Of a DNA stretch of 64,000 nucleotides, positions 1 to 64,000 are shown one piece after another (the stretch's first letter is position 1; each line of letters opens with the position of its first letter). The stretch lies in assembly GCF_008298035.1 (NCBI RefSeq), contig NZ_CP042910.1:4541001-4605000 (forward strand). The letters run 5' to 3'. This DNA comes from Gimesia maris (lineage in GTDB: Bacteria; Planctomycetota; Planctomycetia; Planctomycetales; Planctomycetaceae). The position numbers were made by a program, and so were the translations under genes. Under the pieces are notes generated by a model. It did not search any database. It worked only from the letters and a program-made list of their open reading frames with translations, and was not told the DNA's origin.

Positions 1-439
1 TTCGTAATTTGTTCTGCAACCGGATATGTTATCGTCTCCCATGTTTTTCATAATCGGTAAACCTGAGCTTCTCTATTTAACTGAATTCTGGAACTGTTCC
101 AGGTCTGTTTGCTCCTTATCTTAACTTCGTGTTCCCTGCCTCTCAAAGCCCTGCTGTTTGTCACATCCTGAAGTTGCTCGATATCTCATCAACAATTTCA
201 AAGTAGACCTCGTCAGGCAAATGCTCCTGAAACCTGAGAAGTGTTATTTAATTTCCTCGCATGAATTAGAACGACGGTCTGTGCGATCAGAACTGAAACC
301 AACAGATAGCGAACTGTTCTTTACGTTATTATTAACTTACACTCACGTGCAGACGCTACGTTTTCTGGCAGTTGTTTACACTGACATATGCAGAAACTAT
401 AATGAGTGGGTACGATTATTGTGTCGGAGGAGTTTAGCA
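1..439. other. Upstream region without a supported gene
   Basis: No convincing gene. A frame open from about 158 runs into the DUF1592 gene, but its first 94 codons have no family resemblance and sit before a much better start at 440 (SD-like GGAGG and a signal peptide). This stretch is probably the promoter and leader of that gene. Confidence 0.5.
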
Positions 440-2362
440 ATGTCAGTGTTAGAGGCGCGTTTTGTTCGCGGTGTGATTGCCGGATTGGTGTGGGGGTTGT
501 GGGTCTGTCCGCAGGCTGGGCTTGCTGCATCGAAAGAGAACAAAGCGCTGGCGGCGCGGAAAGCGGAAGCGGAGCAGTTTTTCAGCAAGCAGATCAAGCC
601 GTTCATTAAAAAATATTGCATCGACTGCCATCAGAACCGTCGGCCGACGGAAGCCGGTCTTAGCTTTGACCCGGCTCTACGAAGTCCCGGGCATGCGGCC
701 TTCAGTGAGAAATGGAAAAAGTCGGCGGCCCGCGTGAAAGCACATGACATGCCGCCGGAAGGACTGGATCAGCCGTCCGACAAAGAACGTCAGATGTTTG
801 CAAAATGGATGCAGCAGATAAAATATCTCAGTCCGAAAGATCCTGGTCCATTTGTCATTCGGCGGCTCACCAAAACGGAATATGGCAACACGCTGCACGA
901 TCTGCTGGGCGTCGATCCTGACATCGTCGCCAGTCTGCCTGACGAAGTCAGCGGCGAAGGATATCTCAATTCGCTCTCCCCGCTGCAACTCGAACAGTAT
1001 CTGGCCATCTCCGAAAAAGTCCTGAATCAGGTGGTCGCTCCGGAAGGGAAACCGCCGACCGCCATTCAGTTAGAACTCTTTGGCGAACCGCCAACGTCCG
1101 AGACCGACGCTAAGTCAAATGCCCGCAAGCTTGCAAAGTCATTGGCGCGCAGCGCCTACCGTCGTCCCCCCTCTGCTGCCGAAGTGGATGTCCTGCTCAA
1201 AGTTTTTGAACTGGGAAGACAGAACGACCTCAGCTACCAGGCATCCTGTCGTCTAATGCTCAAGGCAATTCTGGTTTCCCCGCAGTTTCTGTTTATCACG
1301 CCGGCGAGAGAAGTGGAGACTGAAAAGGGGATTGTACCCCTTGATGATTATCAGCTTGCCTCGCGTCTGTCTTATCTGTTATGGGCTACCATGCCCGACG
1401 CTGAATTGCTGACGCTGGCAGACCAGGGAAAACTCCACGAGCTGCCGGTGTTGAAAGATCAGGTCACGCGGATGTTGATGGACCCGCGTTCGCGGGCCCT
1501 GTTTGACGGCTTTGGCGCACAGTGGCTCAAGCTGGGAAATCTGCACACGCGAACCTTTGACCCGAAGAAATTCCCGCAGATGACCGCCGCCCTGCGCAGC
1601 GCGATGTATGATGAAGCCCGGCTCTTTTTCGAAAGCATCGTGCGGGAGAACCGCAGCGTTTCGGAGTTTATCGACAGCGATTACACCTTCCTCAATGGAA
1701 ATCTGGCGTCGATTTATGGTCTGGAAAATACTGTCACCGGCCCCGAGATGCGTAAGGTCAAACTGACCAACGGAAATCGCGGCGGAATCCTGGGAATGCC
1801 CGGCGTGCTGGCGGCGACTTCGTTCCCTAACCGCACCAGCCCTGTCAATCGTGGTGTCTGGGTGCTGGAACAGGTGCTCGGGGATCATGTCCCTGCCGCT
1901 CCGCCCGATGTGCCTTCACTGGAGAAGCAGGACCAAAAACAGATCGCCAGTCTGACGTTGCGCGAACGCACCGAACTGCACCGCTCCGAGGCGGTCTGTG
2001 CCAACTGCCATCGCTTGCTCGACCCGATCGGATTCGGTCTGGAGAACTTCGACGCCATCGGACGCTGGCGCGACCTGGACGAGAACGGCCAGGCCATCGA
2101 TGCCTCGGGCGAACTCCCCGGCGGGAGGAATTTTTCCAATCCCAAAGAACTGAAAGCGATTATCGCTCAGCATAACGCAAAGTTTTCTCGCAATCTGGTC
2201 GAACGACTGTTAGCCTATGCATTATGCCGACGCCTGGAAGGGTACGACGAAATTGTGATCGATGGACTGATGCAGAAAATCGCCAAAGACGACTACCGCA
2301 TCCAGACGCTCATCACCGAGGTCGTCACCAGTTATCCTTTCATGCATCGTCGTATTGAGTGA
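440..2362 (+). CDS. DUF1592-family planctomycete cytochrome-like secreted protein
   Basis: A 640-residue predicted exported protein. The ATG at 440 follows GGAGG and opens a hydrophobic leader ([15 protein letters not shown]) ending near GLAA. About 40 residues further on, a CIDCH motif is a CXXCH haem c attachment site, as in planctomycete cytochrome modules. The family order DUF1587, DUF1595, DUF1592, DUF1588, DUF1585 can be followed: [15 protein letters not shown] early, [16 protein letters not shown] in the middle, then [19 protein letters not shown] (a second CXXCH) and the C-terminal [18 protein letters not shown]. The next gene encodes DUF1552, the usual partner of DUF1592 proteins, 93 bp downstream. 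The biochemical role of the pair is not established; an envelope redox or polymer-degradation role is often suspected. The family call is firm, the function unknown. Confidence 0.9.
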
Positions 2363-2455
2363 CCCGCGAACCACACCCAATGACCGGTAAGACGGAATGG
2401 CAGGCCGTCGTATCACATACCTGTTTTCCTCTGCTACCCACCTGAAAGCCTTCCC

Positions 2456-3844
2456 ATGAGTAATTATAAAAGAATCAATCGTCGCACCTGTCTGAAAGGC
2501 CTGGGAGCCACACTGGCACTGCCTCTGCTGGATGTTATGGGCTGGGCTGAAGACAGCGAGAAAAAAACGTTCCAACCGCCGGTCCGAATGGGGTTCATGT
2601 ATATGCCGCATGGCGTGATCATGGATCAATTCTGGCCCAAAGATCCCAAAACGTTTCTGACCTCGCCTCCCCCTGCCCTTGAATCACTGCGCCCGGTGCT
2701 CGATCAATGTCTGCTGATGAAGGGGATCGCCGGCGTTTCCAACGGTCCCTTTCGCGGCGCGCCGCACGCGCTCGAGCTCTCGACGTGGCTCACCGCAGCG
2801 TTACCCGATCCGGATAAGCGGGACGAAATCAGTATCTCCATCTCCGCCGACCAGATTGCCGCGAATTCGCTGGGCGCGTTTACTGCGCTGCCTTCGCTGG
2901 AACTGGCCACAATGCCGCAAACGTGGAAGGAAAACCAGGCGGGGCTGAACGAGGCCTACTATTCCCACTGCAGCTTCCGTTCGCCGACCCAGGCGGTTCC
3001 CGCCGAGACCAATCCCCGCAACGTGCTGAATCGTCTGTTCAACAAGAAGGAAAAAGGGGACGGACTGTCAGCGAACGGGATGAGCAGTTTAGATCGGAGC
3101 ATGCTGGACCTGGTGATCGGCGGTGCCCGCGATCTGCGTCGCACACTGTCAAAGACTGACCAGCGCAAGCTGGATCAATACCTGGACAGTGTCCGCTCGG
3201 TGGAACGAAGGATCGCCGCCATTGAAATACGCCAGAAAGAAGCGGCACTGGAGAAAGCGGGAGTCCGACCGAATCGCAGTCACAAAACCGACTCGCCTCC
3301 CATCGAGATCAAGATTCCCGAGGGAGACAAACGGAGTGAGTACATGCAGGTGATGTGCGACCTCAACGTGCTCGCGTTCCAGACCGACACGACTCGCGTC
3401 TGCACCTACATTGGTTCCACCCCGAACGGCGTCTCGTATCCTGAACTCGGTTTCAACGATCAGCACCATTCCCAGACGCACCATAACGGCGAGAAGAAGA
3501 AGGTGGATAAAGTCGCCGCGATCACGAAATTCAATATCGACCAGTTTGCCTACATGGTCAACAAGATGCACAGCCTGAAGGAAGGCGACGGCACATTGCT
3601 GGACAACTGCATTATGATGTGGGGCTCGGGCCTGGAAGACGGTGACAGGCACAGCCGGGCCAATCTGCCCTTCATTCTGGCAGGACGAGGCGGCGGTGCG
3701 ATCAACACGGGACGTTTCCTGCCCGATGTCAAAGGCAACCAGGGCGACTTATTAACAACCCTGCTGACCTGCGCCGGGATTCCCCTGGACCGCCCCGTCG
3801 GCATCGCCACGAAACAGATCGCAGAGATCCCCGCCCAATCCTGA
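2456..3844 (+). CDS. DUF1552 domain protein, Tat-type leader
   Basis: A 462-residue protein. The N-terminus [18 protein letters not shown] has the twin-arginine plus hydrophobic pattern common in planctomycete exported proteins. The body matches DUF1552: [10 protein letters not shown], a middle [16 protein letters not shown] segment, the VERRIAAIE helix, and a C-terminal [21 protein letters not shown] motif typical of the DUF1552/DUF1501 sulfatase-like fold. It lies 93 bp after the DUF1592 gene on the same strand and is probably co-transcribed. No clear SD precedes the ATG, which directly opens the leader. Function is unknown; the repeated DUF1592-DUF1552 pairing in planctomycetes suggests the two act together in the periplasm. 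Confidence 0.88.
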
Positions 3845-3903
3845 AACAGTTAATCGTAAACTGAAGCCGTTTTATTTCTATTTTGAGTTCAACAGCAGAT
3901 TTC

Positions 3904-5328
3904 ATGAGAATTACCATACGCTCCCTCTTCAGTTCCTTATTATTGGTGATCATCTGCACGACTAACGCAGTTGCGCAAGACAGCAGCAAGTCGAACACCG
4001 AAGAAAGACCTGCGCCGCGGATCAAGCTGACAATGGGGGAACCGCATGTGATCGTGCGGGGGATTCGGCCGGAGGAGCAGCTCTGGGGGCCGTACCAGTT
4101 TCCGCGTCCTTATCGGCTGAAAGACCGGTTCGTTGTTTCCGTGCATGTGAAAAACGATGATATCAGCAACTATGGTGCGACGGCCCTCTGGTTCGAAAGT
4201 CGCGATCAGGGTGTGACCTGGAAAGAGGTCGATGATTCGATCGCGCAGGAGTGCGGCTTGCTGCTCCCCAGTGGTGACCGGGTCTACCTTCCGCCGGAAT
4301 CGGGTGTCGACGTAAGCGAGTACAAGCAGATTCCCTGGAACAAATACACGCCCGCTTATGATTTCTCGAAGCAGGCGGAGGAAGGAACGCTGCCGATTCC
4401 CGATGGCATGACCTTCTGGATGGGAGGCACAACCATCAATGCATTTAACGCCGATCGCCTGCCGCCGAGTATGTCTAAAAAGGAATGGACGCTGTATCGC
4501 ATTCCTGCAGGTCAGACAAAACCAGTGCAGGAGCAGGCCGATGTGGACTGGCCTTACCTGACGCGGGTGGTTCACGTCAGTCGAAATGGGAAGAAGGTGC
4601 TGAAGTCGATCTTTCCGCGGGGTAATCCGAAGCTGGGGCCCGACGGTGCGATCTGGGTAAGTGTGTTTTCGGGGGAGGGGCATCTCAATCCGGAGAACGG
4701 ACAGTACAGCCCTTACTACTCGGCGGAAATCTTCCGTTCCGAAGACAACGGGAAAACATTCCAGCGACGTTCACATCTGGAATATGAAGCGAACGGCCAC
4801 GAGTTTCCTTATAAGAGTGGCGGTTTCAGCGACAGTGACTTTGAATTCATGCCGGACGGTTCGATTGTCTGGTTCCTGCGATCGACCTGGTATTCTTCAA
4901 CCGGCAAAGAGTGGGATCCGATGTATATGACGCGTTCGACCGACTTGGGGCGGACCTGGTCGAAGCCGGTGAAGTTCGACGACGTCGGTATCCTGCCGCG
5001 TTTGTGTCGACTCGAGAATGGGGTGACACTGCTCTGTTATGCCCGTCCGGGGACATTCGTACGGGCTGCGCTCAACGACAGCGGCACAGAGTGGACTGAA
5101 CCGCTGGTGGTGATGACGCCCGGTGATCGAAGCGGACTGGCGAACAAGCCTGTAGCTGACCCCACCTTTCACGACTGGGACGGCTCCTGCAATAACCCGG
5201 AGATCGTGCCTCTGGATGAGAACAGTGCCCTGCTCTTCTACAGTGATTTTTATTATCCGGATGAGAGTGGCGTGAAACGGAAAACGATTCTGTGTCGCAA
5301 GATCATGGTGGAGCGGCAGGCGGACTGA
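3904..5328 (+). CDS. Secreted sialidase-like (BNR/Asp-box) protein
   Basis: 474 residues from the ATG at 3904, which begins a signal peptide (ITIRSLFSSLLLVIICTTNAVAQ). An in-frame TTG at 3883 would only add seven residues. Three Asp-box motifs (SxDxGxTW-like) are visible: SRDQGVTW near residue 100, SEDNGKTF in the middle and STDLGRTW later, as in six-bladed beta-propeller sialidases and BNR-repeat proteins. It may be an exo-sialidase or other glycan-acting hydrolase. Asp-boxes are structural, and the catalytic Arg triad and Tyr/Glu pair cannot be assigned without alignment. It follows the DUF1552 gene by 59 bp and could be a distal operon member. Confidence 0.75.
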   Translation: MRITIRSLFSSLLLVIICTTNAVAQDSSKSNTEERPAPRIKLTMGEPHVIVRGIRPEEQLWGPYQFPRPYRLKDRFVVSVHVKNDDISNYGATALWFESRDQGVTWKEVDDSIAQECGLLLPSGDRVYLPPESGVDVSEYKQIPWNKYTPAYDFSKQAEEGTLPIPDGMTFWMGGTTINAFNADRLPPSMSKKEWTLYRIPAGQTKPVQEQADVDWPYLTRVVHVSRNGKKVLKSIFPRGNPKLGPDGAIWVSVFSGEGHLNPENGQYSPYYSAEIFRSEDNGKTFQRRSHLEYEANGHEFPYKSGGFSDSDFEFMPDGSIVWFLRSTWYSSTGKEWDPMYMTRSTDLGRTWSKPVKFDDVGILPRLCRLENGVTLLCYARPGTFVRAALNDSGTEWTEPLVVMTPGDRSGLANKPVADPTFHDWDGSCNNPEIVPLDENSALLFYSDFYYPDESGVKRKTILCRKIMVERQAD

Positions 5329-5340
5329 AACAGAGGGGAG

Positions 5341-5476
5341 ATTCCTCCGTTTTTTTCTACCACCAAATAACATTGAAGCAGGTAGGACACTGCAAGTGAC
5401 ATTTCAGATCTCACTCTGTTAATCTACAGGTAACTTATTGTTTATTGCCGATGTTATTTAAGTCGGTTTCCTGTAA
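5341..5476 (+). repeat. Dispersed intergenic repeat, copy 1 (degenerate CTACCAC type)
   Basis: Shares with 18260-18410 an opening GATTCC..CTCCG, a T-run, CTACCAC/CTACTCC, a GAAGCAGGT/AAAGCAGGT block, and a downstream block TTGCCGATGxTxTTTxAGTCGG. It overlaps the 3' end of the minus-strand gene ending at 5454, so that gene's last codons lie inside the repeat. The T-run after a short G/C-rich inverted repeat (5334-5360) could also help terminate the plus-strand gene. Confidence 0.55.
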
Positions 5477-6212
5477 GTTTATCGCTACGTTTGAAGATTG
5501 AATTTTTGAAAGTATCTATATTACTTTCTACAGGTGGATCGCTCCCCGTTATCACATACCTGCAGCTGAACCCCAGCTCCTTCAGATTATCTGCCAGGTT
5601 GTGATCACGGCTCAACACGATCACAGCCACACCATCGGCTTTCATTAAGTTTCTGACGATTGCGTTCTCGCGCTCGTGCTCTTCCTTCTCAACAAATTTA
5701 ATGCTTCCATCTGATTTCACCGAATTAACCGCTTCGAAAGCCTTTGCATCCTCCGCTGGCAGAATGGTCTGTAATTCACCAGTGATGACTAATTGACCTG
5801 CGGCTCCCAACTCTGACAAATCGAGTCGGTTTTGATCTTTTTTCCGTTTTTCAAATTCAGATTCATTGATCGTATTGGTCTTCTCGTATTGCTTCAGACT
5901 TTCCAGGTAATCCAGCGTTGCCTGGTGATTCTTCTCAGAAAGCCCTTGTAAATAGATGCCCTTCAGGCGGTATTTTTTGATCAGAACCCGCAACTTCAGA
6001 ATCAGCCCCCGTTGGCTTCTTTCCCGATCGTGAAGAAACTCCCTGTAGCGGTCATCTATCTGGTCGTCAGTCAAGCTGGAATTCGCCCGCAGATCAGCCA
6101 GATATTCAGCCCGGGAAACATGATGCGGATTGACGACATGAATAATTTTATGCGGAGCCGCCTGAACTAAAGCAGGAAGCAGAAACATCAGCAGGGCAGA
6201 TAGTCGATACAT
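5454..6212 (-). CDS. Secreted protein of unknown function
   Basis: 252 residues from an ATG at 6212, chosen over a start 30 codons upstream because CTGGAG precedes it and a clean signal peptide follows (MYRLSALLMFLLPALVQAA). The mature protein is charged and helical. A central LGAAGQLVITGELQTILPAED stretch and a later ADGVAVIVLSRDHNLADNL stretch faintly recall TraB/ChaN-type domains, but I cannot assign a family. The gene is convergent with the sialidase-like gene and divergent from the aldehyde dehydrogenase. Its 3' end overlaps a dispersed repeat, which may have replaced the original C-terminus. Confidence 0.65.
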   Translation of the reverse strand: MYRLSALLMFLLPALVQAAPHKIIHVVNPHHVSRAEYLADLRANSSLTDDQIDDRYREFLHDRERSQRGLILKLRVLIKKYRLKGIYLQGLSEKNHQATLDYLESLKQYEKTNTINESEFEKRKKDQNRLDLSELGAAGQLVITGELQTILPAEDAKAFEAVNSVKSDGSIKFVEKEEHERENAIVRNLMKADGVAVIVLSRDHNLADNLKELGFSCRYVITGSDPPVESNIDTFKNSIFKRSDKLTGNRLK

Positions 6213-6696
6213 GGAATCTCCAGGTTTGTAAAAGTAACGAAGAACAAACCTGGCACTATTCCCCGAGAAAACTCTCACCCGGGGATTCACATTCAGTGCC
6301 ATTTTTATAAACGAGACGGGATCATATCCTCTCTTGAGTCTAACAGAACAGGAGCTGGAATCCAGATCCGTTTTTTTCTACCACGAAAAACACGAAAGGG
6401 CACGAAAACAGGGCTGGTATCTGCCTCGCTGTTTCAGGGCAGAGTAAAAGAGGCCAGCGGTGCCTGCTTATCGTTTCCATTTGCTGCTACATTTTGTCTG
6501 GAATCGTTTAAAACTGCGTTAGACAAATTTCTAATGCATGGAGGTCGTTCCTGTTTCTGGTCTCAAACTCTCTCGAACTGTTGCCCCGGATTGGTTAGCT
6601 TTGTTAAGATAATACCGCTCCTGCTCTGGTCACCGTCAAGCCACAAATCGATCAGACAACGCCATGATTTAATCACTTCAGTAAGGAAATAAGAAT
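6213..6696. other. Divergent intergenic region with dispersed repeat
   Basis: A 484-bp gap between two divergent genes. It carries a repeat copy at 6362-6440 (listed separately); the remainder shows no gene or RNA that I can support. Both promoters should lie here, but no strong -35/-10 pair stands out. Confidence 0.6.
6362..6440 (+). repeat. Dispersed intergenic repeat, copy 2 (CTACCACGAAAA type)
   Basis: The best-preserved copy of the family: a T-run, CTACCACGAAAAACACGAAA, then GGCACGAAAA, followed by GGGCTGGTATCTG and TTTCAGGG. The downstream part matches the copy at 18680-18755 (CTGGCTGGTAACCTG...TTCAGGG), so the unit is longer than the A-rich core. Confidence 0.6.
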
Positions 6697-8169
6697 ATGC
6701 CAGCCTGGCCAGAGAAAATGTATATTGATGGAAAATGGGTCGACGGTCGCTCGGAAACGAACTGGACGATCACGAACCCGGCGACCCGGGAACCGCTGGC
6801 GGAGATTGCCCTGGCGAATGCCAGTGATGTCGATCTGGCGGTCACTGCGGCTCGTCGTGCGTTTGACAAGGGAGAATGGCCGCGTCTGGATCCTCTGCAG
6901 CGGGGTCGATTGCTTTACAAGCTGGCAGAACGCATTCGTGAATCTGCGGAAGATCTCGCGATGACCGATACGCTCAATATCGGCAAGCCGATTCGCGACA
7001 CGCTGGGCTTTGACATTCCCTGTGGGGCGGACGTAATCGAAAGTTATGCGGGACTGCCGGACAAAATCGCCGGGCATTCCTATGGCGGCCTGCCGGACAA
7101 TGTGACGATGCAGTTTCGCGAGCCGATGGGTGTGATCGCAGCCATCGTTCCCTGGAATTATCCCATGACTAACGCCGCCATTAAACTGGCGCCGATTCTT
7201 GCCTGCGGCAATACGGTGGTGCTGAAGCCTTCTGAAGTCTCGCCGCTGTCCGCATTGATGCTGGCGAAGATGGCTGAAGAAGTGGGCTTTCCTCCTGGCG
7301 TGATTAACGTGATTCACGGCACGGGCGCGGAAGCGGGGACGGCTCTTGTGAAACATCCGGGCATCAATAAAATTGCGTTCACGGGACGGTATGAAACCGG
7401 TGCGCAGTTGATGGAAGCGGCCAAGGATGGCATGAAAGGCGTGCTGCTGGAACTGGGCGGCAAAACGCCGAGCGTCGTCTTTCCCGATGCCCCGCTGGAT
7501 CATGTTGTCAACGGTGTGATCACGGGCATCTTCTGTCACCTGGGTCAGATTTGTGTGGCCGGCTCAAGACTGCTGGTGCATGAGAGCCAGCATGATGAAC
7601 TGCTCGAGCGGATTATCGCCAAGGCTCAGAGTTTGAAACAGGGAGATCCGACCGATCCCGAAATGCACCTGGGCTGTCTGGCCACGCCAACGCACTGCGG
7701 CTTCGTGCGGAGTCGCGTTGAACAGGCAAAACAGGAAGGGGCCCGGTTAGTCCTCTCGGGTGATATCTCCGATGATCCGCTGGACTGCTTCTATCCGCCG
7801 ACCATTTTCGACCAGGTCTCACCCGACATGGCTGTCGCGAAGGAAGAAGTGTTCGGGCCGGTCTTAAGCGTGATGACATTTAAAACGGAAGAAGAAGCGA
7901 TTCGCATTGCCAATGATTCCGACTTTGGTTTGATGGCCAATATCTGGTCCACTGACGGCACACGGGCGCTGCGAGTCGCCCGCGAGCTGCAGGCAGGACG
8001 GATCTCGATCAATGGTGGCGGTTATCTCAGACCGAACGTGCCGATCTATGGTTACAAAAAGAGTGGATTCGGAGCGGAACTGGGCTTCATCGAAGCGGCC
8101 CACGAATTCTGTAATTCCAAGTCCGTGATTTATTCCCTGGCGACGGAGAAATCTCCCTGGCCTGAGTAA
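6697..8169 (+). CDS. NAD(P)+-dependent aldehyde dehydrogenase
   Basis: A 490-residue soluble enzyme, full length for the ALDH superfamily, which oxidises aldehydes to acids with NAD(P)+. Family motifs run in order: VPWNYPM near 150, GNTVVLKPSE, a cofactor-binding FTGRYETG (usually FTGSxxTG, so the Ser position is Arg here), LELGGKTPSVVF with the general-base Glu, GQICVAGSRL with the catalytic Cys, and KEEVFGPVLS. The ATG has AAGGAA upstream. Overall it looks closest to betaine-aldehyde or gamma-aminobutyraldehyde dehydrogenases, but the substrate cannot be fixed. It appears monocistronic, with a strong terminator immediately downstream. Confidence 0.93.
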   Translation: MPAWPEKMYIDGKWVDGRSETNWTITNPATREPLAEIALANASDVDLAVTAARRAFDKGEWPRLDPLQRGRLLYKLAERIRESAEDLAMTDTLNIGKPIRDTLGFDIPCGADVIESYAGLPDKIAGHSYGGLPDNVTMQFREPMGVIAAIVPWNYPMTNAAIKLAPILACGNTVVLKPSEVSPLSALMLAKMAEEVGFPPGVINVIHGTGAEAGTALVKHPGINKIAFTGRYETGAQLMEAAKDGMKGVLLELGGKTPSVVFPDAPLDHVVNGVITGIFCHLGQICVAGSRLLVHESQHDELLERIIAKAQSLKQGDPTDPEMHLGCLATPTHCGFVRSRVEQAKQEGARLVLSGDISDDPLDCFYPPTIFDQVSPDMAVAKEEVFGPVLSVMTFKTEEEAIRIANDSDFGLMANIWSTDGTRALRVARELQAGRISINGGGYLRPNVPIYGYKKSGFGAELGFIEAAHEFCNSKSVIYSLATEKSPWPE

Positions 8170-8197
8170 GCTTGGCTTTTCAGATAATGCAACAGGG

Positions 8198-8233
8198 GGC
8201 AGGACGCAGATTATTTGTGTCCTGCCTTTTTTT
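8198..8233 (+). terminator. Rho-independent terminator of the aldehyde dehydrogenase gene
   Basis: GGCAGGAC (8198-8205) pairs with GTCCTGCC (8219-8226), extended by three more pairs toward the loop, and is followed directly by seven Ts. It starts 29 bp after the stop codon. Confidence 0.85.
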
Positions 8234-8253
8234 ATTGGTATGGGAGGCTGCCT

Positions 8254-8347
8254 GGACTGTGTCCCATTTCACTGTAGCGTCTCCAAAGCCATTTGGAGCA
8301 GCTATAATAGATCGAGAGACGCCATGGTTAAATGTGATGCGTTCTAG
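8254..8347 (+). repeat. Palindromic dispersed repeat, copy A
   Basis: A roughly 94-bp element related to 34682-34776 (about 70% identical by eye). Shared blocks are GTGTCC, GTAGCGTCT, ATAATAGAT/GTAATAGAT, GAGAnACG, GGTTAAA, GTGATGCG and a terminal TCTAG. The arms GCGTCTC and GAGACGC face each other, so it can fold into a hairpin. It sits between two convergent genes. Confidence 0.65.
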
Positions 8348-8419
8348 TCGATCACTGTGAGCGAGTATTTAGACCGGACACATGGCATGCACTGAAGCAA
8401 GGAACAGTAACAGCCTTTA

Positions 8420-8857
8420 CTAATGGATGCTCTGTATCACCCGAGGATTTGGAAACAGAGAAGCCTGGGCATAATCACTGAGCATTTTGACCAGTAAGTC
8501 GACCTGCGTTTTGCTGAAATATCCTGCCACATTTTTTTTGTAGGCTTTGGCAATATCGAGTGGATGCTCTGAAGTGGAAAGTACAAATACGATGGTATGG
8601 CTAAGTTCAGGGTCTTCCCGAAGTTCATCCAGAAACTGCAGGCCATTCATCCCGGGCATGTTGAGGTCAAGCAGAACGACAAAATCTTCATTCAGCTTCT
8701 CTGATGATTCCCCTCGCAGTATGGATAAGGCTTCCGCCCCATCACAGGCGGTATACAAGCTACAATCCAACTCCTGACGCTTAATGGCCCGATTGACCAC
8801 TTCACGATCGACGTCATCATCTTCAACTAAAAGAATTGAAAACCGGTTTTGCAGCAT
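8420..8857 (-). CDS. Single-domain response regulator (Rcp1-like receiver)
   Basis: A 145-residue stand-alone REC domain. The ATG at 8857 follows AAGGAT and starts just before the domain; a further upstream start would add 14 unconserved residues. The acidic pocket EDDDVD, phospho-acceptor Asp in VVLLDLNMPG, switch Ser in FVLSTSE and Lys in YFSKT are all present. The spacing and the DREVVNRAI start resemble the Rcp1 group that pairs with phytochrome-like kinases lacking their own receiver. It lies 48 bp downstream of the histidine kinase gene and is almost certainly its partner. No output domain: it likely acts by protein contact or phosphotransfer. Confidence 0.9.
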   Translation of the reverse strand: MLQNRFSILLVEDDDVDREVVNRAIKRQELDCSLYTACDGAEALSILRGESSEKLNEDFVVLLDLNMPGMNGLQFLDELREDPELSHTIVFVLSTSEHPLDIAKAYKKNVAGYFSKTQVDLLVKMLSDYAQASLFPNPRVIQSIH

Positions 8858-8905
8858 TTTTTTAATCCTTATGTACTTAAAAACTCCTCTTAATATCATA
8901 GGTTA

Positions 8906-10768
8906 TTATTTGGACCATGTGAAGTGAAATATCGTATTCTGCTTCTCCGCCGATTCAACAGAAATTGTACCACCCAAAGTTTCGATCTGTTTTTTTATGA
9001 TGGCCAGGCCCATTCCACTCCCCTCGGCAGTAGTATTACCTACGCGCTGATACATTTGAAATATTCTATCGTGATGCTTGGGATCAATCCCAGGCCCGTT
9101 ATCTTTGACGCTGAACTCATAAAAATCGGGAAGTTCCCGATAATCAATATTAATTTTCCCCGTTTCGGGATGATCATGGTGCTTGACGGCATTAGTGATC
9201 AAATTGAGAAATACATGCCGCAGTGGTGTGCGAAAGGTATTCAGAACTGGCATATCAGGGGCAATGGTTATTTGAATTTTCTCTGGATTATCAATCAGTT
9301 CACTGATTTCTTTAAGCATGGCTCCCGTATCAGTTCGTTCACATTCTCCTGTGATTCGACCAATGCGGGAGTACTCCAGTAAGTCGTTCAGTAGTGTCTC
9401 CATGGTTCTGATTCGCCCCTGCAGCTTATTCAGATTGACACACGATTCTTCAGAAAGTTCTTCGGCAGAGTCTTCCTGAATCCATTTAGCCAGCTGATCG
9501 ATGCCTCGGAGAGGAGACTTAAGGTCGTGGGAAGCAATATATGCAAAGTTGTCGAGTTCGGAGTTGATCATTTCAAGCTCCCGGGTTTTTTGTATCAGTT
9601 CCTGGCTTAATGTCTGCGATTGCTGCAAAAGGTTTTTGGTCACAAAGTTCTGCTTATTAAAAATATCTGCAGCAGTTGCCATCTCCCCGATTTCGTCATT
9701 ACGATCTGTAGCCGGAATCGTAATAAGTGTTTCACCGGCTCCCAGTCTTCTGAATGTTTCTGTCATTGCTGTAATCGGCTGCACAACAGAATACGCCAGT
9801 CGCCAGGCATAATATAATCCGATGAGCAAGGCTCCAATAATCGCGATCGTTGTGATATTTTTAATATCCTGCGTATGCACGATGGTGGCCTGATTGATCT
9901 CTGTTCGCTTGCTCTCGGCGATATTTTTAATCTGCATCGAATAATATGCAAATTCCGAGGCTTCACCAGACATCACGACATTTACCAGATAGAGATAACT
10001 TCGCGTTGCCTGAAATGCTCTCAGGCATATTTTTTCGTACTCATCCAATTGTGACAGCAGGTCATTTACGAGTACTTTTTCAGAATTGAGCGCCTCGGCT
10101 TGAATGGATTCAATAATCGAGCGGGCGTCCTGAAGCGAGCTCAAAGTCTTATCGACAAAAGGAGTACTGGGTTCGGCAAAATATCGTAATGCATTTTTTT
10201 CGGCGAGCGCGAAAAAACGCTGAGCGGATAACGCAGCCAGATAATGCCGACTCAGCTCTTTGGGACTGCCATGTACCTGTGCTTCCAGATTTTCCAGATT
10301 CACCTGTACTCTTTGCCCCTGTTCTGGAAGAGATGTCTGAACCAGGGACGTCCGCAACTGGCGTTCTTCCGTTGCCAGTGTGAAATTCTTGAAATATGCC
10401 TCCAGATGTGAGTTCATAATGATCAATGACTCACTGATCTCTTTGTCATTCACGTCAGACAGGAGACCGCTGACCTGCTTCTGCAGTTTTTCAAAGGTCA
10501 CCTGCACGGCATCGCGGTTCGAAGAATGGCCGGTATTAATATACTGATTCACACGGCGTTTCAGTTCTTGCACATTGCGATCAATGGACAGAGATTCGTT
10601 ATAGGTTTTTTCCACATCGCGGTATTGATCAAAGCTCTGCATCGCATTGCCAAGACCGTAAATACCTAAAATACCATTCGAAATCAGAAGCAGAATCATC
10701 CCGCCAAAACCGATGTAGATTTTCCACTGCAGGCTCGTCATTCGTTTTGGTTTAATCTTGTCTATCAT
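8906..10768 (-). CDS. Membrane sensor histidine kinase with HAMP domain
   Basis: 620 residues. A first TM near 15-35 (GGMILLLISNGILGIYGLG) and a second near 300-325 enclose a roughly 260-residue helical periplasmic sensor of four-helix-bundle type. HAMP follows (QPITAMTETFRRLGAGE), a short coiled coil, then HisKA with the phospho-acceptor in ASHDLKSP (His about 414) and an HATPase domain with N-box TNAVKHH (about 526), DNGPGID and GSGMGLAI. The kinase core resembles phytochrome-type kinases whose partners are Rcp1-like receivers, as encoded next door. The solute-binding protein gene lies 63 bp upstream on the same strand, so this sensor may read the state of that protein. Confidence 0.92.
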   Translation of the reverse strand: MIDKIKPKRMTSLQWKIYIGFGGMILLLISNGILGIYGLGNAMQSFDQYRDVEKTYNESLSIDRNVQELKRRVNQYINTGHSSNRDAVQVTFEKLQKQVSGLLSDVNDKEISESLIIMNSHLEAYFKNFTLATEERQLRTSLVQTSLPEQGQRVQVNLENLEAQVHGSPKELSRHYLAALSAQRFFALAEKNALRYFAEPSTPFVDKTLSSLQDARSIIESIQAEALNSEKVLVNDLLSQLDEYEKICLRAFQATRSYLYLVNVVMSGEASEFAYYSMQIKNIAESKRTEINQATIVHTQDIKNITTIAIIGALLIGLYYAWRLAYSVVQPITAMTETFRRLGAGETLITIPATDRNDEIGEMATAADIFNKQNFVTKNLLQQSQTLSQELIQKTRELEMINSELDNFAYIASHDLKSPLRGIDQLAKWIQEDSAEELSEESCVNLNKLQGRIRTMETLLNDLLEYSRIGRITGECERTDTGAMLKEISELIDNPEKIQITIAPDMPVLNTFRTPLRHVFLNLITNAVKHHDHPETGKINIDYRELPDFYEFSVKDNGPGIDPKHHDRIFQMYQRVGNTTAEGSGMGLAIIKKQIETLGGTISVESAEKQNTIFHFTWSK

Positions 10769-10831
10769 GATTCAGTCTACTTCGGGCATCATTCAGCCTG
10801 CGCCAGGCTTAATACGCAATTCCACAATCCT

Positions 10832-12130
10832 TCAAGTTGAGAGAAATTCGTTCCATTTCAGAAGAGAATATTCATAAGTATCCATCACTGTATTCCAGAC
10901 AGCCACGTTACTGAAACGTTCAAGATAGGAGCCTCCGTTACGGATTTCACCTTGTTTCACTACGACTCGACCATCAGTTCCGGCAAGATTAGTGAGGGCA
11001 GGTTTTCCTTCATACCAGTAGTTCCATTCATTATCTGTAAGCAGCGAACGTGAACGCTCCGGGTTGGAAATGTAATACCCCTGTTTCGCGATAAAGGCAC
11101 CAGGCCAGCCTGACAGCCACCAGTTCATATAATCATAAGCCGCATCCTTCACTGCGCCCTGTGTTTGAGAAGAAAGGCACATCACACCATGCCAGGCACG
11201 ATAGCCTTCTTTAGGGGCAGCATAGACACAATCGATTCCTTGTCCTTTGAGATCGAATACCGCAGGCGAAAACATGCTTTCAATTACGACTTCCTTACGC
11301 TGCATCAGTCGCACCGACTGGGGCCCGGAACTCCAGACACCACGGAAGTGACCTTGATGTCTGAGTTCGATTAATATCGCAAACAGCTCATCGATTTCGT
11401 TTCTGGAAAGATTTCCTATATCTTTAAATTTCATTAACCCTTTCGCCTGGACCGCGAGTACGGCGTCAAATAATCCAATTGATGGAGCATTGACCAGTGC
11501 CACCTTGCCTGCATAGCGTTCGTCCAGCAGCCAACTCCAGCTTTCTGTTTTATAGGGTATGCCACGCGGAATCACACCAGCATTGTAGCCAAAGGAATCC
11601 ACATTGTGGACGTAAGGCAGAAAGCTGACCTGTTGACTGGGAACAGAACTCAGTGACCGATCTTTTTGAACATACAACAGTTTTGAAGGTGCATCACCCG
11701 CACCGAGTTTGGCTCCTGTCGTGATGCGACCGGTTTTGGTGAGATTGTTGATTTCATCCCAGTATTTGAGTCGCTCGATGTCAATCGCCTGTATTGCATT
11801 GGCCTGCCATAAGACTTTCAGACTATTCGACCACTGCTCGTACAGGTCAAACGATGCCGGACGAGTAGAAGCCTGATGCAGAACGGCCGCACTGCCACCG
11901 GGCTGAAATTCAATATCGATCCCCAGATCCTGTTGCGCTTTTTTACGCAGTTCCTCCTGCAGCGTCACATGCGTACCCAGAACCCGTAACTTCGTACGAT
12001 GACGCGCAAACACATAAGGAGCATTCGTAAATGCCCCCACCCCACTCGACAAAGCCAGAGTCTTTTTAAGAAAAGTCCGTCGCGTTGTCCTGGTCTGTTT
12101 TATATTGTCAGTCGAATCGGCAGTGCTCAT
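10832..12130 (-). CDS. Tat-exported periplasmic solute-binding protein (PotD-like)
   Basis: 432 residues. The leader TRRTFLKKTLALSSGVGAF is a good twin-arginine signal. The mature part reads as a polyamine-type (PotD/PotF-like) binding protein: LRVLGTHVTLQEELRKKA at the start, LPYVHNVDSFGYNAGV at the hinge, WSWLLDERYAGKVALV, and a C-terminal DYMNWWLSGWPGAFIAKQGYY. There is no permease or ATPase gene nearby; the gene instead precedes a membrane histidine kinase and its receiver. It may therefore act as a ligand sensor for the kinase rather than in transport. The ligand is unknown; polyamine is only a family-level guess. Confidence 0.85.
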   Translation of the reverse strand: MSTADSTDNIKQTRTTRRTFLKKTLALSSGVGAFTNAPYVFARHRTKLRVLGTHVTLQEELRKKAQQDLGIDIEFQPGGSAAVLHQASTRPASFDLYEQWSNSLKVLWQANAIQAIDIERLKYWDEINNLTKTGRITTGAKLGAGDAPSKLLYVQKDRSLSSVPSQQVSFLPYVHNVDSFGYNAGVIPRGIPYKTESWSWLLDERYAGKVALVNAPSIGLFDAVLAVQAKGLMKFKDIGNLSRNEIDELFAILIELRHQGHFRGVWSSGPQSVRLMQRKEVVIESMFSPAVFDLKGQGIDCVYAAPKEGYRAWHGVMCLSSQTQGAVKDAAYDYMNWWLSGWPGAFIAKQGYYISNPERSRSLLTDNEWNYWYEGKPALTNLAGTDGRVVVKQGEIRNGGSYLERFSNVAVWNTVMDTYEYSLLKWNEFLST

Positions 12131-12244
12131 TTTTAACTCTCATGAGGGATAATTTTTATAGAGGTCTAAATAAAACGCTGTGCGCTGGATCTTACCATTC
12201 CCAGACTGAATACAGTAGATGACTATTTCAGATCAGGTTTCATC

Positions 12245-13261
12245 TCATGCCATCGACGCTATTTTGTTGTCATTTTTGTTAAACGAGATTGTTGCCGTAT
12301 CCTGTGTAAGCGTATATTTGATTGGGATCACACTCTGTAATTCTTTGATCAGTTCATTGATCGAAACGGGTTTCGTCAGAAATGCTTCCACTCCCAGACT
12401 CAATATCTGATGTTTAATTGCCGGATAGCTTTGCCCCGTCAGAACAATTATTGGTATTTCACTGAGTAATGGATTCGACCTGATGCGGCGCATAATATAA
12501 ATGCCCTCCGCCTCTGGTAACACCAGGTCTGTAATAATCACATCTGGCATATGTTCCACAGCCATTTCATAACCTTGATCACCAGTGAAAGCAGACAGAC
12601 ACTCTACGCCGTGAGGTTTGAGTTTCATTTGCAGCGCTTTCGAAATATCACGATCATCATCAATTGACAGTACAATCGGAGGTCGCTTCTCACGGGAATC
12701 CGGGGAGACCGAGTCTGCATCCTGGGTTTGATCTGTGACATTCTCTTCTGAAGCAGTGTCAATCGGCGTCCCATCTGCTTCTGACAATTCATACTCAGCT
12801 TTGCCGATAGACTTGATGTAGGACAGGCTGAGATCTCGTGTTTCAGGAGTCTTTTGAGCTTCCTCTACCGGTTCAACAACTGGCTGGATATCAAGCTGCA
12901 GAAATTCCCTGGCGATCTCAGTAATCGTTGCTGGAGAACCGGGGCATTTCTGAATATACACCGCCCCGAGTTGTTTGCAACGTTGAATTGTCTCGGTATC
13001 TGTGTGGCCCGTATGTATAATCACTGGAATTCCATGGCAGCTTTCATCACCGTTCAACATTTCACACACCGCCAGGCCATTTCCGCTGGGCATGTCCACG
13101 TCCAGTATGATCAGGTTTGGCTTGATTCTCATCGCACCAATGAGTGCGTGAGAGGCATCGGGAGATCGCATCACGGTATAGCCTAAGCCTCTCAGGCGAA
13201 TAGCCAGAGCTTGTGATAACTCATGGTCATCATCTGCAATCAGTACCACTTTATCAGTCAT
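12245..13261 (-). CDS. Double-receiver (REC-REC) response regulator
   Basis: 338 residues with two receiver domains and no output domain. REC1 (about 5-120): IADDDHE, phospho-acceptor in LILDVDMPSG, switch Thr in IIHTGHT, and Lys in YIQKCPG (an extra Cys between the Lys and Pro). An acidic linker of about 90 residues follows. REC2 (about 212-330): SIDDDRD, acceptor in VIITDLVLPE, switch Thr in VLTGQS, and TKP. The start ATG overlaps the stop of the upstream receiver gene by 8 bp (ATGACTGA), so the two should be translationally coupled. It is probably a phosphate relay or sink within the cluster. Confidence 0.88.
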   Translation of the reverse strand: MTDKVVLIADDDHELSQALAIRLRGLGYTVMRSPDASHALIGAMRIKPNLIILDVDMPSGNGLAVCEMLNGDESCHGIPVIIHTGHTDTETIQRCKQLGAVYIQKCPGSPATITEIAREFLQLDIQPVVEPVEEAQKTPETRDLSLSYIKSIGKAEYELSEADGTPIDTASEENVTDQTQDADSVSPDSREKRPPIVLSIDDDRDISKALQMKLKPHGVECLSAFTGDQGYEMAVEHMPDVIITDLVLPEAEGIYIMRRIRSNPLLSEIPIIVLTGQSYPAIKHQILSLGVEAFLTKPVSINELIKELQSVIPIKYTLTQDTATISFNKNDNKIASMA

Positions 13262-13691
13262 AACTGTACTTCACTTTCATATTGGGAGTGGCATAAGTTG
13301 AACCCGGCAGTTCATCTTCTTCTGCCTGATCAATCGCCGCGTTCACAGCTTTGATCAGTTCATGGCCTTCATATGGTTTACTTAAAAAATAGCTTGCGCC
13401 GGCGTCCAGAGCTTTTTCCCTGTCCACGAGGCTCGCTGAGAGCATCACTACCGGTATCTGGCGTGTATCTGATTTTTGTTTCAGTTCATCCAGTGCGGTC
13501 AGGCCATCCTTTTGCGGCATCCTCACATCCATAACAATAGCCGTCGGTTGATCTCCGGTTGCATTCGCGACTGCTTGCATTCCATTGAGCGCGGTAGACG
13601 TTTCAAAACCGGCTACTGTCAGCCTGAGACTGGTGGCGCGAAGTATATCTGAATCATCATCGACCAGTAATATTCTCTTTCGACGCTCCAT
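13254..13691 (-). CDS. Single-domain response regulator
   Basis: A 145-residue receiver protein: VDDDSD acidic pocket, phospho-acceptor in AIVMDVRMPQKDG, switch Ser in VMLSASL, and SKPYEGHEL with the conserved Lys. It is CheY/DivK-like, with a short charged tail and no output domain. It is the first gene of a two-gene unit, its stop overlapping the start of the REC-REC gene by 8 bp. A 116-bp gap separates it from the REC-kinase gene upstream. Confidence 0.88.
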   Translation of the reverse strand: MERRKRILLVDDDSDILRATSLRLTVAGFETSTALNGMQAVANATGDQPTAIVMDVRMPQKDGLTALDELKQKSDTRQIPVVMLSASLVDREKALDAGASYFLSKPYEGHELIKAVNAAIDQAEEDELPGSTYATPNMKVKYSYD

Positions 13692-13807
13692 GTGCCTGCT
13701 CCCTTAAATAATTGGATTTCGGACCTTTTCAGGCCAACGAAGGGAAGCCCATCCTGCGAGTGAGAATTCGCCAGATAATGACATCCATCGTTAACTCGAT
13801 CGTCAAG

Positions 13808-15397
13808 TCAGTGTGATGTAGAGACGGTCGGCTGCTGTGTGATTCTGCAAAAGTGCCTGTGGATCTCTTCTGAATCTGCATTTATTTTCCATTTGCCCTC
13901 GATGTTTAACTGGTAATCGGGTAAGGGTCCAAAGGGTCGATTCCGATTCGTCTTCTCCCACTCATTCTCAAGCCTGGTGACAAATTCAGAAAGTTCCAGG
14001 CAGGGAATGGAAAGTACAAACAGCCATTCACAACTGCCTGTCCGGAATAAAAGATCATTTGTCCGTAGTAAGAAGTTGAAGAAAGCGTCCATGTCTTCTT
14101 TATCCGTGTCGGCTGTTTCTTCATCAATTCGAGCAAAGACCAGGGCCACCACAGATTCGCTGCTGGTTAACCTTTGCGTACGATCCAGATAGCTTGTCAT
14201 CACGCTTGAGGGATTATTCAGAGGGACGCTAAACGAAAAGGTGGTTCCAGTTCCCACCTGGCTTTCCACTGACATTTCACCAAAATTCAAATCGACTAAT
14301 TCCTTGGCGATATTCAACCCCAGACCAAACCCTTTGGTACTGCTGTCAAGCTGGGTTTTGAGTTGTTTGAAGCGCTGGAAGATTTCCGCCAGCCCTTCTT
14401 CATCGATGCCCGGTCCATTATCGGAAACGCCAATAATAATTTCTCCCTGTTCCGCCCGCTCTTCAGTCCACAACCGTACGCTTCCCGGATTGCCACAGAA
14501 TTTCATGGCATTCGTAACCAGATTGACAATCACGCGGCCGACCTTCTCCGAATCGCAGTAAATCGCCGGTAGTCCTGGATCAGCATCCGCTTCGAAATGG
14601 ATTCCCTTTACAGCCGCCTTTTTTGTCAGAGGAGAACAGACACATTCAATAATATCCGGCAACTGACAGGGACGTCGCCATGCACCCAGCAGGCCCGCCT
14701 CCAGTTTACTGACATCGAGCATGTCATCGACCATATTGTTAAGTTCGTCAGTACGGATACTCGCAATATCCAGCATCTGACCTTGTTCCTTGTTAATTTC
14801 CCCCACCAGTCCTTCGCGGACTAAAGACACATAATCCTTGATCACGGTCAGAGGAGTGCGAAATTCGTGCGATACGTTGTCGACAAAACGATGTGCTGTT
14901 TGATTGAGTTTGCGCAGACGTCGATTTTTCTTTTTAAGCAGCACTTTTTGTTTCAGAAGCAGTTCCCGGCTCGTTTCGACTTCCGTCAAGAGACGCTGAT
15001 TTTCCACAACGCTTTCCTGCCTTTGAATTGCGTGGCGGATGGCCCGTTCCAGCATATGCGGTGAAGCTTCGTCTTTGAGAAAATAGTCCTGAGCACCAAC
15101 GGAGAGCGCTATTAATCGAACATCGTTGTCGTTGAGTGTCGTGAGTACGACAATAGGCACATCTCGATTGTAATCACGGATTTTCTTTACCGTTTCCAGG
15201 CCGAAACTATCGGGTAAAGATAAGTCTGTCAGAACGACATCAAATGTGTTCTCCCCAAATTTCAACAAACCAGATTCGAGGGTTTGTGCCCAGACCAGTT
15301 CAAAAGCTGATGCCGATTTTGACAGACTGAGTTTGATCAACTGATGATCAACCGGGTCGTCTTCGATCAACAATACTCGAAGGATCGCTTTATTCAT
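13808..15397 (-). CDS. Receiver-histidine kinase hybrid (REC-HisKA-HATPase)
   Basis: 529 residues from the ATG at 15397, preferred because GGAG lies seven bases upstream; upstream TTG/ATG alternatives add up to five residues. The N-terminal REC has IEDDPVD, acceptor in VVLTDLSLPDS, and Lys in YFLKDEAS. A coiled coil leads into HisKA (VSHEFRTPLTVI), then HATPase with TNAMKFCG, DNGPGID and GFGLGLNIAKEL. About 130 C-terminal residues show no recognised domain. It is cytoplasmic, with no TM segment, so its input is phosphate from another kinase. The start overlaps the upstream REC gene's stop by 8 bp. The position of REC before the kinase is opposite to classical hybrid kinases. Confidence 0.88.
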   Translation of the reverse strand: MNKAILRVLLIEDDPVDHQLIKLSLSKSASAFELVWAQTLESGLLKFGENTFDVVLTDLSLPDSFGLETVKKIRDYNRDVPIVVLTTLNDNDVRLIALSVGAQDYFLKDEASPHMLERAIRHAIQRQESVVENQRLLTEVETSRELLLKQKVLLKKKNRRLRKLNQTAHRFVDNVSHEFRTPLTVIKDYVSLVREGLVGEINKEQGQMLDIASIRTDELNNMVDDMLDVSKLEAGLLGAWRRPCQLPDIIECVCSPLTKKAAVKGIHFEADADPGLPAIYCDSEKVGRVIVNLVTNAMKFCGNPGSVRLWTEERAEQGEIIIGVSDNGPGIDEEGLAEIFQRFKQLKTQLDSSTKGFGLGLNIAKELVDLNFGEMSVESQVGTGTTFSFSVPLNNPSSVMTSYLDRTQRLTSSESVVALVFARIDEETADTDKEDMDAFFNFLLRTNDLLFRTGSCEWLFVLSIPCLELSEFVTRLENEWEKTNRNRPFGPLPDYQLNIEGKWKINADSEEIHRHFCRITQQPTVSTSH

Positions 15398-15893
15398 CTT
15401 CATACTCCACAAAAGTCTGACTTTCTGTCTGCTTATAGACTAATCCATTTTTATTTGCCGTTGCCCAGTCAAGAGATGTCAACGAAACAAAACGTCTGAT
15501 TTCTGCCAGGAGACTGGTGTAATGCACCGGTTTTTGCAGAAAACTGGCAGCACCAAGATGTCTCAACTGACCTGGAAGATGGGCATCCCGCTGTCCCGTC
15601 AGCACAATGACCGGAATGTGTGACGTTTGCGCATTGACTTTTACTTCTGCCAGTAAATGCTGTCCGTCGCCATCCGGCATTCGCAGATCAGTGATGATCA
15701 AATCCGGTTTCTTCTTATAAACGTCCCACGTACCAAGACGTCCGCAGCAATCACTGATCACGTTCACGTCGTAATTGGATAATATCTTTTGAATCGCGCG
15801 TGTGATATCAGGATCGTCGTCAACGCAAAGAATGGTCGTACGGGAAGTGGGTTCCAACAGGTCTGTACTCGCTGCTTGGATTTGCTCTTTCAT
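15390..15893 (-). CDS. Single-domain response regulator
   Basis: 167 residues; the ATG has AGGAG upstream. The REC domain spans about 20-135: CVDDDPD, acceptor in LIITDLRMPDGDG, switch Thr in VLTGQRD, and Lys in FLQKPVH. About 30 unassigned residues follow. It is the first gene of the minus-strand signalling cluster and is coupled by an 8-bp overlap to the REC-kinase gene, its likely phosphotransfer partner. It is divergent from the 8-TM kinase across 400 bp. Confidence 0.88.
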   Translation of the reverse strand: MKEQIQAASTDLLEPTSRTTILCVDDDPDITRAIQKILSNYDVNVISDCCGRLGTWDVYKKKPDLIITDLRMPDGDGQHLLAEVKVNAQTSHIPVIVLTGQRDAHLPGQLRHLGAASFLQKPVHYTSLLAEIRRFVSLTSLDWATANKNGLVYKQTESQTFVEYEDE

Positions 15894-16295
15894 GATCTTT
15901 CTCCTGATGCTTATTTTGATTGCTTAATCACCCAGGCCCTGAAAAAGCATATGACACGTACACCAGAACCAGATAATTATTCTATTCATTTCTGTATTCG
16001 CTGATTGCCTTTACAGCGCGTGTCTCTTTAAGTTCATTAAGCAGCATGTATTACACTTGAGAACAATGTAATGAGGGTTTTAACCCAAATTCGCTGGTCG
16101 AGGGTTTAACCTTGGTTACCATGAGGTATTCCATTTCACCATCAATTGCCAGACAAAGACCGTCTATCACCAAAAGGGATCTGAGACTATAAGCTGAATG
16201 TACCTGATGCGGAACTTTGATTGAGACCGGCTGATTCACATCACACTGCTCGATGATACATATCTGGAAGAGATTCACGTAAGAAGGTATCGAAC
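15894..16295. other. Divergent intergenic region of the signalling genes
   Basis: A 400-bp gap between the minus-strand REC operon and the plus-strand kinase, so both promoters should be here. A minus-strand frame (GTG 16239 to stop 16051, 62 codons) reads like protein in places (LVIDGLCLAIDGEMEYLMVTK) but lacks an ATG and an SD, so it is not called as a gene. Confidence 0.5.
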
Positions 16296-18260
16296 ATGAC
16301 GTTTGAGCAAAAACAACACCTGAAGACCTGGGTATACACCATCGCTGCAAGCTTCTGCCTTGGAATCGGCGTTCTGCTCCAACACTCGGTCTATCGAGGC
16401 TCACAACACTTGCACACCACCATGGAAGTGGTGGCAACCATGCTCGCGTTTTTTGTTGCGGCCTTATCCCTCGTTCGTTTTTATTCAAAAAAAAATAACC
16501 TGTACCTGTTTGTGAGTATGGGTTTCCTCGGCGTGGCGCTGCTCGACAGCTATCATTGCCTCGTCACCAGTTCCTTCTTTCAGGATCATTTCCCTTCTCC
16601 CCCCAGGTCGTTGATCCCCTGGAGCTGGAATGCCTCGCGAGTCTACCTGGCAGGTTTTATGTATCTCAGTTTCTGGGCATGGAAGCGGGAACAGAAATTG
16701 GGAAAAGCGGGACAAATCAGTGACCGTAGCGTATTAGCCGTAACCGCGATCCTGACTCTATTCAGTTTTTTGTTCTTCATCTTTGTTCCACTACCCCGTG
16801 CGTATTATCCGGAATTCTTTTTGGGTCGACCTGAAGAACTCGTTGCCGGAGTGTTTTTTCTATTGGCACTCATTGGCTATTACCGGAAGGGGGACTGGCA
16901 GCACGACGCATTTGAATACTGGATCGTAATGTCATTACTGATTGGAACAATTTGTCAGGTAGTGGTCATGTCACGTTCATTCACCCTTTTCGATTCGATG
17001 TTTGACCTGGCACACATCATGAAGATTGCTTCTTATTCGTGCCTCCTCATCGGACTACTGGTCGGCATCCACAACCTCTCTTCAAAAATGCAATCCGATA
17101 TCCAACTCGTGCATGAACAGTTTGAGCTGTTAATCGAGGAGTCGCCGGTGGCCATGATTATGATTAATCAGGAACGAGAGATCATCATCGCCAACCCGGC
17201 TACGTCCAACTTTTTTGGCTATACAAAAGAGGAATTACTGGGAGAGAAAATCGAAAAACTACTCCCCCAAAGATATCGTCCACAACATCCACAACAGGTT
17301 GCTTCATTTTTCAAAGATGGTAAATCCCGTCATCTCGATGTAGGACGCGATCTCATCGGCCTGCATGGAGACGGACACGAATTCCCTGTCGAAATCTTTA
17401 TCAATTATGTTCAAACCACTCGATCTGGACCTGCCGTGATCTGTTCGGTCGTGGATATTTCAAAGTGGAAAAATGCTGAAGCAGAAAATCGACGACAATC
17501 TGAAGAACTGAAAAGGTCGAACCTTGCCCTGGAAAGCATCAATTCCGAACTGGAGCAATTTGCTTACATCGCTTCACATGATCTGCAGGAACCCCTCCGC
17601 AAGGTCGCTTCATGCTGCCAGATGCTGAAAGATGATTACGAAGACAAATTGGATGATGACGGTCGTATGTGGATTGGCTATGCGATTGAGGGTGCAGTCC
17701 GGATGCGCCAACTGGTGAATGACCTGCTTGAATTTTCTCGAATCGGTACTCTCGGATACGATCCCCAGCCAACTGATGCCCACCAGGCATGCCAGGAAGC
17801 GCTATACAATCTTTCGGATTCGATTGAGCAGAATAAAGCTCAGATTATCTGTCGGCCGCTCCCTGTTGTCCTGGCAGATAAACAGCGTCTGATACAGCTG
17901 TTTCAGAATCTGATCGGTAACGGCATCAAGTACTGTCGTGAAGAACTGACGGTCATTGAAATCGGTGCAGAACCGGATGGTTCCCAGTGGAAGTTTTATA
18001 TCAAGGATAATGGCATCGGCATTGCGCCCGAATTTCACGAGCGTATTTTTCAGATCTTTCAACGATTACATCTTAAGAATGAATACTCCGGGACTGGTAT
18101 TGGCCTCGCGATCTGTAAAAAAGTCGTAGACAAGTCTGGCGGTAAAATATGGCTTGAATCACAAGTCGGAAAAGGCACGACCTTCTACTTTACATTGCCG
18201 GCAGAAGATCGGGTCAACAAACCCCGGCCCATCACTGAGGTACATGATCAGGAGACCTGA
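16296..18260 (+). CDS. 8-TM (MASE3-like) PAS sensor histidine kinase
   Basis: 654 residues. About eight hydrophobic helices fill residues 10-262 (TWVYTIAASFCLGIGVLL through MKIASYSCLLIGLLVGI), with the LDSYHCLV segment and layout of MASE3-type membrane sensor domains. A PAS domain follows (about 270-390; ANPATSNFFGYTKEELLGE), then HisKA (ASHDLQEP, His about 428) and HATPase (GNGIKYC, DNGIGIAP, GTGIGLAI). AAGGT lies about 9 nt before the ATG. The core is phytochrome-like, and no receiver is fused, so it probably signals to one of the receiver-only proteins encoded divergently. The signal is unknown; membrane-embedded sensing of a lipid, redox state or small molecule is possible. Confidence 0.9.
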   Translation: MTFEQKQHLKTWVYTIAASFCLGIGVLLQHSVYRGSQHLHTTMEVVATMLAFFVAALSLVRFYSKKNNLYLFVSMGFLGVALLDSYHCLVTSSFFQDHFPSPPRSLIPWSWNASRVYLAGFMYLSFWAWKREQKLGKAGQISDRSVLAVTAILTLFSFLFFIFVPLPRAYYPEFFLGRPEELVAGVFFLLALIGYYRKGDWQHDAFEYWIVMSLLIGTICQVVVMSRSFTLFDSMFDLAHIMKIASYSCLLIGLLVGIHNLSSKMQSDIQLVHEQFELLIEESPVAMIMINQEREIIIANPATSNFFGYTKEELLGEKIEKLLPQRYRPQHPQQVASFFKDGKSRHLDVGRDLIGLHGDGHEFPVEIFINYVQTTRSGPAVICSVVDISKWKNAEAENRRQSEELKRSNLALESINSELEQFAYIASHDLQEPLRKVASCCQMLKDDYEDKLDDDGRMWIGYAIEGAVRMRQLVNDLLEFSRIGTLGYDPQPTDAHQACQEALYNLSDSIEQNKAQIICRPLPVVLADKQRLIQLFQNLIGNGIKYCREELTVIEIGAEPDGSQWKFYIKDNGIGIAPEFHERIFQIFQRLHLKNEYSGTGIGLAICKKVVDKSGGKIWLESQVGKGTTFYFTLPAEDRVNKPRPITEVHDQET

Positions 18261-18410
18261 TTCCAGCTCCGATATTTTCTACTCCGAAAAACGCGAAATG
18301 ACACGAAAGCAGGTCGGGCGCTGGTAGTGAACTTTCGAAACCAACTCAGTTGATCTGTCTATAATTTGTTGTTTTTTTGCCGATGCTGTTTGAGTCGGTT
18401 CCATGTCAAA
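18260..18410 (+). repeat. Dispersed intergenic repeat, copy 3
   Basis: Matches 5341-5476 over most of its length: GATTCCAGCTCCG, CTACTCCGAAAAACGCGAAA, ACACGAAAGCAGGT, and TTGCCGATGCTGTTTGAGTCGG. It begins directly at the stop codon of the kinase gene. Confidence 0.6.
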
Positions 18411-18483
18411 TAATCGCCCTGTTCGAGGATGGTTTTAATGATGGTGATGACGGGTTTTGACCTGATTGATTTCCGGTCATATT

Positions 18484-18514
18484 ATTTCGTGAGTTTTCGT
18501 AATTTTCGTGGTAG
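18484..18514 (-). repeat. Dispersed repeat core, inverted copy
   Basis: On the minus strand this reads CTACCACGAAAATTACGAAA then ACTCACGAAA, the repeat core in the opposite orientation to copy 3. The two cores bracket about 200 bp, giving a miniature-element-like inverted arrangement. Confidence 0.55.
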
Positions 18515-18569
18515 TCAATCATTACGTAAAAATGTAAGCGGATGACTGCCACATGATTTCAAGCAGGGA

Positions 18570-18597
18570 TTGACAACTCGATTGCGTGGATTATTAT
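18570..18597 (+). promoter_or_regulatory. Sigma-70-like promoter
   Basis: TTGACA at 18570-18575 and TATTAT at 18592-18597 with a 16-bp spacer: a near-consensus promoter in otherwise gene-free DNA. Transcription would begin near 18604, only about 25 nt before an intrinsic terminator. Confidence 0.5.
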
Positions 18598-18603
18598 CCC
18601 TGC

Positions 18604-18668
18604 GTGAAAGTACGAGCATGGTGCAAGAAACAGCCCCACAGGAAGGATCCCGCGGGGCTGTTTCGTTT
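18604..18668 (+). ncRNA. Candidate small RNA (about 65 nt)
   Basis: Bounded by a near-consensus promoter upstream and the hairpin terminator at 18628-18668. No start codon with an SD and no sensible reading frame lies within. The predicted transcript is a short unpaired 5' segment followed by the terminator stem. It could be a real small RNA, or a relic of a larger gene lost between repeats. Confidence 0.35.
18628..18668 (+). terminator. Intrinsic terminator
   Basis: AAACAGCCCC (18628-18637) pairs perfectly with GGGGCTGTTT (18654-18663), followed by CGTTTT. There is no upstream gene within 350 bp other than the kinase, which ends at 18260. Confidence 0.7.
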
Positions 18669-18679
18669 TAAACATTCAG

Positions 18680-18755
18680 ATTTTTTGCTACCACGGACAA
18701 CACGAAATAACACGAACCGCCTGGCTGGTAACCTGTTACTGTTCTTCAGGGTGCC
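18680..18755 (+). repeat. Dispersed intergenic repeat, copy 4
   Basis: A T-run, then GCTACCACGGACAACACGAAA, TAACACGAA and CTGGCTGGTAACCTG...TTCAGGG, the same order as 6362-6440. It lies directly downstream of the minus-strand lipoprotein gene. Confidence 0.55.
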
Positions 18756-18761
18756 GCAGGG

Positions 18762-19286
18762 TCATTGATTTATATTGTTTACTTTAATGATCTGCACGGA
18801 TTTGAGATCGTATTCGACCTCATAGAGTTTGCCCTGACATTCTGCTTCGTACCTGAGTTTCGTCCCCGTCGGTCCCGTGCATCTGATTCTGAGTTGTTCC
18901 GTGTCCAACTGTGTCTGAAGAGACTGAAAGACCTGATAGTAATCAGATCCGTCGTCCTGAAGGAAATCGTTTGCGTCCCGCCAGTTATCTTTCGACTTCC
19001 CCTTTTCAATCCTGTTGACATGATTGCGTGCCATTACTTCTCTCCTCGAATAGCCGGAAACCAAGTCAGCGATGCCTGTGTCCCATTTTATTTCTTCGGT
19101 GTGTGCTTCACCGTCACGCTCTTCATTGGAGGGGATTCCACCAAAACTCAGCCCTTCGATTTCCGGAGATGGTGGTTCAGAGGTAGTCCGCCCCTCAGAT
19201 GAGATCACCTCTACCGTATGATCCGTTATATGTGTCTCGGTGCAGGCTACGAGAATAATCAGACTGGGGAGAATGATGTGTTTCAT
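18762..19286 (-). CDS. Small lipoprotein of unknown function
   Basis: 174 residues. MKHIILPSLIILVACTE is a lipoprotein signal with lipobox LVAC, so the mature protein would be lipid-anchored at Cys15. The rest is hydrophilic and acidic with no family I recognise; the C-terminal third (LRYEAECQGKLYEVEYDL) looks like a small beta-rich module. A weak ACAGG precedes the ATG. It is isolated, between a repeat copy and a 220-bp gap before the DUF4419 gene, on the same strand as that gene. Confidence 0.65.
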   Translation of the reverse strand: MKHIILPSLIILVACTETHITDHTVEVISSEGRTTSEPPSPEIEGLSFGGIPSNEERDGEAHTEEIKWDTGIADLVSGYSRREVMARNHVNRIEKGKSKDNWRDANDFLQDDGSDYYQVFQSLQTQLDTEQLRIRCTGPTGTKLRYEAECQGKLYEVEYDLKSVQIIKVNNINQ

Positions 19287-19506
19287 GCCTGTTAGAGTTG
19301 TCGGGGACTGTCAGAGTTCCCGAAATCTGTTCGTGATCTGAATTTTATAAAAGACCTGCGCGATGTTCATCTGCCGGTTTGTCTGGCTCGTCTTTTCTAT
19401 CGATAAGGAACTGATTGTCTGGGCGCAGTTTATTGACCTGTCTCGTATCAGATTTTACGGAGGACGATCCAGCATGCCAGTAGTCGCTCTCCCTTAGTGT
19501 GGCTGA

Positions 19507-20646
19507 TTAATTTTTGTCTGATTCTCGGTTGCGTTGCAAGTTTTCCAATCTTTGGTAGTCAGTGGAAAGGGGATCGACGGGTTCTTCGTAAACAATGGCC
19601 CATCCACACTCGGGTTCGACTTCCAGTGTCTCATCATCCTGGGAAACCCCAAGCAGGCCACCAACCAGTCGCATCTTCGTTTCTCGTTCACCCCAAAATA
19701 CTGTGAGTGGAACGGACGTGAAGCAGGACGGGATCGCTGACAATCCGACGCCTTGTGGATTATCCCACCGTTCCTTCCAATTCTGCTGGTCATCAATGCT
19801 CAATCGCTCGTTCCAGTCACTCAGATAGGGATTCGGGTAGAGCTTTTCGGAATTGTTATCCTTGAAATAGGGAAACAGCACATTGGCCCACCCTGTCATC
19901 ACCGCAGGCCCTGATCCGCTGTTATAACGAAACAAGGACTTCCAGAATTCTGTATTCACCTGCCCTTTCTTAGCATTAACAAACTCTCCAAGAATCGGGT
20001 CGATCGCACTGATCCACTCGTTTAGTCCATAGTCCGCAAATCGTCGAACACAGTGCCGCAGTTTCTCCCAGTCTTCAATTGTTCCGGTAAGCGTAATCGA
20101 AGGTATCCCGCATCCTGCATATAAAATGTACTCGAAGTATGACTTGAATGTCTCCATTGCCATCAGACTAGAGACGGCTCGTTCCACCGGTCCGGTTGTG
20201 CTGAAATCAGCCTGGACCAGTTCAGATAATCCTCCGGTGTGATCCGCAATCTGCTGATTGAAATCAGAAAACACTTCTGGCCATGGATTTTCTTCACCTG
20301 GTGAAAAATCCGTTCGGCTAACAATTAGTTCCTTCTTGCCCGAATGCGAAACAAAATGATGCCGCAGAGACTCAGCGTTTTCATTTACATGAAGTGCAAA
20401 GCCGCGCACCAGCGTAATCCAGATCACATCCGGTGAGAGTCGAAGCGGGAAATGATCGTAAAAAGACATTTTCATCGCCGTTATCAAGGCATGGTCATCA
20501 TCACAGGCAACAAGCGGCTTACGAGGAAACCACGTTGCTTCGATTGGACGCCGAAAGGCAACTCTTAATTTACCCACGTAGTCCACTTTCTCTGGAGGCG
20601 TTTTGGGAATCACATCCGGTGAGACAGGGAATTTCGTGTGTGTCAT
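19507..20646 (-). CDS. DUF4419 domain protein
   Basis: 379 residues, cytoplasmic with no signal peptide. DUF4419 hallmarks are visible: the N-terminal PLVACDDDHALITAMKMSFYDH, SPDVIWITLVRGFALHVNENAE, AMETFKSYFEYILYAGCGIP, LTGTIEDWEKLRHCVRRF, and a C-terminal SGPAVMTGWANVLFPYF. AGGAG precedes the ATG by about nine bases. The family occurs in fungi and scattered bacteria and has no known function; the patchy spread suggests transfer. No partner gene is evident: the nearest neighbour is a lipoprotein 220 bp downstream. Confidence 0.85.
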   Translation of the reverse strand: MTHTKFPVSPDVIPKTPPEKVDYVGKLRVAFRRPIEATWFPRKPLVACDDDHALITAMKMSFYDHFPLRLSPDVIWITLVRGFALHVNENAESLRHHFVSHSGKKELIVSRTDFSPGEENPWPEVFSDFNQQIADHTGGLSELVQADFSTTGPVERAVSSLMAMETFKSYFEYILYAGCGIPSITLTGTIEDWEKLRHCVRRFADYGLNEWISAIDPILGEFVNAKKGQVNTEFWKSLFRYNSGSGPAVMTGWANVLFPYFKDNNSEKLYPNPYLSDWNERLSIDDQQNWKERWDNPQGVGLSAIPSCFTSVPLTVFWGERETKMRLVGGLLGVSQDDETLEVEPECGWAIVYEEPVDPLSTDYQRLENLQRNRESDKN

Positions 20647-21483
20647 AATAAACTGCTCCTATACATGGTGCTTCACATACCTGCATTATGAACCACACCG
20701 CGCTTACTGTTGATTAGGATATTTAGATCAAAGTAACTATGGTTCGGACTTGCATGTGCTCTGCTTCTTCTCAATCACGGTTCCGGGAAACGATCAAAAG
20801 TGAGTCAGGAGATAACATTTTAACTGTTTAGATCATCATGGGACACAAAATCTCGCTTTAAACGAAGAAATCGTCGTCAACTGTAAAGATGCTGGGAGTG
20901 CCGTACTGGTTCGTAATTCCTGAATATGAAGTAGCAAAGAATTCAAGAAGTCAACATTCGACAAGTTAATCAGTAATACGAAGCATCCTCGCGACCAAAT
21001 GAATTACGTGCCACATATTCATCTGCCGGGTTTCGGGTAAGATCTGGTAGGATCTGTCTATTGAGTCGAATTGCGGAATGACACAGGGGGCATCCTCTGC
21101 GGCTGGGCAGGTCGGTCAGTAGAAACATTATTGTGCGTTTCCTCTGACAGTTTCCTGCTCGCTGCGCTCGGCCCGGATGTGCATCCGGGCCTACCCTTTT
21201 CGATTGGTGTTTTATTATTCTCTCGATCGTTGTTGGGCGAGCCAACTGTGCCCTGGTCGCTGATTTTAAAGATATAGGAGTTTTTCAGTTGTCCTGTTAC
21301 TTTTCTATTTTGCATGGTGGATTATTTTGTGGAAGTGCGTGGGAGAGTCAAGGGGAGATGAACAATTCCAGTTGGCGATATGGGTTGACACAGGGCCGAT
21401 ATAAGGCGATCTCGAGGCGGTTTCGGTGTGAAGCATTCCGATGTGCGGCGACCCGCAGGCATACATTGGGAACTGGTGTGATT
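20647..21483. other. Long gene-poor stretch with a palindrome
   Basis: About 840 bp with no supported gene before a doubtful small frame at 21484. It contains the palindrome at 21171-21190. Coding potential looks poor in all frames. Confidence 0.5.
21171..21190. repeat. REP-like GC palindrome
   Basis: GCCCGGATG and CATCCGGGC face each other across two bases, preceded by GCTCGCTGCGCTCG. The form is that of a short extragenic palindrome. Only one copy is in the window, so repetition is inferred from form alone. Confidence 0.45.
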
Positions 21484-21720
21484 ATGCAAACTGAATATCC
21501 GGAAAAAAGGGGGTTAAATGCGGTGCACACAACGAACAAGTATCGCGTGTTTCAGTGCACTGTAAACTGGGCACGCGCGCGACTCAAAACAACGTTTATC
21601 GATATCGTCGCGGCGGAGTCAAGTCGAATCTCTTCAGTAGCGGTTCGCGATGTGCACGGGGCTGAATATGAATTTTCGATAAACAGTCTGCCTGTCTACT
21701 TGTGTCAGCCGCGCACTTGA
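21484..21720 (+). CDS. Doubtful small protein
   Basis: 78 codons from an ATG at 21484; a longer frame starts at 21289. The second half (KTTFIDIVAAESSRISSVAVRDVHGAEY, given in parts: KTTFIDIVAAESS, ISSVAVRDVHG) has a protein-like pattern. There is no good SD and no family match. It ends 58 bp before the nuclease gene on the same strand. It may be a decayed or species-specific gene, or chance. Confidence 0.22.
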   Translation: MQTEYPEKRGLNAVHTTNKYRVFQCTVNWARARLKTTFIDIVAAESSRISSVAVRDVHGAEYEFSINSLPVYLCQPRT

Positions 21721-21778
21721 ACACAATTGGTTCTGATCTTTGACTGTTGCATACATCCTGCTGAATTGAGGTCTGACT

Positions 21779-22771
21779 GTGAAACGTTTTATTCTCCTGC
21801 TTGTTTTCCTCGCGTTGTTTTTGCTGACACCAGAGTCAACACAGGCCTGGAATTACGCCGGGCATCGGGTGATTGCTTCGATTGCCTGGGATCAGCTGAC
21901 GCCGGAAACACAGGCGGCGATGATTGCATTGCTGAAACAGCATCCCCGATTTGAACAGGATTTCCAGTCACGGATGCCTGAGGTAATCCTGAAGGCGAGC
22001 CCTGCAGTTCAGGATCGCTGGCTGTTCATGCGAGCCGCGACCTGGCCGGATATTGCCCGCAGTTTTAAAGAAGCGGATCGCGAGAAGTATCATCATGGCA
22101 CGTGGCATTACATCAATCAGCCGATCTATCTGGACACGGCTTCCGAACTGTCTCTGAGTTCTAAACTGCCTGTGAACACCGCCAAGTCGATCAGACAGGG
22201 AGATGATCCGCTGCAGTTCAATATTCTGCAGGCGCTGGAATATAACGTCGCGCAAATGAAAGACCCCGCTGTCAGCGAGGCGGACAAAGCGCTGGCGCTC
22301 TGCTGGATCATGCATCTGACGGGAGACAGCCATCAGCCTCTGCATTCATCTGCTTTGTTCAGCAAAGGCTCTTTTCCCGAAGGAGACCGCGGGGGGAACA
22401 GTATTCGGATTGGTAAATCAAATCTGCATGCGCAGTGGGATGGTTTGCTGGGGAACAGTTTCAAGGATTCGGAAATTGTGAGTCAGGCGGTCGGACTGGC
22501 CCGCGACCCGGCGTTAAAGCAGCTGGGCGAACAGGCGACAAAGAATTTGAATTACGCTGACTGGATTGATGAAAGTCACGCGCTGGCAAAAAGTGCCGGT
22601 TACACTCAACTAATCTTAGCTGCAGCAAAGCAGAACGATTCCCCACAGAATGAGTTTCTCAAATTGAAAGACCTGCCCGCCGCGTATTATCGAACAGCGG
22701 GTGCGATTGCCGTGAAACGGGCGGCTCAGTCCGGCTGGCGACTGGCAGCGGTGATTAACGGCTTTCAGTAA
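21779..22771 (+). CDS. Secreted S1/P1-type zinc nuclease
   Basis: 330 residues from a GTG at 21779, supported by GAGGT eight bases upstream. A signal peptide (ILLLVFLALFLLTPESTQA) would be cut just before Trp, giving a mature N-terminus WNYAGH. That matches the Trp1 and His6 zinc ligands of P1 nuclease. The other ligands are visible: WPD, GTWHY, HLTGDSHQPLH (His, Asp, His) and HAQWD. All three zinc sites therefore look intact. These enzymes cut single-stranded DNA and RNA and release 3'-phosphate, so here the enzyme probably scavenges nucleic acid in the periplasm or outside. It is monocistronic as far as can be seen. Confidence 0.92.
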   Translation: MKRFILLLVFLALFLLTPESTQAWNYAGHRVIASIAWDQLTPETQAAMIALLKQHPRFEQDFQSRMPEVILKASPAVQDRWLFMRAATWPDIARSFKEADREKYHHGTWHYINQPIYLDTASELSLSSKLPVNTAKSIRQGDDPLQFNILQALEYNVAQMKDPAVSEADKALALCWIMHLTGDSHQPLHSSALFSKGSFPEGDRGGNSIRIGKSNLHAQWDGLLGNSFKDSEIVSQAVGLARDPALKQLGEQATKNLNYADWIDESHALAKSAGYTQLILAAAKQNDSPQNEFLKLKDLPAAYYRTAGAIAVKRAAQSGWRLAAVINGFQ

Positions 22772-23002
22772 TACTGAGCTGCCGGCATTGTTCGCTCTCG
22801 ACGGATTGGGAGTGATTGGGTTTTCTGGTAGAAACCTGTCACGTGTCTTCTATTTTCGTTGCACATCTGAACCGATTTCATCATAAAGGGACATACAGAT
22901 ACACAAAACATCAGTTATCCGCGTGATTATAGATCTGCCCCAGTCAACAGGCAGAGATCAGTTCCAATCGCTGACGCAGAGTGAAATCGGGAGAAAACAC
23001 CA

Positions 23003-23815
23003 ATGGGAAACGGCGAACATTTTCTGCTAGTCAAAAAAGGTGCCCAGGCAGTGGAGCAATGGCGTCAGGAGAATCCCGGGTTGCAACTGGATCTGACCTG
23101 GGCAGATTTGAGCAAGGACATTCTGATTGGTTTGGATCTGAGTCATGCTGATCTCAGATGGAGTGATTTAAGCAAAGCAAATCTCAAAGGCGCCAATCTC
23201 AGCAACGCCGATCTGAGTGAAGCCAACCTGTCTGAAGCGATCATGGTCGATTCGAATCTCTGTCAGGCAAAATTATTTTTAGCCAACTTGAAATGGACCA
23301 AATTGAGTAGAGCGAATCTTGTCGAGGCAGATTTGAGCGGAGCGAGCCTGATTGAAACCGAATTAGATGGTGCTGATTTAAGTGATGCGGATTTCAGTAA
23401 TGCTGTAGTAGAGAGAGTCGAGCTGAACAACACCAAAGGTTCTCCACTTTCACAAAAACAACTGGAAAATAACTGGAAGACGGAACCGGTCAAAAAACTG
23501 AGTCGCGGCCACAAAATCATTCTGTTCAGTTTTCTGACATTTATGGTAATGATTTCACCCGGCCTTTTTCTGGAACCGAATCTGGATAAAACCAACCCCA
23601 CGCTGGATTCCATTATGGGGGTCGTCTGCTTAACAGCCTTTGCGATTTTATACATTGGGATGATTGTGGGTTGTACCATTATCACGACTGATAAAGGACA
23701 CGAAGGAATTGTGGGCTTTATTCTGGGAATGTCGTTCTTTTTAATAGGCTTGCTTATCGTGACACTGCTGCCGGACCAGACGAAAAAACGGACGCGCAGG
23801 AGAGTCAGTACCTGA
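23003..23815 (+). CDS. Membrane-anchored pentapeptide-repeat protein
   Basis: 270 residues; GGGAG precedes the ATG. Residues about 30-140 are pentapeptide repeats of A(D/N)LxX type (LSHADLRWSDLSKANL, LSNADLSEANL, DGADLSDADF), which form a square right-handed beta-helix. After a short linker come three hydrophobic segments (KIILFSFLTFMVMISPGLF, MGVVCLTAFAILYIGMIVG, GFILGMSFFLIGLLIVTLL) and a basic tail. With no signal peptide, the helix should face the cytoplasm. The role is unknown; such proteins can act as scaffolds or DNA mimics. The gene ends 7 bp from the convergent methyltransferase gene. Confidence 0.88.
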   Translation: MGNGEHFLLVKKGAQAVEQWRQENPGLQLDLTWADLSKDILIGLDLSHADLRWSDLSKANLKGANLSNADLSEANLSEAIMVDSNLCQAKLFLANLKWTKLSRANLVEADLSGASLIETELDGADLSDADFSNAVVERVELNNTKGSPLSQKQLENNWKTEPVKKLSRGHKIILFSFLTFMVMISPGLFLEPNLDKTNPTLDSIMGVVCLTAFAILYIGMIVGCTIITTDKGHEGIVGFILGMSFFLIGLLIVTLLPDQTKKRTRRRVST

Positions 23816-23822
23816 CAGAGTA

Positions 23823-24554
23823 TCAGGCCGCTGCATTATTCGGCTTCTCTAATGAAAAGTAGACTTCCGGCATGAAGAGTGTTCCGGGAGCGTGGAACGG
23901 GCTGGTGGAAACTTTTTTCAGATCGAAATAACCAGCCAGAGTTTTAGAAAATTCGCGATAATCGAAACCGGTGTGGGGAAAGTGATATCCGAAACCGGGC
24001 TCAATTTCTCCGTGAGGACGATCCTGAGGAGGACTGCCAATAAAAGACAGAAAGACGTTTTTCGGATTCGCATCATAGGCACCGAAGCGGCGGGTCATAC
24101 GAAAGATGCCTTTATAGAGCGCGGGAATTCCGACTTCGACAGGAACCCCGATGACCAATTCACCGCCCGGCTTCAATAAACCGGAAATCGTCTGCAGGGC
24201 GTCGTGCGTTTCTTTTTCCGGAAGATGCTCGAACACTTCCAGACAAAAGAGCAGATCAACGGATCCCCGGGGAACCTGATCAATGTTCTGATAAAATTCC
24301 GTGTGGGGAACCGTTTTCAGATTTTCTTTTGCTTCTTCGAAAAAGACGGGAGATGGCTCATAGCAGATAAATTTTGCATCAGGTATCTGCTCAGAAAGCT
24401 GTTTACAGAGTTCGCCATTTCCGGCGCCATAATCACAGATGACAGCGGGTTGCCGAGTCTGCTGTCCGAGCCTGGTGGCGGAGACCATGCGCCGCTGCTG
24501 CAGCCAGCGTTTCACTGGATTCTTATCCTGAAATGTATAGTCTGAGTAAGACAT
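23823..24554 (-). CDS. Class I SAM-dependent methyltransferase
   Basis: 243 residues. Motif I is ICDYGAGNGELCKQL (SAM binding), followed by an acidic residue in FICYEPSP, then SVDLLFCLEVFEHLPE (motif IV region) and LLKPGGELVIGVPVE. It is a Methyltransf_11/25-type fold. The substrate is not evident; the C-terminal portion contains HTGFDYREFSKTL, often seen in lipid or sugar methyltransferases. It is convergent with the pentapeptide gene, with about 200 bp of empty DNA upstream. Confidence 0.85.
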   Translation of the reverse strand: MSYSDYTFQDKNPVKRWLQQRRMVSATRLGQQTRQPAVICDYGAGNGELCKQLSEQIPDAKFICYEPSPVFFEEAKENLKTVPHTEFYQNIDQVPRGSVDLLFCLEVFEHLPEKETHDALQTISGLLKPGGELVIGVPVEVGIPALYKGIFRMTRRFGAYDANPKNVFLSFIGSPPQDRPHGEIEPGFGYHFPHTGFDYREFSKTLAGYFDLKKVSTSPFHAPGTLFMPEVYFSLEKPNNAAA

Positions 24555-24750
24555 GTTCCGCTACCGCCTTCGTGATCGTCCATGCTCCGCCGGGCAGAAA
24601 CTGTGTGAGGACATCGAGTTAAAGAGGCTGTGAATGCACCTGATGACACCGAACTGTAAGAAAAATCATCATTTCATGCAATTCGTATTTTCAACCGTCG
24701 CAAACCCGCTGCATTCAAGACGTTTCAGCTGTAAGTAATGCGATGCTTCT

Positions 24751-27060
24751 TCAACCGGCATTCATCTGATGCAGGATGCGAACGGTATCGCGGGCGGCAG
24801 TTTCCGGCTTGAGTGCCGTGGCAGCGATTCCCGAAACGACGCGGGTGATATTATGATCGACCTGACCTGCTTTTCCCCAGAGTGATCCGTTGGGGGAGGT
24901 CATATAAACGGAAAAGGTCCGGTGCCCGGTTCCCGGTCGTTCACCGATGATATGCAGGATGGCTCGATTGCCGGGCAATCCCCCGAACAGGAGCTCGCCT
25001 ACCTGGTAACCCGCGCGGACGCGGCCTGATCTCACGATAATATTCCGGTCGGCTGTTGAGAACCCTGCAGACTTTAACTCCTGTCTGAGCTGACTGAGGA
25101 AGGGGTCGAGATGTTCTTCCTGCATGATGGACAGGGCATTGAGTCCATCGGAGATTACAATCTGCACGTTATATTGATCGAGATAGGATTCACGCAGGTT
25201 CCGAATCGATTTGACGGATGATTTTGAAAGCTGTTCTCCAGTGGTGGGGTGGAGAATGTACTCCATCCGATCGCTGGAATTCGTTTCCACGGGAAGCACT
25301 TCGGGGACACTGGCGACAAACGCCGGAGTCAGCTCAGCCCAAATGCTCTGTTTGGCATCGTCGTAAATCTGATCGATCTGGATCTTCAACGCCGGCGCCA
25401 GTTCTCCCTGAGTTTTCCCGAAGCCTTCCGCCAGAAACAGTCCACGACTGCGGACTTCATTCATCTGTCTGCGACCTTCATTCAGGATCACTTCTTCGCC
25501 GCGGGTATCACCTTTTTTCCGTCGATACTGCAAATAAACGTGCAGCGGATTGCCAAAGTTACCGGTCGGTTTGCCCTGCTCGTCGATGACCTGCAGTTTC
25601 TGAAAGAACGACCACATGGCATCGTTGACGCGGTAGCCGAACTTCTCGCGAATTCTGACATGATCCTGAAACCCTGTAGTGAGGTAACCGAGCATGGGAT
25701 CAATCTTGGTCGGCAGAGCCATCAGGTAGGCCGGGTTGGCGGGCATGATCTGATCCAGACACCAGTCAAGATCGTCGAGAGAGACATCCATATGCAGGGT
25801 TGAGCAGACATCCAGACCAATGGTCAGGCCATGCAGCTTGCCCATGACGATGTCTTCCAGGCAACAGCGTACCAGTTGTTCGCGCGTGCGGAAGACCTCG
25901 GGGCCTATAAAGCCGGCGACATCATTCAGGTGTACCCAGGGAGCAGATTCCCGGCCGCTCTCCTGCTGTGCGGTCGCGACTTCCCGCGTCAGCGATCGAG
26001 CGAAACCATACTTGCGGGACTCGTGTAACACCATATCAAAACCATGGCTGTGTCCGTTAGTGAAGTCGGCCCCCTGCCCGGTTTCAAAGTATAAAGCGTA
26101 CTGCCCGGTGCGCGAGTGGGCGTAGTCGCGAATTTTCTTCAGATCGATGTCAAAGGTCTGATTGGCGGCATCACTACCGGCGATACTCTGGAACCAGAGG
26201 GCGGTACTGCCGGGGCTGCGGCGTTCGACTTCGGCCTGGACATCGATATGTGAGAGTACACAGTGTGGCAGAACGTGGTCGATTCCAAAAGTCACCAGCA
26301 AATCGCGGAGGACCAGTTCAATCGCAGCTACCGATTCAGGTTCACTGGAAACCGGATTCGTCCCCAGCACGACATCGCCTACTGCATACGACCAGCCATC
26401 CAGGACCTGCCAGAAGATATCATCCGGATTGTCAGTGGGAGAATTCGGTTGAATGCGGGCACCGAGATAACCTTTCGCACCAATCTGGCTGCCCGGCAAT
26501 GGATTGAAGATTTTGGAGCCAACTGTTATCAGTTCCTGCTGGCTCATCAGTTTGACGACGCAGCCAATCACGTCGCTGGAAAGACTCTGCGAAAGCTGTT
26601 TGATCGCTGCTTCATTTTCGGTCAGAAGAAACTGTTTCAGATCGCCTACGGTTTCAACAGTATGGGAAGCGGTTGAGATGGCTTTCGCCGGTATAATGTA
26701 TTCAGTCAACTTATCCTGATAGACCGGATGCGCGTTGATCTCTTTGATCCGGGTATTCGCCAGCAGCGATCTGGCATGCCGTCGAGAGGCTTGATCCGCG
26801 GCTGCCACGCCAATCATCTGATCTCCCTCTTTAAATTCATTCGCGGCGCCGAGAAGCTGGCAATACAGGACTGGATCGAAGGTGCCACGCATGCGATTGA
26901 TATAGAAGAACAGATCTTCTCCAGCGATAATTTCAGGAATTGAAACATCGCCGACACTTTCCGTTTCAGCGGAAGTTTTCCTGGACTGCGTGAAGGAAAG
27001 TGTCAGAGCCATCGAGCTTCCCAGCATCGCCTGTACGAAGTCACGTCTGTTCAACGGCAC
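24751..27060 (-). CDS. Fused EutB-EutC ethanolamine ammonia-lyase with Tat-like leader
   Basis: 769 residues. In most bacteria the large (EutB) and small (EutC) subunits of this adenosylcobalamin-dependent enzyme, which turns ethanolamine into acetaldehyde and ammonia, are separate. Here residues about 50-515 match EutB and about 560-769 match EutC. EutB substrate residues appear conserved: Arg202 and Gln204 (GARIQPN), Asn235 (LGTNPV), Glu326 (YFETGQG), Asp417 (GLDVCS). EutC shows IVISDGLNA, RSGRVRAG and GERPGTGHR. The N-terminus NRRDFVQAMLGSSMALTL is twin-arginine-like, absent from E. coli EutB. Start: GTG at 27060 after AAGGAA. No other eut gene is present. It lies 116 bp downstream of the DUF1501 gene, same strand. 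Export and activity are inference. Confidence 0.9.
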   Translation of the reverse strand: MPLNRRDFVQAMLGSSMALTLSFTQSRKTSAETESVGDVSIPEIIAGEDLFFYINRMRGTFDPVLYCQLLGAANEFKEGDQMIGVAAADQASRRHARSLLANTRIKEINAHPVYQDKLTEYIIPAKAISTASHTVETVGDLKQFLLTENEAAIKQLSQSLSSDVIGCVVKLMSQQELITVGSKIFNPLPGSQIGAKGYLGARIQPNSPTDNPDDIFWQVLDGWSYAVGDVVLGTNPVSSEPESVAAIELVLRDLLVTFGIDHVLPHCVLSHIDVQAEVERRSPGSTALWFQSIAGSDAANQTFDIDLKKIRDYAHSRTGQYALYFETGQGADFTNGHSHGFDMVLHESRKYGFARSLTREVATAQQESGRESAPWVHLNDVAGFIGPEVFRTREQLVRCCLEDIVMGKLHGLTIGLDVCSTLHMDVSLDDLDWCLDQIMPANPAYLMALPTKIDPMLGYLTTGFQDHVRIREKFGYRVNDAMWSFFQKLQVIDEQGKPTGNFGNPLHVYLQYRRKKGDTRGEEVILNEGRRQMNEVRSRGLFLAEGFGKTQGELAPALKIQIDQIYDDAKQSIWAELTPAFVASVPEVLPVETNSSDRMEYILHPTTGEQLSKSSVKSIRNLRESYLDQYNVQIVISDGLNALSIMQEEHLDPFLSQLRQELKSAGFSTADRNIIVRSGRVRAGYQVGELLFGGLPGNRAILHIIGERPGTGHRTFSVYMTSPNGSLWGKAGQVDHNITRVVSGIAATALKPETAARDTVRILHQMNAG

Positions 27061-27176
27061 GATTCAGATTCCTTTTAAAAATTGAATTAGAACTCAAGCA
27101 AGCAGGGTTAGCGCGAACTGACAGGAGCTATTTATGATACCATGCTGGAAAACGTGAGGGCAAGAAATGACTGAGA

Positions 27177-28592
27177 TTAACTCAGAATCTCCTGCACCAC
27201 GTGTCCGTGCACATCTGTCAGGCGGCGGTCGATCCCGGCGGTGCGGAATGTAAGTTGTTTGTGATCGATCCCCAGCAGATGCAGGATCGTGGCATGCAGG
27301 TCATAACAATACGTTTTCCCTTCTGCAGTCTGGTATCCCAGATCATCACTTTTTCCATGACTGGCTCCCGCTTTCACACCTGCTCCCACCAGCCAGGTCA
27401 CGAAAGTTCCTCGATTATGATCGCGTCCCAGACTTCCCTGCGCAAAGGGAGTGCGACCGAATTCAGTCGTCCAGATCACCAGCGTATCCTCCAGCATTCC
27501 CCGTGATTTCAAATCCCGAAACAGGGCTGCAATTGGCTGATCGACACTTTTCGCGATGGGGGGGAGTTCTGTCTGAATGTTACCGTGGTTGTCCCAGTTG
27601 TTGACCGCCCCTTGCGGACCACTCCAGACCTGCACAAAACGGGTCCCCCGCTCGAGCAGACGTCTTCCCAGCAGACAGCGTCTGCCAAAGTCTTCGGTCT
27701 CCTTTTGATCTAGTCCGTAGGCGACGTGAGTCTCTTTGGTTTCGCGAGACAGATCGAAGGCTTCCGGCGCGCTCAACTGCATTTTCGCTGCGAGTTCTCC
27801 CGCTGCAATTCGTGCTTCCAGCCGGGAGTCATCAGGATGGGATGCGGCGTGCTGTCGATTCAACTGCTGCAGTAATGCGACCGTCTGCTGGTCTGCAGAA
27901 CCGCGGGCGAATTTGTACTGCGCGTCGGCAAACAGATCTGGAATCGGTGTCTGGCTGGCGGCATTCACCAGAGTTCCCTGATGCTTCGCGGGCAGAAATC
28001 CACAGCTGAAATTGGCTTTCTGATTGTAAGGGAGTCCGCGGCTGTCGGGGAGTACCACAAACGTGGGCAGGTTGTCGGCAAGATTTCCCAGAGCATACGA
28101 GACCCAGGCCCCCAGGCAGGGGAAACCTGGCAGCATGAATCCGGTATTCATCATGTAACTGGCCGGTCCATGCACGTTCGTTTTTGTTGTCATCGCCATC
28201 AGGAATGCTAACTCATCCACAATCTGTGCCTGATGCGGAAAGACAGAACTGACCCAGCGACCGGTTTCCCCATGCTGTTTAAATTCGAACGGACTCTTCA
28301 TCACCGAACCGACGGCTCCCGTGAACCCTTCCGGTTTTTCCTTCGGTCCCAGATTCTGTCCGTGCAGCCGTTTCAGTTCAGGTTTATAATCGAAGGTATC
28401 CATCGGGCTGGCACCACCGTTCATAAACAGTTGAATCACCCGCTTCACTTTCGCCCGATGATGCAGTCCGCCGTTCAAATCCGGTTCAGCAGCGTTTGAT
28501 GATTCACTTCCCAGCCAGCAAGCCAGAACGGCAGTGCCGAAACTGTTTCCCGAACATGAGAGCAGTTCTCGCCTGGTGAGTCGATTGTACAT
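27177..28592 (-). CDS. DUF1501 protein with leader
   Basis: 471 residues. The start carries LTRRELLSCSGNSFGTAVLA, a twin-arginine-like leader. The DUF1501 signature follows: RVIQLFMNGGASPMDTFDYKP, NVHGPASYMMNTG, FPCLGAWVSYALG, FVVLPDSRGLPYN, and a C-terminal TLVIWTTEFGRTPFAQG then GRDHNRGTFVTWLVGAG. The fold is related to alkaline phosphatases and sulfatases, but the activity is unproven. The gene is 15 bp downstream of the DUF1549/DUF1553 gene, the standard planctomycete pairing, so they are co-transcribed and likely act on the same exported substrate. Confidence 0.92.
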   Translation of the reverse strand: MYNRLTRRELLSCSGNSFGTAVLACWLGSESSNAAEPDLNGGLHHRAKVKRVIQLFMNGGASPMDTFDYKPELKRLHGQNLGPKEKPEGFTGAVGSVMKSPFEFKQHGETGRWVSSVFPHQAQIVDELAFLMAMTTKTNVHGPASYMMNTGFMLPGFPCLGAWVSYALGNLADNLPTFVVLPDSRGLPYNQKANFSCGFLPAKHQGTLVNAASQTPIPDLFADAQYKFARGSADQQTVALLQQLNRQHAASHPDDSRLEARIAAGELAAKMQLSAPEAFDLSRETKETHVAYGLDQKETEDFGRRCLLGRRLLERGTRFVQVWSGPQGAVNNWDNHGNIQTELPPIAKSVDQPIAALFRDLKSRGMLEDTLVIWTTEFGRTPFAQGSLGRDHNRGTFVTWLVGAGVKAGASHGKSDDLGYQTAEGKTYCYDLHATILHLLGIDHKQLTFRTAGIDRRLTDVHGHVVQEILS

Positions 28593-28607
28593 CTGCGGTG
28601 CCCTTTC

Positions 28608-31568
28608 CTATTCGACAAACAGAAATTCATTGCTGTTGAGAACGAGACGACAGACCGATTCCAGACCATGCTGCTGTGCGAGTACCGTCATTTGATTCAA
28701 TTCATCAGGTGTTGGATCACGAAGCCAGGTCCAGCGGATCACTTGTCTGATTTGATCCGATAAATTTGATTCCGACTTTGCTGCCCTTTCGGCCATCTTC
28801 TGAGCGAAATGTAAAACAAATCGGCTGTTTAACAATACCAGCGATTGCAGGGGCGACGCAGAAAAACCGCGAGTCGGAGACAGCAGCCCCAGGTCCGGAA
28901 AATCCAGCGCATCCATCAAAGGATCGGGAATTCCCCGCCAGACGACACGATAGATACTTCGCCTGTGCGCATCGGGGCGATTCAAATCGAACTGATCATA
29001 GTGGAGCACGGGAGTGACCTGAGGGCCAGGGGTAGTTGTAAAATGGGAATCTCCAGGGCCTCCCTGCTTCAGATCAAGTTCTCCGCTGACAAGTAATACG
29101 GCATCTCGATAGCTGTCTGCATCAAGCCTTCGTATTGACATGCGGGCTAACAGGCGATTTTCCGGATCATGTTTCACCAGCTCGGAACGGGATGCTGAGG
29201 ACTGACGATACGTGCTGCTGTTACAAATCAGACGATGCAGGTGCTTTAGAGATCCATTGTGATCGCGAAATTCACAAGCCAGCCAGTCCAGCAGTTCCGG
29301 ATGCGTAGGCGTTCCCCCCATACGACCGAAATCGTTAGGTGTATCACAAAGCCCTTTTCCAAAATGATAATGCCACACGCGATTCGCAATGCTCCGCCAG
29401 GTCAAAGGATTTCTTGAGTCAGCCAGCCAGTCGGCCAGGGCAGCTCGACGCGCCGCTTCGGGATGGGATTGTGGTAAATCGAACCGACCGGGCAATGGCG
29501 ACAATGCAGTTAAAGCCCCCGGAGGAACAATTTCTCGTGGCTTTTCAAGATCGCCTCGCGCCAGCAGATGGATTTCGCGAGGCTGCGAATATCTTACCAT
29601 TCCACGTTCATTCACAGCCTCCGCTGCAGCAGCGTAGACTTTGTCCTGAGGGGGAAGCTGCTTTATTTCCTGCTCTGCACGATACTTCAAAACGAGGGAA
29701 GATAGCGATAACTGTTGCGCCGATGTTCTCTGCGATTCAGGAAGACTAAGTACTGTTTCTGCTTCGGCGGGGAGTGCAAGCACATCCAGGTTCGCTGAGT
29801 CGGTTACGGATAGTTTAAATCGACCGATTGTATGTGCACCGCCATGCAACTGTTTTAGAGTCACGACGATTCTGGTATCGGGATCTACTTTTAATGCCAA
29901 TTCCGGTTCGAAAATGGCAAAATGACCAACGCTGACTTTAGGATAAATTCCCCATGCAGTTTTCAGGTTGCCGTCGATGGCATGTTCGATCGTCCAACCA
30001 TCCTGATTGAAATCAGCAGTCGCCCGCCGAATGGGAATCACAGTTCCGGCTGACGCATTTGGCGGAAACAACTGCAGTTCGAATTCGCTCAGATGCAGAT
30101 TGCCGTTATGGGCTCTGCCGGGCCCCTTGTGTGGAAGTGAATCATCCGTCAACACATCCAGGCGGATGGCGTTGACAGTTGAAAGATTTGTATTTCCAGT
30201 TACGACAACCGTTTCCTGATCAGTGGGCTTCCCTTCTGACAGGATGGAACCATCTGGCAGGCGTTTTAACTTTGCACCATGTGTTGAGACGAACACATCC
30301 GGCTGTAACGTTTCCCAACGCGGTTGAGGACGGCGAGTCTGCTCCCACTCCGTGACGAGTTTTTGATTTTCGGGTAAGAACAATACTTCAGAATTCTGTG
30401 TCAGCGCTGCAGTCTTCAATGCTTTCCAGTGCTCACGCTTCGCTGCCACCTGTGGATCCGCATCGAACGAGACATCCCCCTTCCCGACCCCTGCAAAAAC
30501 AGCCTGGAGAGCAAAATAATCTGCCTGTGTGATGGGATCGAATTTATGGGTATGGCATCGCGCGCAGTTTGCAGTGGTGCTGACAAAAGCGCCCATGGTC
30601 TGTGTCACCAGGTCATCGCGATCCAGGTATTCAAATGATTTCGGAGCGGTCGCGGCGGCACTTTGATCATAAGGACCTGCTCCCAGAAACCCTAGTGCCG
30701 GCATTAATTCTGATCTCTCGGGAAAGAAATAATCGACGGCGAGTTGCTCTCGGATAAATTGTGACCATGGAACATCTGCATTCAAACGATTGATGACATA
30801 ATCACGGTATCTCCAGGCATGCGGTCGGAATACATCATGTTCGAACCCATGCGAGTCAGCAAAGTGAACGGTATCAAGCCAATGGCGCGTCCAGCGTTCA
30901 CCGTAGTGTGGAGATTCCAGCAAGCGATCTACCAGCCGGGCATAGGCATCAGGAGCCGTGTCATTCTCAAACGCTTCCACCTCGGCAATGTCAGGCAGCA
31001 GACCATGTAAATCAAAGGTCAACCGCCGAATCAAAGTACGGCGGTCCGCTGCTGGCGATGCAGATATCCCTTTTTCTTTCAGGGGTGCCTGGATAAATGC
31101 ATCGATCGGATTTCCCGTTTGAACCCCCGGAACTTCCGGACGCTGCAGCGGTTTCAAAGACCACCAGTCGGTGGCATTGGCAGTTTCACTGGTTGGCTTT
31201 GTATTCCGCGGATCAACGGCTCCCTCTTTCACCCAACGCACCAGGATTGCAATCTCCTGCTCAGATAATTTCGTATCAGGCATCTGTAATTCGGGATCGG
31301 TGTGTTGAACCGCTTTGATCAGGAGGCTCTGCTCTGGCTGACCGGGCATGATCGCCGGGCCTTGTGTTCCTCCTTTTTTCCAGCCACTCTGCCAGTCCAG
31401 AGTGAGCCCGCCTTCCATCAGACCAGCAGAATGAGAATGGCATTCATAACAATGCTCGTTCAGAATGGGTTCAACCGATTCTCGAAAGAATGCATTGTCG
31501 TCTGCAAAGCTGCTGGAAACCGACGTCAGCAGACTGAGTAAGAAACATGAGACGAGGATGTCTTTCAT
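28608..31568 (-). CDS. Planctomycete cytochrome DUF1549/DUF1553 protein with sugar-binding-like insert
   Basis: 986 residues with a signal peptide (LVSCFLLSLLTSVSSSFA). The N-terminal cytochrome module has CYECH (CXXCH) near residue 40 and ends near residue 105. DUF1549 follows (RRTLIRRLTFDLHGLLP, PHYGERWTRHWLDTVHFAD), with a second CXXCH in CARCHTHKFDPIT. DUF1553 is C-terminal (NPLTWRSIANRVWHYHFGKG, GGTPTHPELLDWLA). Between them, residues about 440-600 hold a beta-rich stretch (AIRLDVLTDDSLP, FNQDGWTIEHAIDGN, KTAWGIYPK) resembling an F5/8-type discoidin/galactose-binding module. Its start overlaps the iclR stop by 4 bp (ATGA). Such proteins are suspected in planctomycete polysaccharide use. 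Confidence 0.9.
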   Translation of the reverse strand: MKDILVSCFLLSLLTSVSSSFADDNAFFRESVEPILNEHCYECHSHSAGLMEGGLTLDWQSGWKKGGTQGPAIMPGQPEQSLLIKAVQHTDPELQMPDTKLSEQEIAILVRWVKEGAVDPRNTKPTSETANATDWWSLKPLQRPEVPGVQTGNPIDAFIQAPLKEKGISASPAADRRTLIRRLTFDLHGLLPDIAEVEAFENDTAPDAYARLVDRLLESPHYGERWTRHWLDTVHFADSHGFEHDVFRPHAWRYRDYVINRLNADVPWSQFIREQLAVDYFFPERSELMPALGFLGAGPYDQSAAATAPKSFEYLDRDDLVTQTMGAFVSTTANCARCHTHKFDPITQADYFALQAVFAGVGKGDVSFDADPQVAAKREHWKALKTAALTQNSEVLFLPENQKLVTEWEQTRRPQPRWETLQPDVFVSTHGAKLKRLPDGSILSEGKPTDQETVVVTGNTNLSTVNAIRLDVLTDDSLPHKGPGRAHNGNLHLSEFELQLFPPNASAGTVIPIRRATADFNQDGWTIEHAIDGNLKTAWGIYPKVSVGHFAIFEPELALKVDPDTRIVVTLKQLHGGAHTIGRFKLSVTDSANLDVLALPAEAETVLSLPESQRTSAQQLSLSSLVLKYRAEQEIKQLPPQDKVYAAAAEAVNERGMVRYSQPREIHLLARGDLEKPREIVPPGALTALSPLPGRFDLPQSHPEAARRAALADWLADSRNPLTWRSIANRVWHYHFGKGLCDTPNDFGRMGGTPTHPELLDWLACEFRDHNGSLKHLHRLICNSSTYRQSSASRSELVKHDPENRLLARMSIRRLDADSYRDAVLLVSGELDLKQGGPGDSHFTTTPGPQVTPVLHYDQFDLNRPDAHRRSIYRVVWRGIPDPLMDALDFPDLGLLSPTRGFSASPLQSLVLLNSRFVLHFAQKMAERAAKSESNLSDQIRQVIRWTWLRDPTPDELNQMTVLAQQHGLESVCRLVLNSNEFLFVE

Positions 31569-32329
31569 TTGATGAGCCTCCCGGATATTTCATCGGCGCT
31601 CAACATAACCTGTTTACCGACGCTCGCGAACATTCCTTTCGGCAGTCGTTTTGAAGGCGCCGATACCCAGAGGACGGCAAGCAGCTGTTGATCTTGTCCC
31701 AGGATGGGTGCAGAAATGCAGTGGATCCCCTCGTCCGCTTCTGCATAATCTGTGGCATAACCTCGCTGGCGAACCTGATCACATTCCTGCTGCAATGCTT
31801 TCGGTTCAGTGATGGTTCGTGGAGTATCCTGCGTTAAAGGAATTCGTTCCAGAGTTTCTTGCAACTCGGATGCATTCTGCCAGGCCAATAGAATTTTACC
31901 AGGAGCATTATTATGCAGAGGAAAGCGCAATCCAATATCGACGGCAATTCGCAAGGGATGCAGGCCGCTCACCTGCTCGATGATAACTCCTTCATCGCCG
32001 ACGCGGAGTCCGAGCTGAACTGTTTCCCGGGTCTCATCTCGTAAGGCCCTCATTACGGGTAAGGCTTCTTCGACCAGACTGACGTCTCCGACCTGTGGTA
32101 ATCCAAGTGTCAGGAATTTCGTCGACAACCGAAAACGTTTACTCAACGGGTCGCGTTCCAGATACTGGCGATCCATCAGTGTATGCGTAATCCGAAAGAC
32201 GGCATTCTTATTGAGGGCGAGTCGTGTCGCCAGTTCGCTGATCCCCAACCCATCGGGAGCCTGATTCAGCACTTCCAGAACATCCAACCCCCGCTCCAGA
32301 GCAGGCACACTTGTTGTCGCTGTTTTCAT
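31565..32329 (-). CDS. IclR-family transcriptional regulator
   Basis: 254 residues from the ATG at 32329, which has GGAGG seven bases upstream; a longer frame to 32374 is not supported. An N-terminal winged helix-turn-helix (LEVLNQAPDGLGISELATRLAL, read in two parts: LEVLNQAPDG, ISELATRLALNKNAVFRI) is followed by an effector-binding GAF-like domain (VQLGLRVGDEGVIIEQVSG, GIHCISAPILG). The family usually represses or activates adjacent catabolic genes in response to a small aromatic or organic acid. Its stop overlaps the start of the DUF1549/1553 gene by 4 bp, so it heads the cluster running to the EutBC fusion and probably controls itself and those genes. Confidence 0.92.
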   Translation of the reverse strand: MKTATTSVPALERGLDVLEVLNQAPDGLGISELATRLALNKNAVFRITHTLMDRQYLERDPLSKRFRLSTKFLTLGLPQVGDVSLVEEALPVMRALRDETRETVQLGLRVGDEGVIIEQVSGLHPLRIAVDIGLRFPLHNNAPGKILLAWQNASELQETLERIPLTQDTPRTITEPKALQQECDQVRQRGYATDYAEADEGIHCISAPILGQDQQLLAVLWVSAPSKRLPKGMFASVGKQVMLSADEISGRLIK

Positions 32330-32494
32330 TCTACCTCCGAAACCAGAGTGCGTCCCATATGCGTAACGCGTCACACCAGAATAACAACAGCACCGTTCGC
32401 AGTCAAACCAAATCCTTCAGGCCTGGTTTCGTCTTCCCCCCGGTTGACGCACTGCATTATCGAAAGCAGCTGTTTCACACTGTTTAACCTGTTT

Positions 32495-32557
32495 TGCGCA
32501 CCGGCGCATAATATTGCAGATATTTTTCCGGCTATCAATTTTTGAAACTGCTCTCAT
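32495..32557 (-). promoter_or_regulatory. Possible iclR promoter with overlapping operator
   Basis: On the minus strand TTGATA is followed 17 bp later by AATATT, a weak -35/-10 pair. Directly downstream lies the imperfect palindrome TGCGC-acCG-GCGCA (32495-32508, plus-strand reading), about 165 bp before the iclR ATG. A 14-bp palindrome at the start site would suit an autoregulated IclR operator. This is inference from position and symmetry only. Confidence 0.28.
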
Positions 32558-32696
32558 ACAACTCAGACAGAACATTTTGCGCTTCATTACTGCCAGGAGA
32601 CTGTAACCAAAACCTAGACTTTTTTTGGAATGGACCTGTTGATCAGAAATATTGACTTCAGAGATTAACTACCTCAATTAATTCAAGGAGTTTGTC

Positions 32697-32879
32697 ATGC
32701 AGAAATTTGTCATTGAAAAACTATCCGAAAGAATCCCGATCGTCCGTGATGAAATATGGAGCGTCTATATTGAAGACAAACCGAAATTCACTGGTACCCT
32801 TAAACAATGTTGTGACTGGGTCCAAGATCCTGAAAAGGAACATGCATCACAATCTGCTTCGCTCTCAGGAATGTGGTAA
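32697..32879 (+). CDS. Small 60-residue protein
   Basis: ATG at 32697 with AAGGAG eight bases upstream, a clear translation signal. The sequence contains IWSVYIEDKPKFTGTLKQCCDWVQDPE: a short beta-hairpin-like core (WSVYIED, FTGT) then KQCCDWVQ. I recall similar FTGT-x-x-x-C-x-x-W short proteins in planctomycetes but cannot verify it. A longer overlapping frame from 32692 is out of phase and lacks an SD. It precedes the 96-residue gene by 88 bp and may be co-transcribed with it. Confidence 0.6.
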   Translation: MQKFVIEKLSERIPIVRDEIWSVYIEDKPKFTGTLKQCCDWVQDPEKEHASQSASLSGMW

Positions 32880-32967
32880 TCAACGCGAAGCATTATTCGA
32901 TGTCAATCGGCAGTTCAGCAGAATAATTTTCTCTGCTCTAGAATTACCTGAGTAAGGAATAGCCATT

Positions 32968-33258
32968 ATGAATCAAAAAGCGATTCGTTTTAATCAACCT
33001 GATCCTGATATCATACCAGCGGAAATAGCTGCACTGGGTGATATCATTTCTACTTTCGCTTATCCCGAACAGAAACAACTGTCTGCCTGTTATCAGAAAA
33101 TTGTGAAATACTCCCAGCGGAGAATCGAAATTCTGAACATGTTGACCGATTCCCTCTCCCAGATGCGCCTCGATGCGAAATTACTGCTGTTTGACCTGGA
33201 TATTACACGGGAAGAACGAGACCGGGCAATTGCACAACTGGAAGAACGTGAATGGTAA
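32968..33258 (+). CDS. Small helical protein of unknown function
   Basis: 96 residues; AAGGA precedes the ATG. Mostly helical: AEIAALGDIISTFAYPEQ, a charged middle (CYQKIVKYSQRRIEILNML) and a C-terminal coiled-coil-like ITREERDRAIAQLEERE. It has no signal peptide or TM segment and no recognised family. It follows the 60-residue gene in the same orientation. Possibly a regulatory or adaptor protein; function not assigned. Confidence 0.6.
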   Translation: MNQKAIRFNQPDPDIIPAEIAALGDIISTFAYPEQKQLSACYQKIVKYSQRRIEILNMLTDSLSQMRLDAKLLLFDLDITREERDRAIAQLEEREW

Positions 33259-33943
33259 TTGACATGAAACTGATTTCAGCTGAAGCCTGTTTGATCTCCT
33301 GGTTCGTAGAATGAATAGTTCTATCACCAATTATCTGCCTGGAACCTGGTTCTTCAGCCCCTTTACCCGACAATTTGTTAGACCTCATAATATCTCAGGT
33401 CAATTAAACCGTTTTATAGGCAGTTTTACCTAAATCCCTTGTTTGGCTGCAGGAAACACCTCCCGAAAATATCAAGCCATTAACATATATTAGAATATAA
33501 AAATGCTATATTCGTTAAAAGAGGAACTCGGTCCTTCTGAATACTAAGTTCACATACGATCTGATGTGGGATTGGACAGATACTTTGATGTAATGTGATA
33601 AAATTCAGTTGTGTCATATTTACAGAATGCTTTGAAACTGTCCTGCAGGACCATCGTTCTTTCAATATCACAGTGTGTGAGTTGGAAGGGGTTTTCCGAA
33701 CAGATATGTCTCATCGTGTTCCTTTCGATACTGAGCTAACCGTCCCGGGTGCTGTGTTGAATTCTCGGCAACAGATTGCAACACATTACAGTCACCAGAA
33801 ATATATCTATCTCAAGTTCAGTGACATGTTATTTTCGAGCTGTCAGCTGTTATTTATTTCTACCTGAGAAACGAACAACAGATACGTTATGAAAATCATT
33901 CACGAGACTGAAACAGGATTACCCATTTTGTTTCTAACTTAAG
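33259..33943. other. AT-rich intergenic region
   Basis: 685 bp without a supported gene, notably AT-rich around 33470-33560. A 90-codon plus-strand frame at 33595 has no SD and no protein-like pattern and was rejected. The promoter of the FixJ-like gene should be near its right end. Confidence 0.5.
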
Positions 33944-34654
33944 ATGGTGACTAATCTTATGATCAATCAACTTAAGCTTCCCGCCGATTACTTCCCTCAG
34001 GTCTATATTGTTGATGACGACGAAGCGGTGCGTTCTTCGATCATCGAATTGATCAGTTCCATGGGTTTTCAAGCCATTGGATTCGCTTCCGCCGAGGATT
34101 TTATCTCGAAGACAGACCGCCAGATTTGTGGTTGTGTTCTGTCCGACTTACGCATGTTGGGCTGCAATGGCATCGAACTGTTGAAACTAATGAAATCAAA
34201 GGGATACGAGATACCATTCATCATCCTTTCTGCTTATGTTGATGTTACTAACACTGTCGCTGCAATGTCAGAGGGCGCATTAACGGTACTGGAGAAACCC
34301 TATCCAGAACAGGAATTGTGGGACTGCATCATTACTGCGATTTTACTGAATTCAGAACAACGTCAGGGGCGCAGCTGGCTTTGGGAGTTTCAAAAAAAAG
34401 AGAAACGTTTAACTCCTGCTGAGTCAGAAGTCTTGAAACTTCTTTTAAAAGGATGCTCCAATAAAAGTATCAGCCATTTACTGGAACTGTCACAGAGAAC
34501 GATTGTCATGAGACGCAAATCAATATTACAGAAATTCGAAGTTGAAAATCTGATTGACCTGACAAAACTGATTACAAAAGCGCAAATCATCCAGAAGCAA
34601 TTACTCCCCTGGCCAAGTATGGTTGATACAGATTCTTTCCAACAGGACTCCTGA
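33944..34654 (+). CDS. FixJ-like response regulator (REC-LuxR HTH)
   Basis: 236 residues. REC (about 18-135) has VDDDEAVRSS, a phospho-acceptor in VLSDLRMLG (usual RMPG, so the conserved Pro is Leu), switch Ser in IILSAY, and Lys in LEKPYP. These are FixJ-group features, including FASAEDF and VAAMSEGA. The C-terminal LuxR helix-turn-helix is LTPAESEVLKLLLKGCSNKSI (read as LTPAESEVLKLLL, GCSNKSISHLL) then LSQRTIVMRRKSILQKF. It activates transcription when phosphorylated. No kinase gene is adjacent, so it is an orphan, perhaps served by the kinases at 8.9-18.3 kb. An in-frame ATG at 33959 is an alternative start. Confidence 0.9.
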   Translation: MVTNLMINQLKLPADYFPQVYIVDDDEAVRSSIIELISSMGFQAIGFASAEDFISKTDRQICGCVLSDLRMLGCNGIELLKLMKSKGYEIPFIILSAYVDVTNTVAAMSEGALTVLEKPYPEQELWDCIITAILLNSEQRQGRSWLWEFQKKEKRLTPAESEVLKLLLKGCSNKSISHLLELSQRTIVMRRKSILQKFEVENLIDLTKLITKAQIIQKQLLPWPSMVDTDSFQQDS

Positions 34655-34681
34655 TCGCGGCATTGCCAGCCCACTTGCACC

Positions 34682-34776
34682 AGACCGTGTCCAGATTTAC
34701 CGTAGCGTCTTCAGGGCTATTTGAACCTGGTGTAATAGATTGAGAAACGTTACGGTTAAAAAGTGATGCGATCTAG
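34682..34776 (+). repeat. Palindromic dispersed repeat, copy B
   Basis: A 95-bp relative of 8254-8347. The arms ACCGTAGCGT and ACGTTACGGT pair with one G-T wobble, so the stem survives despite sequence change between the copies. It lies between convergent genes, and its terminal TCTAG contains the stop codon of the efflux gene (34773-34775). Confidence 0.65.
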
Positions 34777-37700
34777 GACTCATCTTCTGGCTGCGTGTCG
34801 AGATGCTTCAGTTCTTCCTCTCTCAGCCTGGGAGCAAACCAGGGATAAATCGCCGGCACTACCAGAGAAGTCAGCAGAGTGGAAGTAATCAATCCCCCGA
34901 TCACCACGCTGGCCAGTGGTCGCTGCATTTCTGCACCGTCACTTTGTGAGAGTGCCATCGGCAGAAATCCGAGGCTGGCTACCATCGCGGTCATCAATAC
35001 AGGTCGTAATCTCGCCATGGCTGCCTGAAAGGTTGCATCAGACACGGGAACTCTATCTTTCGTGCGCAGGTTCTCAGCAGCACTGACCCAGACCAGGCCA
35101 TTCAGTACCGCTACCCCAAACAAGGCAATGAAACCCACACCTGCAGAAATACTGAATGGCATATCACGCAACGCCAGTGCGAACACACCACCAGAAGCTG
35201 CCATCGGGACTGCCAGAAATATCAGTAATGCCAGGCGTACCGATCGAAACGTAGTGTGCAGCAACAGAAAGATCAACAACAGTACAATCGGGGTGATGAT
35301 CACCAGTCGTCTGCTGGCAGACTGCAAATTTTCAAAATCTCCCCCCCAGCGAATTTCATAGCCATCAGGTAACTGAATGTGGTCCTGCACTGCCTGCTTG
35401 GCATCGGCCACAAAACTGGCGACGTCTCGCCCTCTGACATTGGCCTGAATAAATGTCCGTCGTCGATTCGACTCATGCTGTACCGCGGGAGGAGTCTCCT
35501 CAAACGTGATCTCAGCCAGTTCCTTCAAAGGAACCGGAGCACCGTTGGAACTGGAAACCGGCAACTGTTCAAGCAGACTGATTTTCTCACGCCAGCTTTG
35601 TGGAATCCTGACAATGACCGGAAATCTTGCACGCCCTTCAAAGATCAGCCCGACCTGATGCCCGCCTAATGACGACACGACATCCATCACGTTTTTGGCA
35701 TCCATTCCATTCCGTGCGAGTACATCCCATTTCGGTTCGATACGAATTGTCGGCAGGCTGGATTGAATATCTGCTTTGACATCTACAGCGCCGGGAACTT
35801 TTTTCAGTACCCGTTCGATCTCTTTCCCTTTAGTACTCAATATTTCCAGGTCATCACCATACAGCAACACGGCGACATCGGCTTTCACGCCTGCCACCAG
35901 TTCATCCACACGCATTTCAATCGGCTGAGTAAAACCAAAAGCGACACCGGGAATACTCTGATTTAATTCTGTTGACATTTTCTCAATGAGTTCATCACGT
36001 GTCTTAGGCTGAGGCCATTCTGCTTGAGGTTTCAGAATCACCCAGACATCGGTTTGATGTACTCCCATGACATCGTTCGCAATTTCAGGACGCCCGGTCT
36101 TTGAGAAGACTGTTTTGACTTCAGGATACCTGATCAACACTTTTTCAATCTGGGTCGACATTTCTACCGAACCTTCAATGGTTGCGCTGGGGAGCCTGAC
36201 CGCCTCTATCAGTAAATCTCCTTCTTCCAGGCGCGGCATGAACTCTGCGCCCAAGTTCCAGCCGACTGGCAGGCTGATCAAAAAGACCAGCAATGCGATC
36301 CCGACTGTCAGCCGGGGCCGACGGATCGTCCAGCTGACCAGAGGCCGGTAAATCCACTTTACCCAGCGGATCAAAAAGATTTCTTTCTCGGACATTTTCT
36401 TAGGGAGCGCCAGCGAAGCAAGGGCCGGCATCAATGTTAAAGACAGTACCAGTGATCCCGCTAGGGCAAACAAGACCGTTAATGCCATCGGACGAAACAG
36501 TTTTCCCTCGGTGCCCTGCAACGCCAGAATAGGTAAATAGACGACGGAAATAATCAGTTCGCCAAACATCGTTGGTTTTCGAACTTCGATTGCGGCATCG
36601 CGAATCACGGCCAGATACGATTTCCCAGACTGATTCATGGACAGACGGCGAATACAGTTTTCAACCATGATCACCGAACTGTCTACAATCAGGCCAAAGT
36701 CAATCGCTCCCAGGCTCATGAGACTGGCGGTAATTCCAGTCGCCGCCATCAGGTTTGTAGCAAACAACATGGAGAGAGGAATGGCCAATGCCACGATCAG
36801 TCCTGCTCGAAAACTACCCAGCATCACCAGCAGGACAATAATCACCAGGACCCCTCCTTCGACCAGATTGGTGAGCACAGTCCGCAAAGTACGACTGATC
36901 AGTGAAGAACGGTCGTAGGTAACTTCCAGCATCACTCCCGGGGGCAGTGTCTTCTCAATTTCTTCCAGGCGGGCCTTGGAGGCAGCCACAACCTCGCGTG
37001 AATTTTCTCCGATTAACATCATCACCAACCCCGTGACGGCTTCGCCACGTCCATCGCGTGTCACTGCCCCTTGCCTGGTCATTGGAGCGACTTTGACTTC
37101 TGCCACATCCCGAACCAGAATTGGCGTACTGTTCTTATCGTTGCGTACAAAGATATTTTCGATATCATGCTGATCTTTTAACAATGCCTGCCCACGAATA
37201 AATCGCTGTTCCTGATTATGAACAACATAGCCTCCCCCGGCGATTGAGTTGTTATCCTGTATCCGCTGAAACAGTTCACCCAGTGAAATCCCGTAGCTGT
37301 TAAGTCGATCTGGATTGGGCCGAACCTCAAACGTTTTATAAAAACCACCATGCGTGTTTATTTCGGTGACGCCCTGCACTTCACGCATTTTGGGCGCAAT
37401 TTCCCATTCGAGCATCGTTCGCAACTGCATCGGAGTGTAATTTTTGCCACGGACTTCGAACTGCAGAATCTCACCCAGTGCAGTTGTCAGCGGTCCCAGT
37501 TGCGGAGTTCCGTACCCCGGAGGTATGTCAGCAGAAACCATGGTAATACGCTCGGTGACCAGTTGACGCGCCCAGTAAATGTCGGTCCCTTCTTCGAAGA
37601 CAATCGTTACAACTGAGATACCAAACTTGGACACGCTGCGAACTTCTTCAACAGCAGGCAGTCCCCCCATAACCGTTTCCACGGGGTAGGTGACATATCG

Positions 37701-37886
37701 CTCCACTTCCACAGGCGAAAGAAAACCGGCATCGGTTACGACCTGCACCTGGACATTGGTCATGTCTGGCACCGCATCGATGGGAAGGTGAATCGCGGAA
37801 TAAATCCCGCCTGCTGCCATCAGAAATGTCAGAACCAGAATAATAAAACGGTTGGCCAGAGAAAATTCAATCAAACGCGAGAGCAT
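34773..37886 (-). CDS. CzcA-type heavy-metal RND efflux transporter
   Basis: 1037 residues, full length for HME-RND inner-membrane pumps, which use proton influx to expel metal ions from the periplasm or cytoplasm. TM1 (FIILVLTFLMAAGGIYSA), a large periplasmic loop, then TM4 with AIDFGLIVDSSVIMVEN. The DFG...D...VEN charge pattern matches the CzcA (Zn/Co/Cd/Ni) group rather than the CusA copper/silver group. The second half repeats the fold (FALALRDMPFSISAGVGFI, GVAVLNGLVWVSAAENLR). The adaptor gene is 54 bp upstream on the same strand. The last codon lies in a dispersed repeat. No outer-membrane channel gene is adjacent. Confidence 0.92.
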   Translation of the reverse strand: MLSRLIEFSLANRFIILVLTFLMAAGGIYSAIHLPIDAVPDMTNVQVQVVTDAGFLSPVEVERYVTYPVETVMGGLPAVEEVRSVSKFGISVVTIVFEEGTDIYWARQLVTERITMVSADIPPGYGTPQLGPLTTALGEILQFEVRGKNYTPMQLRTMLEWEIAPKMREVQGVTEINTHGGFYKTFEVRPNPDRLNSYGISLGELFQRIQDNNSIAGGGYVVHNQEQRFIRGQALLKDQHDIENIFVRNDKNSTPILVRDVAEVKVAPMTRQGAVTRDGRGEAVTGLVMMLIGENSREVVAASKARLEEIEKTLPPGVMLEVTYDRSSLISRTLRTVLTNLVEGGVLVIIVLLVMLGSFRAGLIVALAIPLSMLFATNLMAATGITASLMSLGAIDFGLIVDSSVIMVENCIRRLSMNQSGKSYLAVIRDAAIEVRKPTMFGELIISVVYLPILALQGTEGKLFRPMALTVLFALAGSLVLSLTLMPALASLALPKKMSEKEIFLIRWVKWIYRPLVSWTIRRPRLTVGIALLVFLISLPVGWNLGAEFMPRLEEGDLLIEAVRLPSATIEGSVEMSTQIEKVLIRYPEVKTVFSKTGRPEIANDVMGVHQTDVWVILKPQAEWPQPKTRDELIEKMSTELNQSIPGVAFGFTQPIEMRVDELVAGVKADVAVLLYGDDLEILSTKGKEIERVLKKVPGAVDVKADIQSSLPTIRIEPKWDVLARNGMDAKNVMDVVSSLGGHQVGLIFEGRARFPVIVRIPQSWREKISLLEQLPVSSSNGAPVPLKELAEITFEETPPAVQHESNRRRTFIQANVRGRDVASFVADAKQAVQDHIQLPDGYEIRWGGDFENLQSASRRLVIITPIVLLLIFLLLHTTFRSVRLALLIFLAVPMAASGGVFALALRDMPFSISAGVGFIALFGVAVLNGLVWVSAAENLRTKDRVPVSDATFQAAMARLRPVLMTAMVASLGFLPMALSQSDGAEMQRPLASVVIGGLITSTLLTSLVVPAIYPWFAPRLREEELKHLDTQPEDES

Positions 37887-37940
37887 CAGTTTTACTCCAT
37901 CAGAACACAGAAAAACAGAAAGAATGGGACCGCTGGAAAA

Positions 37941-39398
37941 CTACTCTTCTCTTTCCAGTAGCAGTTCGGACTTCAAGGTGAAAGCGCCGTCTTCTACGAC
38001 CTGCTCTCCCCCCTTGAGCCCCTTCTGAACTTCAACCCAATCCTCTGTTTTGAGTCCTGACTGAATATCGATGCGCCGGAATGATCTCTCCGACTCTTTG
38101 ACAAATACAAATTCCTGAGCCGCATCATCCAGTACTGATCGCGCAGGTACTGCAATCACATCTGCCTGCTGTTTGCCGGAAATGCGTACCTGAGCATACA
38201 TGCCTGGTCTGAGAATTCCGTCTGGATTTTTGAGTTCTGCGATTAAAGGGACTGAATTAGTGCTGGCTGATACCTGTCGTCCCAGATAGTGCAATCGTGC
38301 GGAAAAGGTTCGACCTGGAACAGCATTGACGGTTACGGTCAGATTCTGCCCTGTGTTTAATTCGATCGAGTTCCAGTCTGATTCCCTGATATCGGCAGCC
38401 ACCCAGAGGGTATCAGTCTGTGCGAGCGTAAACAGGGAATCAGCACGATTTAACCGTTCGGACTGACTGAAGGTTCTCTCTTCAATCGTTCCGGTAAACG
38501 GAGCGATAATTTCCAGCCGCGATAACTTTTCTGCTGCTTTTAATTCGGCATTATTAAGATCTACCGCACAGCCCACCAGTGATTCCAGATGCTGGCGACT
38601 GATCGTCATACGATTATCCGCGTCATTCAGGTCAGCTAACCCCTGGTCCCTTTCCAGTTTGACATCATAGATTGACTGTTCACATAACGCTTTTAAAGCG
38701 GCCCTGGTTTCCTGGACATCAGCTTCGCGCATCTGGATTGTCTGTTGTGAAATTGCTCCTGATTTGGCCAGGGGAGCCGTTTTTTTATTGATCGTTTCTG
38801 CCAGTAAATAACGCGTATAGGCCGGTAATAACTGGGATCGATAACTCCCCAGTTTTTTGTCAGTGAATTGAGCTTCAACGTCATCCATTGCCTGATGGCT
38901 TAACAGGGCGTCGACCAGTTTCTGAACATTATTCTGGATCGCTGATTTCCAGTCATACTGTTTCCTTACCAGTTGGTAATCTGCGATCCTCTGTAACAGA
39001 TCAGCCCGTGCGGTCCCGATTTCCCTGCTGTTCAAAACTGCCAGTACCTGCCCTGACTGAACGATGTCTCCCGGTTTGACCCGAACTTCTACCAGGATCC
39101 CCTCGGTCGGTGCCTTAACAGCAACATGCTTACGGTCATCGTATTGCAGGCGTCCGGGTACGACCCGGGTCTGATTCAATTTCTGCCGTTTTACTGGAGA
39201 CACAGTTAAATGAATCGCTTTCATCTTCTCACTGGAAAGCGAGACCTCTGCAGTTTCGAATTCCTCAATAGTACTCTCTTCTGCTGGTACTTCAGTTTTG
39301 ATGAAGCGATCTGCAGCCTGTGGCCATACTTTCCAGAGTATTCCAGTACCAGCAACCAGAATGACAGTTGCCAGGATTAATTGATTCTGAATTTTCAT
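37941..39398 (-). CDS. RND efflux periplasmic adaptor (membrane fusion protein)
   Basis: 485 residues with an N-terminal membrane anchor (LILATVILVAGTGILWKV). It has the lipoyl half-motifs (APTEGILVEVRVKPGDIVQ and APFTGTIEERTFSQSERL), an alpha-helical hairpin between them (about 150-290), and a C-terminal beta-barrel (TLWVAADIRESDWNSIE) and membrane-proximal domain. It bridges the CzcA-type pump to an outer-membrane channel. It lies 54 bp upstream of the pump gene and is co-transcribed. There is no His-rich metal-binding N-terminus, so metal loading may fall to the His-rich protein encoded upstream. Confidence 0.9.
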   Translation of the reverse strand: MKIQNQLILATVILVAGTGILWKVWPQAADRFIKTEVPAEESTIEEFETAEVSLSSEKMKAIHLTVSPVKRQKLNQTRVVPGRLQYDDRKHVAVKAPTEGILVEVRVKPGDIVQSGQVLAVLNSREIGTARADLLQRIADYQLVRKQYDWKSAIQNNVQKLVDALLSHQAMDDVEAQFTDKKLGSYRSQLLPAYTRYLLAETINKKTAPLAKSGAISQQTIQMREADVQETRAALKALCEQSIYDVKLERDQGLADLNDADNRMTISRQHLESLVGCAVDLNNAELKAAEKLSRLEIIAPFTGTIEERTFSQSERLNRADSLFTLAQTDTLWVAADIRESDWNSIELNTGQNLTVTVNAVPGRTFSARLHYLGRQVSASTNSVPLIAELKNPDGILRPGMYAQVRISGKQQADVIAVPARSVLDDAAQEFVFVKESERSFRRIDIQSGLKTEDWVEVQKGLKGGEQVVEDGAFTLKSELLLEREE

Positions 39399-39521
39399 GT
39401 TTCTTCTCCCGAATCGACGGAAATGAGAGAGGAATTATGCTGAGCTTAGAATGTCATAAAAGAATTCTGCGCATAATCCCGCTGTTAAAACGAGACGTCG
39501 TTTACTCAGAGAGAAACAGAA

Positions 39522-40022
39522 TCAGCAAAGAGAAATACTGATCAGATCATGAAGGGATCGCTGCTGGAACGCCTGCATGAAATGCAGGCTAGTCGCCTTG
39601 TCCCCGCGAACCGGGAGAGCTTGATTCTTTTGAACTTCGTGTTCAGTCATTGCAGCCAGAGTTGTTAACGACAGCAACTGATCTGCAGCGAGGTTTGCAC
39701 AGGCAGGAAGTGAATGAGCAGATTCACCCACGATAAAATGATGCTGTGCGGGAAACTTCTGCTCCAGGGGATTATTGCAATTGTCCGTTCCAAAATAGAT
39801 AAAATGCAGATGCCAGCCCTGCTCGCTTGAATCAGGAATTCCGTGAAACTCCTGGAGATGGGAAGGTAACCAGCTTCCCTGATCTGCTCCCAGAGCCAGA
39901 TCATGATTATGGATCCAGGGAAAAGGCAGATTCCACAACGAAAGCAGAAGACAGGCGCGAATCAATAATCGCGTCGTCCAGTGTAACTGCAATTCGTAAT
40001 TTATAATGGAATTAATTTGCAC
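39522..40022 (-). CDS. His-rich protein linked to metal efflux genes
   Basis: 166 residues. The frame starts at a GTG (40022) with no visible SD, and no better start exists. One hydrophobic segment lies near the N-terminus (LLIRACLLLSLWNLPFPW), followed by a His/Cys/Asp-rich stretch (WIHNHDL, FHGIPDSS, WHLHFIYFGTDNCN, AQHHFIVGESAHSLPAC). It sits 123 bp upstream of the adaptor gene on the same strand. I recognise no family. The composition and position suggest a metal-binding accessory or sensor in the periplasm, but this is inference. Confidence 0.6.
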   Translation of the reverse strand: MQINSIINYELQLHWTTRLLIRACLLLSLWNLPFPWIHNHDLALGADQGSWLPSHLQEFHGIPDSSEQGWHLHFIYFGTDNCNNPLEQKFPAQHHFIVGESAHSLPACANLAADQLLSLTTLAAMTEHEVQKNQALPVRGDKATSLHFMQAFQQRSLHDLISISLC

Positions 40023-40153
40023 GGTGAGAGGATCAGTTAAGGGAATTTAACAGGAGAACATCAGGCAGGATATCTGCGACTCAGGCACAGATACTAAATT
40101 ATTCGTACAAGTGGGTAATTTTGTCAAGTAAATTCTCTGCCATCGACTAAAAC

Positions 40154-40276
40154 TTATTCGACAAGAGATTGAATCTCATCAGCCCGTCGAGACAGAATCT
40201 CTGCTGCATAGAACAGATTATCAGCTCCCCACCCCATTCTGATCGTAGCCGCTGTAGAGCAGTCTGGGGAACTCAT
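40154..40276 (-). CDS. Candidate 40-residue protein
   Basis: A minus-strand ATG frame, MGWGADNLFYAAEILSRRAD in its second half, ending SLVE. Its amphipathic, coding-like pattern stands out from the surrounding DNA. The frame stays open upstream to about 40347 without another ATG. No SD is seen. It lies between the efflux cluster and the mechanosensitive channel gene. It could be a true mini-gene, the end of a decayed gene, or part of a repeat family. Confidence 0.3.
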   Translation of the reverse strand: MSSPDCSTAATIRMGWGADNLFYAAEILSRRADEIQSLVE

Positions 40277-40307
40277 TTTTGGTTCAAGGAGAGTGAATCC
40301 CCCTGAG

Positions 40308-40355
40308 GGAATGAGCGAATCAGCCGGGCCTTCTGATCCCGCCTTGCTCTATTCC
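40308..40355. other. Strong hairpin with pseudoknot potential
   Basis: GGAATGAGC (40308-40316) pairs with GCTCTATTCC (40346-40355) in nine pairs with one bulged T. Inside, ATCAG (40319-40323) pairs with CTGAT (40333-40337), and loop CGGG (40325-40328) can pair with CCCG (40338-40341), forming an H-type pseudoknot. There is no T-run, so it is not a terminator. It lies about 85 bp upstream of the MscS start on the plus strand, or upstream of the efflux operon on the minus strand. Confidence 0.45.
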
Positions 40356-40438
40356 ACAGGAAACTACTAAACTGGGCTGCACTGTATTATTAAAAGTCTG
40401 CCAAACCAGCTTAATCTATTTGAGAAACTTAATATCGT

Positions 40439-43400
40439 ATGTCTGCACGTTCTGATTTGCTGAAATCACTTTCAATACCTTTCATCTGTCTGTCGCTCAT
40501 ACTGTATTTGAGCGTCCGGGTTGAAGGACAGACGCCGGACAGTTCCTCTGTACCTACCCCACCCCCATCAACGCCCGCTCCTGCAACAACAGCGCAAACA
40601 CCAACGGTCACCAGCGATACCGTTCAAAAGCGGATTGAACAGCTCAAAGAGGTCAAAGATCTTTCTGAAGAAAACCAGAAGAAAGCACTCGATTTTTATA
40701 ATCAGTCTCTGAACAACCTCAAAAAAACAGCCGACTTTCAGGCTGACGCCACCAAGTATTCAACGCTTGCCCAGAATGCGATGCAGCGTCTGGAAGAAAA
40801 AAAGGCTGAAATTGAGAACCTGAATAAAAAACCGGCTCCCACATTCACTGAGAACCAGACTCTCCCCCAGTTGGAGCAGTTACTGGTTCAGGAAGAAGCA
40901 GAGTTGGAACAGGACAAAACCGCTGCTTCCAGTTGGGATGAAGAAATTGCACGCCGGTCAAATCGCCAGAAAGAAGTGTTAACCCGGGCGACCGAACTGG
41001 ATGACAGAATCAGTGAACTGGAAAAACAGCTGAAGCTGCCTGTTCCCGCAGACGAACCTGCCGCTGTCACTGATGCCAGACGAATGGAACTCTTCACCCG
41101 TTTAAATATGCGAAAAGCGGAAAAACCCGCGTTAAGGAACGAACTGACTGCCTACGAGGCAGAAGAAAATATCGGATTCCCACGCACCAATCAGGATTTC
41201 TTAAAACTCGAAGTCAAAAAACAGACTGAGTTAGTTGACGCGTTAAAGTCTCAGATCAAGCAGCTGCGTAATCGTGAAGCAGCCATGCGGGTGAAAGAAG
41301 CAAAACGACAGGTTTTCAAAACAAATCCTCTGCTGCAGCCACTCGCAGAGAAAAATCAGAACTACGCCGAAGAAATCGTTGCCCTCAATAAAAAAATCGA
41401 GTCAACCGATAAAAAATACTCGCAAACGACAAAGATTCTCGAAGATCTTAAAAAGCAGTTTGACCAGACCAAGGCAAAAGAAGAGTTGATTGGTCTCACC
41501 GGGCCGATTGGCTTAATGCTCCGCAATCAGCAGGCGAATCTGCCCGATATTGAAAACCGAATACAGGACATCGAAAAATACAGCAAAACGATAGATCAAG
41601 TCAATTTGAAAGGGTTTGAGCTCGACGAAGCCTGGGATGATTTCCCTTCCGTCGATGAGGTATTTGATGAAATCCGTGATAACAGTCAGCATGAACTGAC
41701 AGAAGAAGAGGAACTTAATCTCAAAAATGTTATTGAGGAAACGCTCAGCACGCAAAAAGAATACTTAGACACACTCATTCGCAGCAATAAAAGCTACTTC
41801 TCCAAACTGCTCGACATCTATACGACCGAACAACAACTGGTTAAAGAGACGGAAAAATATTCAGATTACATCCAGGAACGAATTTTCTGGATCAAAAGCT
41901 CGCCTCCGATCTCATTTTCTGAAATCAAACAGACCTCCAGCACACTCAGGTGGCTTTTCTCACCGACGCACTGGAAACAGCTCTTCATCGCTGTCCAACA
42001 GGATGTCGTCAGCAATCCTGTCATTTACTTCACAGCAGTTTTCTGTTTTCTCAGCCTGTTGTATCTGGCTTACAATGTGCGCCAGCAGCTACGGATTATT
42101 AACAAAGAAATCATCCGCAGCAGTTTTCGTAAATTTGGTATTACCGCGCGCGTTGCATTTCTTACCCTGTTCATTGCGATTGTCTGGCCTGGCTTTATCT
42201 GGTTCATCGCCTGGCGCGTGGGCAGCCATCCTGATGTTCCTCCTTTTGTCAAAGCCGTGGATAACAGCCTGCGCCAGGTAGGCTGGCTGCTTTTCTTCTG
42301 GGAACTCATCAGACAGATCTGTCGTCCCCTCGGTCTGGGTGAATCCCATTTTGGCTGGTATAAACAGACGGTACTCTATGTTCGTAAAAACATCCGCTGG
42401 GTCATCCCTTTTTCCATTCCCCTGTTGTTCATTACGCTACTGCTGCAGGGAAAAGAAGTAGACCGTACACAGGACCTGCTGGAACGTTTATTTTTTACCG
42501 CGCTGCTGGTTGTCTATACAATTTTTGCCAGACGTGTTTTCCACCCGCGTTCCGGGCTGTTTCAGTCCATCATGAATTACAACCATGAAGTCTGGTACGA
42601 CCGACTGAAGTATGTAGTCTATTTTCTTACCTTATTTGTCCCCTGCTTACTGATCTTCCTGGCTCTGATTGGTTTCTACTTCACCGCCATGAGCCTGTTT
42701 CACCTGATCTTTCTGACGCTCTGGCTGTTTCTGGTTGTCGTTCTGTTCCGGGCAATTTTATTACGCTGGATCCTGATTCACCACCGTAAACTCAGTTACC
42801 AGCAGAATCAGGAACGAATGGATGCCATCCGCAAGGAATCGCTTGAGTCCAGTTCAGAGACAAATATAGCTGGTATTACTACTGAAGAAGAGAACCCCGC
42901 AGACCTTACCAAGATCTCCGCGCAAATCAAAAAACTGGTAAATGCCAGTATGGTGGTTATTCTGCTGGTGGGGGCATTCTGGATCTGGGGGGATACCCTG
43001 CCCGCCTTCAACTGGCTGGATAGTGGCGACTACAAAGTCTGGACCACCACAGTAGAGGTGGTCGGCGATGATGGCAAAATTATAGAACGATTGGAACCGG
43101 TCACTTACCTCGACTTTGGAATCGCAATCATCCTTGCTGTGTTTGCCATAGTGGCGACGAACAATGCACCCGGTCTGCTGGAGTTTCTGGTCCTGCAGCG
43201 ATTACCACTCGACGCTTCGGTCAAATACGCGATCACCACACTCGCCCGCTACTTTGTCTCGCTAATAGGAATCTTCGTGGTCTTCTCGACCATGGGGATT
43301 GGCTGGACAAAACTGCAATGGCTGGCGACCGCATTAACCTTCGGCCTCGGTTTCGGGCTTCAGGAAATCTTTGCGAATTTTGTTTCTGGCCTGATTCTGC

Positions 43401-43951
43401 TGATTGAACGTCCGATCCGTGTTGGTGATATCATCACCGTCGACGAGATCACCGGGATCGTTTCCAGAATTCGCATGCGTGCCACCACAATCACCAACTG
43501 GGACCGCAAGGAATATATTGTCCCGAACCGTGATTTCATTACCGGTAAACTCCTCAACTGGACTTTAACCGATTCTGTAAACCGTATCACCATCACCGTG
43601 GGTGTGGCGTATGGTTCAGACACAAATCATGCCTCTGATATCGCTTTAAAAATTCTCATGGATCATCCGCTGATTCTGGAAGACCCGCCACCAAGTATTA
43701 CGTTTGAATCCTTCGGGGACAGTACCTTAAACCTGATACTGCGGGCCTATCTGCCGGATCTGGAAAAACGTCTGGTTGTGATTCATCAAATCCATACATC
43801 CATCCATGAACAATACGCCAAGGCAGGAATCGAAATTGCCTTTCCTCAACGGGACATTCACTTATACTACGAAAACCAGTCGAGTCTGGTGCCGCCACCG
43901 AATCTGGATTCGGCTGAACCAGAATCCCCTAATCCGGATCATCAAAAATAG
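40439..43951 (+). CDS. Large MscS-family mechanosensitive channel (MscK-like)
   Basis: 1170 residues. A signal peptide (FICLSLILYLSVRVEG) is followed by a Pro/Thr-rich segment, about 400 residues of periplasmic coiled coil (30-480), then multiple TM helices from about 530 (FTAVFCFLSLLYLAYNV onward). The C-terminal MscS core begins near 960: pore helix TALTFGLGFGLQEIFANFVSG, the beta domain ERPIRVGDIITV, and WDRKEYIVPNRDFITGKLLNW. Such long relatives of MscK release solutes when membrane tension rises. No SD is evident at the ATG. The upstream 400 bp holds a strong RNA-like hairpin that could affect expression. Confidence 0.93.
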   Translation: MSARSDLLKSLSIPFICLSLILYLSVRVEGQTPDSSSVPTPPPSTPAPATTAQTPTVTSDTVQKRIEQLKEVKDLSEENQKKALDFYNQSLNNLKKTADFQADATKYSTLAQNAMQRLEEKKAEIENLNKKPAPTFTENQTLPQLEQLLVQEEAELEQDKTAASSWDEEIARRSNRQKEVLTRATELDDRISELEKQLKLPVPADEPAAVTDARRMELFTRLNMRKAEKPALRNELTAYEAEENIGFPRTNQDFLKLEVKKQTELVDALKSQIKQLRNREAAMRVKEAKRQVFKTNPLLQPLAEKNQNYAEEIVALNKKIESTDKKYSQTTKILEDLKKQFDQTKAKEELIGLTGPIGLMLRNQQANLPDIENRIQDIEKYSKTIDQVNLKGFELDEAWDDFPSVDEVFDEIRDNSQHELTEEEELNLKNVIEETLSTQKEYLDTLIRSNKSYFSKLLDIYTTEQQLVKETEKYSDYIQERIFWIKSSPPISFSEIKQTSSTLRWLFSPTHWKQLFIAVQQDVVSNPVIYFTAVFCFLSLLYLAYNVRQQLRIINKEIIRSSFRKFGITARVAFLTLFIAIVWPGFIWFIAWRVGSHPDVPPFVKAVDNSLRQVGWLLFFWELIRQICRPLGLGESHFGWYKQTVLYVRKNIRWVIPFSIPLLFITLLLQGKEVDRTQDLLERLFFTALLVVYTIFARRVFHPRSGLFQSIMNYNHEVWYDRLKYVVYFLTLFVPCLLIFLALIGFYFTAMSLFHLIFLTLWLFLVVVLFRAILLRWILIHHRKLSYQQNQERMDAIRKESLESSSETNIAGITTEEENPADLTKISAQIKKLVNASMVVILLVGAFWIWGDTLPAFNWLDSGDYKVWTTTVEVVGDDGKIIERLEPVTYLDFGIAIILAVFAIVATNNAPGLLEFLVLQRLPLDASVKYAITTLARYFVSLIGIFVVFSTMGIGWTKLQWLATALTFGLGFGLQEIFANFVSGLILLIERPIRVGDIITVDEITGIVSRIRMRATTITNWDRKEYIVPNRDFITGKLLNWTLTDSVNRITITVGVAYGSDTNHASDIALKILMDHPLILEDPPPSITFESFGDSTLNLILRAYLPDLEKRLVVIHQIHTSIHEQYAKAGIEIAFPQRDIHLYYENQSSLVPPPNLDSAEPESPNPDHQK

Positions 43952-43969
43952 CTGGCACTCAGCCATTCT

Positions 43970-44419
43970 TCACAACAGTTTTGCAACAAAGATTCCCTTA
44001 ATGACTGCCGCGATCTGACCGTTCACTTTGACGGTTGATTCCAACGTAATTCGTCCGCGACGTTTTCGCTGAAGACTGGCATGAAATGGCGTCCATACAC
44101 CTTCGCCAGGCAGCGGACACTCTGCAATGAAATCGGCTTCAATCGGCTTTAAAAACTCGATTTCACTTTTCTGGATAACGATTTTGTAATTCGGTTGATC
44201 AACTCTGAGTTTTAGATGAATCAAAGTCCAGCCTGCCAGAATTCCCAGGCTCGCAATGCTGCCCCCAAAGGCGGTTTCCTGGTGGTTCAGATTGGGAACC
44301 AGTTTCGCACTCAGTTTCAGTGAACCATCTGTTACAGGCAATACGCTGAACTGCATGGCACGTGTTACCGGAATATGCTGATGCAAGTAAGCAGTCACTT
44401 CCTCAACATCGAATTCCAT
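43970..44419 (-). CDS. Thioesterase (hotdog-fold, YiiD C-terminal type) protein
   Basis: 149 residues from the ATG at 44419, preferred because AAGGAA lies just upstream; a longer TTG frame to 44473 adds only unconserved residues. YLHQHIPVTRAM, LVPNLNHQETAFGGSIASLG and ILAGWTLIHLKL match the stand-alone YiiD_C/DUF4442-like hotdog domain. Such proteins may hydrolyse acyl-CoA or other thioesters; the substrate is unknown. The gene is convergent with the MscS gene, with an 18-bp gap. Confidence 0.82.
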   Translation of the reverse strand: MEFDVEEVTAYLHQHIPVTRAMQFSVLPVTDGSLKLSAKLVPNLNHQETAFGGSIASLGILAGWTLIHLKLRVDQPNYKIVIQKSEIEFLKPIEADFIAECPLPGEGVWTPFHASLQRKRRGRITLESTVKVNGQIAAVIKGIFVAKLL

Positions 44420-44536
44420 CACTGTTCCTTCCAGACAGACACACATCACATTCAGAAATCGTTTCTGAATCAATAGTGATCTATCATCGAAGAAAACACA
44501 AGCGTTAGAGGATCCAGTGTACTATTGACTTCAGCC

Positions 44537-45313
44537 TCAGTCTGCAGAAGGAAGTGGCGGTAAAAATTCTGGACCACCACTCGCAGGCGACTTCGGTTTG
44601 GGCGGCTGTGCCGAAGGAAACTGAGGAAGTGATTTTCGAGCAGGTTGCCATCTATTCTCCTGATCCGGTATCGATGGCCCGATCGGTCCTGCTTTTGGCT
44701 GTGAACGATTTTGTTTAAATTCCTGTTCAGGAACAGGGGTCGGAAAGACTTCACGAACAGGGGGACGGACAGGCTGTGGATTGAACTGCGACTGCAGTTG
44801 GCTGATAGCAGTCTGCATCCCCTCCAGCGTCTGACTCAAATGGTTCATTTCTCGCTCTGGAATCATCCGGTAAGGATATCCATGATATTGAAACCGTGGC
44901 TGTGGGTATCCGTTGCCTCCCTCGAAAATATAGCCATTGGGTCCCGTTGGTCGAATCACTGGTTCCCTGAGAACGGGTAACTGCATCATGGCCAGAGAAT
45001 GATCCAGATCATCAACCAGGCGTTCCAGATCTGATAACGCCTGCTGCATGCCCTGCACTGGTGCCTGCAAGATCATCATCCGATGGATATTATCTGCGAG
45101 TTCATGTATTTCATATGCCTTATCAAATAACAGGCGTTGACCTCTGATTCCGCGAAAATTCGTGCGAATCTCCCTGCAGATCGTAAATGAGTCCTGATTA
45201 AGCCTCCTCCCCAAAGTCGCGACATCCGTCTGTTGCGCCCACAGGGAATTCGCAGGTAACGTGCAAAGTAAAACGACTGCGATATTAAATTGAATCATAG
45301 TGGTCCGATACAT
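44537..45313 (-). CDS. Secreted Pro-rich coiled-coil protein of unknown function
   Basis: 258 residues from the ATG at 45313, preceded by AGGAGG. A signal peptide (FNIAVVLLCTLPANSLWA) leads to a helical domain about 25-120 (RLNQDSFTICREIRTNF, DLERLVDDLDHSLAMM), then a Tyr/Gly/Pro-rich region and a proline-rich, basic C-terminus (PPVREVFPTPVPEQE, PSIPDQENRWQPARKSLP). It has no domain I recognise. The layout suggests an envelope structural or surface-exposed protein. It is transcribed alone, with no gene of related function nearby. Confidence 0.65.
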   Translation of the reverse strand: MYRTTMIQFNIAVVLLCTLPANSLWAQQTDVATLGRRLNQDSFTICREIRTNFRGIRGQRLLFDKAYEIHELADNIHRMMILQAPVQGMQQALSDLERLVDDLDHSLAMMQLPVLREPVIRPTGPNGYIFEGGNGYPQPRFQYHGYPYRMIPEREMNHLSQTLEGMQTAISQLQSQFNPQPVRPPVREVFPTPVPEQEFKQNRSQPKAGPIGPSIPDQENRWQPARKSLPQFPSAQPPKPKSPASGGPEFLPPLPSAD

Positions 45314-45678
45314 CTTGCTTTCCTCCTGCACGAGGTAAACCATCCATTGCTGTCAGATAAGAGTTGTTGCCTGCCAGGATATGAGAACAACTGGAATGAT
45401 CAGGGGCAAAACGCGTTCCTTAATAGCATCGTAATATCTTCACTGGAGCTAAACTATTGAGGTCCCGATACTTAAAACCTGCCACTTCTCTTCTACCTCT
45501 GCGAATGCATTTAGGATTTCTCCGGATCTGCTGTAGTTTCGATAACAGTTGATTCAAATTGATCCCAATACAGGCGAAAGCAGATTGCCTGCCCTTTCCT
45601 CCCATGTCCCCTTCAGCATATAATCACAATTCCATCTTAAACTTAGACTGTTCAAATACTTCGGAAGATTTATATACC
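45314..45678. other. Intergenic region
   Basis: 365 bp between the divergent coiled-coil and esterase genes. No RNA gene or repeat was seen. The esterase frame stays open upstream to 45559, but the first 40 codons look non-conserved. Confidence 0.5.
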
Positions 45679-46419
45679 ATGCCCTTCACAACTCGTAAGT
45701 TTGGTCCGCTCAATTGTCAGATCTATGATAATTTACCCGCCGATCAGTCCCCCGATATCATCGCAATCGTCAGTCATGGATTTGGTGCACCAGGAGATGA
45801 TCTTGTTCCCCTGGGACCTGAGATCCTTAGAAATCAGCCACAAATATCAGAACGTGTACAGTTCATATTTCCCGCTGCGCCACTTTCCTTACTGGAGATG
45901 GGAATGCCCGGCGGTCGTGCGTGGTGGATGCTGGATGTCGCAGAGCTGAATGCCGCCATTGCTTCCGGAACAATCCGCGACCAGCGGGATAAAACTCCAG
46001 ACGGTTTAATTGAAGCCGGTCAACAACTGCAGGAATTTGTTCTCGCTGTTCAACAGGAATCGGGATTGCCATTTTCCCGGATCGTACTGGCTGGTTTTTC
46101 ACAAGGATCAATGGTCTCGACCGAAATCGCCTTTCAACTGCCACAACCACCGGCTGCACTGGTGATCTGGTCCGGCACACTGCTTTGTGAACAGCGCTGG
46201 GGAAGCCTGGCTGATCAGTCACCCCGTTTTCCTGTTCAGCAGAGCCACGGAACACAGGACCCCATCCTGCCTTATGCTGGTGCCATCTGGCTAAAAGAGA
46301 TGCTGGAACAGCATGATTTTACTGTGGACTTTTCCGAATTTGTCGGCCCACACACGATTCCCGAGGTGGCAATTGATAAATTCCGTAAGTTGCTTAGTGA
46401 TCTGACGGGCAGTCTTTAA
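45679..46419 (+). CDS. Phospholipase/carboxylesterase-type alpha/beta hydrolase
   Basis: 246 residues from the ATG at 45679; upstream in-frame ATGs (45559, 45604) add unconserved residues. The nucleophile elbow is GFSQGSM (Gly-x-Ser-x-Gly), the acid is in HGTQDPILPY, and the His in GPHTIP. IVSHGFGAPGDDLVPLG forms the oxyanion region. This is the abhydrolase_2 (acyl-protein thioesterase/carboxylesterase) group. There is no signal peptide, so it acts in the cytoplasm on small esters or acyl groups. Confidence 0.87.
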   Translation: MPFTTRKFGPLNCQIYDNLPADQSPDIIAIVSHGFGAPGDDLVPLGPEILRNQPQISERVQFIFPAAPLSLLEMGMPGGRAWWMLDVAELNAAIASGTIRDQRDKTPDGLIEAGQQLQEFVLAVQQESGLPFSRIVLAGFSQGSMVSTEIAFQLPQPPAALVIWSGTLLCEQRWGSLADQSPRFPVQQSHGTQDPILPYAGAIWLKEMLEQHDFTVDFSEFVGPHTIPEVAIDKFRKLLSDLTGSL

Positions 46420-46623
46420 ATGAATAACAGGTTAATCTGCGGAAACCCTTTATTTGCAAAGGCAATGCATTGAGACTGGTGCAAATCCAAGCCATAATAT
46501 CATTTGGTTCCTGTAAACAACCCCTATCGCGACTAGAACGTCCTTCGATATTTTCGTACACCGTCATTACCGAAACTGGTCTCCAGGCGAGACATCGCTT
46601 AATCGAAACCAGAATATAACCAC

Positions 46624-48933
46624 ATGAAATCATCTTCCTTTTTTCGATTCTCGTCTCTGCTGGTCCTGCTGTTGAGTACCCTGCTAAACAGTTCGCCTGC
46701 CTGTGCAGCAGAGCAGAAATCAGGCAGCCTGGAAATCACAAATCTGCAAGTTGGCTTTGATGGTCTGTATAAAGTAGGACGCTGGGTTCCAGTCTATCTG
46801 GAATTAACGACAGACAGTCCCCGCGACGTGCAATTATCTGTGATTGCGCGCTCGCCTGATGGAAATCCCACTGAAGTACCTTCCCAGGTATATTCACTCA
46901 AGACACCGGGAACCCACCGACTGTTTTCTAAATTTAAAACTGGCTTGCTGGACAGTCCACTTAAAGTTCGCCTGCGGGATGCACAGACTCAATCAATTCT
47001 GAAAGAGTTTTCTTTCACACCTCGTTCGAACCAAAATCAATTTACCGGAATTGGTTTAAAACAATCAGTCGAACTATGGGCCATGATTGGCTCTGTTGCT
47101 GGACTGGAGCCGGTCTCCCCCGACTCCCTGTCAGACCTAGACCGGAATCGCGACGAGTACGCTGCATTGATTGAAGACCAGTCATCTCTTCCCGAGTCCC
47201 CCTATGGATACGATACTCTCGACACGCTGGTTGTGGATGCCGATTTTTCTCAGGAACCTCGACAAAATGAAGCCATTCGCAAGTGGGTTGCTAATGGCGG
47301 CCATCTGGTCTTATGCGTCGGAGCTGATATTGAAGCTTATCAACATAGTCAATATGCCAGTTGGGTTCCCGTAAAAACTCTCGGTACTACCAGTGTCCGC
47401 GATTTAAGCAGTCTAGAGCTTTATGCTGCTGTTCGATCCCGAATTCGCGGGGTGGCTACTGCCAGTCGTATTGAAATCTCAACTGGCGAAATTCTGGCCA
47501 CAGGACTCGATGGCCCACTGTTAGTCCGGGTTCCATACGGACTGGGAATCGTCACATTCCTGGCGCTAGACCTCAACACCAGCCCGCTGATAAACTGGGA
47601 CGGATTAAATAATCTGAGCCGCAAACTGGCAACGCGAGCCAAACAGCCCATCGCTTCCAGTCAACAAAACGCGGTTCTGGGAAAGAGAATTTCCCAGACC
47701 GGGATATCAGAACTGGAAACACAGCTCTTCCATTCCCAGCAGACCTTCCCGGGTATCGAACGACCATCTCACTGGTGGGTCATGGCATTGATCCTGATTT
47801 ATCTGCTGGTGATCGGTCCCCTCGATTATTTCCTGGTTCACAGGGTCTTGAAAAAACCTCATATCACCTGGTTCACTTTCCCGGCAATGGTTTTCATTGC
47901 CATCGCGTGGGGTGGCTTCACAGCCTTCAAAGATAATGGCAACGCCTTGCTCTCGACTCAATTAAACGTCGTTGACTACGATGTTTCGGCGGGACAGATG
48001 CGCGGACGATTTTATCTGAATTTATACAGCCCGGAAACGCGTCGATATCAGGTCAGCGTCAAATCATCCGTTCCTTCTCAATCGAAAGATCGGCCCCACT
48101 TTCCCACTTATCTCAACTGGAACGGACTACCGGAATCAACGTTTGCAGGAATGTATCGATCTGCGGAAGGCACTATTACCGGTCCAGCATACCAGTTCTC
48201 TGAACAATCTACGGGAATTGAAAACCTGCCCGTACTGAAGTGGGGAACCAAAAGTCTGCTGGCAGAGTGGAATCAACAGCAATCAGATCTGGTGACTTCC
48301 AATCTGACAGGTAATAACCTGGGACAACTTTCGGGAACGCTTACACATCAATTTTCCAGTTCGCTGAAAGACTGGGTACTCGCCTATGGAAATCGTGTTT
48401 ATCTGCCGGTCAATAATCCAGAACAGCTCGATCAATCTTACATCCCGGCCAACCAGGTTTGGTCAATCAATGGTCCCCGGATCGAATCGAGAAACATAAA
48501 AGGATACCTGACCCGCTCTGTTTCTCGTCGTATCGAACAAAAAGGGCAGAACAACGCGACAATTGTAACAGTACAGACAGATTATAATCCGTTTGCCAAA
48601 AATGCTTATGAAATCCTCAAAATCCTGACGTTTCATGAGATGTCAGGAGGTTATGGCTATACCGGGCTTTCGAATATCTCAGGCGAACAACTGGATCTGA
48701 CAGAACAACTCCGCTTGGGGAGAGCGGTCCTGTTCGCTCGTCTGGACACACCACTCAGTGTAGCAGAACTGGATCAGAACCAACTCGAGCAGGAACATCA
48801 GGATACTTATATTCGAGTCGTGATCCCCGTAAGCATTTCAGTCGATATTCAATATGAATTGCCGTCATTAGATAAAGAAGACAAAGAGACCAAAGATCAG
48901 CAGGACACACCATCCGGGAGCGATAACGAGTGA
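46624..48933 (+). CDS. Membrane protein of unknown function coupled to an ABC ATPase
   Basis: 769 residues: a signal peptide (SLLVLLLSTLLNSSPACA), a beta-rich N-terminal domain, a Rossmann/GATase1-like stretch (TLVVDADFSQEP, IRKWVANGGHLVLCVGA), two adjacent TM helices near 385-425 (HWWVMALILIYLLVIGPLD, FPAMVFIAIAWGGFTAF), then a large beta-rich C-terminal domain. This resembles GldG-like auxiliary subunits of gliding-type ABC transporters. The ABC ATPase gene starts within its stop codon region (4-bp overlap). With only two TM helices it is unusual as a permease, but no other membrane subunit gene is adjacent. Confidence 0.75.
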   Translation: MKSSSFFRFSSLLVLLLSTLLNSSPACAAEQKSGSLEITNLQVGFDGLYKVGRWVPVYLELTTDSPRDVQLSVIARSPDGNPTEVPSQVYSLKTPGTHRLFSKFKTGLLDSPLKVRLRDAQTQSILKEFSFTPRSNQNQFTGIGLKQSVELWAMIGSVAGLEPVSPDSLSDLDRNRDEYAALIEDQSSLPESPYGYDTLDTLVVDADFSQEPRQNEAIRKWVANGGHLVLCVGADIEAYQHSQYASWVPVKTLGTTSVRDLSSLELYAAVRSRIRGVATASRIEISTGEILATGLDGPLLVRVPYGLGIVTFLALDLNTSPLINWDGLNNLSRKLATRAKQPIASSQQNAVLGKRISQTGISELETQLFHSQQTFPGIERPSHWWVMALILIYLLVIGPLDYFLVHRVLKKPHITWFTFPAMVFIAIAWGGFTAFKDNGNALLSTQLNVVDYDVSAGQMRGRFYLNLYSPETRRYQVSVKSSVPSQSKDRPHFPTYLNWNGLPESTFAGMYRSAEGTITGPAYQFSEQSTGIENLPVLKWGTKSLLAEWNQQQSDLVTSNLTGNNLGQLSGTLTHQFSSSLKDWVLAYGNRVYLPVNNPEQLDQSYIPANQVWSINGPRIESRNIKGYLTRSVSRRIEQKGQNNATIVTVQTDYNPFAKNAYEILKILTFHEMSGGYGYTGLSNISGEQLDLTEQLRLGRAVLFARLDTPLSVAELDQNQLEQEHQDTYIRVVIPVSISVDIQYELPSLDKEDKETKDQQDTPSGSDNE

Positions 48934-49856
48934 TTGAAACACGGAATTTAACGAAACGCTATGGCGATCTGATCGCTGTTAACAACATTAACCTGAGCCT
49001 GGGTGAGGGGGATGTTTTTGGTTTTATCGGTCCGAACGGCTCTGGTAAAACGACAACCATGCGGATGATCGCCACCTTGCTCAGCCCGGATTATGGTGAA
49101 GCCTATGTGTGTGGAAAGTCTATCTATACCCATCCGGAAGAAATCAGACGCCTGGTCGGGTTCATGCCAGACTTTTTCGGCGTCTATGATGATATGACAG
49201 TGATTGAATATCTCGAATTCTTTGCCTCTGCTTACCGGATTAAAGGTCCCCAGCGTCGTAAAATCTGCGAGGAAAAGCTGGAGCTGGTCGATATGACGTT
49301 CAAGCGGGATGCAATGGTCAACCAGCTCTCCCGCGGCCAGACACAGCGAATCGGCCTGGCACGCGTACTGTTGCATGAACCCCAGGTACTTCTACTCGAC
49401 GAACCAGCCAGTGGATTAGACCCCCGTGCGAGAATTGAAATTCGTAATCTGCTGAAACGACTGGGAGAACTGAAAAAGACGGTGATTGTTTCCAGTCATA
49501 TTCTTCCCGAACTCGCTGACGTCTGCACGCGTGTCGGCATGATCGAAAAAGGAAATCTCATCGTTGATGACAATGTCGACGAAGTGATGAAAAAGGCGCG
49601 ACAACAAATCATTCTGCACGTTGGTGTAGGCGAGAATACCGATAAAGCGGCTGCACTGCTGCAAGCGCACGAGCTGGTTTCCAAACTCGAAGTCCAGAAA
49701 AACGTCATGCTGGTGACGTTAAAAAGTGATGTGAAAGATTATACCTTCATCCCCTCGCTGCTGATCAGCGAGGGGTTCAAACTCAGCCTGTTCCGTGAAG
49801 AGGAAATCAACCTGGAAACGGCATTCATGGAACTCACCAAAGGACTGGTTCAGTAA
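48930..49856 (+). CDS. ABC transporter ATP-binding protein
   Basis: 308 residues from a GTG at 48930 that overlaps the upstream stop by 4 bp; CGGGAG lies just before it. Walker A GPNGSGKTT, signature LSRGQTQRIGL, Walker B VLLLDEPASGLDP and H-loop VSSHIL are all intact. An extension of about 80 residues (LLQAHELVSKLEV) resembles that of the CcmA/NatA/GldA type. Co-translated with the 769-residue membrane protein, it should energise export or an extracytoplasmic process. Confidence 0.93.
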   Translation: MIETRNLTKRYGDLIAVNNINLSLGEGDVFGFIGPNGSGKTTTMRMIATLLSPDYGEAYVCGKSIYTHPEEIRRLVGFMPDFFGVYDDMTVIEYLEFFASAYRIKGPQRRKICEEKLELVDMTFKRDAMVNQLSRGQTQRIGLARVLLHEPQVLLLDEPASGLDPRARIEIRNLLKRLGELKKTVIVSSHILPELADVCTRVGMIEKGNLIVDDNVDEVMKKARQQIILHVGVGENTDKAAALLQAHELVSKLEVQKNVMLVTLKSDVKDYTFIPSLLISEGFKLSLFREEEINLETAFMELTKGLVQ

Positions 49857-49870
49857 ATCTGACAGGCACT

Positions 49871-50677
49871 CTATTTTTTCTTTCTGGCAGCAGCCCGCTT
49901 TGCTTTACGGGCAGCTGCCTCTTTTTCTTCAGCCGCTTTCACCTCTGCTTCCGGCTTGCGCACCTGCTGCAATAACCATTCATAGATGTCCGGATTATTA
50001 TAAGTTTCTGTCCAGGAATCATGGCCTGCTTCTGGATAAATGGTGAATTTCACGTCGGACTTTTCTTTCTTCAGGACATCCACCAGAGTCTGGGACCGTT
50101 CCAGAGGGACTGCAGTGTCTTTACCCCCATGAAACACCCAGATCGGAACGTGCTTGATTTTCTTGACCCAGAACTTTTCCCCGCCCCCACAAATAGGCAC
50201 CAGGGCAGCAAATCGATAGGGAGTATAAGCCGCCAGTGACCAGGTACCAAAGCCTCCCATACTTAGACCAGTCACATAGATGCGGTCTTTATCGACCTTA
50301 TATTTCTTCTCGATGTCATTCAACAGCGCAGTCAGTTCGACCGGTTGCCAGAGTTGGTCTTCAGGACATTGCGGAGAAACAACGATGAACGGAAATTGTT
50401 TGCCGTTTTTAACCAGCTTCGGTGGGCCATGGACCGTCACCAGATCCAGATCGTCTCCCCGTTCTCCTGCCCCATGGAGAAACAGAACTAGAGGCCATTT
50501 TTCTTTTTCATCATAGTTCTCTGGAAGATAGAGCAGATATTTCATCTTCACGGGAATCGTGGTGTTCAGCTCGGCGGCAGACTGGTTTCCGGTTTCCGGT
50601 TTCTCTGCTGCTTCACTGGAAACATACATCGAAGACACAGCAAAGATGAAACAGACCACTATTATTTTTTTTAACAT
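49871..50677 (-). CDS. Secreted esterase/peptidase-like alpha/beta hydrolase
   Basis: 268 residues from the ATG at 50677, with AGGAG upstream and a signal peptide (KIIVVCFIFAVSSMYVSS). The sequence WPLVLFLHGAGERGDDLD, the elbow GLSMGGFGTW, VFHGGKDTAVP (acid) and EAGHDSW (His) match the PHB-depolymerase/feruloyl-esterase-type group common in planctomycetes. A Lys/Arg/Ala-rich tail (about 20 residues) ends the protein, perhaps for envelope binding. It is convergent with the ABC ATPase gene, 15 bp apart. Confidence 0.88.
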   Translation of the reverse strand: MLKKIIVVCFIFAVSSMYVSSEAAEKPETGNQSAAELNTTIPVKMKYLLYLPENYDEKEKWPLVLFLHGAGERGDDLDLVTVHGPPKLVKNGKQFPFIVVSPQCPEDQLWQPVELTALLNDIEKKYKVDKDRIYVTGLSMGGFGTWSLAAYTPYRFAALVPICGGGEKFWVKKIKHVPIWVFHGGKDTAVPLERSQTLVDVLKKEKSDVKFTIYPEAGHDSWTETYNNPDIYEWLLQQVRKPEAEVKAAEEKEAAARKAKRAAARKKK

Positions 50678-50995
50678 ATGGTTTTCTCTCCTGATTGAAA
50701 ATGTCACCCCTGGTAAAATAAGCGACTCAGGAAACGAGCATGACAGAGAGCTCTAAAGACTTCAAGCTAAATGAGTTCCCGAATACCGCTAGAATGGATG
50801 CCTGTCGATCTAAAACAGGGAAAGCAGGAAGAATAAGCTGTATAAGAAAGCCTGATTTCTCGACCGCATCCCCCTCTGAGCGCATGAGATAAGTCCAGAA
50901 TGGTCTTCTACGATAAGCGTTTTTTTGATAAATTACTGTTTCAACTCTCTACTTCTCTCCCTTCCTGTCATCTTAACTCAGCACCCCTCGCGCAC

Positions 50996-53836
50996 ATGAA
51001 TTCTGCTTCTCTTTGCGGAAATCTTATTTCACAATCATTTTCTGAATTCAAACGAGTTTCCTGGAAACCGTTCTGGGTCGGAATCGTGTTATGCTGCGCC
51101 TCACTATCCGGCTGCCAGAAAAGCATGCTGCAAAACGTGCGAGAAACTCCGTTAGCTGCATCCCTGAAAGAGAAAGTGACACGAAAAGTACCAAAACACC
51201 TGGAAGGCTTACAGGTTTATCTTTCTCGTGATCAGTGGGTCAAAAATCATCACTGGTCTCCGGAACTGGAATGGAAGACCTTTCAGGAGGACAGCGCAGA
51301 GTATCATCTCGCACCGATTGAGGTACAACGCTGGGTATTTGGATCGGTTGACCAGAACTCTCTGTTAAGTGAAATCAGTAATCAGCAACCATTGACTCCC
51401 CCTGAACAGACGACTTCAGAACCTGAGCCCAAATCCAAACCATCAGTACCCGATCAGACAGCACAATCTGACTCGAATAATCCAACAAAACAGCAGAAAC
51501 CGGAAAGCTGGTCATTTAACGCGTTTCAGGATTATTTCTTCGATCATAAAAACCATAGTTCAAAACGATCAGAGAATCACGGACTCGACAAATTTGAAGC
51601 ATTGCAGGAATTATCAACGTGGGATAATCTGGCCGGCTGGAACGCGGCGATTCTCTGGGCTACCTTATCGCCTGCAACGGCCATTGAGGCACTGCCAACC
51701 CTCGAGAAAGTGGCTCTGGAACTCCCACTGCGACCACAGAATAATACTAAAGATAATTCCGGTAAATCAGAGCAGCCTACAGTATCAGAGGCAATGCAAC
51801 ATGCTGCCTTGAATGCGATCTCTCTGGTACTGTCTCAAGCCGATGCGATTCCACTCGAGACACGGAATCGATTAACCCAGCGACTTCAGCGTCCTGACCT
51901 TTCCCTTGAACTGAGAAGCGAACTCTATCTTGCCCTGGCCCGATTCACGCATCCTGCTGGAATCCCCTCTCTGGAACAGTCGCTGGAAATCAGTGAGCAA
52001 AATGCAACTGCACCGAAATCATTGAGACGAGCAGCAATGCAAGCCTGTATTCTACATGGTTTCTGGTTTCATACTGAACAAAAGCTGGCGGCCCATCCTG
52101 ATGAACCTCGTAGTTTCAACCCCGACGAATGGCCTGCCAATATCATGCAGGTTCGCTGGGACTCCGATGCAAATATGCGTTGGAACTTTGGTTACTGGGC
52201 CGCATTAATTCGCCATCCTGATGCTGAAACAATTCTCACCTCTCAACTGAGAGATGCAGATCTGGTAGTTCAGACTAAAGCCATCGAACACCTGGGAATG
52301 ATGGGATCGGAAACAGCACTGCAAATTCTCAAAGAGTATGCGCAAAGTCCTGCAGAGAATATTCGTGTTGCTGCAGTAAAAGGTCTCAGTTCCTGGGGGC
52401 CGATGCATCTTATCCCTCTCAAAGACGATACATCCTCCGCTGTCAGACTTGAAGTCGCCACAGGCCTGGGAAAAACTCCAACTGCTGAATCCGCGCTTCA
52501 TCTGCGATCATTGATCAATGATCGCAGTTCTCAGGTACAGCATACTGTTATTCAAGCCATTTCAGGCTGGCCAGATGATCTTGCCGTACCATTACTGCTG
52601 GATGGGATCCAGGAAGGAGTCTATAAAACACGTCGCCAAAGCATTATACAACTCGTTGACCGGACAGGCCTGGGCGGATCAATCTCCATCGAAGCCCCGC
52701 AAAAAGAACGCGTTGCTGCTGTCAATGACCTGGTTCAGAGTGGCCAGCTCACGGGAAGTTTCTGGGGACAGCTCATGCAACAGGGACTTAAGTCCGGGCA
52801 GGAAATCAATCAGGGCCGCGCTGCCGAAATTCAGTCCTATTTTCAAAACCTGATCAACCAACCTCGCGAATCATCTGAATATCAACAGGCCTACCAGGAA
52901 CTTGCTAACATCAGTCCTGCCGAAGTTAAAGTGCTGGAGAAACTGATCAGAGAAACTTCAATCGAAATCCCCGGTGAAATTTATACTGATTTACTGGTTA
53001 ACCTGGCTCCTGAATATGCTGCATTGAATCAACTGACCAGTCCCCACATCACAGATCGACGCGAAGCCGCACAACAGTTATTTGTCAGTTCACAGAACAT
53101 ATCATTGAACCCGGTGGTTGTATCTCGCCTGCGAAAGCTGATGTCACACGAACAGGATCGGCTGGTCTGGCGAATTGTGATGTCAGCTGTTGAAAAAGAC
53201 AACTACGATGAAGCTGCGCAACTGGCATTGCTGGCAATCAATCATAACTGGCCTGACATCCGAATCCTGGGTTGTGAGTATTTTGGTTCTCATGGATTAC
53301 CCCAGTATGCAAACTGGCTGCTCCCATTGCTGGATGATAAGAACCACACGGTTCAGCTGGCTGCCATCAGGGCGATCGGCAAGTGCCACAACCCGATTGC
53401 GATCTCTGGAATACAGAAACCAGGCGAAAGCCAGAATCCCTCGCCTTCACTTCGTTCTCTACTGACTCACTCAAATCGACGTGTACGCTTCGAAACGGTG
53501 GTAGCGCTCAGTCGGCTGGGTGATTTTGCCGGTATGCAGGAACTGCTGCGAATCTCAAATGACACTCAGGTTGCGATGAAAAATGAAGCCGTACAGGAAA
53601 TGGGTAATTCCGGACAGACACGTTTTGTAGAACCTCTGATCCAGATGGCCTGGACCGAGCGAAACAACTCTACGCTCAAAGAAATCTTGAACAGCCTTGA
53701 TAAACTGGTACCAGACTCGGAGCAGCCAGCTGATCTGAACCCGCAACAGGACCGGTCAGATCAGGCTAAAATCTGGATGAACTGGTGGCAAACACAACAC
53801 TCTGGACAAGGTTCGCGACTGTTTACAGGGCGTTAA
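50996..53836 (+). CDS. HEAT-repeat lipoprotein
   Basis: 946 residues from the ATG at 50996; an earlier ATG at 50900 would lengthen the N-region excessively. [14 protein letters not shown] contains a lipobox (LSGC), so the mature protein is lipid-anchored. After a Ser/Pro/Gln-rich linker, the bulk is PBS-lyase-type HEAT repeats, e.g. [75 protein letters not shown]. Such alpha-solenoids bind other proteins; an envelope scaffold is likely. The gene is followed at about 120 bp by a STAS-domain gene. Confidence 0.82.
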
Positions 53837-53957
53837 GTATGAATTCTTGTTTTTGATGTACTTGATGGTTGTTCTCCTCTCCGGGATATCAGTATCATGG
53901 GTACTAAATAATATAATTTCTCTCCAAAGAATGTTTTCATCAGTGCGGAACCACTAC

Positions 53958-54323
53958 ATGGCTAACTACCACGACGACTTTCAACTGGAATGGCATGGAA
54001 ATACGGTCGTAATCATTCCTGCGAGCAATGTCGAGTCAATGAGCTGGGATCTGATTGAACAGGCCGCTGATATTGTCATGGCACCGCTGCAGGAAGTCGA
54101 AATCCCGATGGTCGTCTTCGACCTGAGTGATGTCAGTTATTTCGGCTCCGTGTTTCTGGCACTGCTGCTGCGCTGTCACAAACATGTTCGCAGCCGAGGA
54201 GGAGAGTTAGTATTATGTGGTGCCAGTAAGATGGCCAACGAACTCTTGCGTATCACTGCACTGGACACACTCTGGGCTATTTACGAGACCAGAGATGAAG
54301 CACTGGATGCCCTGATGGGCTGA
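53958..54323 (+). CDS. STAS-domain (anti-sigma factor antagonist-like) protein
   Basis: 121 residues from the ATG at 53958. The open frame extends upstream to 53847, but those residues overlap the leader and are not conserved-looking. The fold pattern [52 protein letters not shown] and [15 protein letters not shown] is that of SpoIIAA/STAS proteins. The usual DSSG phospho-serine motif is replaced by FGSV, so phosphorylation control may be altered. It lies between the HEAT lipoprotein and LOG genes. Confidence 0.82.
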
Positions 54324-54381
54324 CCGGAGAGTCTGGTTCTCACATTCGTCTCGACTCGCTATGTTAAAGGATTAATGGATC

Positions 54382-55452
54382 ATGTCGAGGAAATATCGTA
54401 AAACACGCCCCGGCGTCTCAGAATCTGATGTATTACCAACTGAACACAGTTCGGAACTTTATCCGCATCAGTCTATCGTTGCCAGCATCAAAGAGACGGC
54501 CGATAAACTCAAACAGGACCAGGCCACCCGCGGCGACCTGAAAATCCTGGACCGGGCCCTGAAGGAATTACGGTATGCTTTCAAGGTTTTCACTCCCTAT
54601 CGAAAACAGCGCAAAGTCACCGTCTTTGGTTCTGCCCGCACAAACCCCGACGATCCTTCCTATCAGCAGGCGTTGCAGTTTGGACGGAGAATGGCGGAAG
54701 AAAAATGGATGATTGTTACAGGTGCCGGCCCCGGAATCATGGAAGCTGCCCATGTCGGCGCGGGAACCGACATGTCGATGGGCGTCAATATCATGCTGCC
54801 CTTCGAGCAGGAGCCCAACTACGTAATCCATAAAGACGAAAAACTGGTCAACTTAAACTACTTCTTCACTCGAAAACTCCTGTTCGTCAAAGAAGTCCAT
54901 GCGATTGTCTGCTGTGCAGGCGGATTTGGGACCCTCGACGAAGCATTTGAGACTCTGACACTCGTTCAGACGGGAAAACGCGATCCTATGCCGATCGTAC
55001 TGCTGGATGCTCCGGGAGGATCTTACTGGAAAGACTGGGAAGAATTCCTTAAAAACAATCTCTTAAAACAGGAATTAATCTCCAAAGAAGACCTGTCTCT
55101 TTTTCATGTCACAGACGACTTGGAAGACGCCGTTGATGAAGTGATCGGTTTTTACAGCGTTTATAACAGTATGCGATATGTCAAAGGGCGGCTCGTACTT
55201 CGCCTGCATGTCGAACCCAGTAATGAATTCATTGAGAAACTGAATGATGAATTCAAGGATATTCTTGATTCCGGGATTATCACAAAAGTCAAAGCACACG
55301 AGCTGGAAAAGGACGATGAGCACCTCGCCGATCTGCCGCGCATTTCCCTAATATTCAATCGCAAGAATCTCGGCCGATTGCGACAGTTGATTGATCGCAT
55401 CAACACCGAACTGGGTCCGCAGAGTTCTGAAGAAGCGGAAGAGGAAGAGTAG
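54382..55452 (+). CDS. LOG-family (TIGR00730) nucleotide phosphoribohydrolase-like protein
   Basis: 356 residues. The Rossmann-fold LOG core is clear: [33 protein letters not shown], a conserved Arg in FTRKLLF, and [16 protein letters not shown], a variant of the PGGxGTxxE motif with Ala in place of Pro. LOG proteins hydrolyse nucleoside 5'-monophosphates and can release cytokinin-like bases. About 110 extra C-terminal residues ([17 protein letters not shown]) form a second domain, longer than plant LOG. Cytoplasmic. Confidence 0.88.
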
Positions 55453-55478
55453 CGTTTCACCTTATCGCTGAATCAGCT

Positions 55479-56111
55479 TTATCCAAGCAGACTTTTGAAT
55501 TCATCTTCGTGCTTCAGCAGTTCCTGAAGCTTGACCATCGACCGGCTGATCATCACACGGACGGCAACTTCAGATTTATCCAGTTGCTCTGCAATCTCTT
55601 TTGTCGGAATCCCCTCTACATATTTCAGGCGAATTGCTTCCCTGGCTTCTTCAGGCAGTCTCTCTAAAGCGAGCAGCAGCTTCATTTCCCGGGCCCCACG
55701 GGAAAATGCCTGGCTGGGACTGGTGATACTGGCAACCAGCAAATCCATAAACCCCTGCCCTGCACCTTCAGCAGAGACCGGTTGCCTGGCCTCGCGTCCG
55801 GCTGCACGTTTCTGAACCTGAAAGTATTTCCGATGGTTGTCAATAATCCGGCGTTCTGCGAGGTGGCATAACCAGTTGAATGGAGGTTTCTGTTCGAAGT
55901 CCATGCTCTTAAATGAATCGACGGCATTCAATGAGACTTCCTGCAGGATGTCAGCCGCTTCCACTTTAGATTTGAGGGCATCACTCATATTTTTATTAAT
56001 GAATGCCAGTAAAGGAGCCCGATGCCGTTCCAGAAAAGTCAGCAAAGCCGGCTCACTCCCCGACTTGATCTCCTGAACCAGAATCTCGATATCAGTCGTC
56101 ATAATCCACAT
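55479..56111 (-). CDS. ECF-type RNA polymerase sigma factor
   Basis: 210 residues; the ATG at 56111 follows AGGA. Sigma region 2 (LLTFLERHRAPLLAFINK, AADILQEVSLNAV, FNWLCHLAERRIIDNHRK) and region 4 (LPEEAREAIRLKYVEGIP, TKEIAEQLDKSEVAVRVMIS) are present, with a Gly/Ala-rich linker between. The group resembles planctomycete ECF factors that sit next to Ser/Thr kinase genes. No anti-sigma gene is adjacent; instead the divergent neighbour is a membrane Ser/Thr kinase, so control by phosphorylation is plausible. Confidence 0.9.
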   Translation of the reverse strand: MWIMTTDIEILVQEIKSGSEPALLTFLERHRAPLLAFINKNMSDALKSKVEAADILQEVSLNAVDSFKSMDFEQKPPFNWLCHLAERRIIDNHRKYFQVQKRAAGREARQPVSAEGAGQGFMDLLVASITSPSQAFSRGAREMKLLLALERLPEEAREAIRLKYVEGIPTKEIAEQLDKSEVAVRVMISRSMVKLQELLKHEDEFKSLLG

Positions 56112-56299
56112 CAATTCCTGCTAAGTCAGGTCCAACGATTCGGTGATACGTTCAGCTTTCCCACCCGTTCATAATTGGTTATCATGCCTGTCTGACATGT
56201 ATACCTGACATCGTTATATCATCAACACAGCCGTTCATCCACTGAAAGTTTCGCGTTAATCCAAGTCGGATCTTCATTCAGTAATTTGGGAGCTTAAAG

Positions 56300-58537
56300 T
56301 TGTCTGCTTCAGAGCCAAACCAGAAGCTTTCAGAAAGTCAAGTTGTGATTGATGCACTGACTCAGGCCATGGAACGGTTTGTCAGTGATTGGGAATCCCG
56401 CCAGTCCCCACCCAATTTGGAGGACTATGTGTCTGTCGTTGATCCTCAACACCGATTTCTACTGATCGAGCTGATAAAAATTGATCTGGAATTTCGCTGG
56501 CAACAGTTTAATTTTCCCAAAAGAATTCTGGAATACCTCGACGATTTTCCCATTCTGGAAGAACCAGAGGTCCCTGTCGATTTGCTGTATGAGGAATTCC
56601 ACCTCCGCCGTCAAAATGGTTTCGAAGTCGACCCTGCTGAATATATTGGCTTAATTTCCACGGCCAACTCACAGCTTGGACAACTGTTTGAGCTCGACCA
56701 TGCTTACAGCACGACAAAAATGCTAAATCATCCCCCGCTGCAGGTATTCAAACAGTTTCAACCGGGGGATTGCGTTGATGACTTTGAGCTGTTAACACTT
56801 CTAGGCAAAGGTGCCTTCGCTAAAGTTTTTCAGGCAAGACAAAATTCCATGCAGCGGATTGTGGCGCTGAAAATATCCGAAGATTCCAGTGATGAACCAC
56901 AAACACTTGCCCAACTGGATCATGACAACATCGTACGCGTCTTCGACCAGCGATTGCTGACTGATCAGAAAATCCGACTGCTCTATATGCAGTACCTGCC
57001 TGGAGGCACTTTGCAGTCAGTCGTCGAGATTGTTCGCAATACGGCTCCTGATGAACGCTCGGGAAGAATTCTGGTAAATGCACTCGATCAGTCTCTGGAT
57101 CTAAGAGGAGAGTCAAGACCTGCTGAATCGTTAACTTATCAGAAATTTCAAACATTATCCTGGTCGGAATCGATCTGCTGGCTGGGCATCCGACTGGCTC
57201 AGGCTTTGCACTATGCACATCAAAAGGGAGTCTTACACAGGGATATCAAACCTGCCAATGTTCTGCTGACCGCCGAAGGCATTCCAAAACTTGCCGACTT
57301 CAATATCAGTTTCAGTTCCCATGTCAGTGGTACAACTCCAGCCGCTTATTTTGGAGGCAGCCTGGCGTACATGTCTCCGGAACAACTCGAAGCCTACGAC
57401 CCCACGGATGCAAGACTCCCTGAAAGCCTGGACGAACGCAGCGATCTGTATTCGCTGGGACTCATGCTGTCAGAACTCTTAACGGGAACCCGTCCTTTCC
57501 ACGATCCCTCAATCCAATCCAGCTGGTCCGATCTGCTGAAACAGATGATCCAGCAGCGTAAAACGGGAATCTCATTAGCTGCCTACCCTCAACACCTGCC
57601 TTCCGACTGCCCGGAGCATCTGGTTTCAGTTCTGCAAAAATGCCTGGCTCCCGATCCGGCTCACCGCTGGCGTTCAGGCGCGGAACTTGCCAGCCAACTG
57701 GAACTCTGCCTGAATCCCCGGGCACAGCAGATCCTGTTCCCCGCGTCGAAAAGCTGGTTTACAATACTCAAAGGCTGGGAAGTTCCGCTCGTCGTCCTCA
57801 TTGTGGCAATCCCAAATATTCTGGCGGGCATCTTCAACTTCTTTCACAACCAGAAACATATTGTCGAACACCTAAAAAATTCACAGGATGCCTTCTGGAA
57901 AATTCAATCTGCAATCAATATGATCGCCTATCCGACAGGACTTGGCTTGATTGGCTGGCTAACCTGGCTCCTATTGCGGTTTGCCGCTGATAGTGAAACA
58001 GATCCTCAGTCAGATCTGCAAAAAAGCATCGTCATGCAGAAACGCTGCCTGCGACTGGGACATTATGCAGCCTTAATCTGTACGGCGGAGTGGATCATTG
58101 CCGGAATCGCATATCCGATCAGTATGCATTATGCGATTGGTTCACTGCCCGCTACCGCGTATATTCATTTCCTGGGCTCACTAATCCTGTGCGGCCTGAT
58201 CGCTGCCAGCTATCCTTTCTTTGGCGTCACCTATTTCAGTCTGCATACCATCTACCCTCGCTTGATTCAGAACTCGGACTTCACTCAGTTAGCACCGGAT
58301 TCCTATCAGCAACTCAAACGTTTGAGCTGGGTTTACCTGATCATGGCATTCCTGGTGCCAACACTCAGTATCGCTTCGCTGGCAATGATCAACCTGAATG
58401 ATAAAATCGCGATCGGCATTCTCACTGTAGCCGGTACCCTGGGAGCGGTCAGTATCTTTCGTATATTTCAGACCCTGCAGGCAGATCTGGATGCACTTGA
58501 GGAACTCTCCAGGCGTGTCCACTCCTCTCTGAAATAA
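56300..58537 (+). CDS. Membrane Ser/Thr protein kinase (PknB type)
   Basis: 745 residues from a TTG at 56300 with GGGAG upstream. An N-terminal region of about 160 residues precedes the kinase domain (about 162-470): LLGKGAFAKVF, catalytic Lys191 in VALKIS, LHRDIKPANVL (Asp315), then LADFNIS where the usual DFG Gly is Asn, and YMSPEQ. The catalytic Lys and both Asp residues remain, so activity is likely. About six TM helices follow (WEVPLVVLIVAIPNILAGIF through IGILTVAGTLGAVSIF). Divergent from the ECF sigma gene across 188 bp, it is probably the regulator or partner of that factor. Confidence 0.92.
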   Translation: MSASEPNQKLSESQVVIDALTQAMERFVSDWESRQSPPNLEDYVSVVDPQHRFLLIELIKIDLEFRWQQFNFPKRILEYLDDFPILEEPEVPVDLLYEEFHLRRQNGFEVDPAEYIGLISTANSQLGQLFELDHAYSTTKMLNHPPLQVFKQFQPGDCVDDFELLTLLGKGAFAKVFQARQNSMQRIVALKISEDSSDEPQTLAQLDHDNIVRVFDQRLLTDQKIRLLYMQYLPGGTLQSVVEIVRNTAPDERSGRILVNALDQSLDLRGESRPAESLTYQKFQTLSWSESICWLGIRLAQALHYAHQKGVLHRDIKPANVLLTAEGIPKLADFNISFSSHVSGTTPAAYFGGSLAYMSPEQLEAYDPTDARLPESLDERSDLYSLGLMLSELLTGTRPFHDPSIQSSWSDLLKQMIQQRKTGISLAAYPQHLPSDCPEHLVSVLQKCLAPDPAHRWRSGAELASQLELCLNPRAQQILFPASKSWFTILKGWEVPLVVLIVAIPNILAGIFNFFHNQKHIVEHLKNSQDAFWKIQSAINMIAYPTGLGLIGWLTWLLLRFAADSETDPQSDLQKSIVMQKRCLRLGHYAALICTAEWIIAGIAYPISMHYAIGSLPATAYIHFLGSLILCGLIAASYPFFGVTYFSLHTIYPRLIQNSDFTQLAPDSYQQLKRLSWVYLIMAFLVPTLSIASLAMINLNDKIAIGILTVAGTLGAVSIFRIFQTLQADLDALEELSRRVHSSLK

Positions 58538-58717
58538 TTTCCAGCCAGTTTCCCAGCTCGGAAAACCCGCTCGTTTCAGCCAGAAACCTTCCAGAAGAGG
58601 TACACATTTCCATTTATCGTTTTTTATTGAAAATTGCTGTAACAGAATTGATCCGTTCCCGCTTGGTTAAGTGTAAGACACACAGCACAACACTTAATCA
58701 AAACACTAAGGAACGAA

Positions 58718-59653
58718 ATGATGAAAACGACCGCCACCCTGTTCACATGCTTTACAGTATCCCTGATTTTGGTTTCCGGAAATGCAACAGCTGGAAACAA
58801 TCGTTTTTCCGGTAAATCGAGCAAGAGTTCTAGCAGTCGTTCCTTCAGTCATCAGGGGAACCATCATTCTCGAACTAAGAACTTCAATAATCGTTCCGGT
58901 CATTCACAGTACAATCATCGTTCATCGAACCAGCGTTTTTCTCGATACAACAAATCTTCTTCCAGACAGAACAACTACAAAACATCGTTCAACACAAAAA
59001 CAAACAACCATCATTTCAAATCAACTCCCAAACAGTTCAACCCACAACACAAAGCAACTCAGCGTCCTTTCAAAACTGAGCATAAAACGATCAATCACAA
59101 CAAATTTCATGGCCATCACAACAATCATCATGGACATCATCACCGGAATCGTCCCTGGGTTCATGTCAATACTCGCCCCCTGTGTCCTCCCGTCTGTCGT
59201 CCCTGGTATCCAGTTACCTGTGTCGATCCAATTATAACGCCCTGTGTAATCACAGCATGTTCTCCCATCTATTCCAACAAAACGGGGGAAGCAGTCGCTG
59301 AAGTTTCTGAAGAAACCGTAACAGCAGAATTTACTGAAACCGAAACCAGTACGGAACCGGTTAAACAGGAACGCCTGGAACTGGTTTCCGGAAAACGGTT
59401 TCAACTGTCAGCAGAAGGTCTGGGAGACGAGCAGGGTATGGTTATCCTGGAGATCAATGAAATGGGTCTGCCAGCAATAATCGAAACATGGGAAGACGGC
59501 GTCCTGGCTTTCCAGACGCCTCAGATCGGATTGTCCAAAGTAACAGAAGCCAAAATGCATGTTATGAACAGCAAAGGTCAATTACTGGCAACACTGGACA
59601 TTAACCTGTTACCCGCAACAGAACAGGTAACGAATACAGTCGCTTCCAACTGA
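58718..59653 (+). CDS. Secreted His/Asn/Ser-rich protein
   Basis: 311 residues; AAGGAA precedes the ATG (a second ATG is three bases on). A signal peptide (TLFTCFTVSLILVSGNATA) leads to about 120 low-complexity residues rich in His, Asn, Ser and Lys (SHQGNHHSRTKNFNN, HGHHNNHHGHHHRNR), then a Pro/Cys-rich segment (RPLCPPVCRPWYPVTC) and a small beta-rich C-terminal domain (LELVSGKRFQLSAEGLG). The His clusters could bind metals, and the Cys residues may form disulfides at the cell surface. Function unknown. A perfect terminator follows. Confidence 0.75.
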   Translation: MMKTTATLFTCFTVSLILVSGNATAGNNRFSGKSSKSSSSRSFSHQGNHHSRTKNFNNRSGHSQYNHRSSNQRFSRYNKSSSRQNNYKTSFNTKTNNHHFKSTPKQFNPQHKATQRPFKTEHKTINHNKFHGHHNNHHGHHHRNRPWVHVNTRPLCPPVCRPWYPVTCVDPIITPCVITACSPIYSNKTGEAVAEVSEETVTAEFTETETSTEPVKQERLELVSGKRFQLSAEGLGDEQGMVILEINEMGLPAIIETWEDGVLAFQTPQIGLSKVTEAKMHVMNSKGQLLATLDINLLPATEQVTNTVASN

Positions 59654-59673
59654 ACTGAATCTAATCTGATTAA

Positions 59674-59708
59674 AAAAAGCGTCTTCGAACTGATCGAAGA
59701 CGCTTTTT
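59674..59708. terminator. Bidirectional intrinsic terminator
   Basis: A 15-bp perfect stem, AAAAAGCGTCTTCGA / TCGAAGACGCTTTTT, with a 5-base loop. A- and T-runs at both sides let it end the His-rich gene on the plus strand and the enolase gene on the minus strand. Confidence 0.9.
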
Positions 59709-59733
59709 ATTGTATATGTAAATCGATGTCATT

Positions 59734-61104
59734 CTATCGGGATCGCAAACTGGAAAAAATTCCTCCGCCATGATACGGAGCCCTGTCAGAGAGAGACTCT
59801 TCCAGCCGCAACAGTTGATTATACTTTGCCAGCCGCTCACTGCGTCCTACCGAACCAACCTTGAGTTGCCCTGCTCCCGTAGCGACAACTAGATCGGCAA
59901 TAGTCGTATCTTCTGTTTCACCGCTTCTGGCAGAAACCACAGGCCAGTAACCATAATTAATGGCCATCTTCAATGTTTCCAGAGTTTCGGTCAGTGTTCC
60001 AATCTGATTCAGCTTAATCAGAACACTGTTTGCTGTCTGGCTTTCAATTCCCTGCTGCAGTCGTTTCGGGTTGGTCACAAACAGATCATCACCAATCAGT
60101 TGAACGCGATGCCCCAGTCTATCGGTCAGTTTCTTCCAGCCAGACCAGTCATCTTCTGCCAGACCGTCTTCAATACTGATGATTGGATACGTGTCGACCC
60201 AGCGTTCCAGCATATCAATTACGTCATCAGATGATAATGCTTCATCTCCCGTCGCATTCAGATGGTAGGTGTCGGTCTCAGCATCATAGAAGTGGGTACT
60301 GGCCACATCGAGTCCAATCGCTACATCTTCACCGGGGTTCAGTCCTGAAGCCTCAATGGCAGCAACAACATATTTCACTGCCTCGCTGTTGCAACTTAAT
60401 TTCGGACCATAACCGCCTTCGTCACCGACGAGGGATCCTTCATGCCCGGTCTTATTAAGAATCTGTCCCAGTCGGCGATAGATTGTCACAATCCACTCAA
60501 AGGCCTGCCGATAGGAAGTTGCGCCGACAGGCAGAATCAGAAAGTCCTGAAAATCCAGATTGCGACCGGCGTGCAGCCCCCCGGAAATCATATTGACCAT
60601 CGGTAGAGGAAGAGACATGGACCGGGCCAGAAGATTCGTCCGCTGGGTCTGCTCCGATTCTTCTGCAAAGCCGGAACTGATATAATCAGACCAGATTTCA
60701 GCAAATCGCTCGACTGGAGTCTGCCCCTGGGACTCCGCAGCGGCGTAAGCGGTTGCCAGTGAAGCCCCCAGAATCGCATTCGCGCCTAAGCGGGATTTAT
60801 TCTCTGTCCCATCCAGTTCACAGAGAATTGCATCAATGCCACTCTGGTTCGAAGCATCCTGTCCGATCAATGCAGCAGCGATTTCCCGCCTGACATTTTC
60901 GACTGCCTGACTGACACCTAAACCATCAAATCGATCCGCATCCTGATCGCGTAACTCAACGGCTTCAAATTTTCCGGTACTGGCACCGCTGGGAACAATG
61001 GCACGTCCGCAACGAGAACCGGCACAACAGATCTCAACCTCCACTGTCGGATTACCACGACTGTCAAATAATTCGCGTGCGTGGACGTACTCAATTTGCG
61101 TCAT
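59734..61104 (-). CDS. eno: Enolase (phosphopyruvate hydratase)
   Basis: 456 residues, slightly longer than the usual 430. It converts 2-phosphoglycerate to phosphoenolpyruvate in glycolysis. Signatures: ARELFDSRGNPTVEVE, VPSGASTGKFEAVELRD, LVGDEGGYGP, IGLDVASTHFY, SIEDGLAEDDW with a metal-binding Glu, QLIGDDLFVTNPKR with a metal-binding Asp, LIKLNQIGTLTETLE with the catalytic Lys, and SARSGETEDTTIADL. GGGAG lies upstream of the ATG. The gene lies 110 bp downstream of the phosphotransferase gene on the same strand. Confidence 0.97.
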   Translation of the reverse strand: MTQIEYVHARELFDSRGNPTVEVEICCAGSRCGRAIVPSGASTGKFEAVELRDQDADRFDGLGVSQAVENVRREIAAALIGQDASNQSGIDAILCELDGTENKSRLGANAILGASLATAYAAAESQGQTPVERFAEIWSDYISSGFAEESEQTQRTNLLARSMSLPLPMVNMISGGLHAGRNLDFQDFLILPVGATSYRQAFEWIVTIYRRLGQILNKTGHEGSLVGDEGGYGPKLSCNSEAVKYVVAAIEASGLNPGEDVAIGLDVASTHFYDAETDTYHLNATGDEALSSDDVIDMLERWVDTYPIISIEDGLAEDDWSGWKKLTDRLGHRVQLIGDDLFVTNPKRLQQGIESQTANSVLIKLNQIGTLTETLETLKMAINYGYWPVVSARSGETEDTTIADLVVATGAGQLKVGSVGRSERLAKYNQLLRLEESLSDRAPYHGGGIFSSLRSR

Positions 61105-61214
61105 TTCAGATCACACTCCCAACTTCGATTTCCAGCTTCATCATTATAAACTGCCAAGCCCTGATTCTATCTATGAGGATATCAGAATGGAACATTATCT
61201 TCACCCGAATCCAT

Positions 61215-62261
61215 TCAGGATTTCTGCAGCTCACTTAATCTTAACGTGGCTTGATGAATCGTAGACGGTGGATCAAGGATCAACGAGAGCGAAAACGAGC
61301 GAACCCGATCCTGCAAACCTGGTTCACCGAGGTAGTCGACCGTGCTTTTGCCATCAACGCGAGACAACATACATGCTGCCAGATGGCGGATCGTACGACG
61401 CTCCAGTTCCTGCTGCTGCATTTTTTCAGCTTCCTTATTTCTGGATTCTGACAAAGGAGCTATTTCAGACAGATACTGATCCCAGAAGCATTCCACGAGT
61501 TGAATACAATCTGTACCCCTCTCGCCAAAGTAGACAGCTTTCAACATCAGATGACTCAGAAAGAAGCCCAGATCAAATGCAGGATCTCCATAATGAGCCG
61601 TTTCAAAATCGACGAGATGAACCTGGTTTCCAGAAATCAGAATATTTTTGGGACTGAAATCAGCCAGAACAAGGCAGATACGATTGCTTTCCATTTCGGC
61701 GATCAGATCATTCACCCAGTCTTTTATTTCCGGATGAGCTTTGACAATGAACCGATAAAACGGATCAATGCGAAGTTGATCAAAGATGATCCAGTCTCCC
61801 CATCGTTCTTGTAATGACTGGTTGTCAAAGCTCAATCGATGAATGGCCCCCAGGTACTTTCCCAATCTTGAAGCAATCGAGAGGTCAAATATTCCATCCA
61901 GTAATTCTGCTTTCCAGACCTTATGATCCTTATCGATGGCTTCCATTGCAAAAAGATAGTTCTCCCGATCCTCAAACAGGACACGGGGAACGACGCCAGC
62001 CGGTAGTAGATTCTGAAGTTCCTGCATCACTTCTAACTCGCGCCAGATCCGTTCCAGCTGACTGAACCACTCCGCTTGAGTTCGCAGTTGCTTCCGCGAC
62101 TGCTTGATGACAAAATCATCGCCGGCCTGGCGGTCTATACGTATGACTATGTTTGAAACCCCCCAGGCAAGTGCCTCAGCGACAGCGTCTTCCCCTGTGG
62201 ATAACTGCCCCCTCTTTTTCAAGTAATCGATGGCATTTGCAGCCGTTATCTCCTGTATCAT
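61215..62261 (-). CDS. Aminoglycoside-phosphotransferase-fold kinase
   Basis: 348 residues. An N-lobe (DDFVIKQSRKQLRT) with the ATP-binding Lys is followed by the catalytic loop LVLADFSPKNILI, a variant of HGDxxxxN in which His-Gly is Ala-Asp-like, and the metal-binding DFETAHYGDPAFDLGF. The layout recalls methylthioribose kinase and homoserine/choline kinases of the APH family. The substrate is unknown; the position before enolase does not fix it. Cytoplasmic, with no signal peptide. Confidence 0.82.
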   Translation of the reverse strand: MIQEITAANAIDYLKKRGQLSTGEDAVAEALAWGVSNIVIRIDRQAGDDFVIKQSRKQLRTQAEWFSQLERIWRELEVMQELQNLLPAGVVPRVLFEDRENYLFAMEAIDKDHKVWKAELLDGIFDLSIASRLGKYLGAIHRLSFDNQSLQERWGDWIIFDQLRIDPFYRFIVKAHPEIKDWVNDLIAEMESNRICLVLADFSPKNILISGNQVHLVDFETAHYGDPAFDLGFFLSHLMLKAVYFGERGTDCIQLVECFWDQYLSEIAPLSESRNKEAEKMQQQELERRTIRHLAACMLSRVDGKSTVDYLGEPGLQDRVRSFSLSLILDPPSTIHQATLRLSELQKS

Positions 62262-62657
62262 GATGAATTCCCATAAGTTGCTGTTTCAAACGCATTAATA
62301 AGTCGGAAAACTTAATTCAGCAGAAGTGTTGTTTAACTTCTGTGAGCGTGTTTTCAGGCTCTTTTTAAAAAATTATGACTCTCCCCGTCAGGTTCTGCCA
62401 CCGTTTTGCCCCCTTTAATCGGCATAATCTGATACGACTCAACGCTTACCTGACCGGTTCGACTTTAATAGCCGGCAGTCTGTGTTGTGAAAAAGTTGCT
62501 TTCGGCACAACTTTTTGTTGCCAGACCCGATTTGTATGCTGTAAGATGATAATATTGGGATAGTTGTAGTAAATAGCTATTTCAGTTTGATGAGTGATTA
62601 CTAATCTCACACCACTTCAACGTGGTATCCTTCCAGTGAACCACAGGAACGTTTTCT
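62262..62657. other. Intergenic region with AT-rich hairpin
   Basis: 396 bp between divergent genes. The only structure seen is AAAAAGTTG (62490-62498) / CAACTTTTT (62508-62516), a terminator-like hairpin with no following T-run. A 62-codon frame at 62375 overlaps it and has no SD. Confidence 0.5.
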
Positions 62658-63539
62658 ATGTTGTCCACAAAATCTGCTTCTCGTTTATTGATGTGTTTTT
62701 CTGCGACCTGTCTGGCACTCTGTCTGAGTACTACTCTGGAAGCAGGCCAAAAACCAATCCCTCCTCAAAAGTATGATCCAGCAGCAGAAAAAGCTGACGA
62801 TCTGTTTGAAGCAATGGAAGCAGGTGTGGTTGACGTCAAAATTATCGCCAAAAACTCGAAGGGTGGTAAAGTTCTAATCACCAACAATAGTGAGAAACCT
62901 CTCAATGTGAAACTGCCAGAAACCTTTCTCGCGGTTCAGGTCCTGAAACAGGGTGCCCTGGGCGGCGGACTTGGTGGTGGACTTGGTGGCGGTGGTCTGG
63001 GTGGCGGTCAAGGTGGTGGTCAGGCACAGACAACAGGCGGCGGTGCCGGCGGTGGTCTGGGTGGTGGACTAGGTGGCGGTGGTCTGGGTGGCGGAGCCGG
63101 TGGTGCTGGCGGAGGATTTTTCTCGATCCCTCCTGAAAAAACAGCTTACGTCCCTTATACTTCTGTCTGCCTCGAACATGGTAAAGTTGAACCAGCGCCT
63201 CGTATGGAATACCGCATGGTCAAAACAGAAGAACTGGTAAAAGACCCTGCTCTTCAGGAACTGCTCCGTTTCGTAGCAACCGGTCGTGTAAATCAACAGG
63301 CAGGACAGGCTGCAGCCTGGCATCTGGCAGATAAAATGAGCTGGCAGGAACTGGCCGCCAAGTCAATCAAACACTTAGGTGGTGCTCCTCCATCTCCTTA
63401 CTTCAATCAGGCAGAACTTCAGTATGCTTCTCAACTGGTAGGCATGGCACATGCACGTGCCCGTGACAGAAACGACTCTACTGAGACAGCCTCAACAACC
63501 AAAGCGCGAACAGAGACCGGCCGCAGCTTTGAAAAATAA
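62658..63539 (+). CDS. Secreted Gly-rich protein of unknown function
   Basis: 293 residues; AGGAA lies about ten bases before the ATG. A signal peptide (RLLMCFSATCLALCLSTTLEA) leads to a beta-type N-domain (about 40-95; VDVKIIAKNSKGGKVLITNN), a poly-Gly hinge of about 55 residues built of GGGLGGGLGGGG units, and a helical C-domain (about 155-290; QAGQAAAWHLADKMSWQEL). No domain is recognised. The Gly linker suggests two rigid parts joined by a flexible spacer in the envelope. A strong terminator follows, so it is monocistronic. Confidence 0.8.
   Translation: MLSTKSASRLLMCFSATCLALCLSTTLEAGQKPIPPQKYDPAAEKADDLFEAMEAGVVDVKIIAKNSKGGKVLITNNSEKPLNVKLPETFLAVQVLKQGALGGGLGGGLGGGGLGGGQGGGQAQTTGGGAGGGLGGGLGGGGLGGGAGGAGGGFFSIPPEKTAYVPYTSVCLEHGKVEPAPRMEYRMVKTEELVKDPALQELLRFVATGRVNQQAGQAAAWHLADKMSWQELAAKSIKHLGGAPPSPYFNQAELQYASQLVGMAHARARDRNDSTETASTTKARTETGRSFEK
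62962..63115 (+). repeat. GGT/GGC-rich tandem-like repeat inside the Gly-rich gene
   Basis: About 150 bp of repeated GGTGGTCTGGGTGGCGG-like units encoding the Gly hinge. Near-duplicate blocks (GGACTTGGTGGCGGTGGTCT and GGACTAGGTGGCGGTGGTCT) indicate expansion by slippage or duplication. Confidence 0.75.
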
Positions 63540-63580
63540 TTCACAACAAAACCTCTCCGGTTTGAAATAACAGCTAAATT

Positions 63581-63607
63581 AAGGCTCGCAATTGCGAGCC
63601 TTTTTTT
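63581..63607 (+). terminator. Intrinsic terminator of the Gly-rich gene
   Basis: AAGGCTCGCAA / TTGCGAGCCTT form a perfect palindrome (63581-63602) followed by a T-run. Confidence 0.9.
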
Positions 63608-63692
63608 GTGAGACGCTTTCATCAAATCATCTTCTCAGGTATTTTAAATAAAAGTCCGTTGATTCATCCTGCCATAACCGGAGCTGAATACC

Positions 63693-64000
63693 ATGACGCT
63701 GATCCTGAGAAATACAATTTGCTCTACACTTTTCCTGACGCTCTCTTTTTTATGCCACATTCCATCACTCCAGGCAGACGAGGAGACACCGTTACGCATC
63801 ATCTGTTTTGGTGCTCATCCTGATGATGCGGAATACAAAAATGGTGGAACAGCAGCACTCTGGGCGCAACAGGGTCATAAAGTGAAACTGGTCTCAGTGA
63901 CAAACGGAGACATTGGCCACTTCGAGATGGCAGGTGGTACACTAGCCCAGCGCAGAGCTGCCGAGGTCAAAGCGGCAGGAAAGATTTTGGGAGTCGAATC
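63693..64000 (+). CDS. PIG-L/LmbE-family deacetylase, 3' end outside the window
   Basis: Partial: the ATG at 63693 (GGAG ten bases upstream) opens 102 codons still in frame at the window end. A signal peptide (LILRNTICSTLFLTLSFLC) is followed by IICFGAHPDDAEYKNGG, the AHPDDAE zinc-binding motif of N-acetylglucosaminyl deacetylases of the PIG-L family. The leader predicts an exported form, common in planctomycetes; the substrate is probably an acetylated sugar. Confidence 0.85.
   Translation, partial: MTLILRNTICSTLFLTLSFLCHIPSLQADEETPLRIICFGAHPDDAEYKNGGTAALWAQQGHKVKLVSVTNGDIGHFEMAGGTLAQRRAAEVKAAGKILGVE

Follow-up and report, generated by a model that had tools for sequence, protein, structure and literature searches.

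A fused EutB-EutC ethanolamine ammonia-lyase with a predicted twin-arginine export leader in Gimesia maris

Background

Characterised ethanolamine ammonia-lyases are described as cytoplasmic (PMC5821096, partial text). Two fused enzymes of Pelobacter carbinolicus, EutBC1 and EutBC2, whose fusion was presented as unusual, are 70% identical and, like the enzyme described here, come without eutA; growth of this organism on ethanolamine was reported, and genes for a corrinoid-type ABC transporter, a VWFA protein, an ATPase and an outer-membrane channel lie nearby (PMC3543383, partial text). Uptake of ethanolamine is assumed in that paper, and the available part of its text mentions no leader on EutBC (PMC3543383). 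No account of the export of an ethanolamine ammonia-lyase was found in the open-access literature, most subscription papers being outside the scope of the search. The EutB-EutC fusion has already been published; the leader described below appears not to have been.

The reductive dehalogenase RdhA has another fold and another chemistry, using cobalamin plus Fe-S clusters, and is not an adenosylcobalamin radical lyase. It is a cobalamin enzyme exported in folded form by an RRxFxK Tat leader, and is a precedent for the export of a loaded corrinoid enzyme (PMC6095959, partial text).

Gene and domain organisation

The window analysed is a stretch of 64,000 nucleotides of G. maris (contig NZ_CP042910.1, positions 4,541,001 to 4,605,000). 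One uninterrupted ORF on its minus strand (24751-27060; all parts of the gene given below lie on this strand) starts with GTG, has a Shine-Dalgarno-like AAAGGA nine bases 5′ of the start (27070-27075) and encodes 769 amino acids. The ORF, the Pfam and NCBIfam profiles and structural matches identify it as a gene for a single-chain EutB-EutC ethanolamine ammonia-lyase, and from its sequence and that of its relatives the product is probably exported.

An earlier sequence-only reading had taken the two subunits to be fused, and both Pfam domains were indeed found in the one chain, EutB with 456.7 bits over residues 68-499 (cut-off 25) and EutC with 116.9 bits over residues 555-767 (cut-off 25.8), each with its own fold. 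A predicted leader (residues 1-31; 26968-27060) is followed by the EutB part (residues 51-509; 25534-26910), a linker recognised as the gap between the two structural matches (residues 510-524; 25489-25533) and the EutC part (residues 525-769; 24754-25488). The protein passed the NCBIfam EutB model (594 versus a cut-off of 554) and missed the NCBIfam EutC equivalog cut-off (91 versus 230 bits), a model of the separate subunit of classical enzymes. Whereas E. coli EutB and EutC (3abo, 5ysr) are two chains, the Gimesia enzyme is one chain with a predicted export leader, and its EutB part is only about 31% identical to E. coli EutB. It is the sole EutB of its genome, which also encodes a PduO-type adenosyltransferase.

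Conservation of active-site residues

Alignment to E. coli EutB placed R160, Q162, N193, E287 and D362 at R202, Q204, N235, E326 and D417 of the Gimesia protein, so that the five substrate residues named in the sequence-only reading are intact and right to the number; E. coli S247 corresponds to S292. We take the first five to be substrate contacts, and roles of single residues in EutB and EutC are presumed throughout. Equivalents of all six were found in 119/119 listed planctomycete-type relatives (P0037, with fewer than 700 residues, being omitted from the 120 entries) and in 120/120 listed Desulfobacterota-type relatives. The EutC positions D167, L169, R206, V207, G214 and G227-E228-R229-P230-G231 were likewise present in all 119 and all 120, and G168 in 119/119 and 119/120, respectively. 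In the Gimesia protein the EutC motifs are DGL (residues 638-640), RV (680-681), G688 and GERPG (706-710).

These residues bear on the possibility of an exported protein that has ceased to be an ethanolamine ammonia-lyase and, in the periplasm, uses a different amine or serves only to bind corrinoid. The low identity to E. coli EutB would agree with such a change, as would the conservation in both exported sets of just 74 of the 137 columns invariant in eight classical EutB proteins, the corrinoid-transport-like genes adjoining the Sec-leadered forms described below, and a related leaderless fused group without Asp362, by which substrates may shift in the superfamily; yet we consider it unlikely, given that the six tested EutB residues are kept in 239/239 listed relatives and the EutC motifs nearly always, and that growth of P. 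carbinolicus on ethanolamine is reported with such enzymes only (PMC3543383, partial text). An exported ethanolamine ammonia-lyase remains our preferred reading.

The leaderless group just mentioned (group A: L041, L044, L078, L123 and L124) has the EutB-EutC fusion in common with the Gimesia protein and differs from it by the missing leader, by the presence of EutA in 5/5 genomes and by the replacement of Asp362 by Ala or Ser; EutA adjoins the fused gene in four of them and EutH in two. Because the substrate-binding Asp362 is replaced, these proteins may use another amine as substrate. All tested residues are intact in a second leaderless fused group from Geobacter-type genomes (L120, L121, L122, L125, L145 and L146), of which the L120 gene has as neighbours a DUF6599 gene and a gene for a Tat-leadered aldo/keto reductase with a ferredoxin-type domain. 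A CC pair in place of A344/G345, considered as an export-linked cysteine change, was rejected as unspecific, being half present in leaderless group C.

Twin-arginine and Sec-type leaders

The N-terminus of the Gimesia protein reads MPLNRRDFVQAMLGSSMALTLSFTQSRKTSA, with the twin-arginine motif NRRDFVQ at residues 4-10 (27031-27051) and a putative signal-peptidase site after TSA (residues 29-31), which we assign by the A-x-A-type rule. In the predicted structure, pLDDT falls below 50 mainly at residues 1-6 and 9-35. The motif NRR[DE]FV[QH] stands behind ATG or GTG in six relatives read as DNA (L001, L039, L040, L042, L043 and L046). Among the best 120 of 6910 database matches, which are planctomycete-type, 113 reach the leader (50 or more residues N-terminal to a conserved anchor), and RR followed by any residue and a hydrophobic one was found in 103 of these; the other ten start at an internal codon, about at the hydrophobic part of the leader. 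Within the 103, F occupies position +3 in 96 and L or V position +4 in 87, and adjacent positions are variable. None of eight classical EutB controls had RR within the first 30 residues, a difference greater than chance would give, and their hydrophobic-stretch peak was 0.8.

The h-region of the Gimesia protein has only moderate hydrophobicity (Kyte-Doolittle mean 1.25 for its best 15-residue stretch), and the NCBIfam Tat-signal model TIGR01409 did not match it, matching 5/55 aligned members. The Tat-like leader proposed from the sequence is upheld by conservation of the twin-arginine motif in relatives; with a weak h-region and no profile match, the argument for Tat is drawn from that conservation. 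TatC, a component of the Tat translocase, is encoded in the same genome (202.7 bits).

Among the 27 genome-contig loci that reach the N-terminus, 24 have RR and three (L024, L027 and L029) a Sec-type leader. L023, counted among the 24, and L076 have RR without the usual in-frame upstream start codon, and in L020 and P0120 a lipobox-like cysteine accompanies the Tat motif. With L029 as the query, 120 Desulfobacterota-type proteins were listed, of which 112 reach the leader; every one of these 112 has a Sec-type leader with a stretch of strong hydrophobicity (15-residue mean 1.6 or more, median 2.6), and RR is present in two.

The fusion, which the earlier reading had proposed to follow in other planctomycetes, was found there: EutB is present in 21 of 294 genomes of the phylum; in seven it has the length of the classical two-gene form and in fourteen it is fused, the latter comprising ten with a Tat leader and four without a leader (L041, L044, L045 and L049). 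EutB was also found in 50/244 genomes from the class of a Geobacter-labelled genome, where, leaving out L140, whose N-terminus was missed by the anchor pattern, 30 distinct exported-type places were readable, 28 of them Sec-like by eye and two Tat-like (L128 and L138).

In a tree of 82 EutB domains, made by a quick method, the exported type formed one clade of 59 rows with a support of 96, consisting of 30 Tat, 26 Sec, two leaderless (L114 and L115) and one unclear row. At least two changes are needed to explain the Tat and Sec labels, and the Tat-like L128 and L138 were placed inside the Sec branch; this tree carries a caution about long branches that meet between the leaderless groups and the other rows, and about an odd composition of L115 and L122. 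L114 and L115 are sisters inside the exported clade and have no in-frame leader, for which loss of export or an assembly fault are both possible.

The protein might instead be an ordinary cytoplasmic ethanolamine ammonia-lyase whose N-terminus is extended for targeting or stability and plays no part in export, as would suit the location of the characterised enzymes (PMC5821096, partial text), the leaderless L114 and L115 and the weak response of the family to the Tat-signal model. We hold this to be quite improbable: RR is conserved in the 103 listed relatives against an otherwise variable leader, classical EutB controls have neither RR nor a comparable hydrophobic stretch, the sister branch has Sec-type leaders of quite different sequence instead, and a Tat pair is nested in that Sec branch. 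The idea of a periplasmic adenosylcobalamin lyase, called conceivable in the sequence-only reading, gains strongly from the near-invariant RRxF[L/V], the Sec leaders of the sister branch and the nested Tat pair.

Gene neighbourhoods and riboswitches

Neighbourhoods were compared for 26 Tat loci and for 22 Sec loci from 19 genomes, a subset with wide stretches in which L118, L166 and L167 are second copies. Genes for a membrane protein, an ABC ATPase, Peripla_BP_2, a FecCD permease, MoxR and DUF58 lie downstream in 16/22 Sec-type loci (15/19 genomes), and an SBP_bac_6 binding protein and a Gcw_chp-like protein upstream in 18/22; the module was recognised through its resemblance to two loci, one of Geobacter type and one labelled Acidobacteria. 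The top NCBIfam rows for the ATPase and the permease were corrinoid/B12 transporters, below the cut-offs. FecCD permease, MoxR and DUF58 were found in 0/26 Tat loci. The corrinoid-type module is therefore present in 16/22 Sec versus 0/26 Tat loci (Fisher p 3e-8), but an independent association with the Sec leader was rejected, as the counts come mostly from one branch and the single independent contrast is the Tat pair L157/L158, nested in the Sec branch and without the module. The Sec loci L159 and L160 also lack it, and the L027 stretch stops just past the gene.

MoxR/DUF58/VWA-type sets assist cofactor or activation steps elsewhere. Genes of the MoxR, DUF58 and VWA/BatA-like kinds are found repeatedly after Sec-leadered EutBC (L119:14423-19103 and L029:16071-20962), and by analogy they are candidates for a reactivase. 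An aldehyde ferredoxin oxidoreductase is encoded within reach of the gene in L027 and L029. In L160 a glycerophosphodiester phosphodiesterase with a lipoprotein-like start is encoded upstream of Sec-leadered EutBC (12516-13556, minus strand) and could be an extracytoplasmic source of ethanolamine.

A cobalamin riboswitch was found upstream of a TonB-dependent receptor gene in L029 and adjoining the first EutBC copy in L118, and in none of the other twelve Geobacter-type loci scanned. Since none was found in the window or elsewhere in its genome, control of the Gimesia gene by such a riboswitch was rejected. One sampled genome, which we take to be that of P. carbinolicus, has two EutBC copies that are 70.8% identical; each carries a Sec leader, and a cobalamin riboswitch lies in the interval that separates them. 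On this presumed match EutBC1 and EutBC2 have a Sec-type leader, in contrast to the Tat-type leader of the Gimesia protein.

Upstream of the Gimesia lyase gene, on the same strand, lie genes of the DUF1501 (27177-28592) and PSCyt (28608-31568) families; the next gene encodes an IclR-type regulator. That these form a planctomycete operon with the lyase, for example by freeing ethanolamine outside the cell for it, is very unlikely: the nearer gene, DUF1501, is just 116 bp away and DUF1501 relatives occur at 8/26 Tat loci, but this is near chance with 96 matches in the genome (0.25 expected per 20 kb), and in L001, which belongs to the same genus, genes closely related to PSCyt and DUF1501 (87% and 76% identical) sit several kb from the lyase gene. 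Because both families are so common in the genome, the adjacency means little, and it was rejected as a functional clue. The 96 DUF1501 matches in this 7.8-Mb genome represent a large paralogous family.

Distribution of EutA and EutH

Unlike the canonical Eut pathway, the G. maris genome has neither EutA nor EutH by whole-genome search; the earlier remark that no EutA is near thus extends to the entire genome. Full EutA was found in 14/94 genomes. Most genomes gave weak matches of 20-34 bits, which span about 40-105 positions of the profile within frames of about 280-520 residues and were excluded from the count. The 55 genomes with the exported type only, which take in G311 (one copy without a clear leader) and G313 (leader uncertain), include one with EutA (G316) and none with EutH. 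In G316, a full EutA (455 bits; L109:7756-9285, minus strand) is encoded away from the only EutB match of that genome, which is Sec-leadered. EutH was found in 3/80 genomes (G299, G426 and G504), where gene order puts it next to a leaderless fused gene in every case.

Absence of EutA was rejected as a mark of export and, as evidence in the sequence-only reading, does not discriminate: it is likewise missing from 16/24 genomes with classical two-gene EutBC (present in 0/7 planctomycete genomes and in 8/17 of the Geobacter-type class) and from 6/6 genomes of leaderless group C. The overall pattern fits a cytoplasmic enzyme that needs a permease and a reactivase and an exported one that needs neither, but the fit is not clean, because of these classical and group C genomes, because both L114/L115 genomes also lack EutA, and because group A, which has it, is without Asp362.

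Proposed export and its implications

From the computed fusion, fold, residues, leaders, branch structure and neighbours we infer the following course of export, cofactor loading and reaction. Gimesia and most planctomycetes would export the enzyme by the Tat route, the chain folding and taking up adenosylcobalamin in the cytoplasm, where the adenosyltransferase encoded in the genome could serve, and crossing the inner membrane folded. Once in the periplasm, the mature enzyme would cleave ethanolamine to acetaldehyde and ammonia; an ethanolamine permease would then be unnecessary, and the aldehyde would arise outside the cytoplasm. In the Desulfobacterota branch, export would be by Sec; since Sec threads unfolded chains, insertion of the cofactor would have to wait until the chain is in the periplasm. 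In this branch the gene usually adjoins the corrinoid/iron-type ABC transporter and the MoxR-DUF58-VWA set. This proposed contrast, with Sec forms loaded in the periplasm and Tat forms leaving loaded, is drawn mostly from one branch.

Adenosylcobalamin enzymes become inactivated during turnover, which counts against an exported enzyme, and we know of no periplasmic reactivation for them. More tentatively, and with less than even probability, the exported proteins may constitute a family of adenosylcobalamin radical enzymes that spans several phyla and works outside the cytoplasm. Ethanolamine breakdown in the periplasm would then require neither permease nor microcompartment nor EutA, the Tat forms being exported loaded and used until spent, and the Sec forms being loaded and perhaps repaired in the periplasm with the aid of the neighbouring transporter and a MoxR-DUF58-VWA set replacing EutA.

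If the enzyme is exported, an ethanolamine ammonia-lyase would work outside the cytoplasm, contrary to its accepted location, and adenosylcobalamin radical chemistry would take place there; this would be a third way of handling acetaldehyde, besides the free cytoplasm and microcompartments. Because one enzyme exists in Tat and Sec versions, the site of corrinoid cofactor insertion becomes open to direct test. What is concluded from eutBC genes in planctomycete and Geobacter-type genomes would also change. Several public entries of such genes begin after the twin-arginine motif: P0008, P0009, P0010, P0012, P0017, P0020 and P0031 start at an internal Met and so omit the motif, which in the window lies within 27031-27060.
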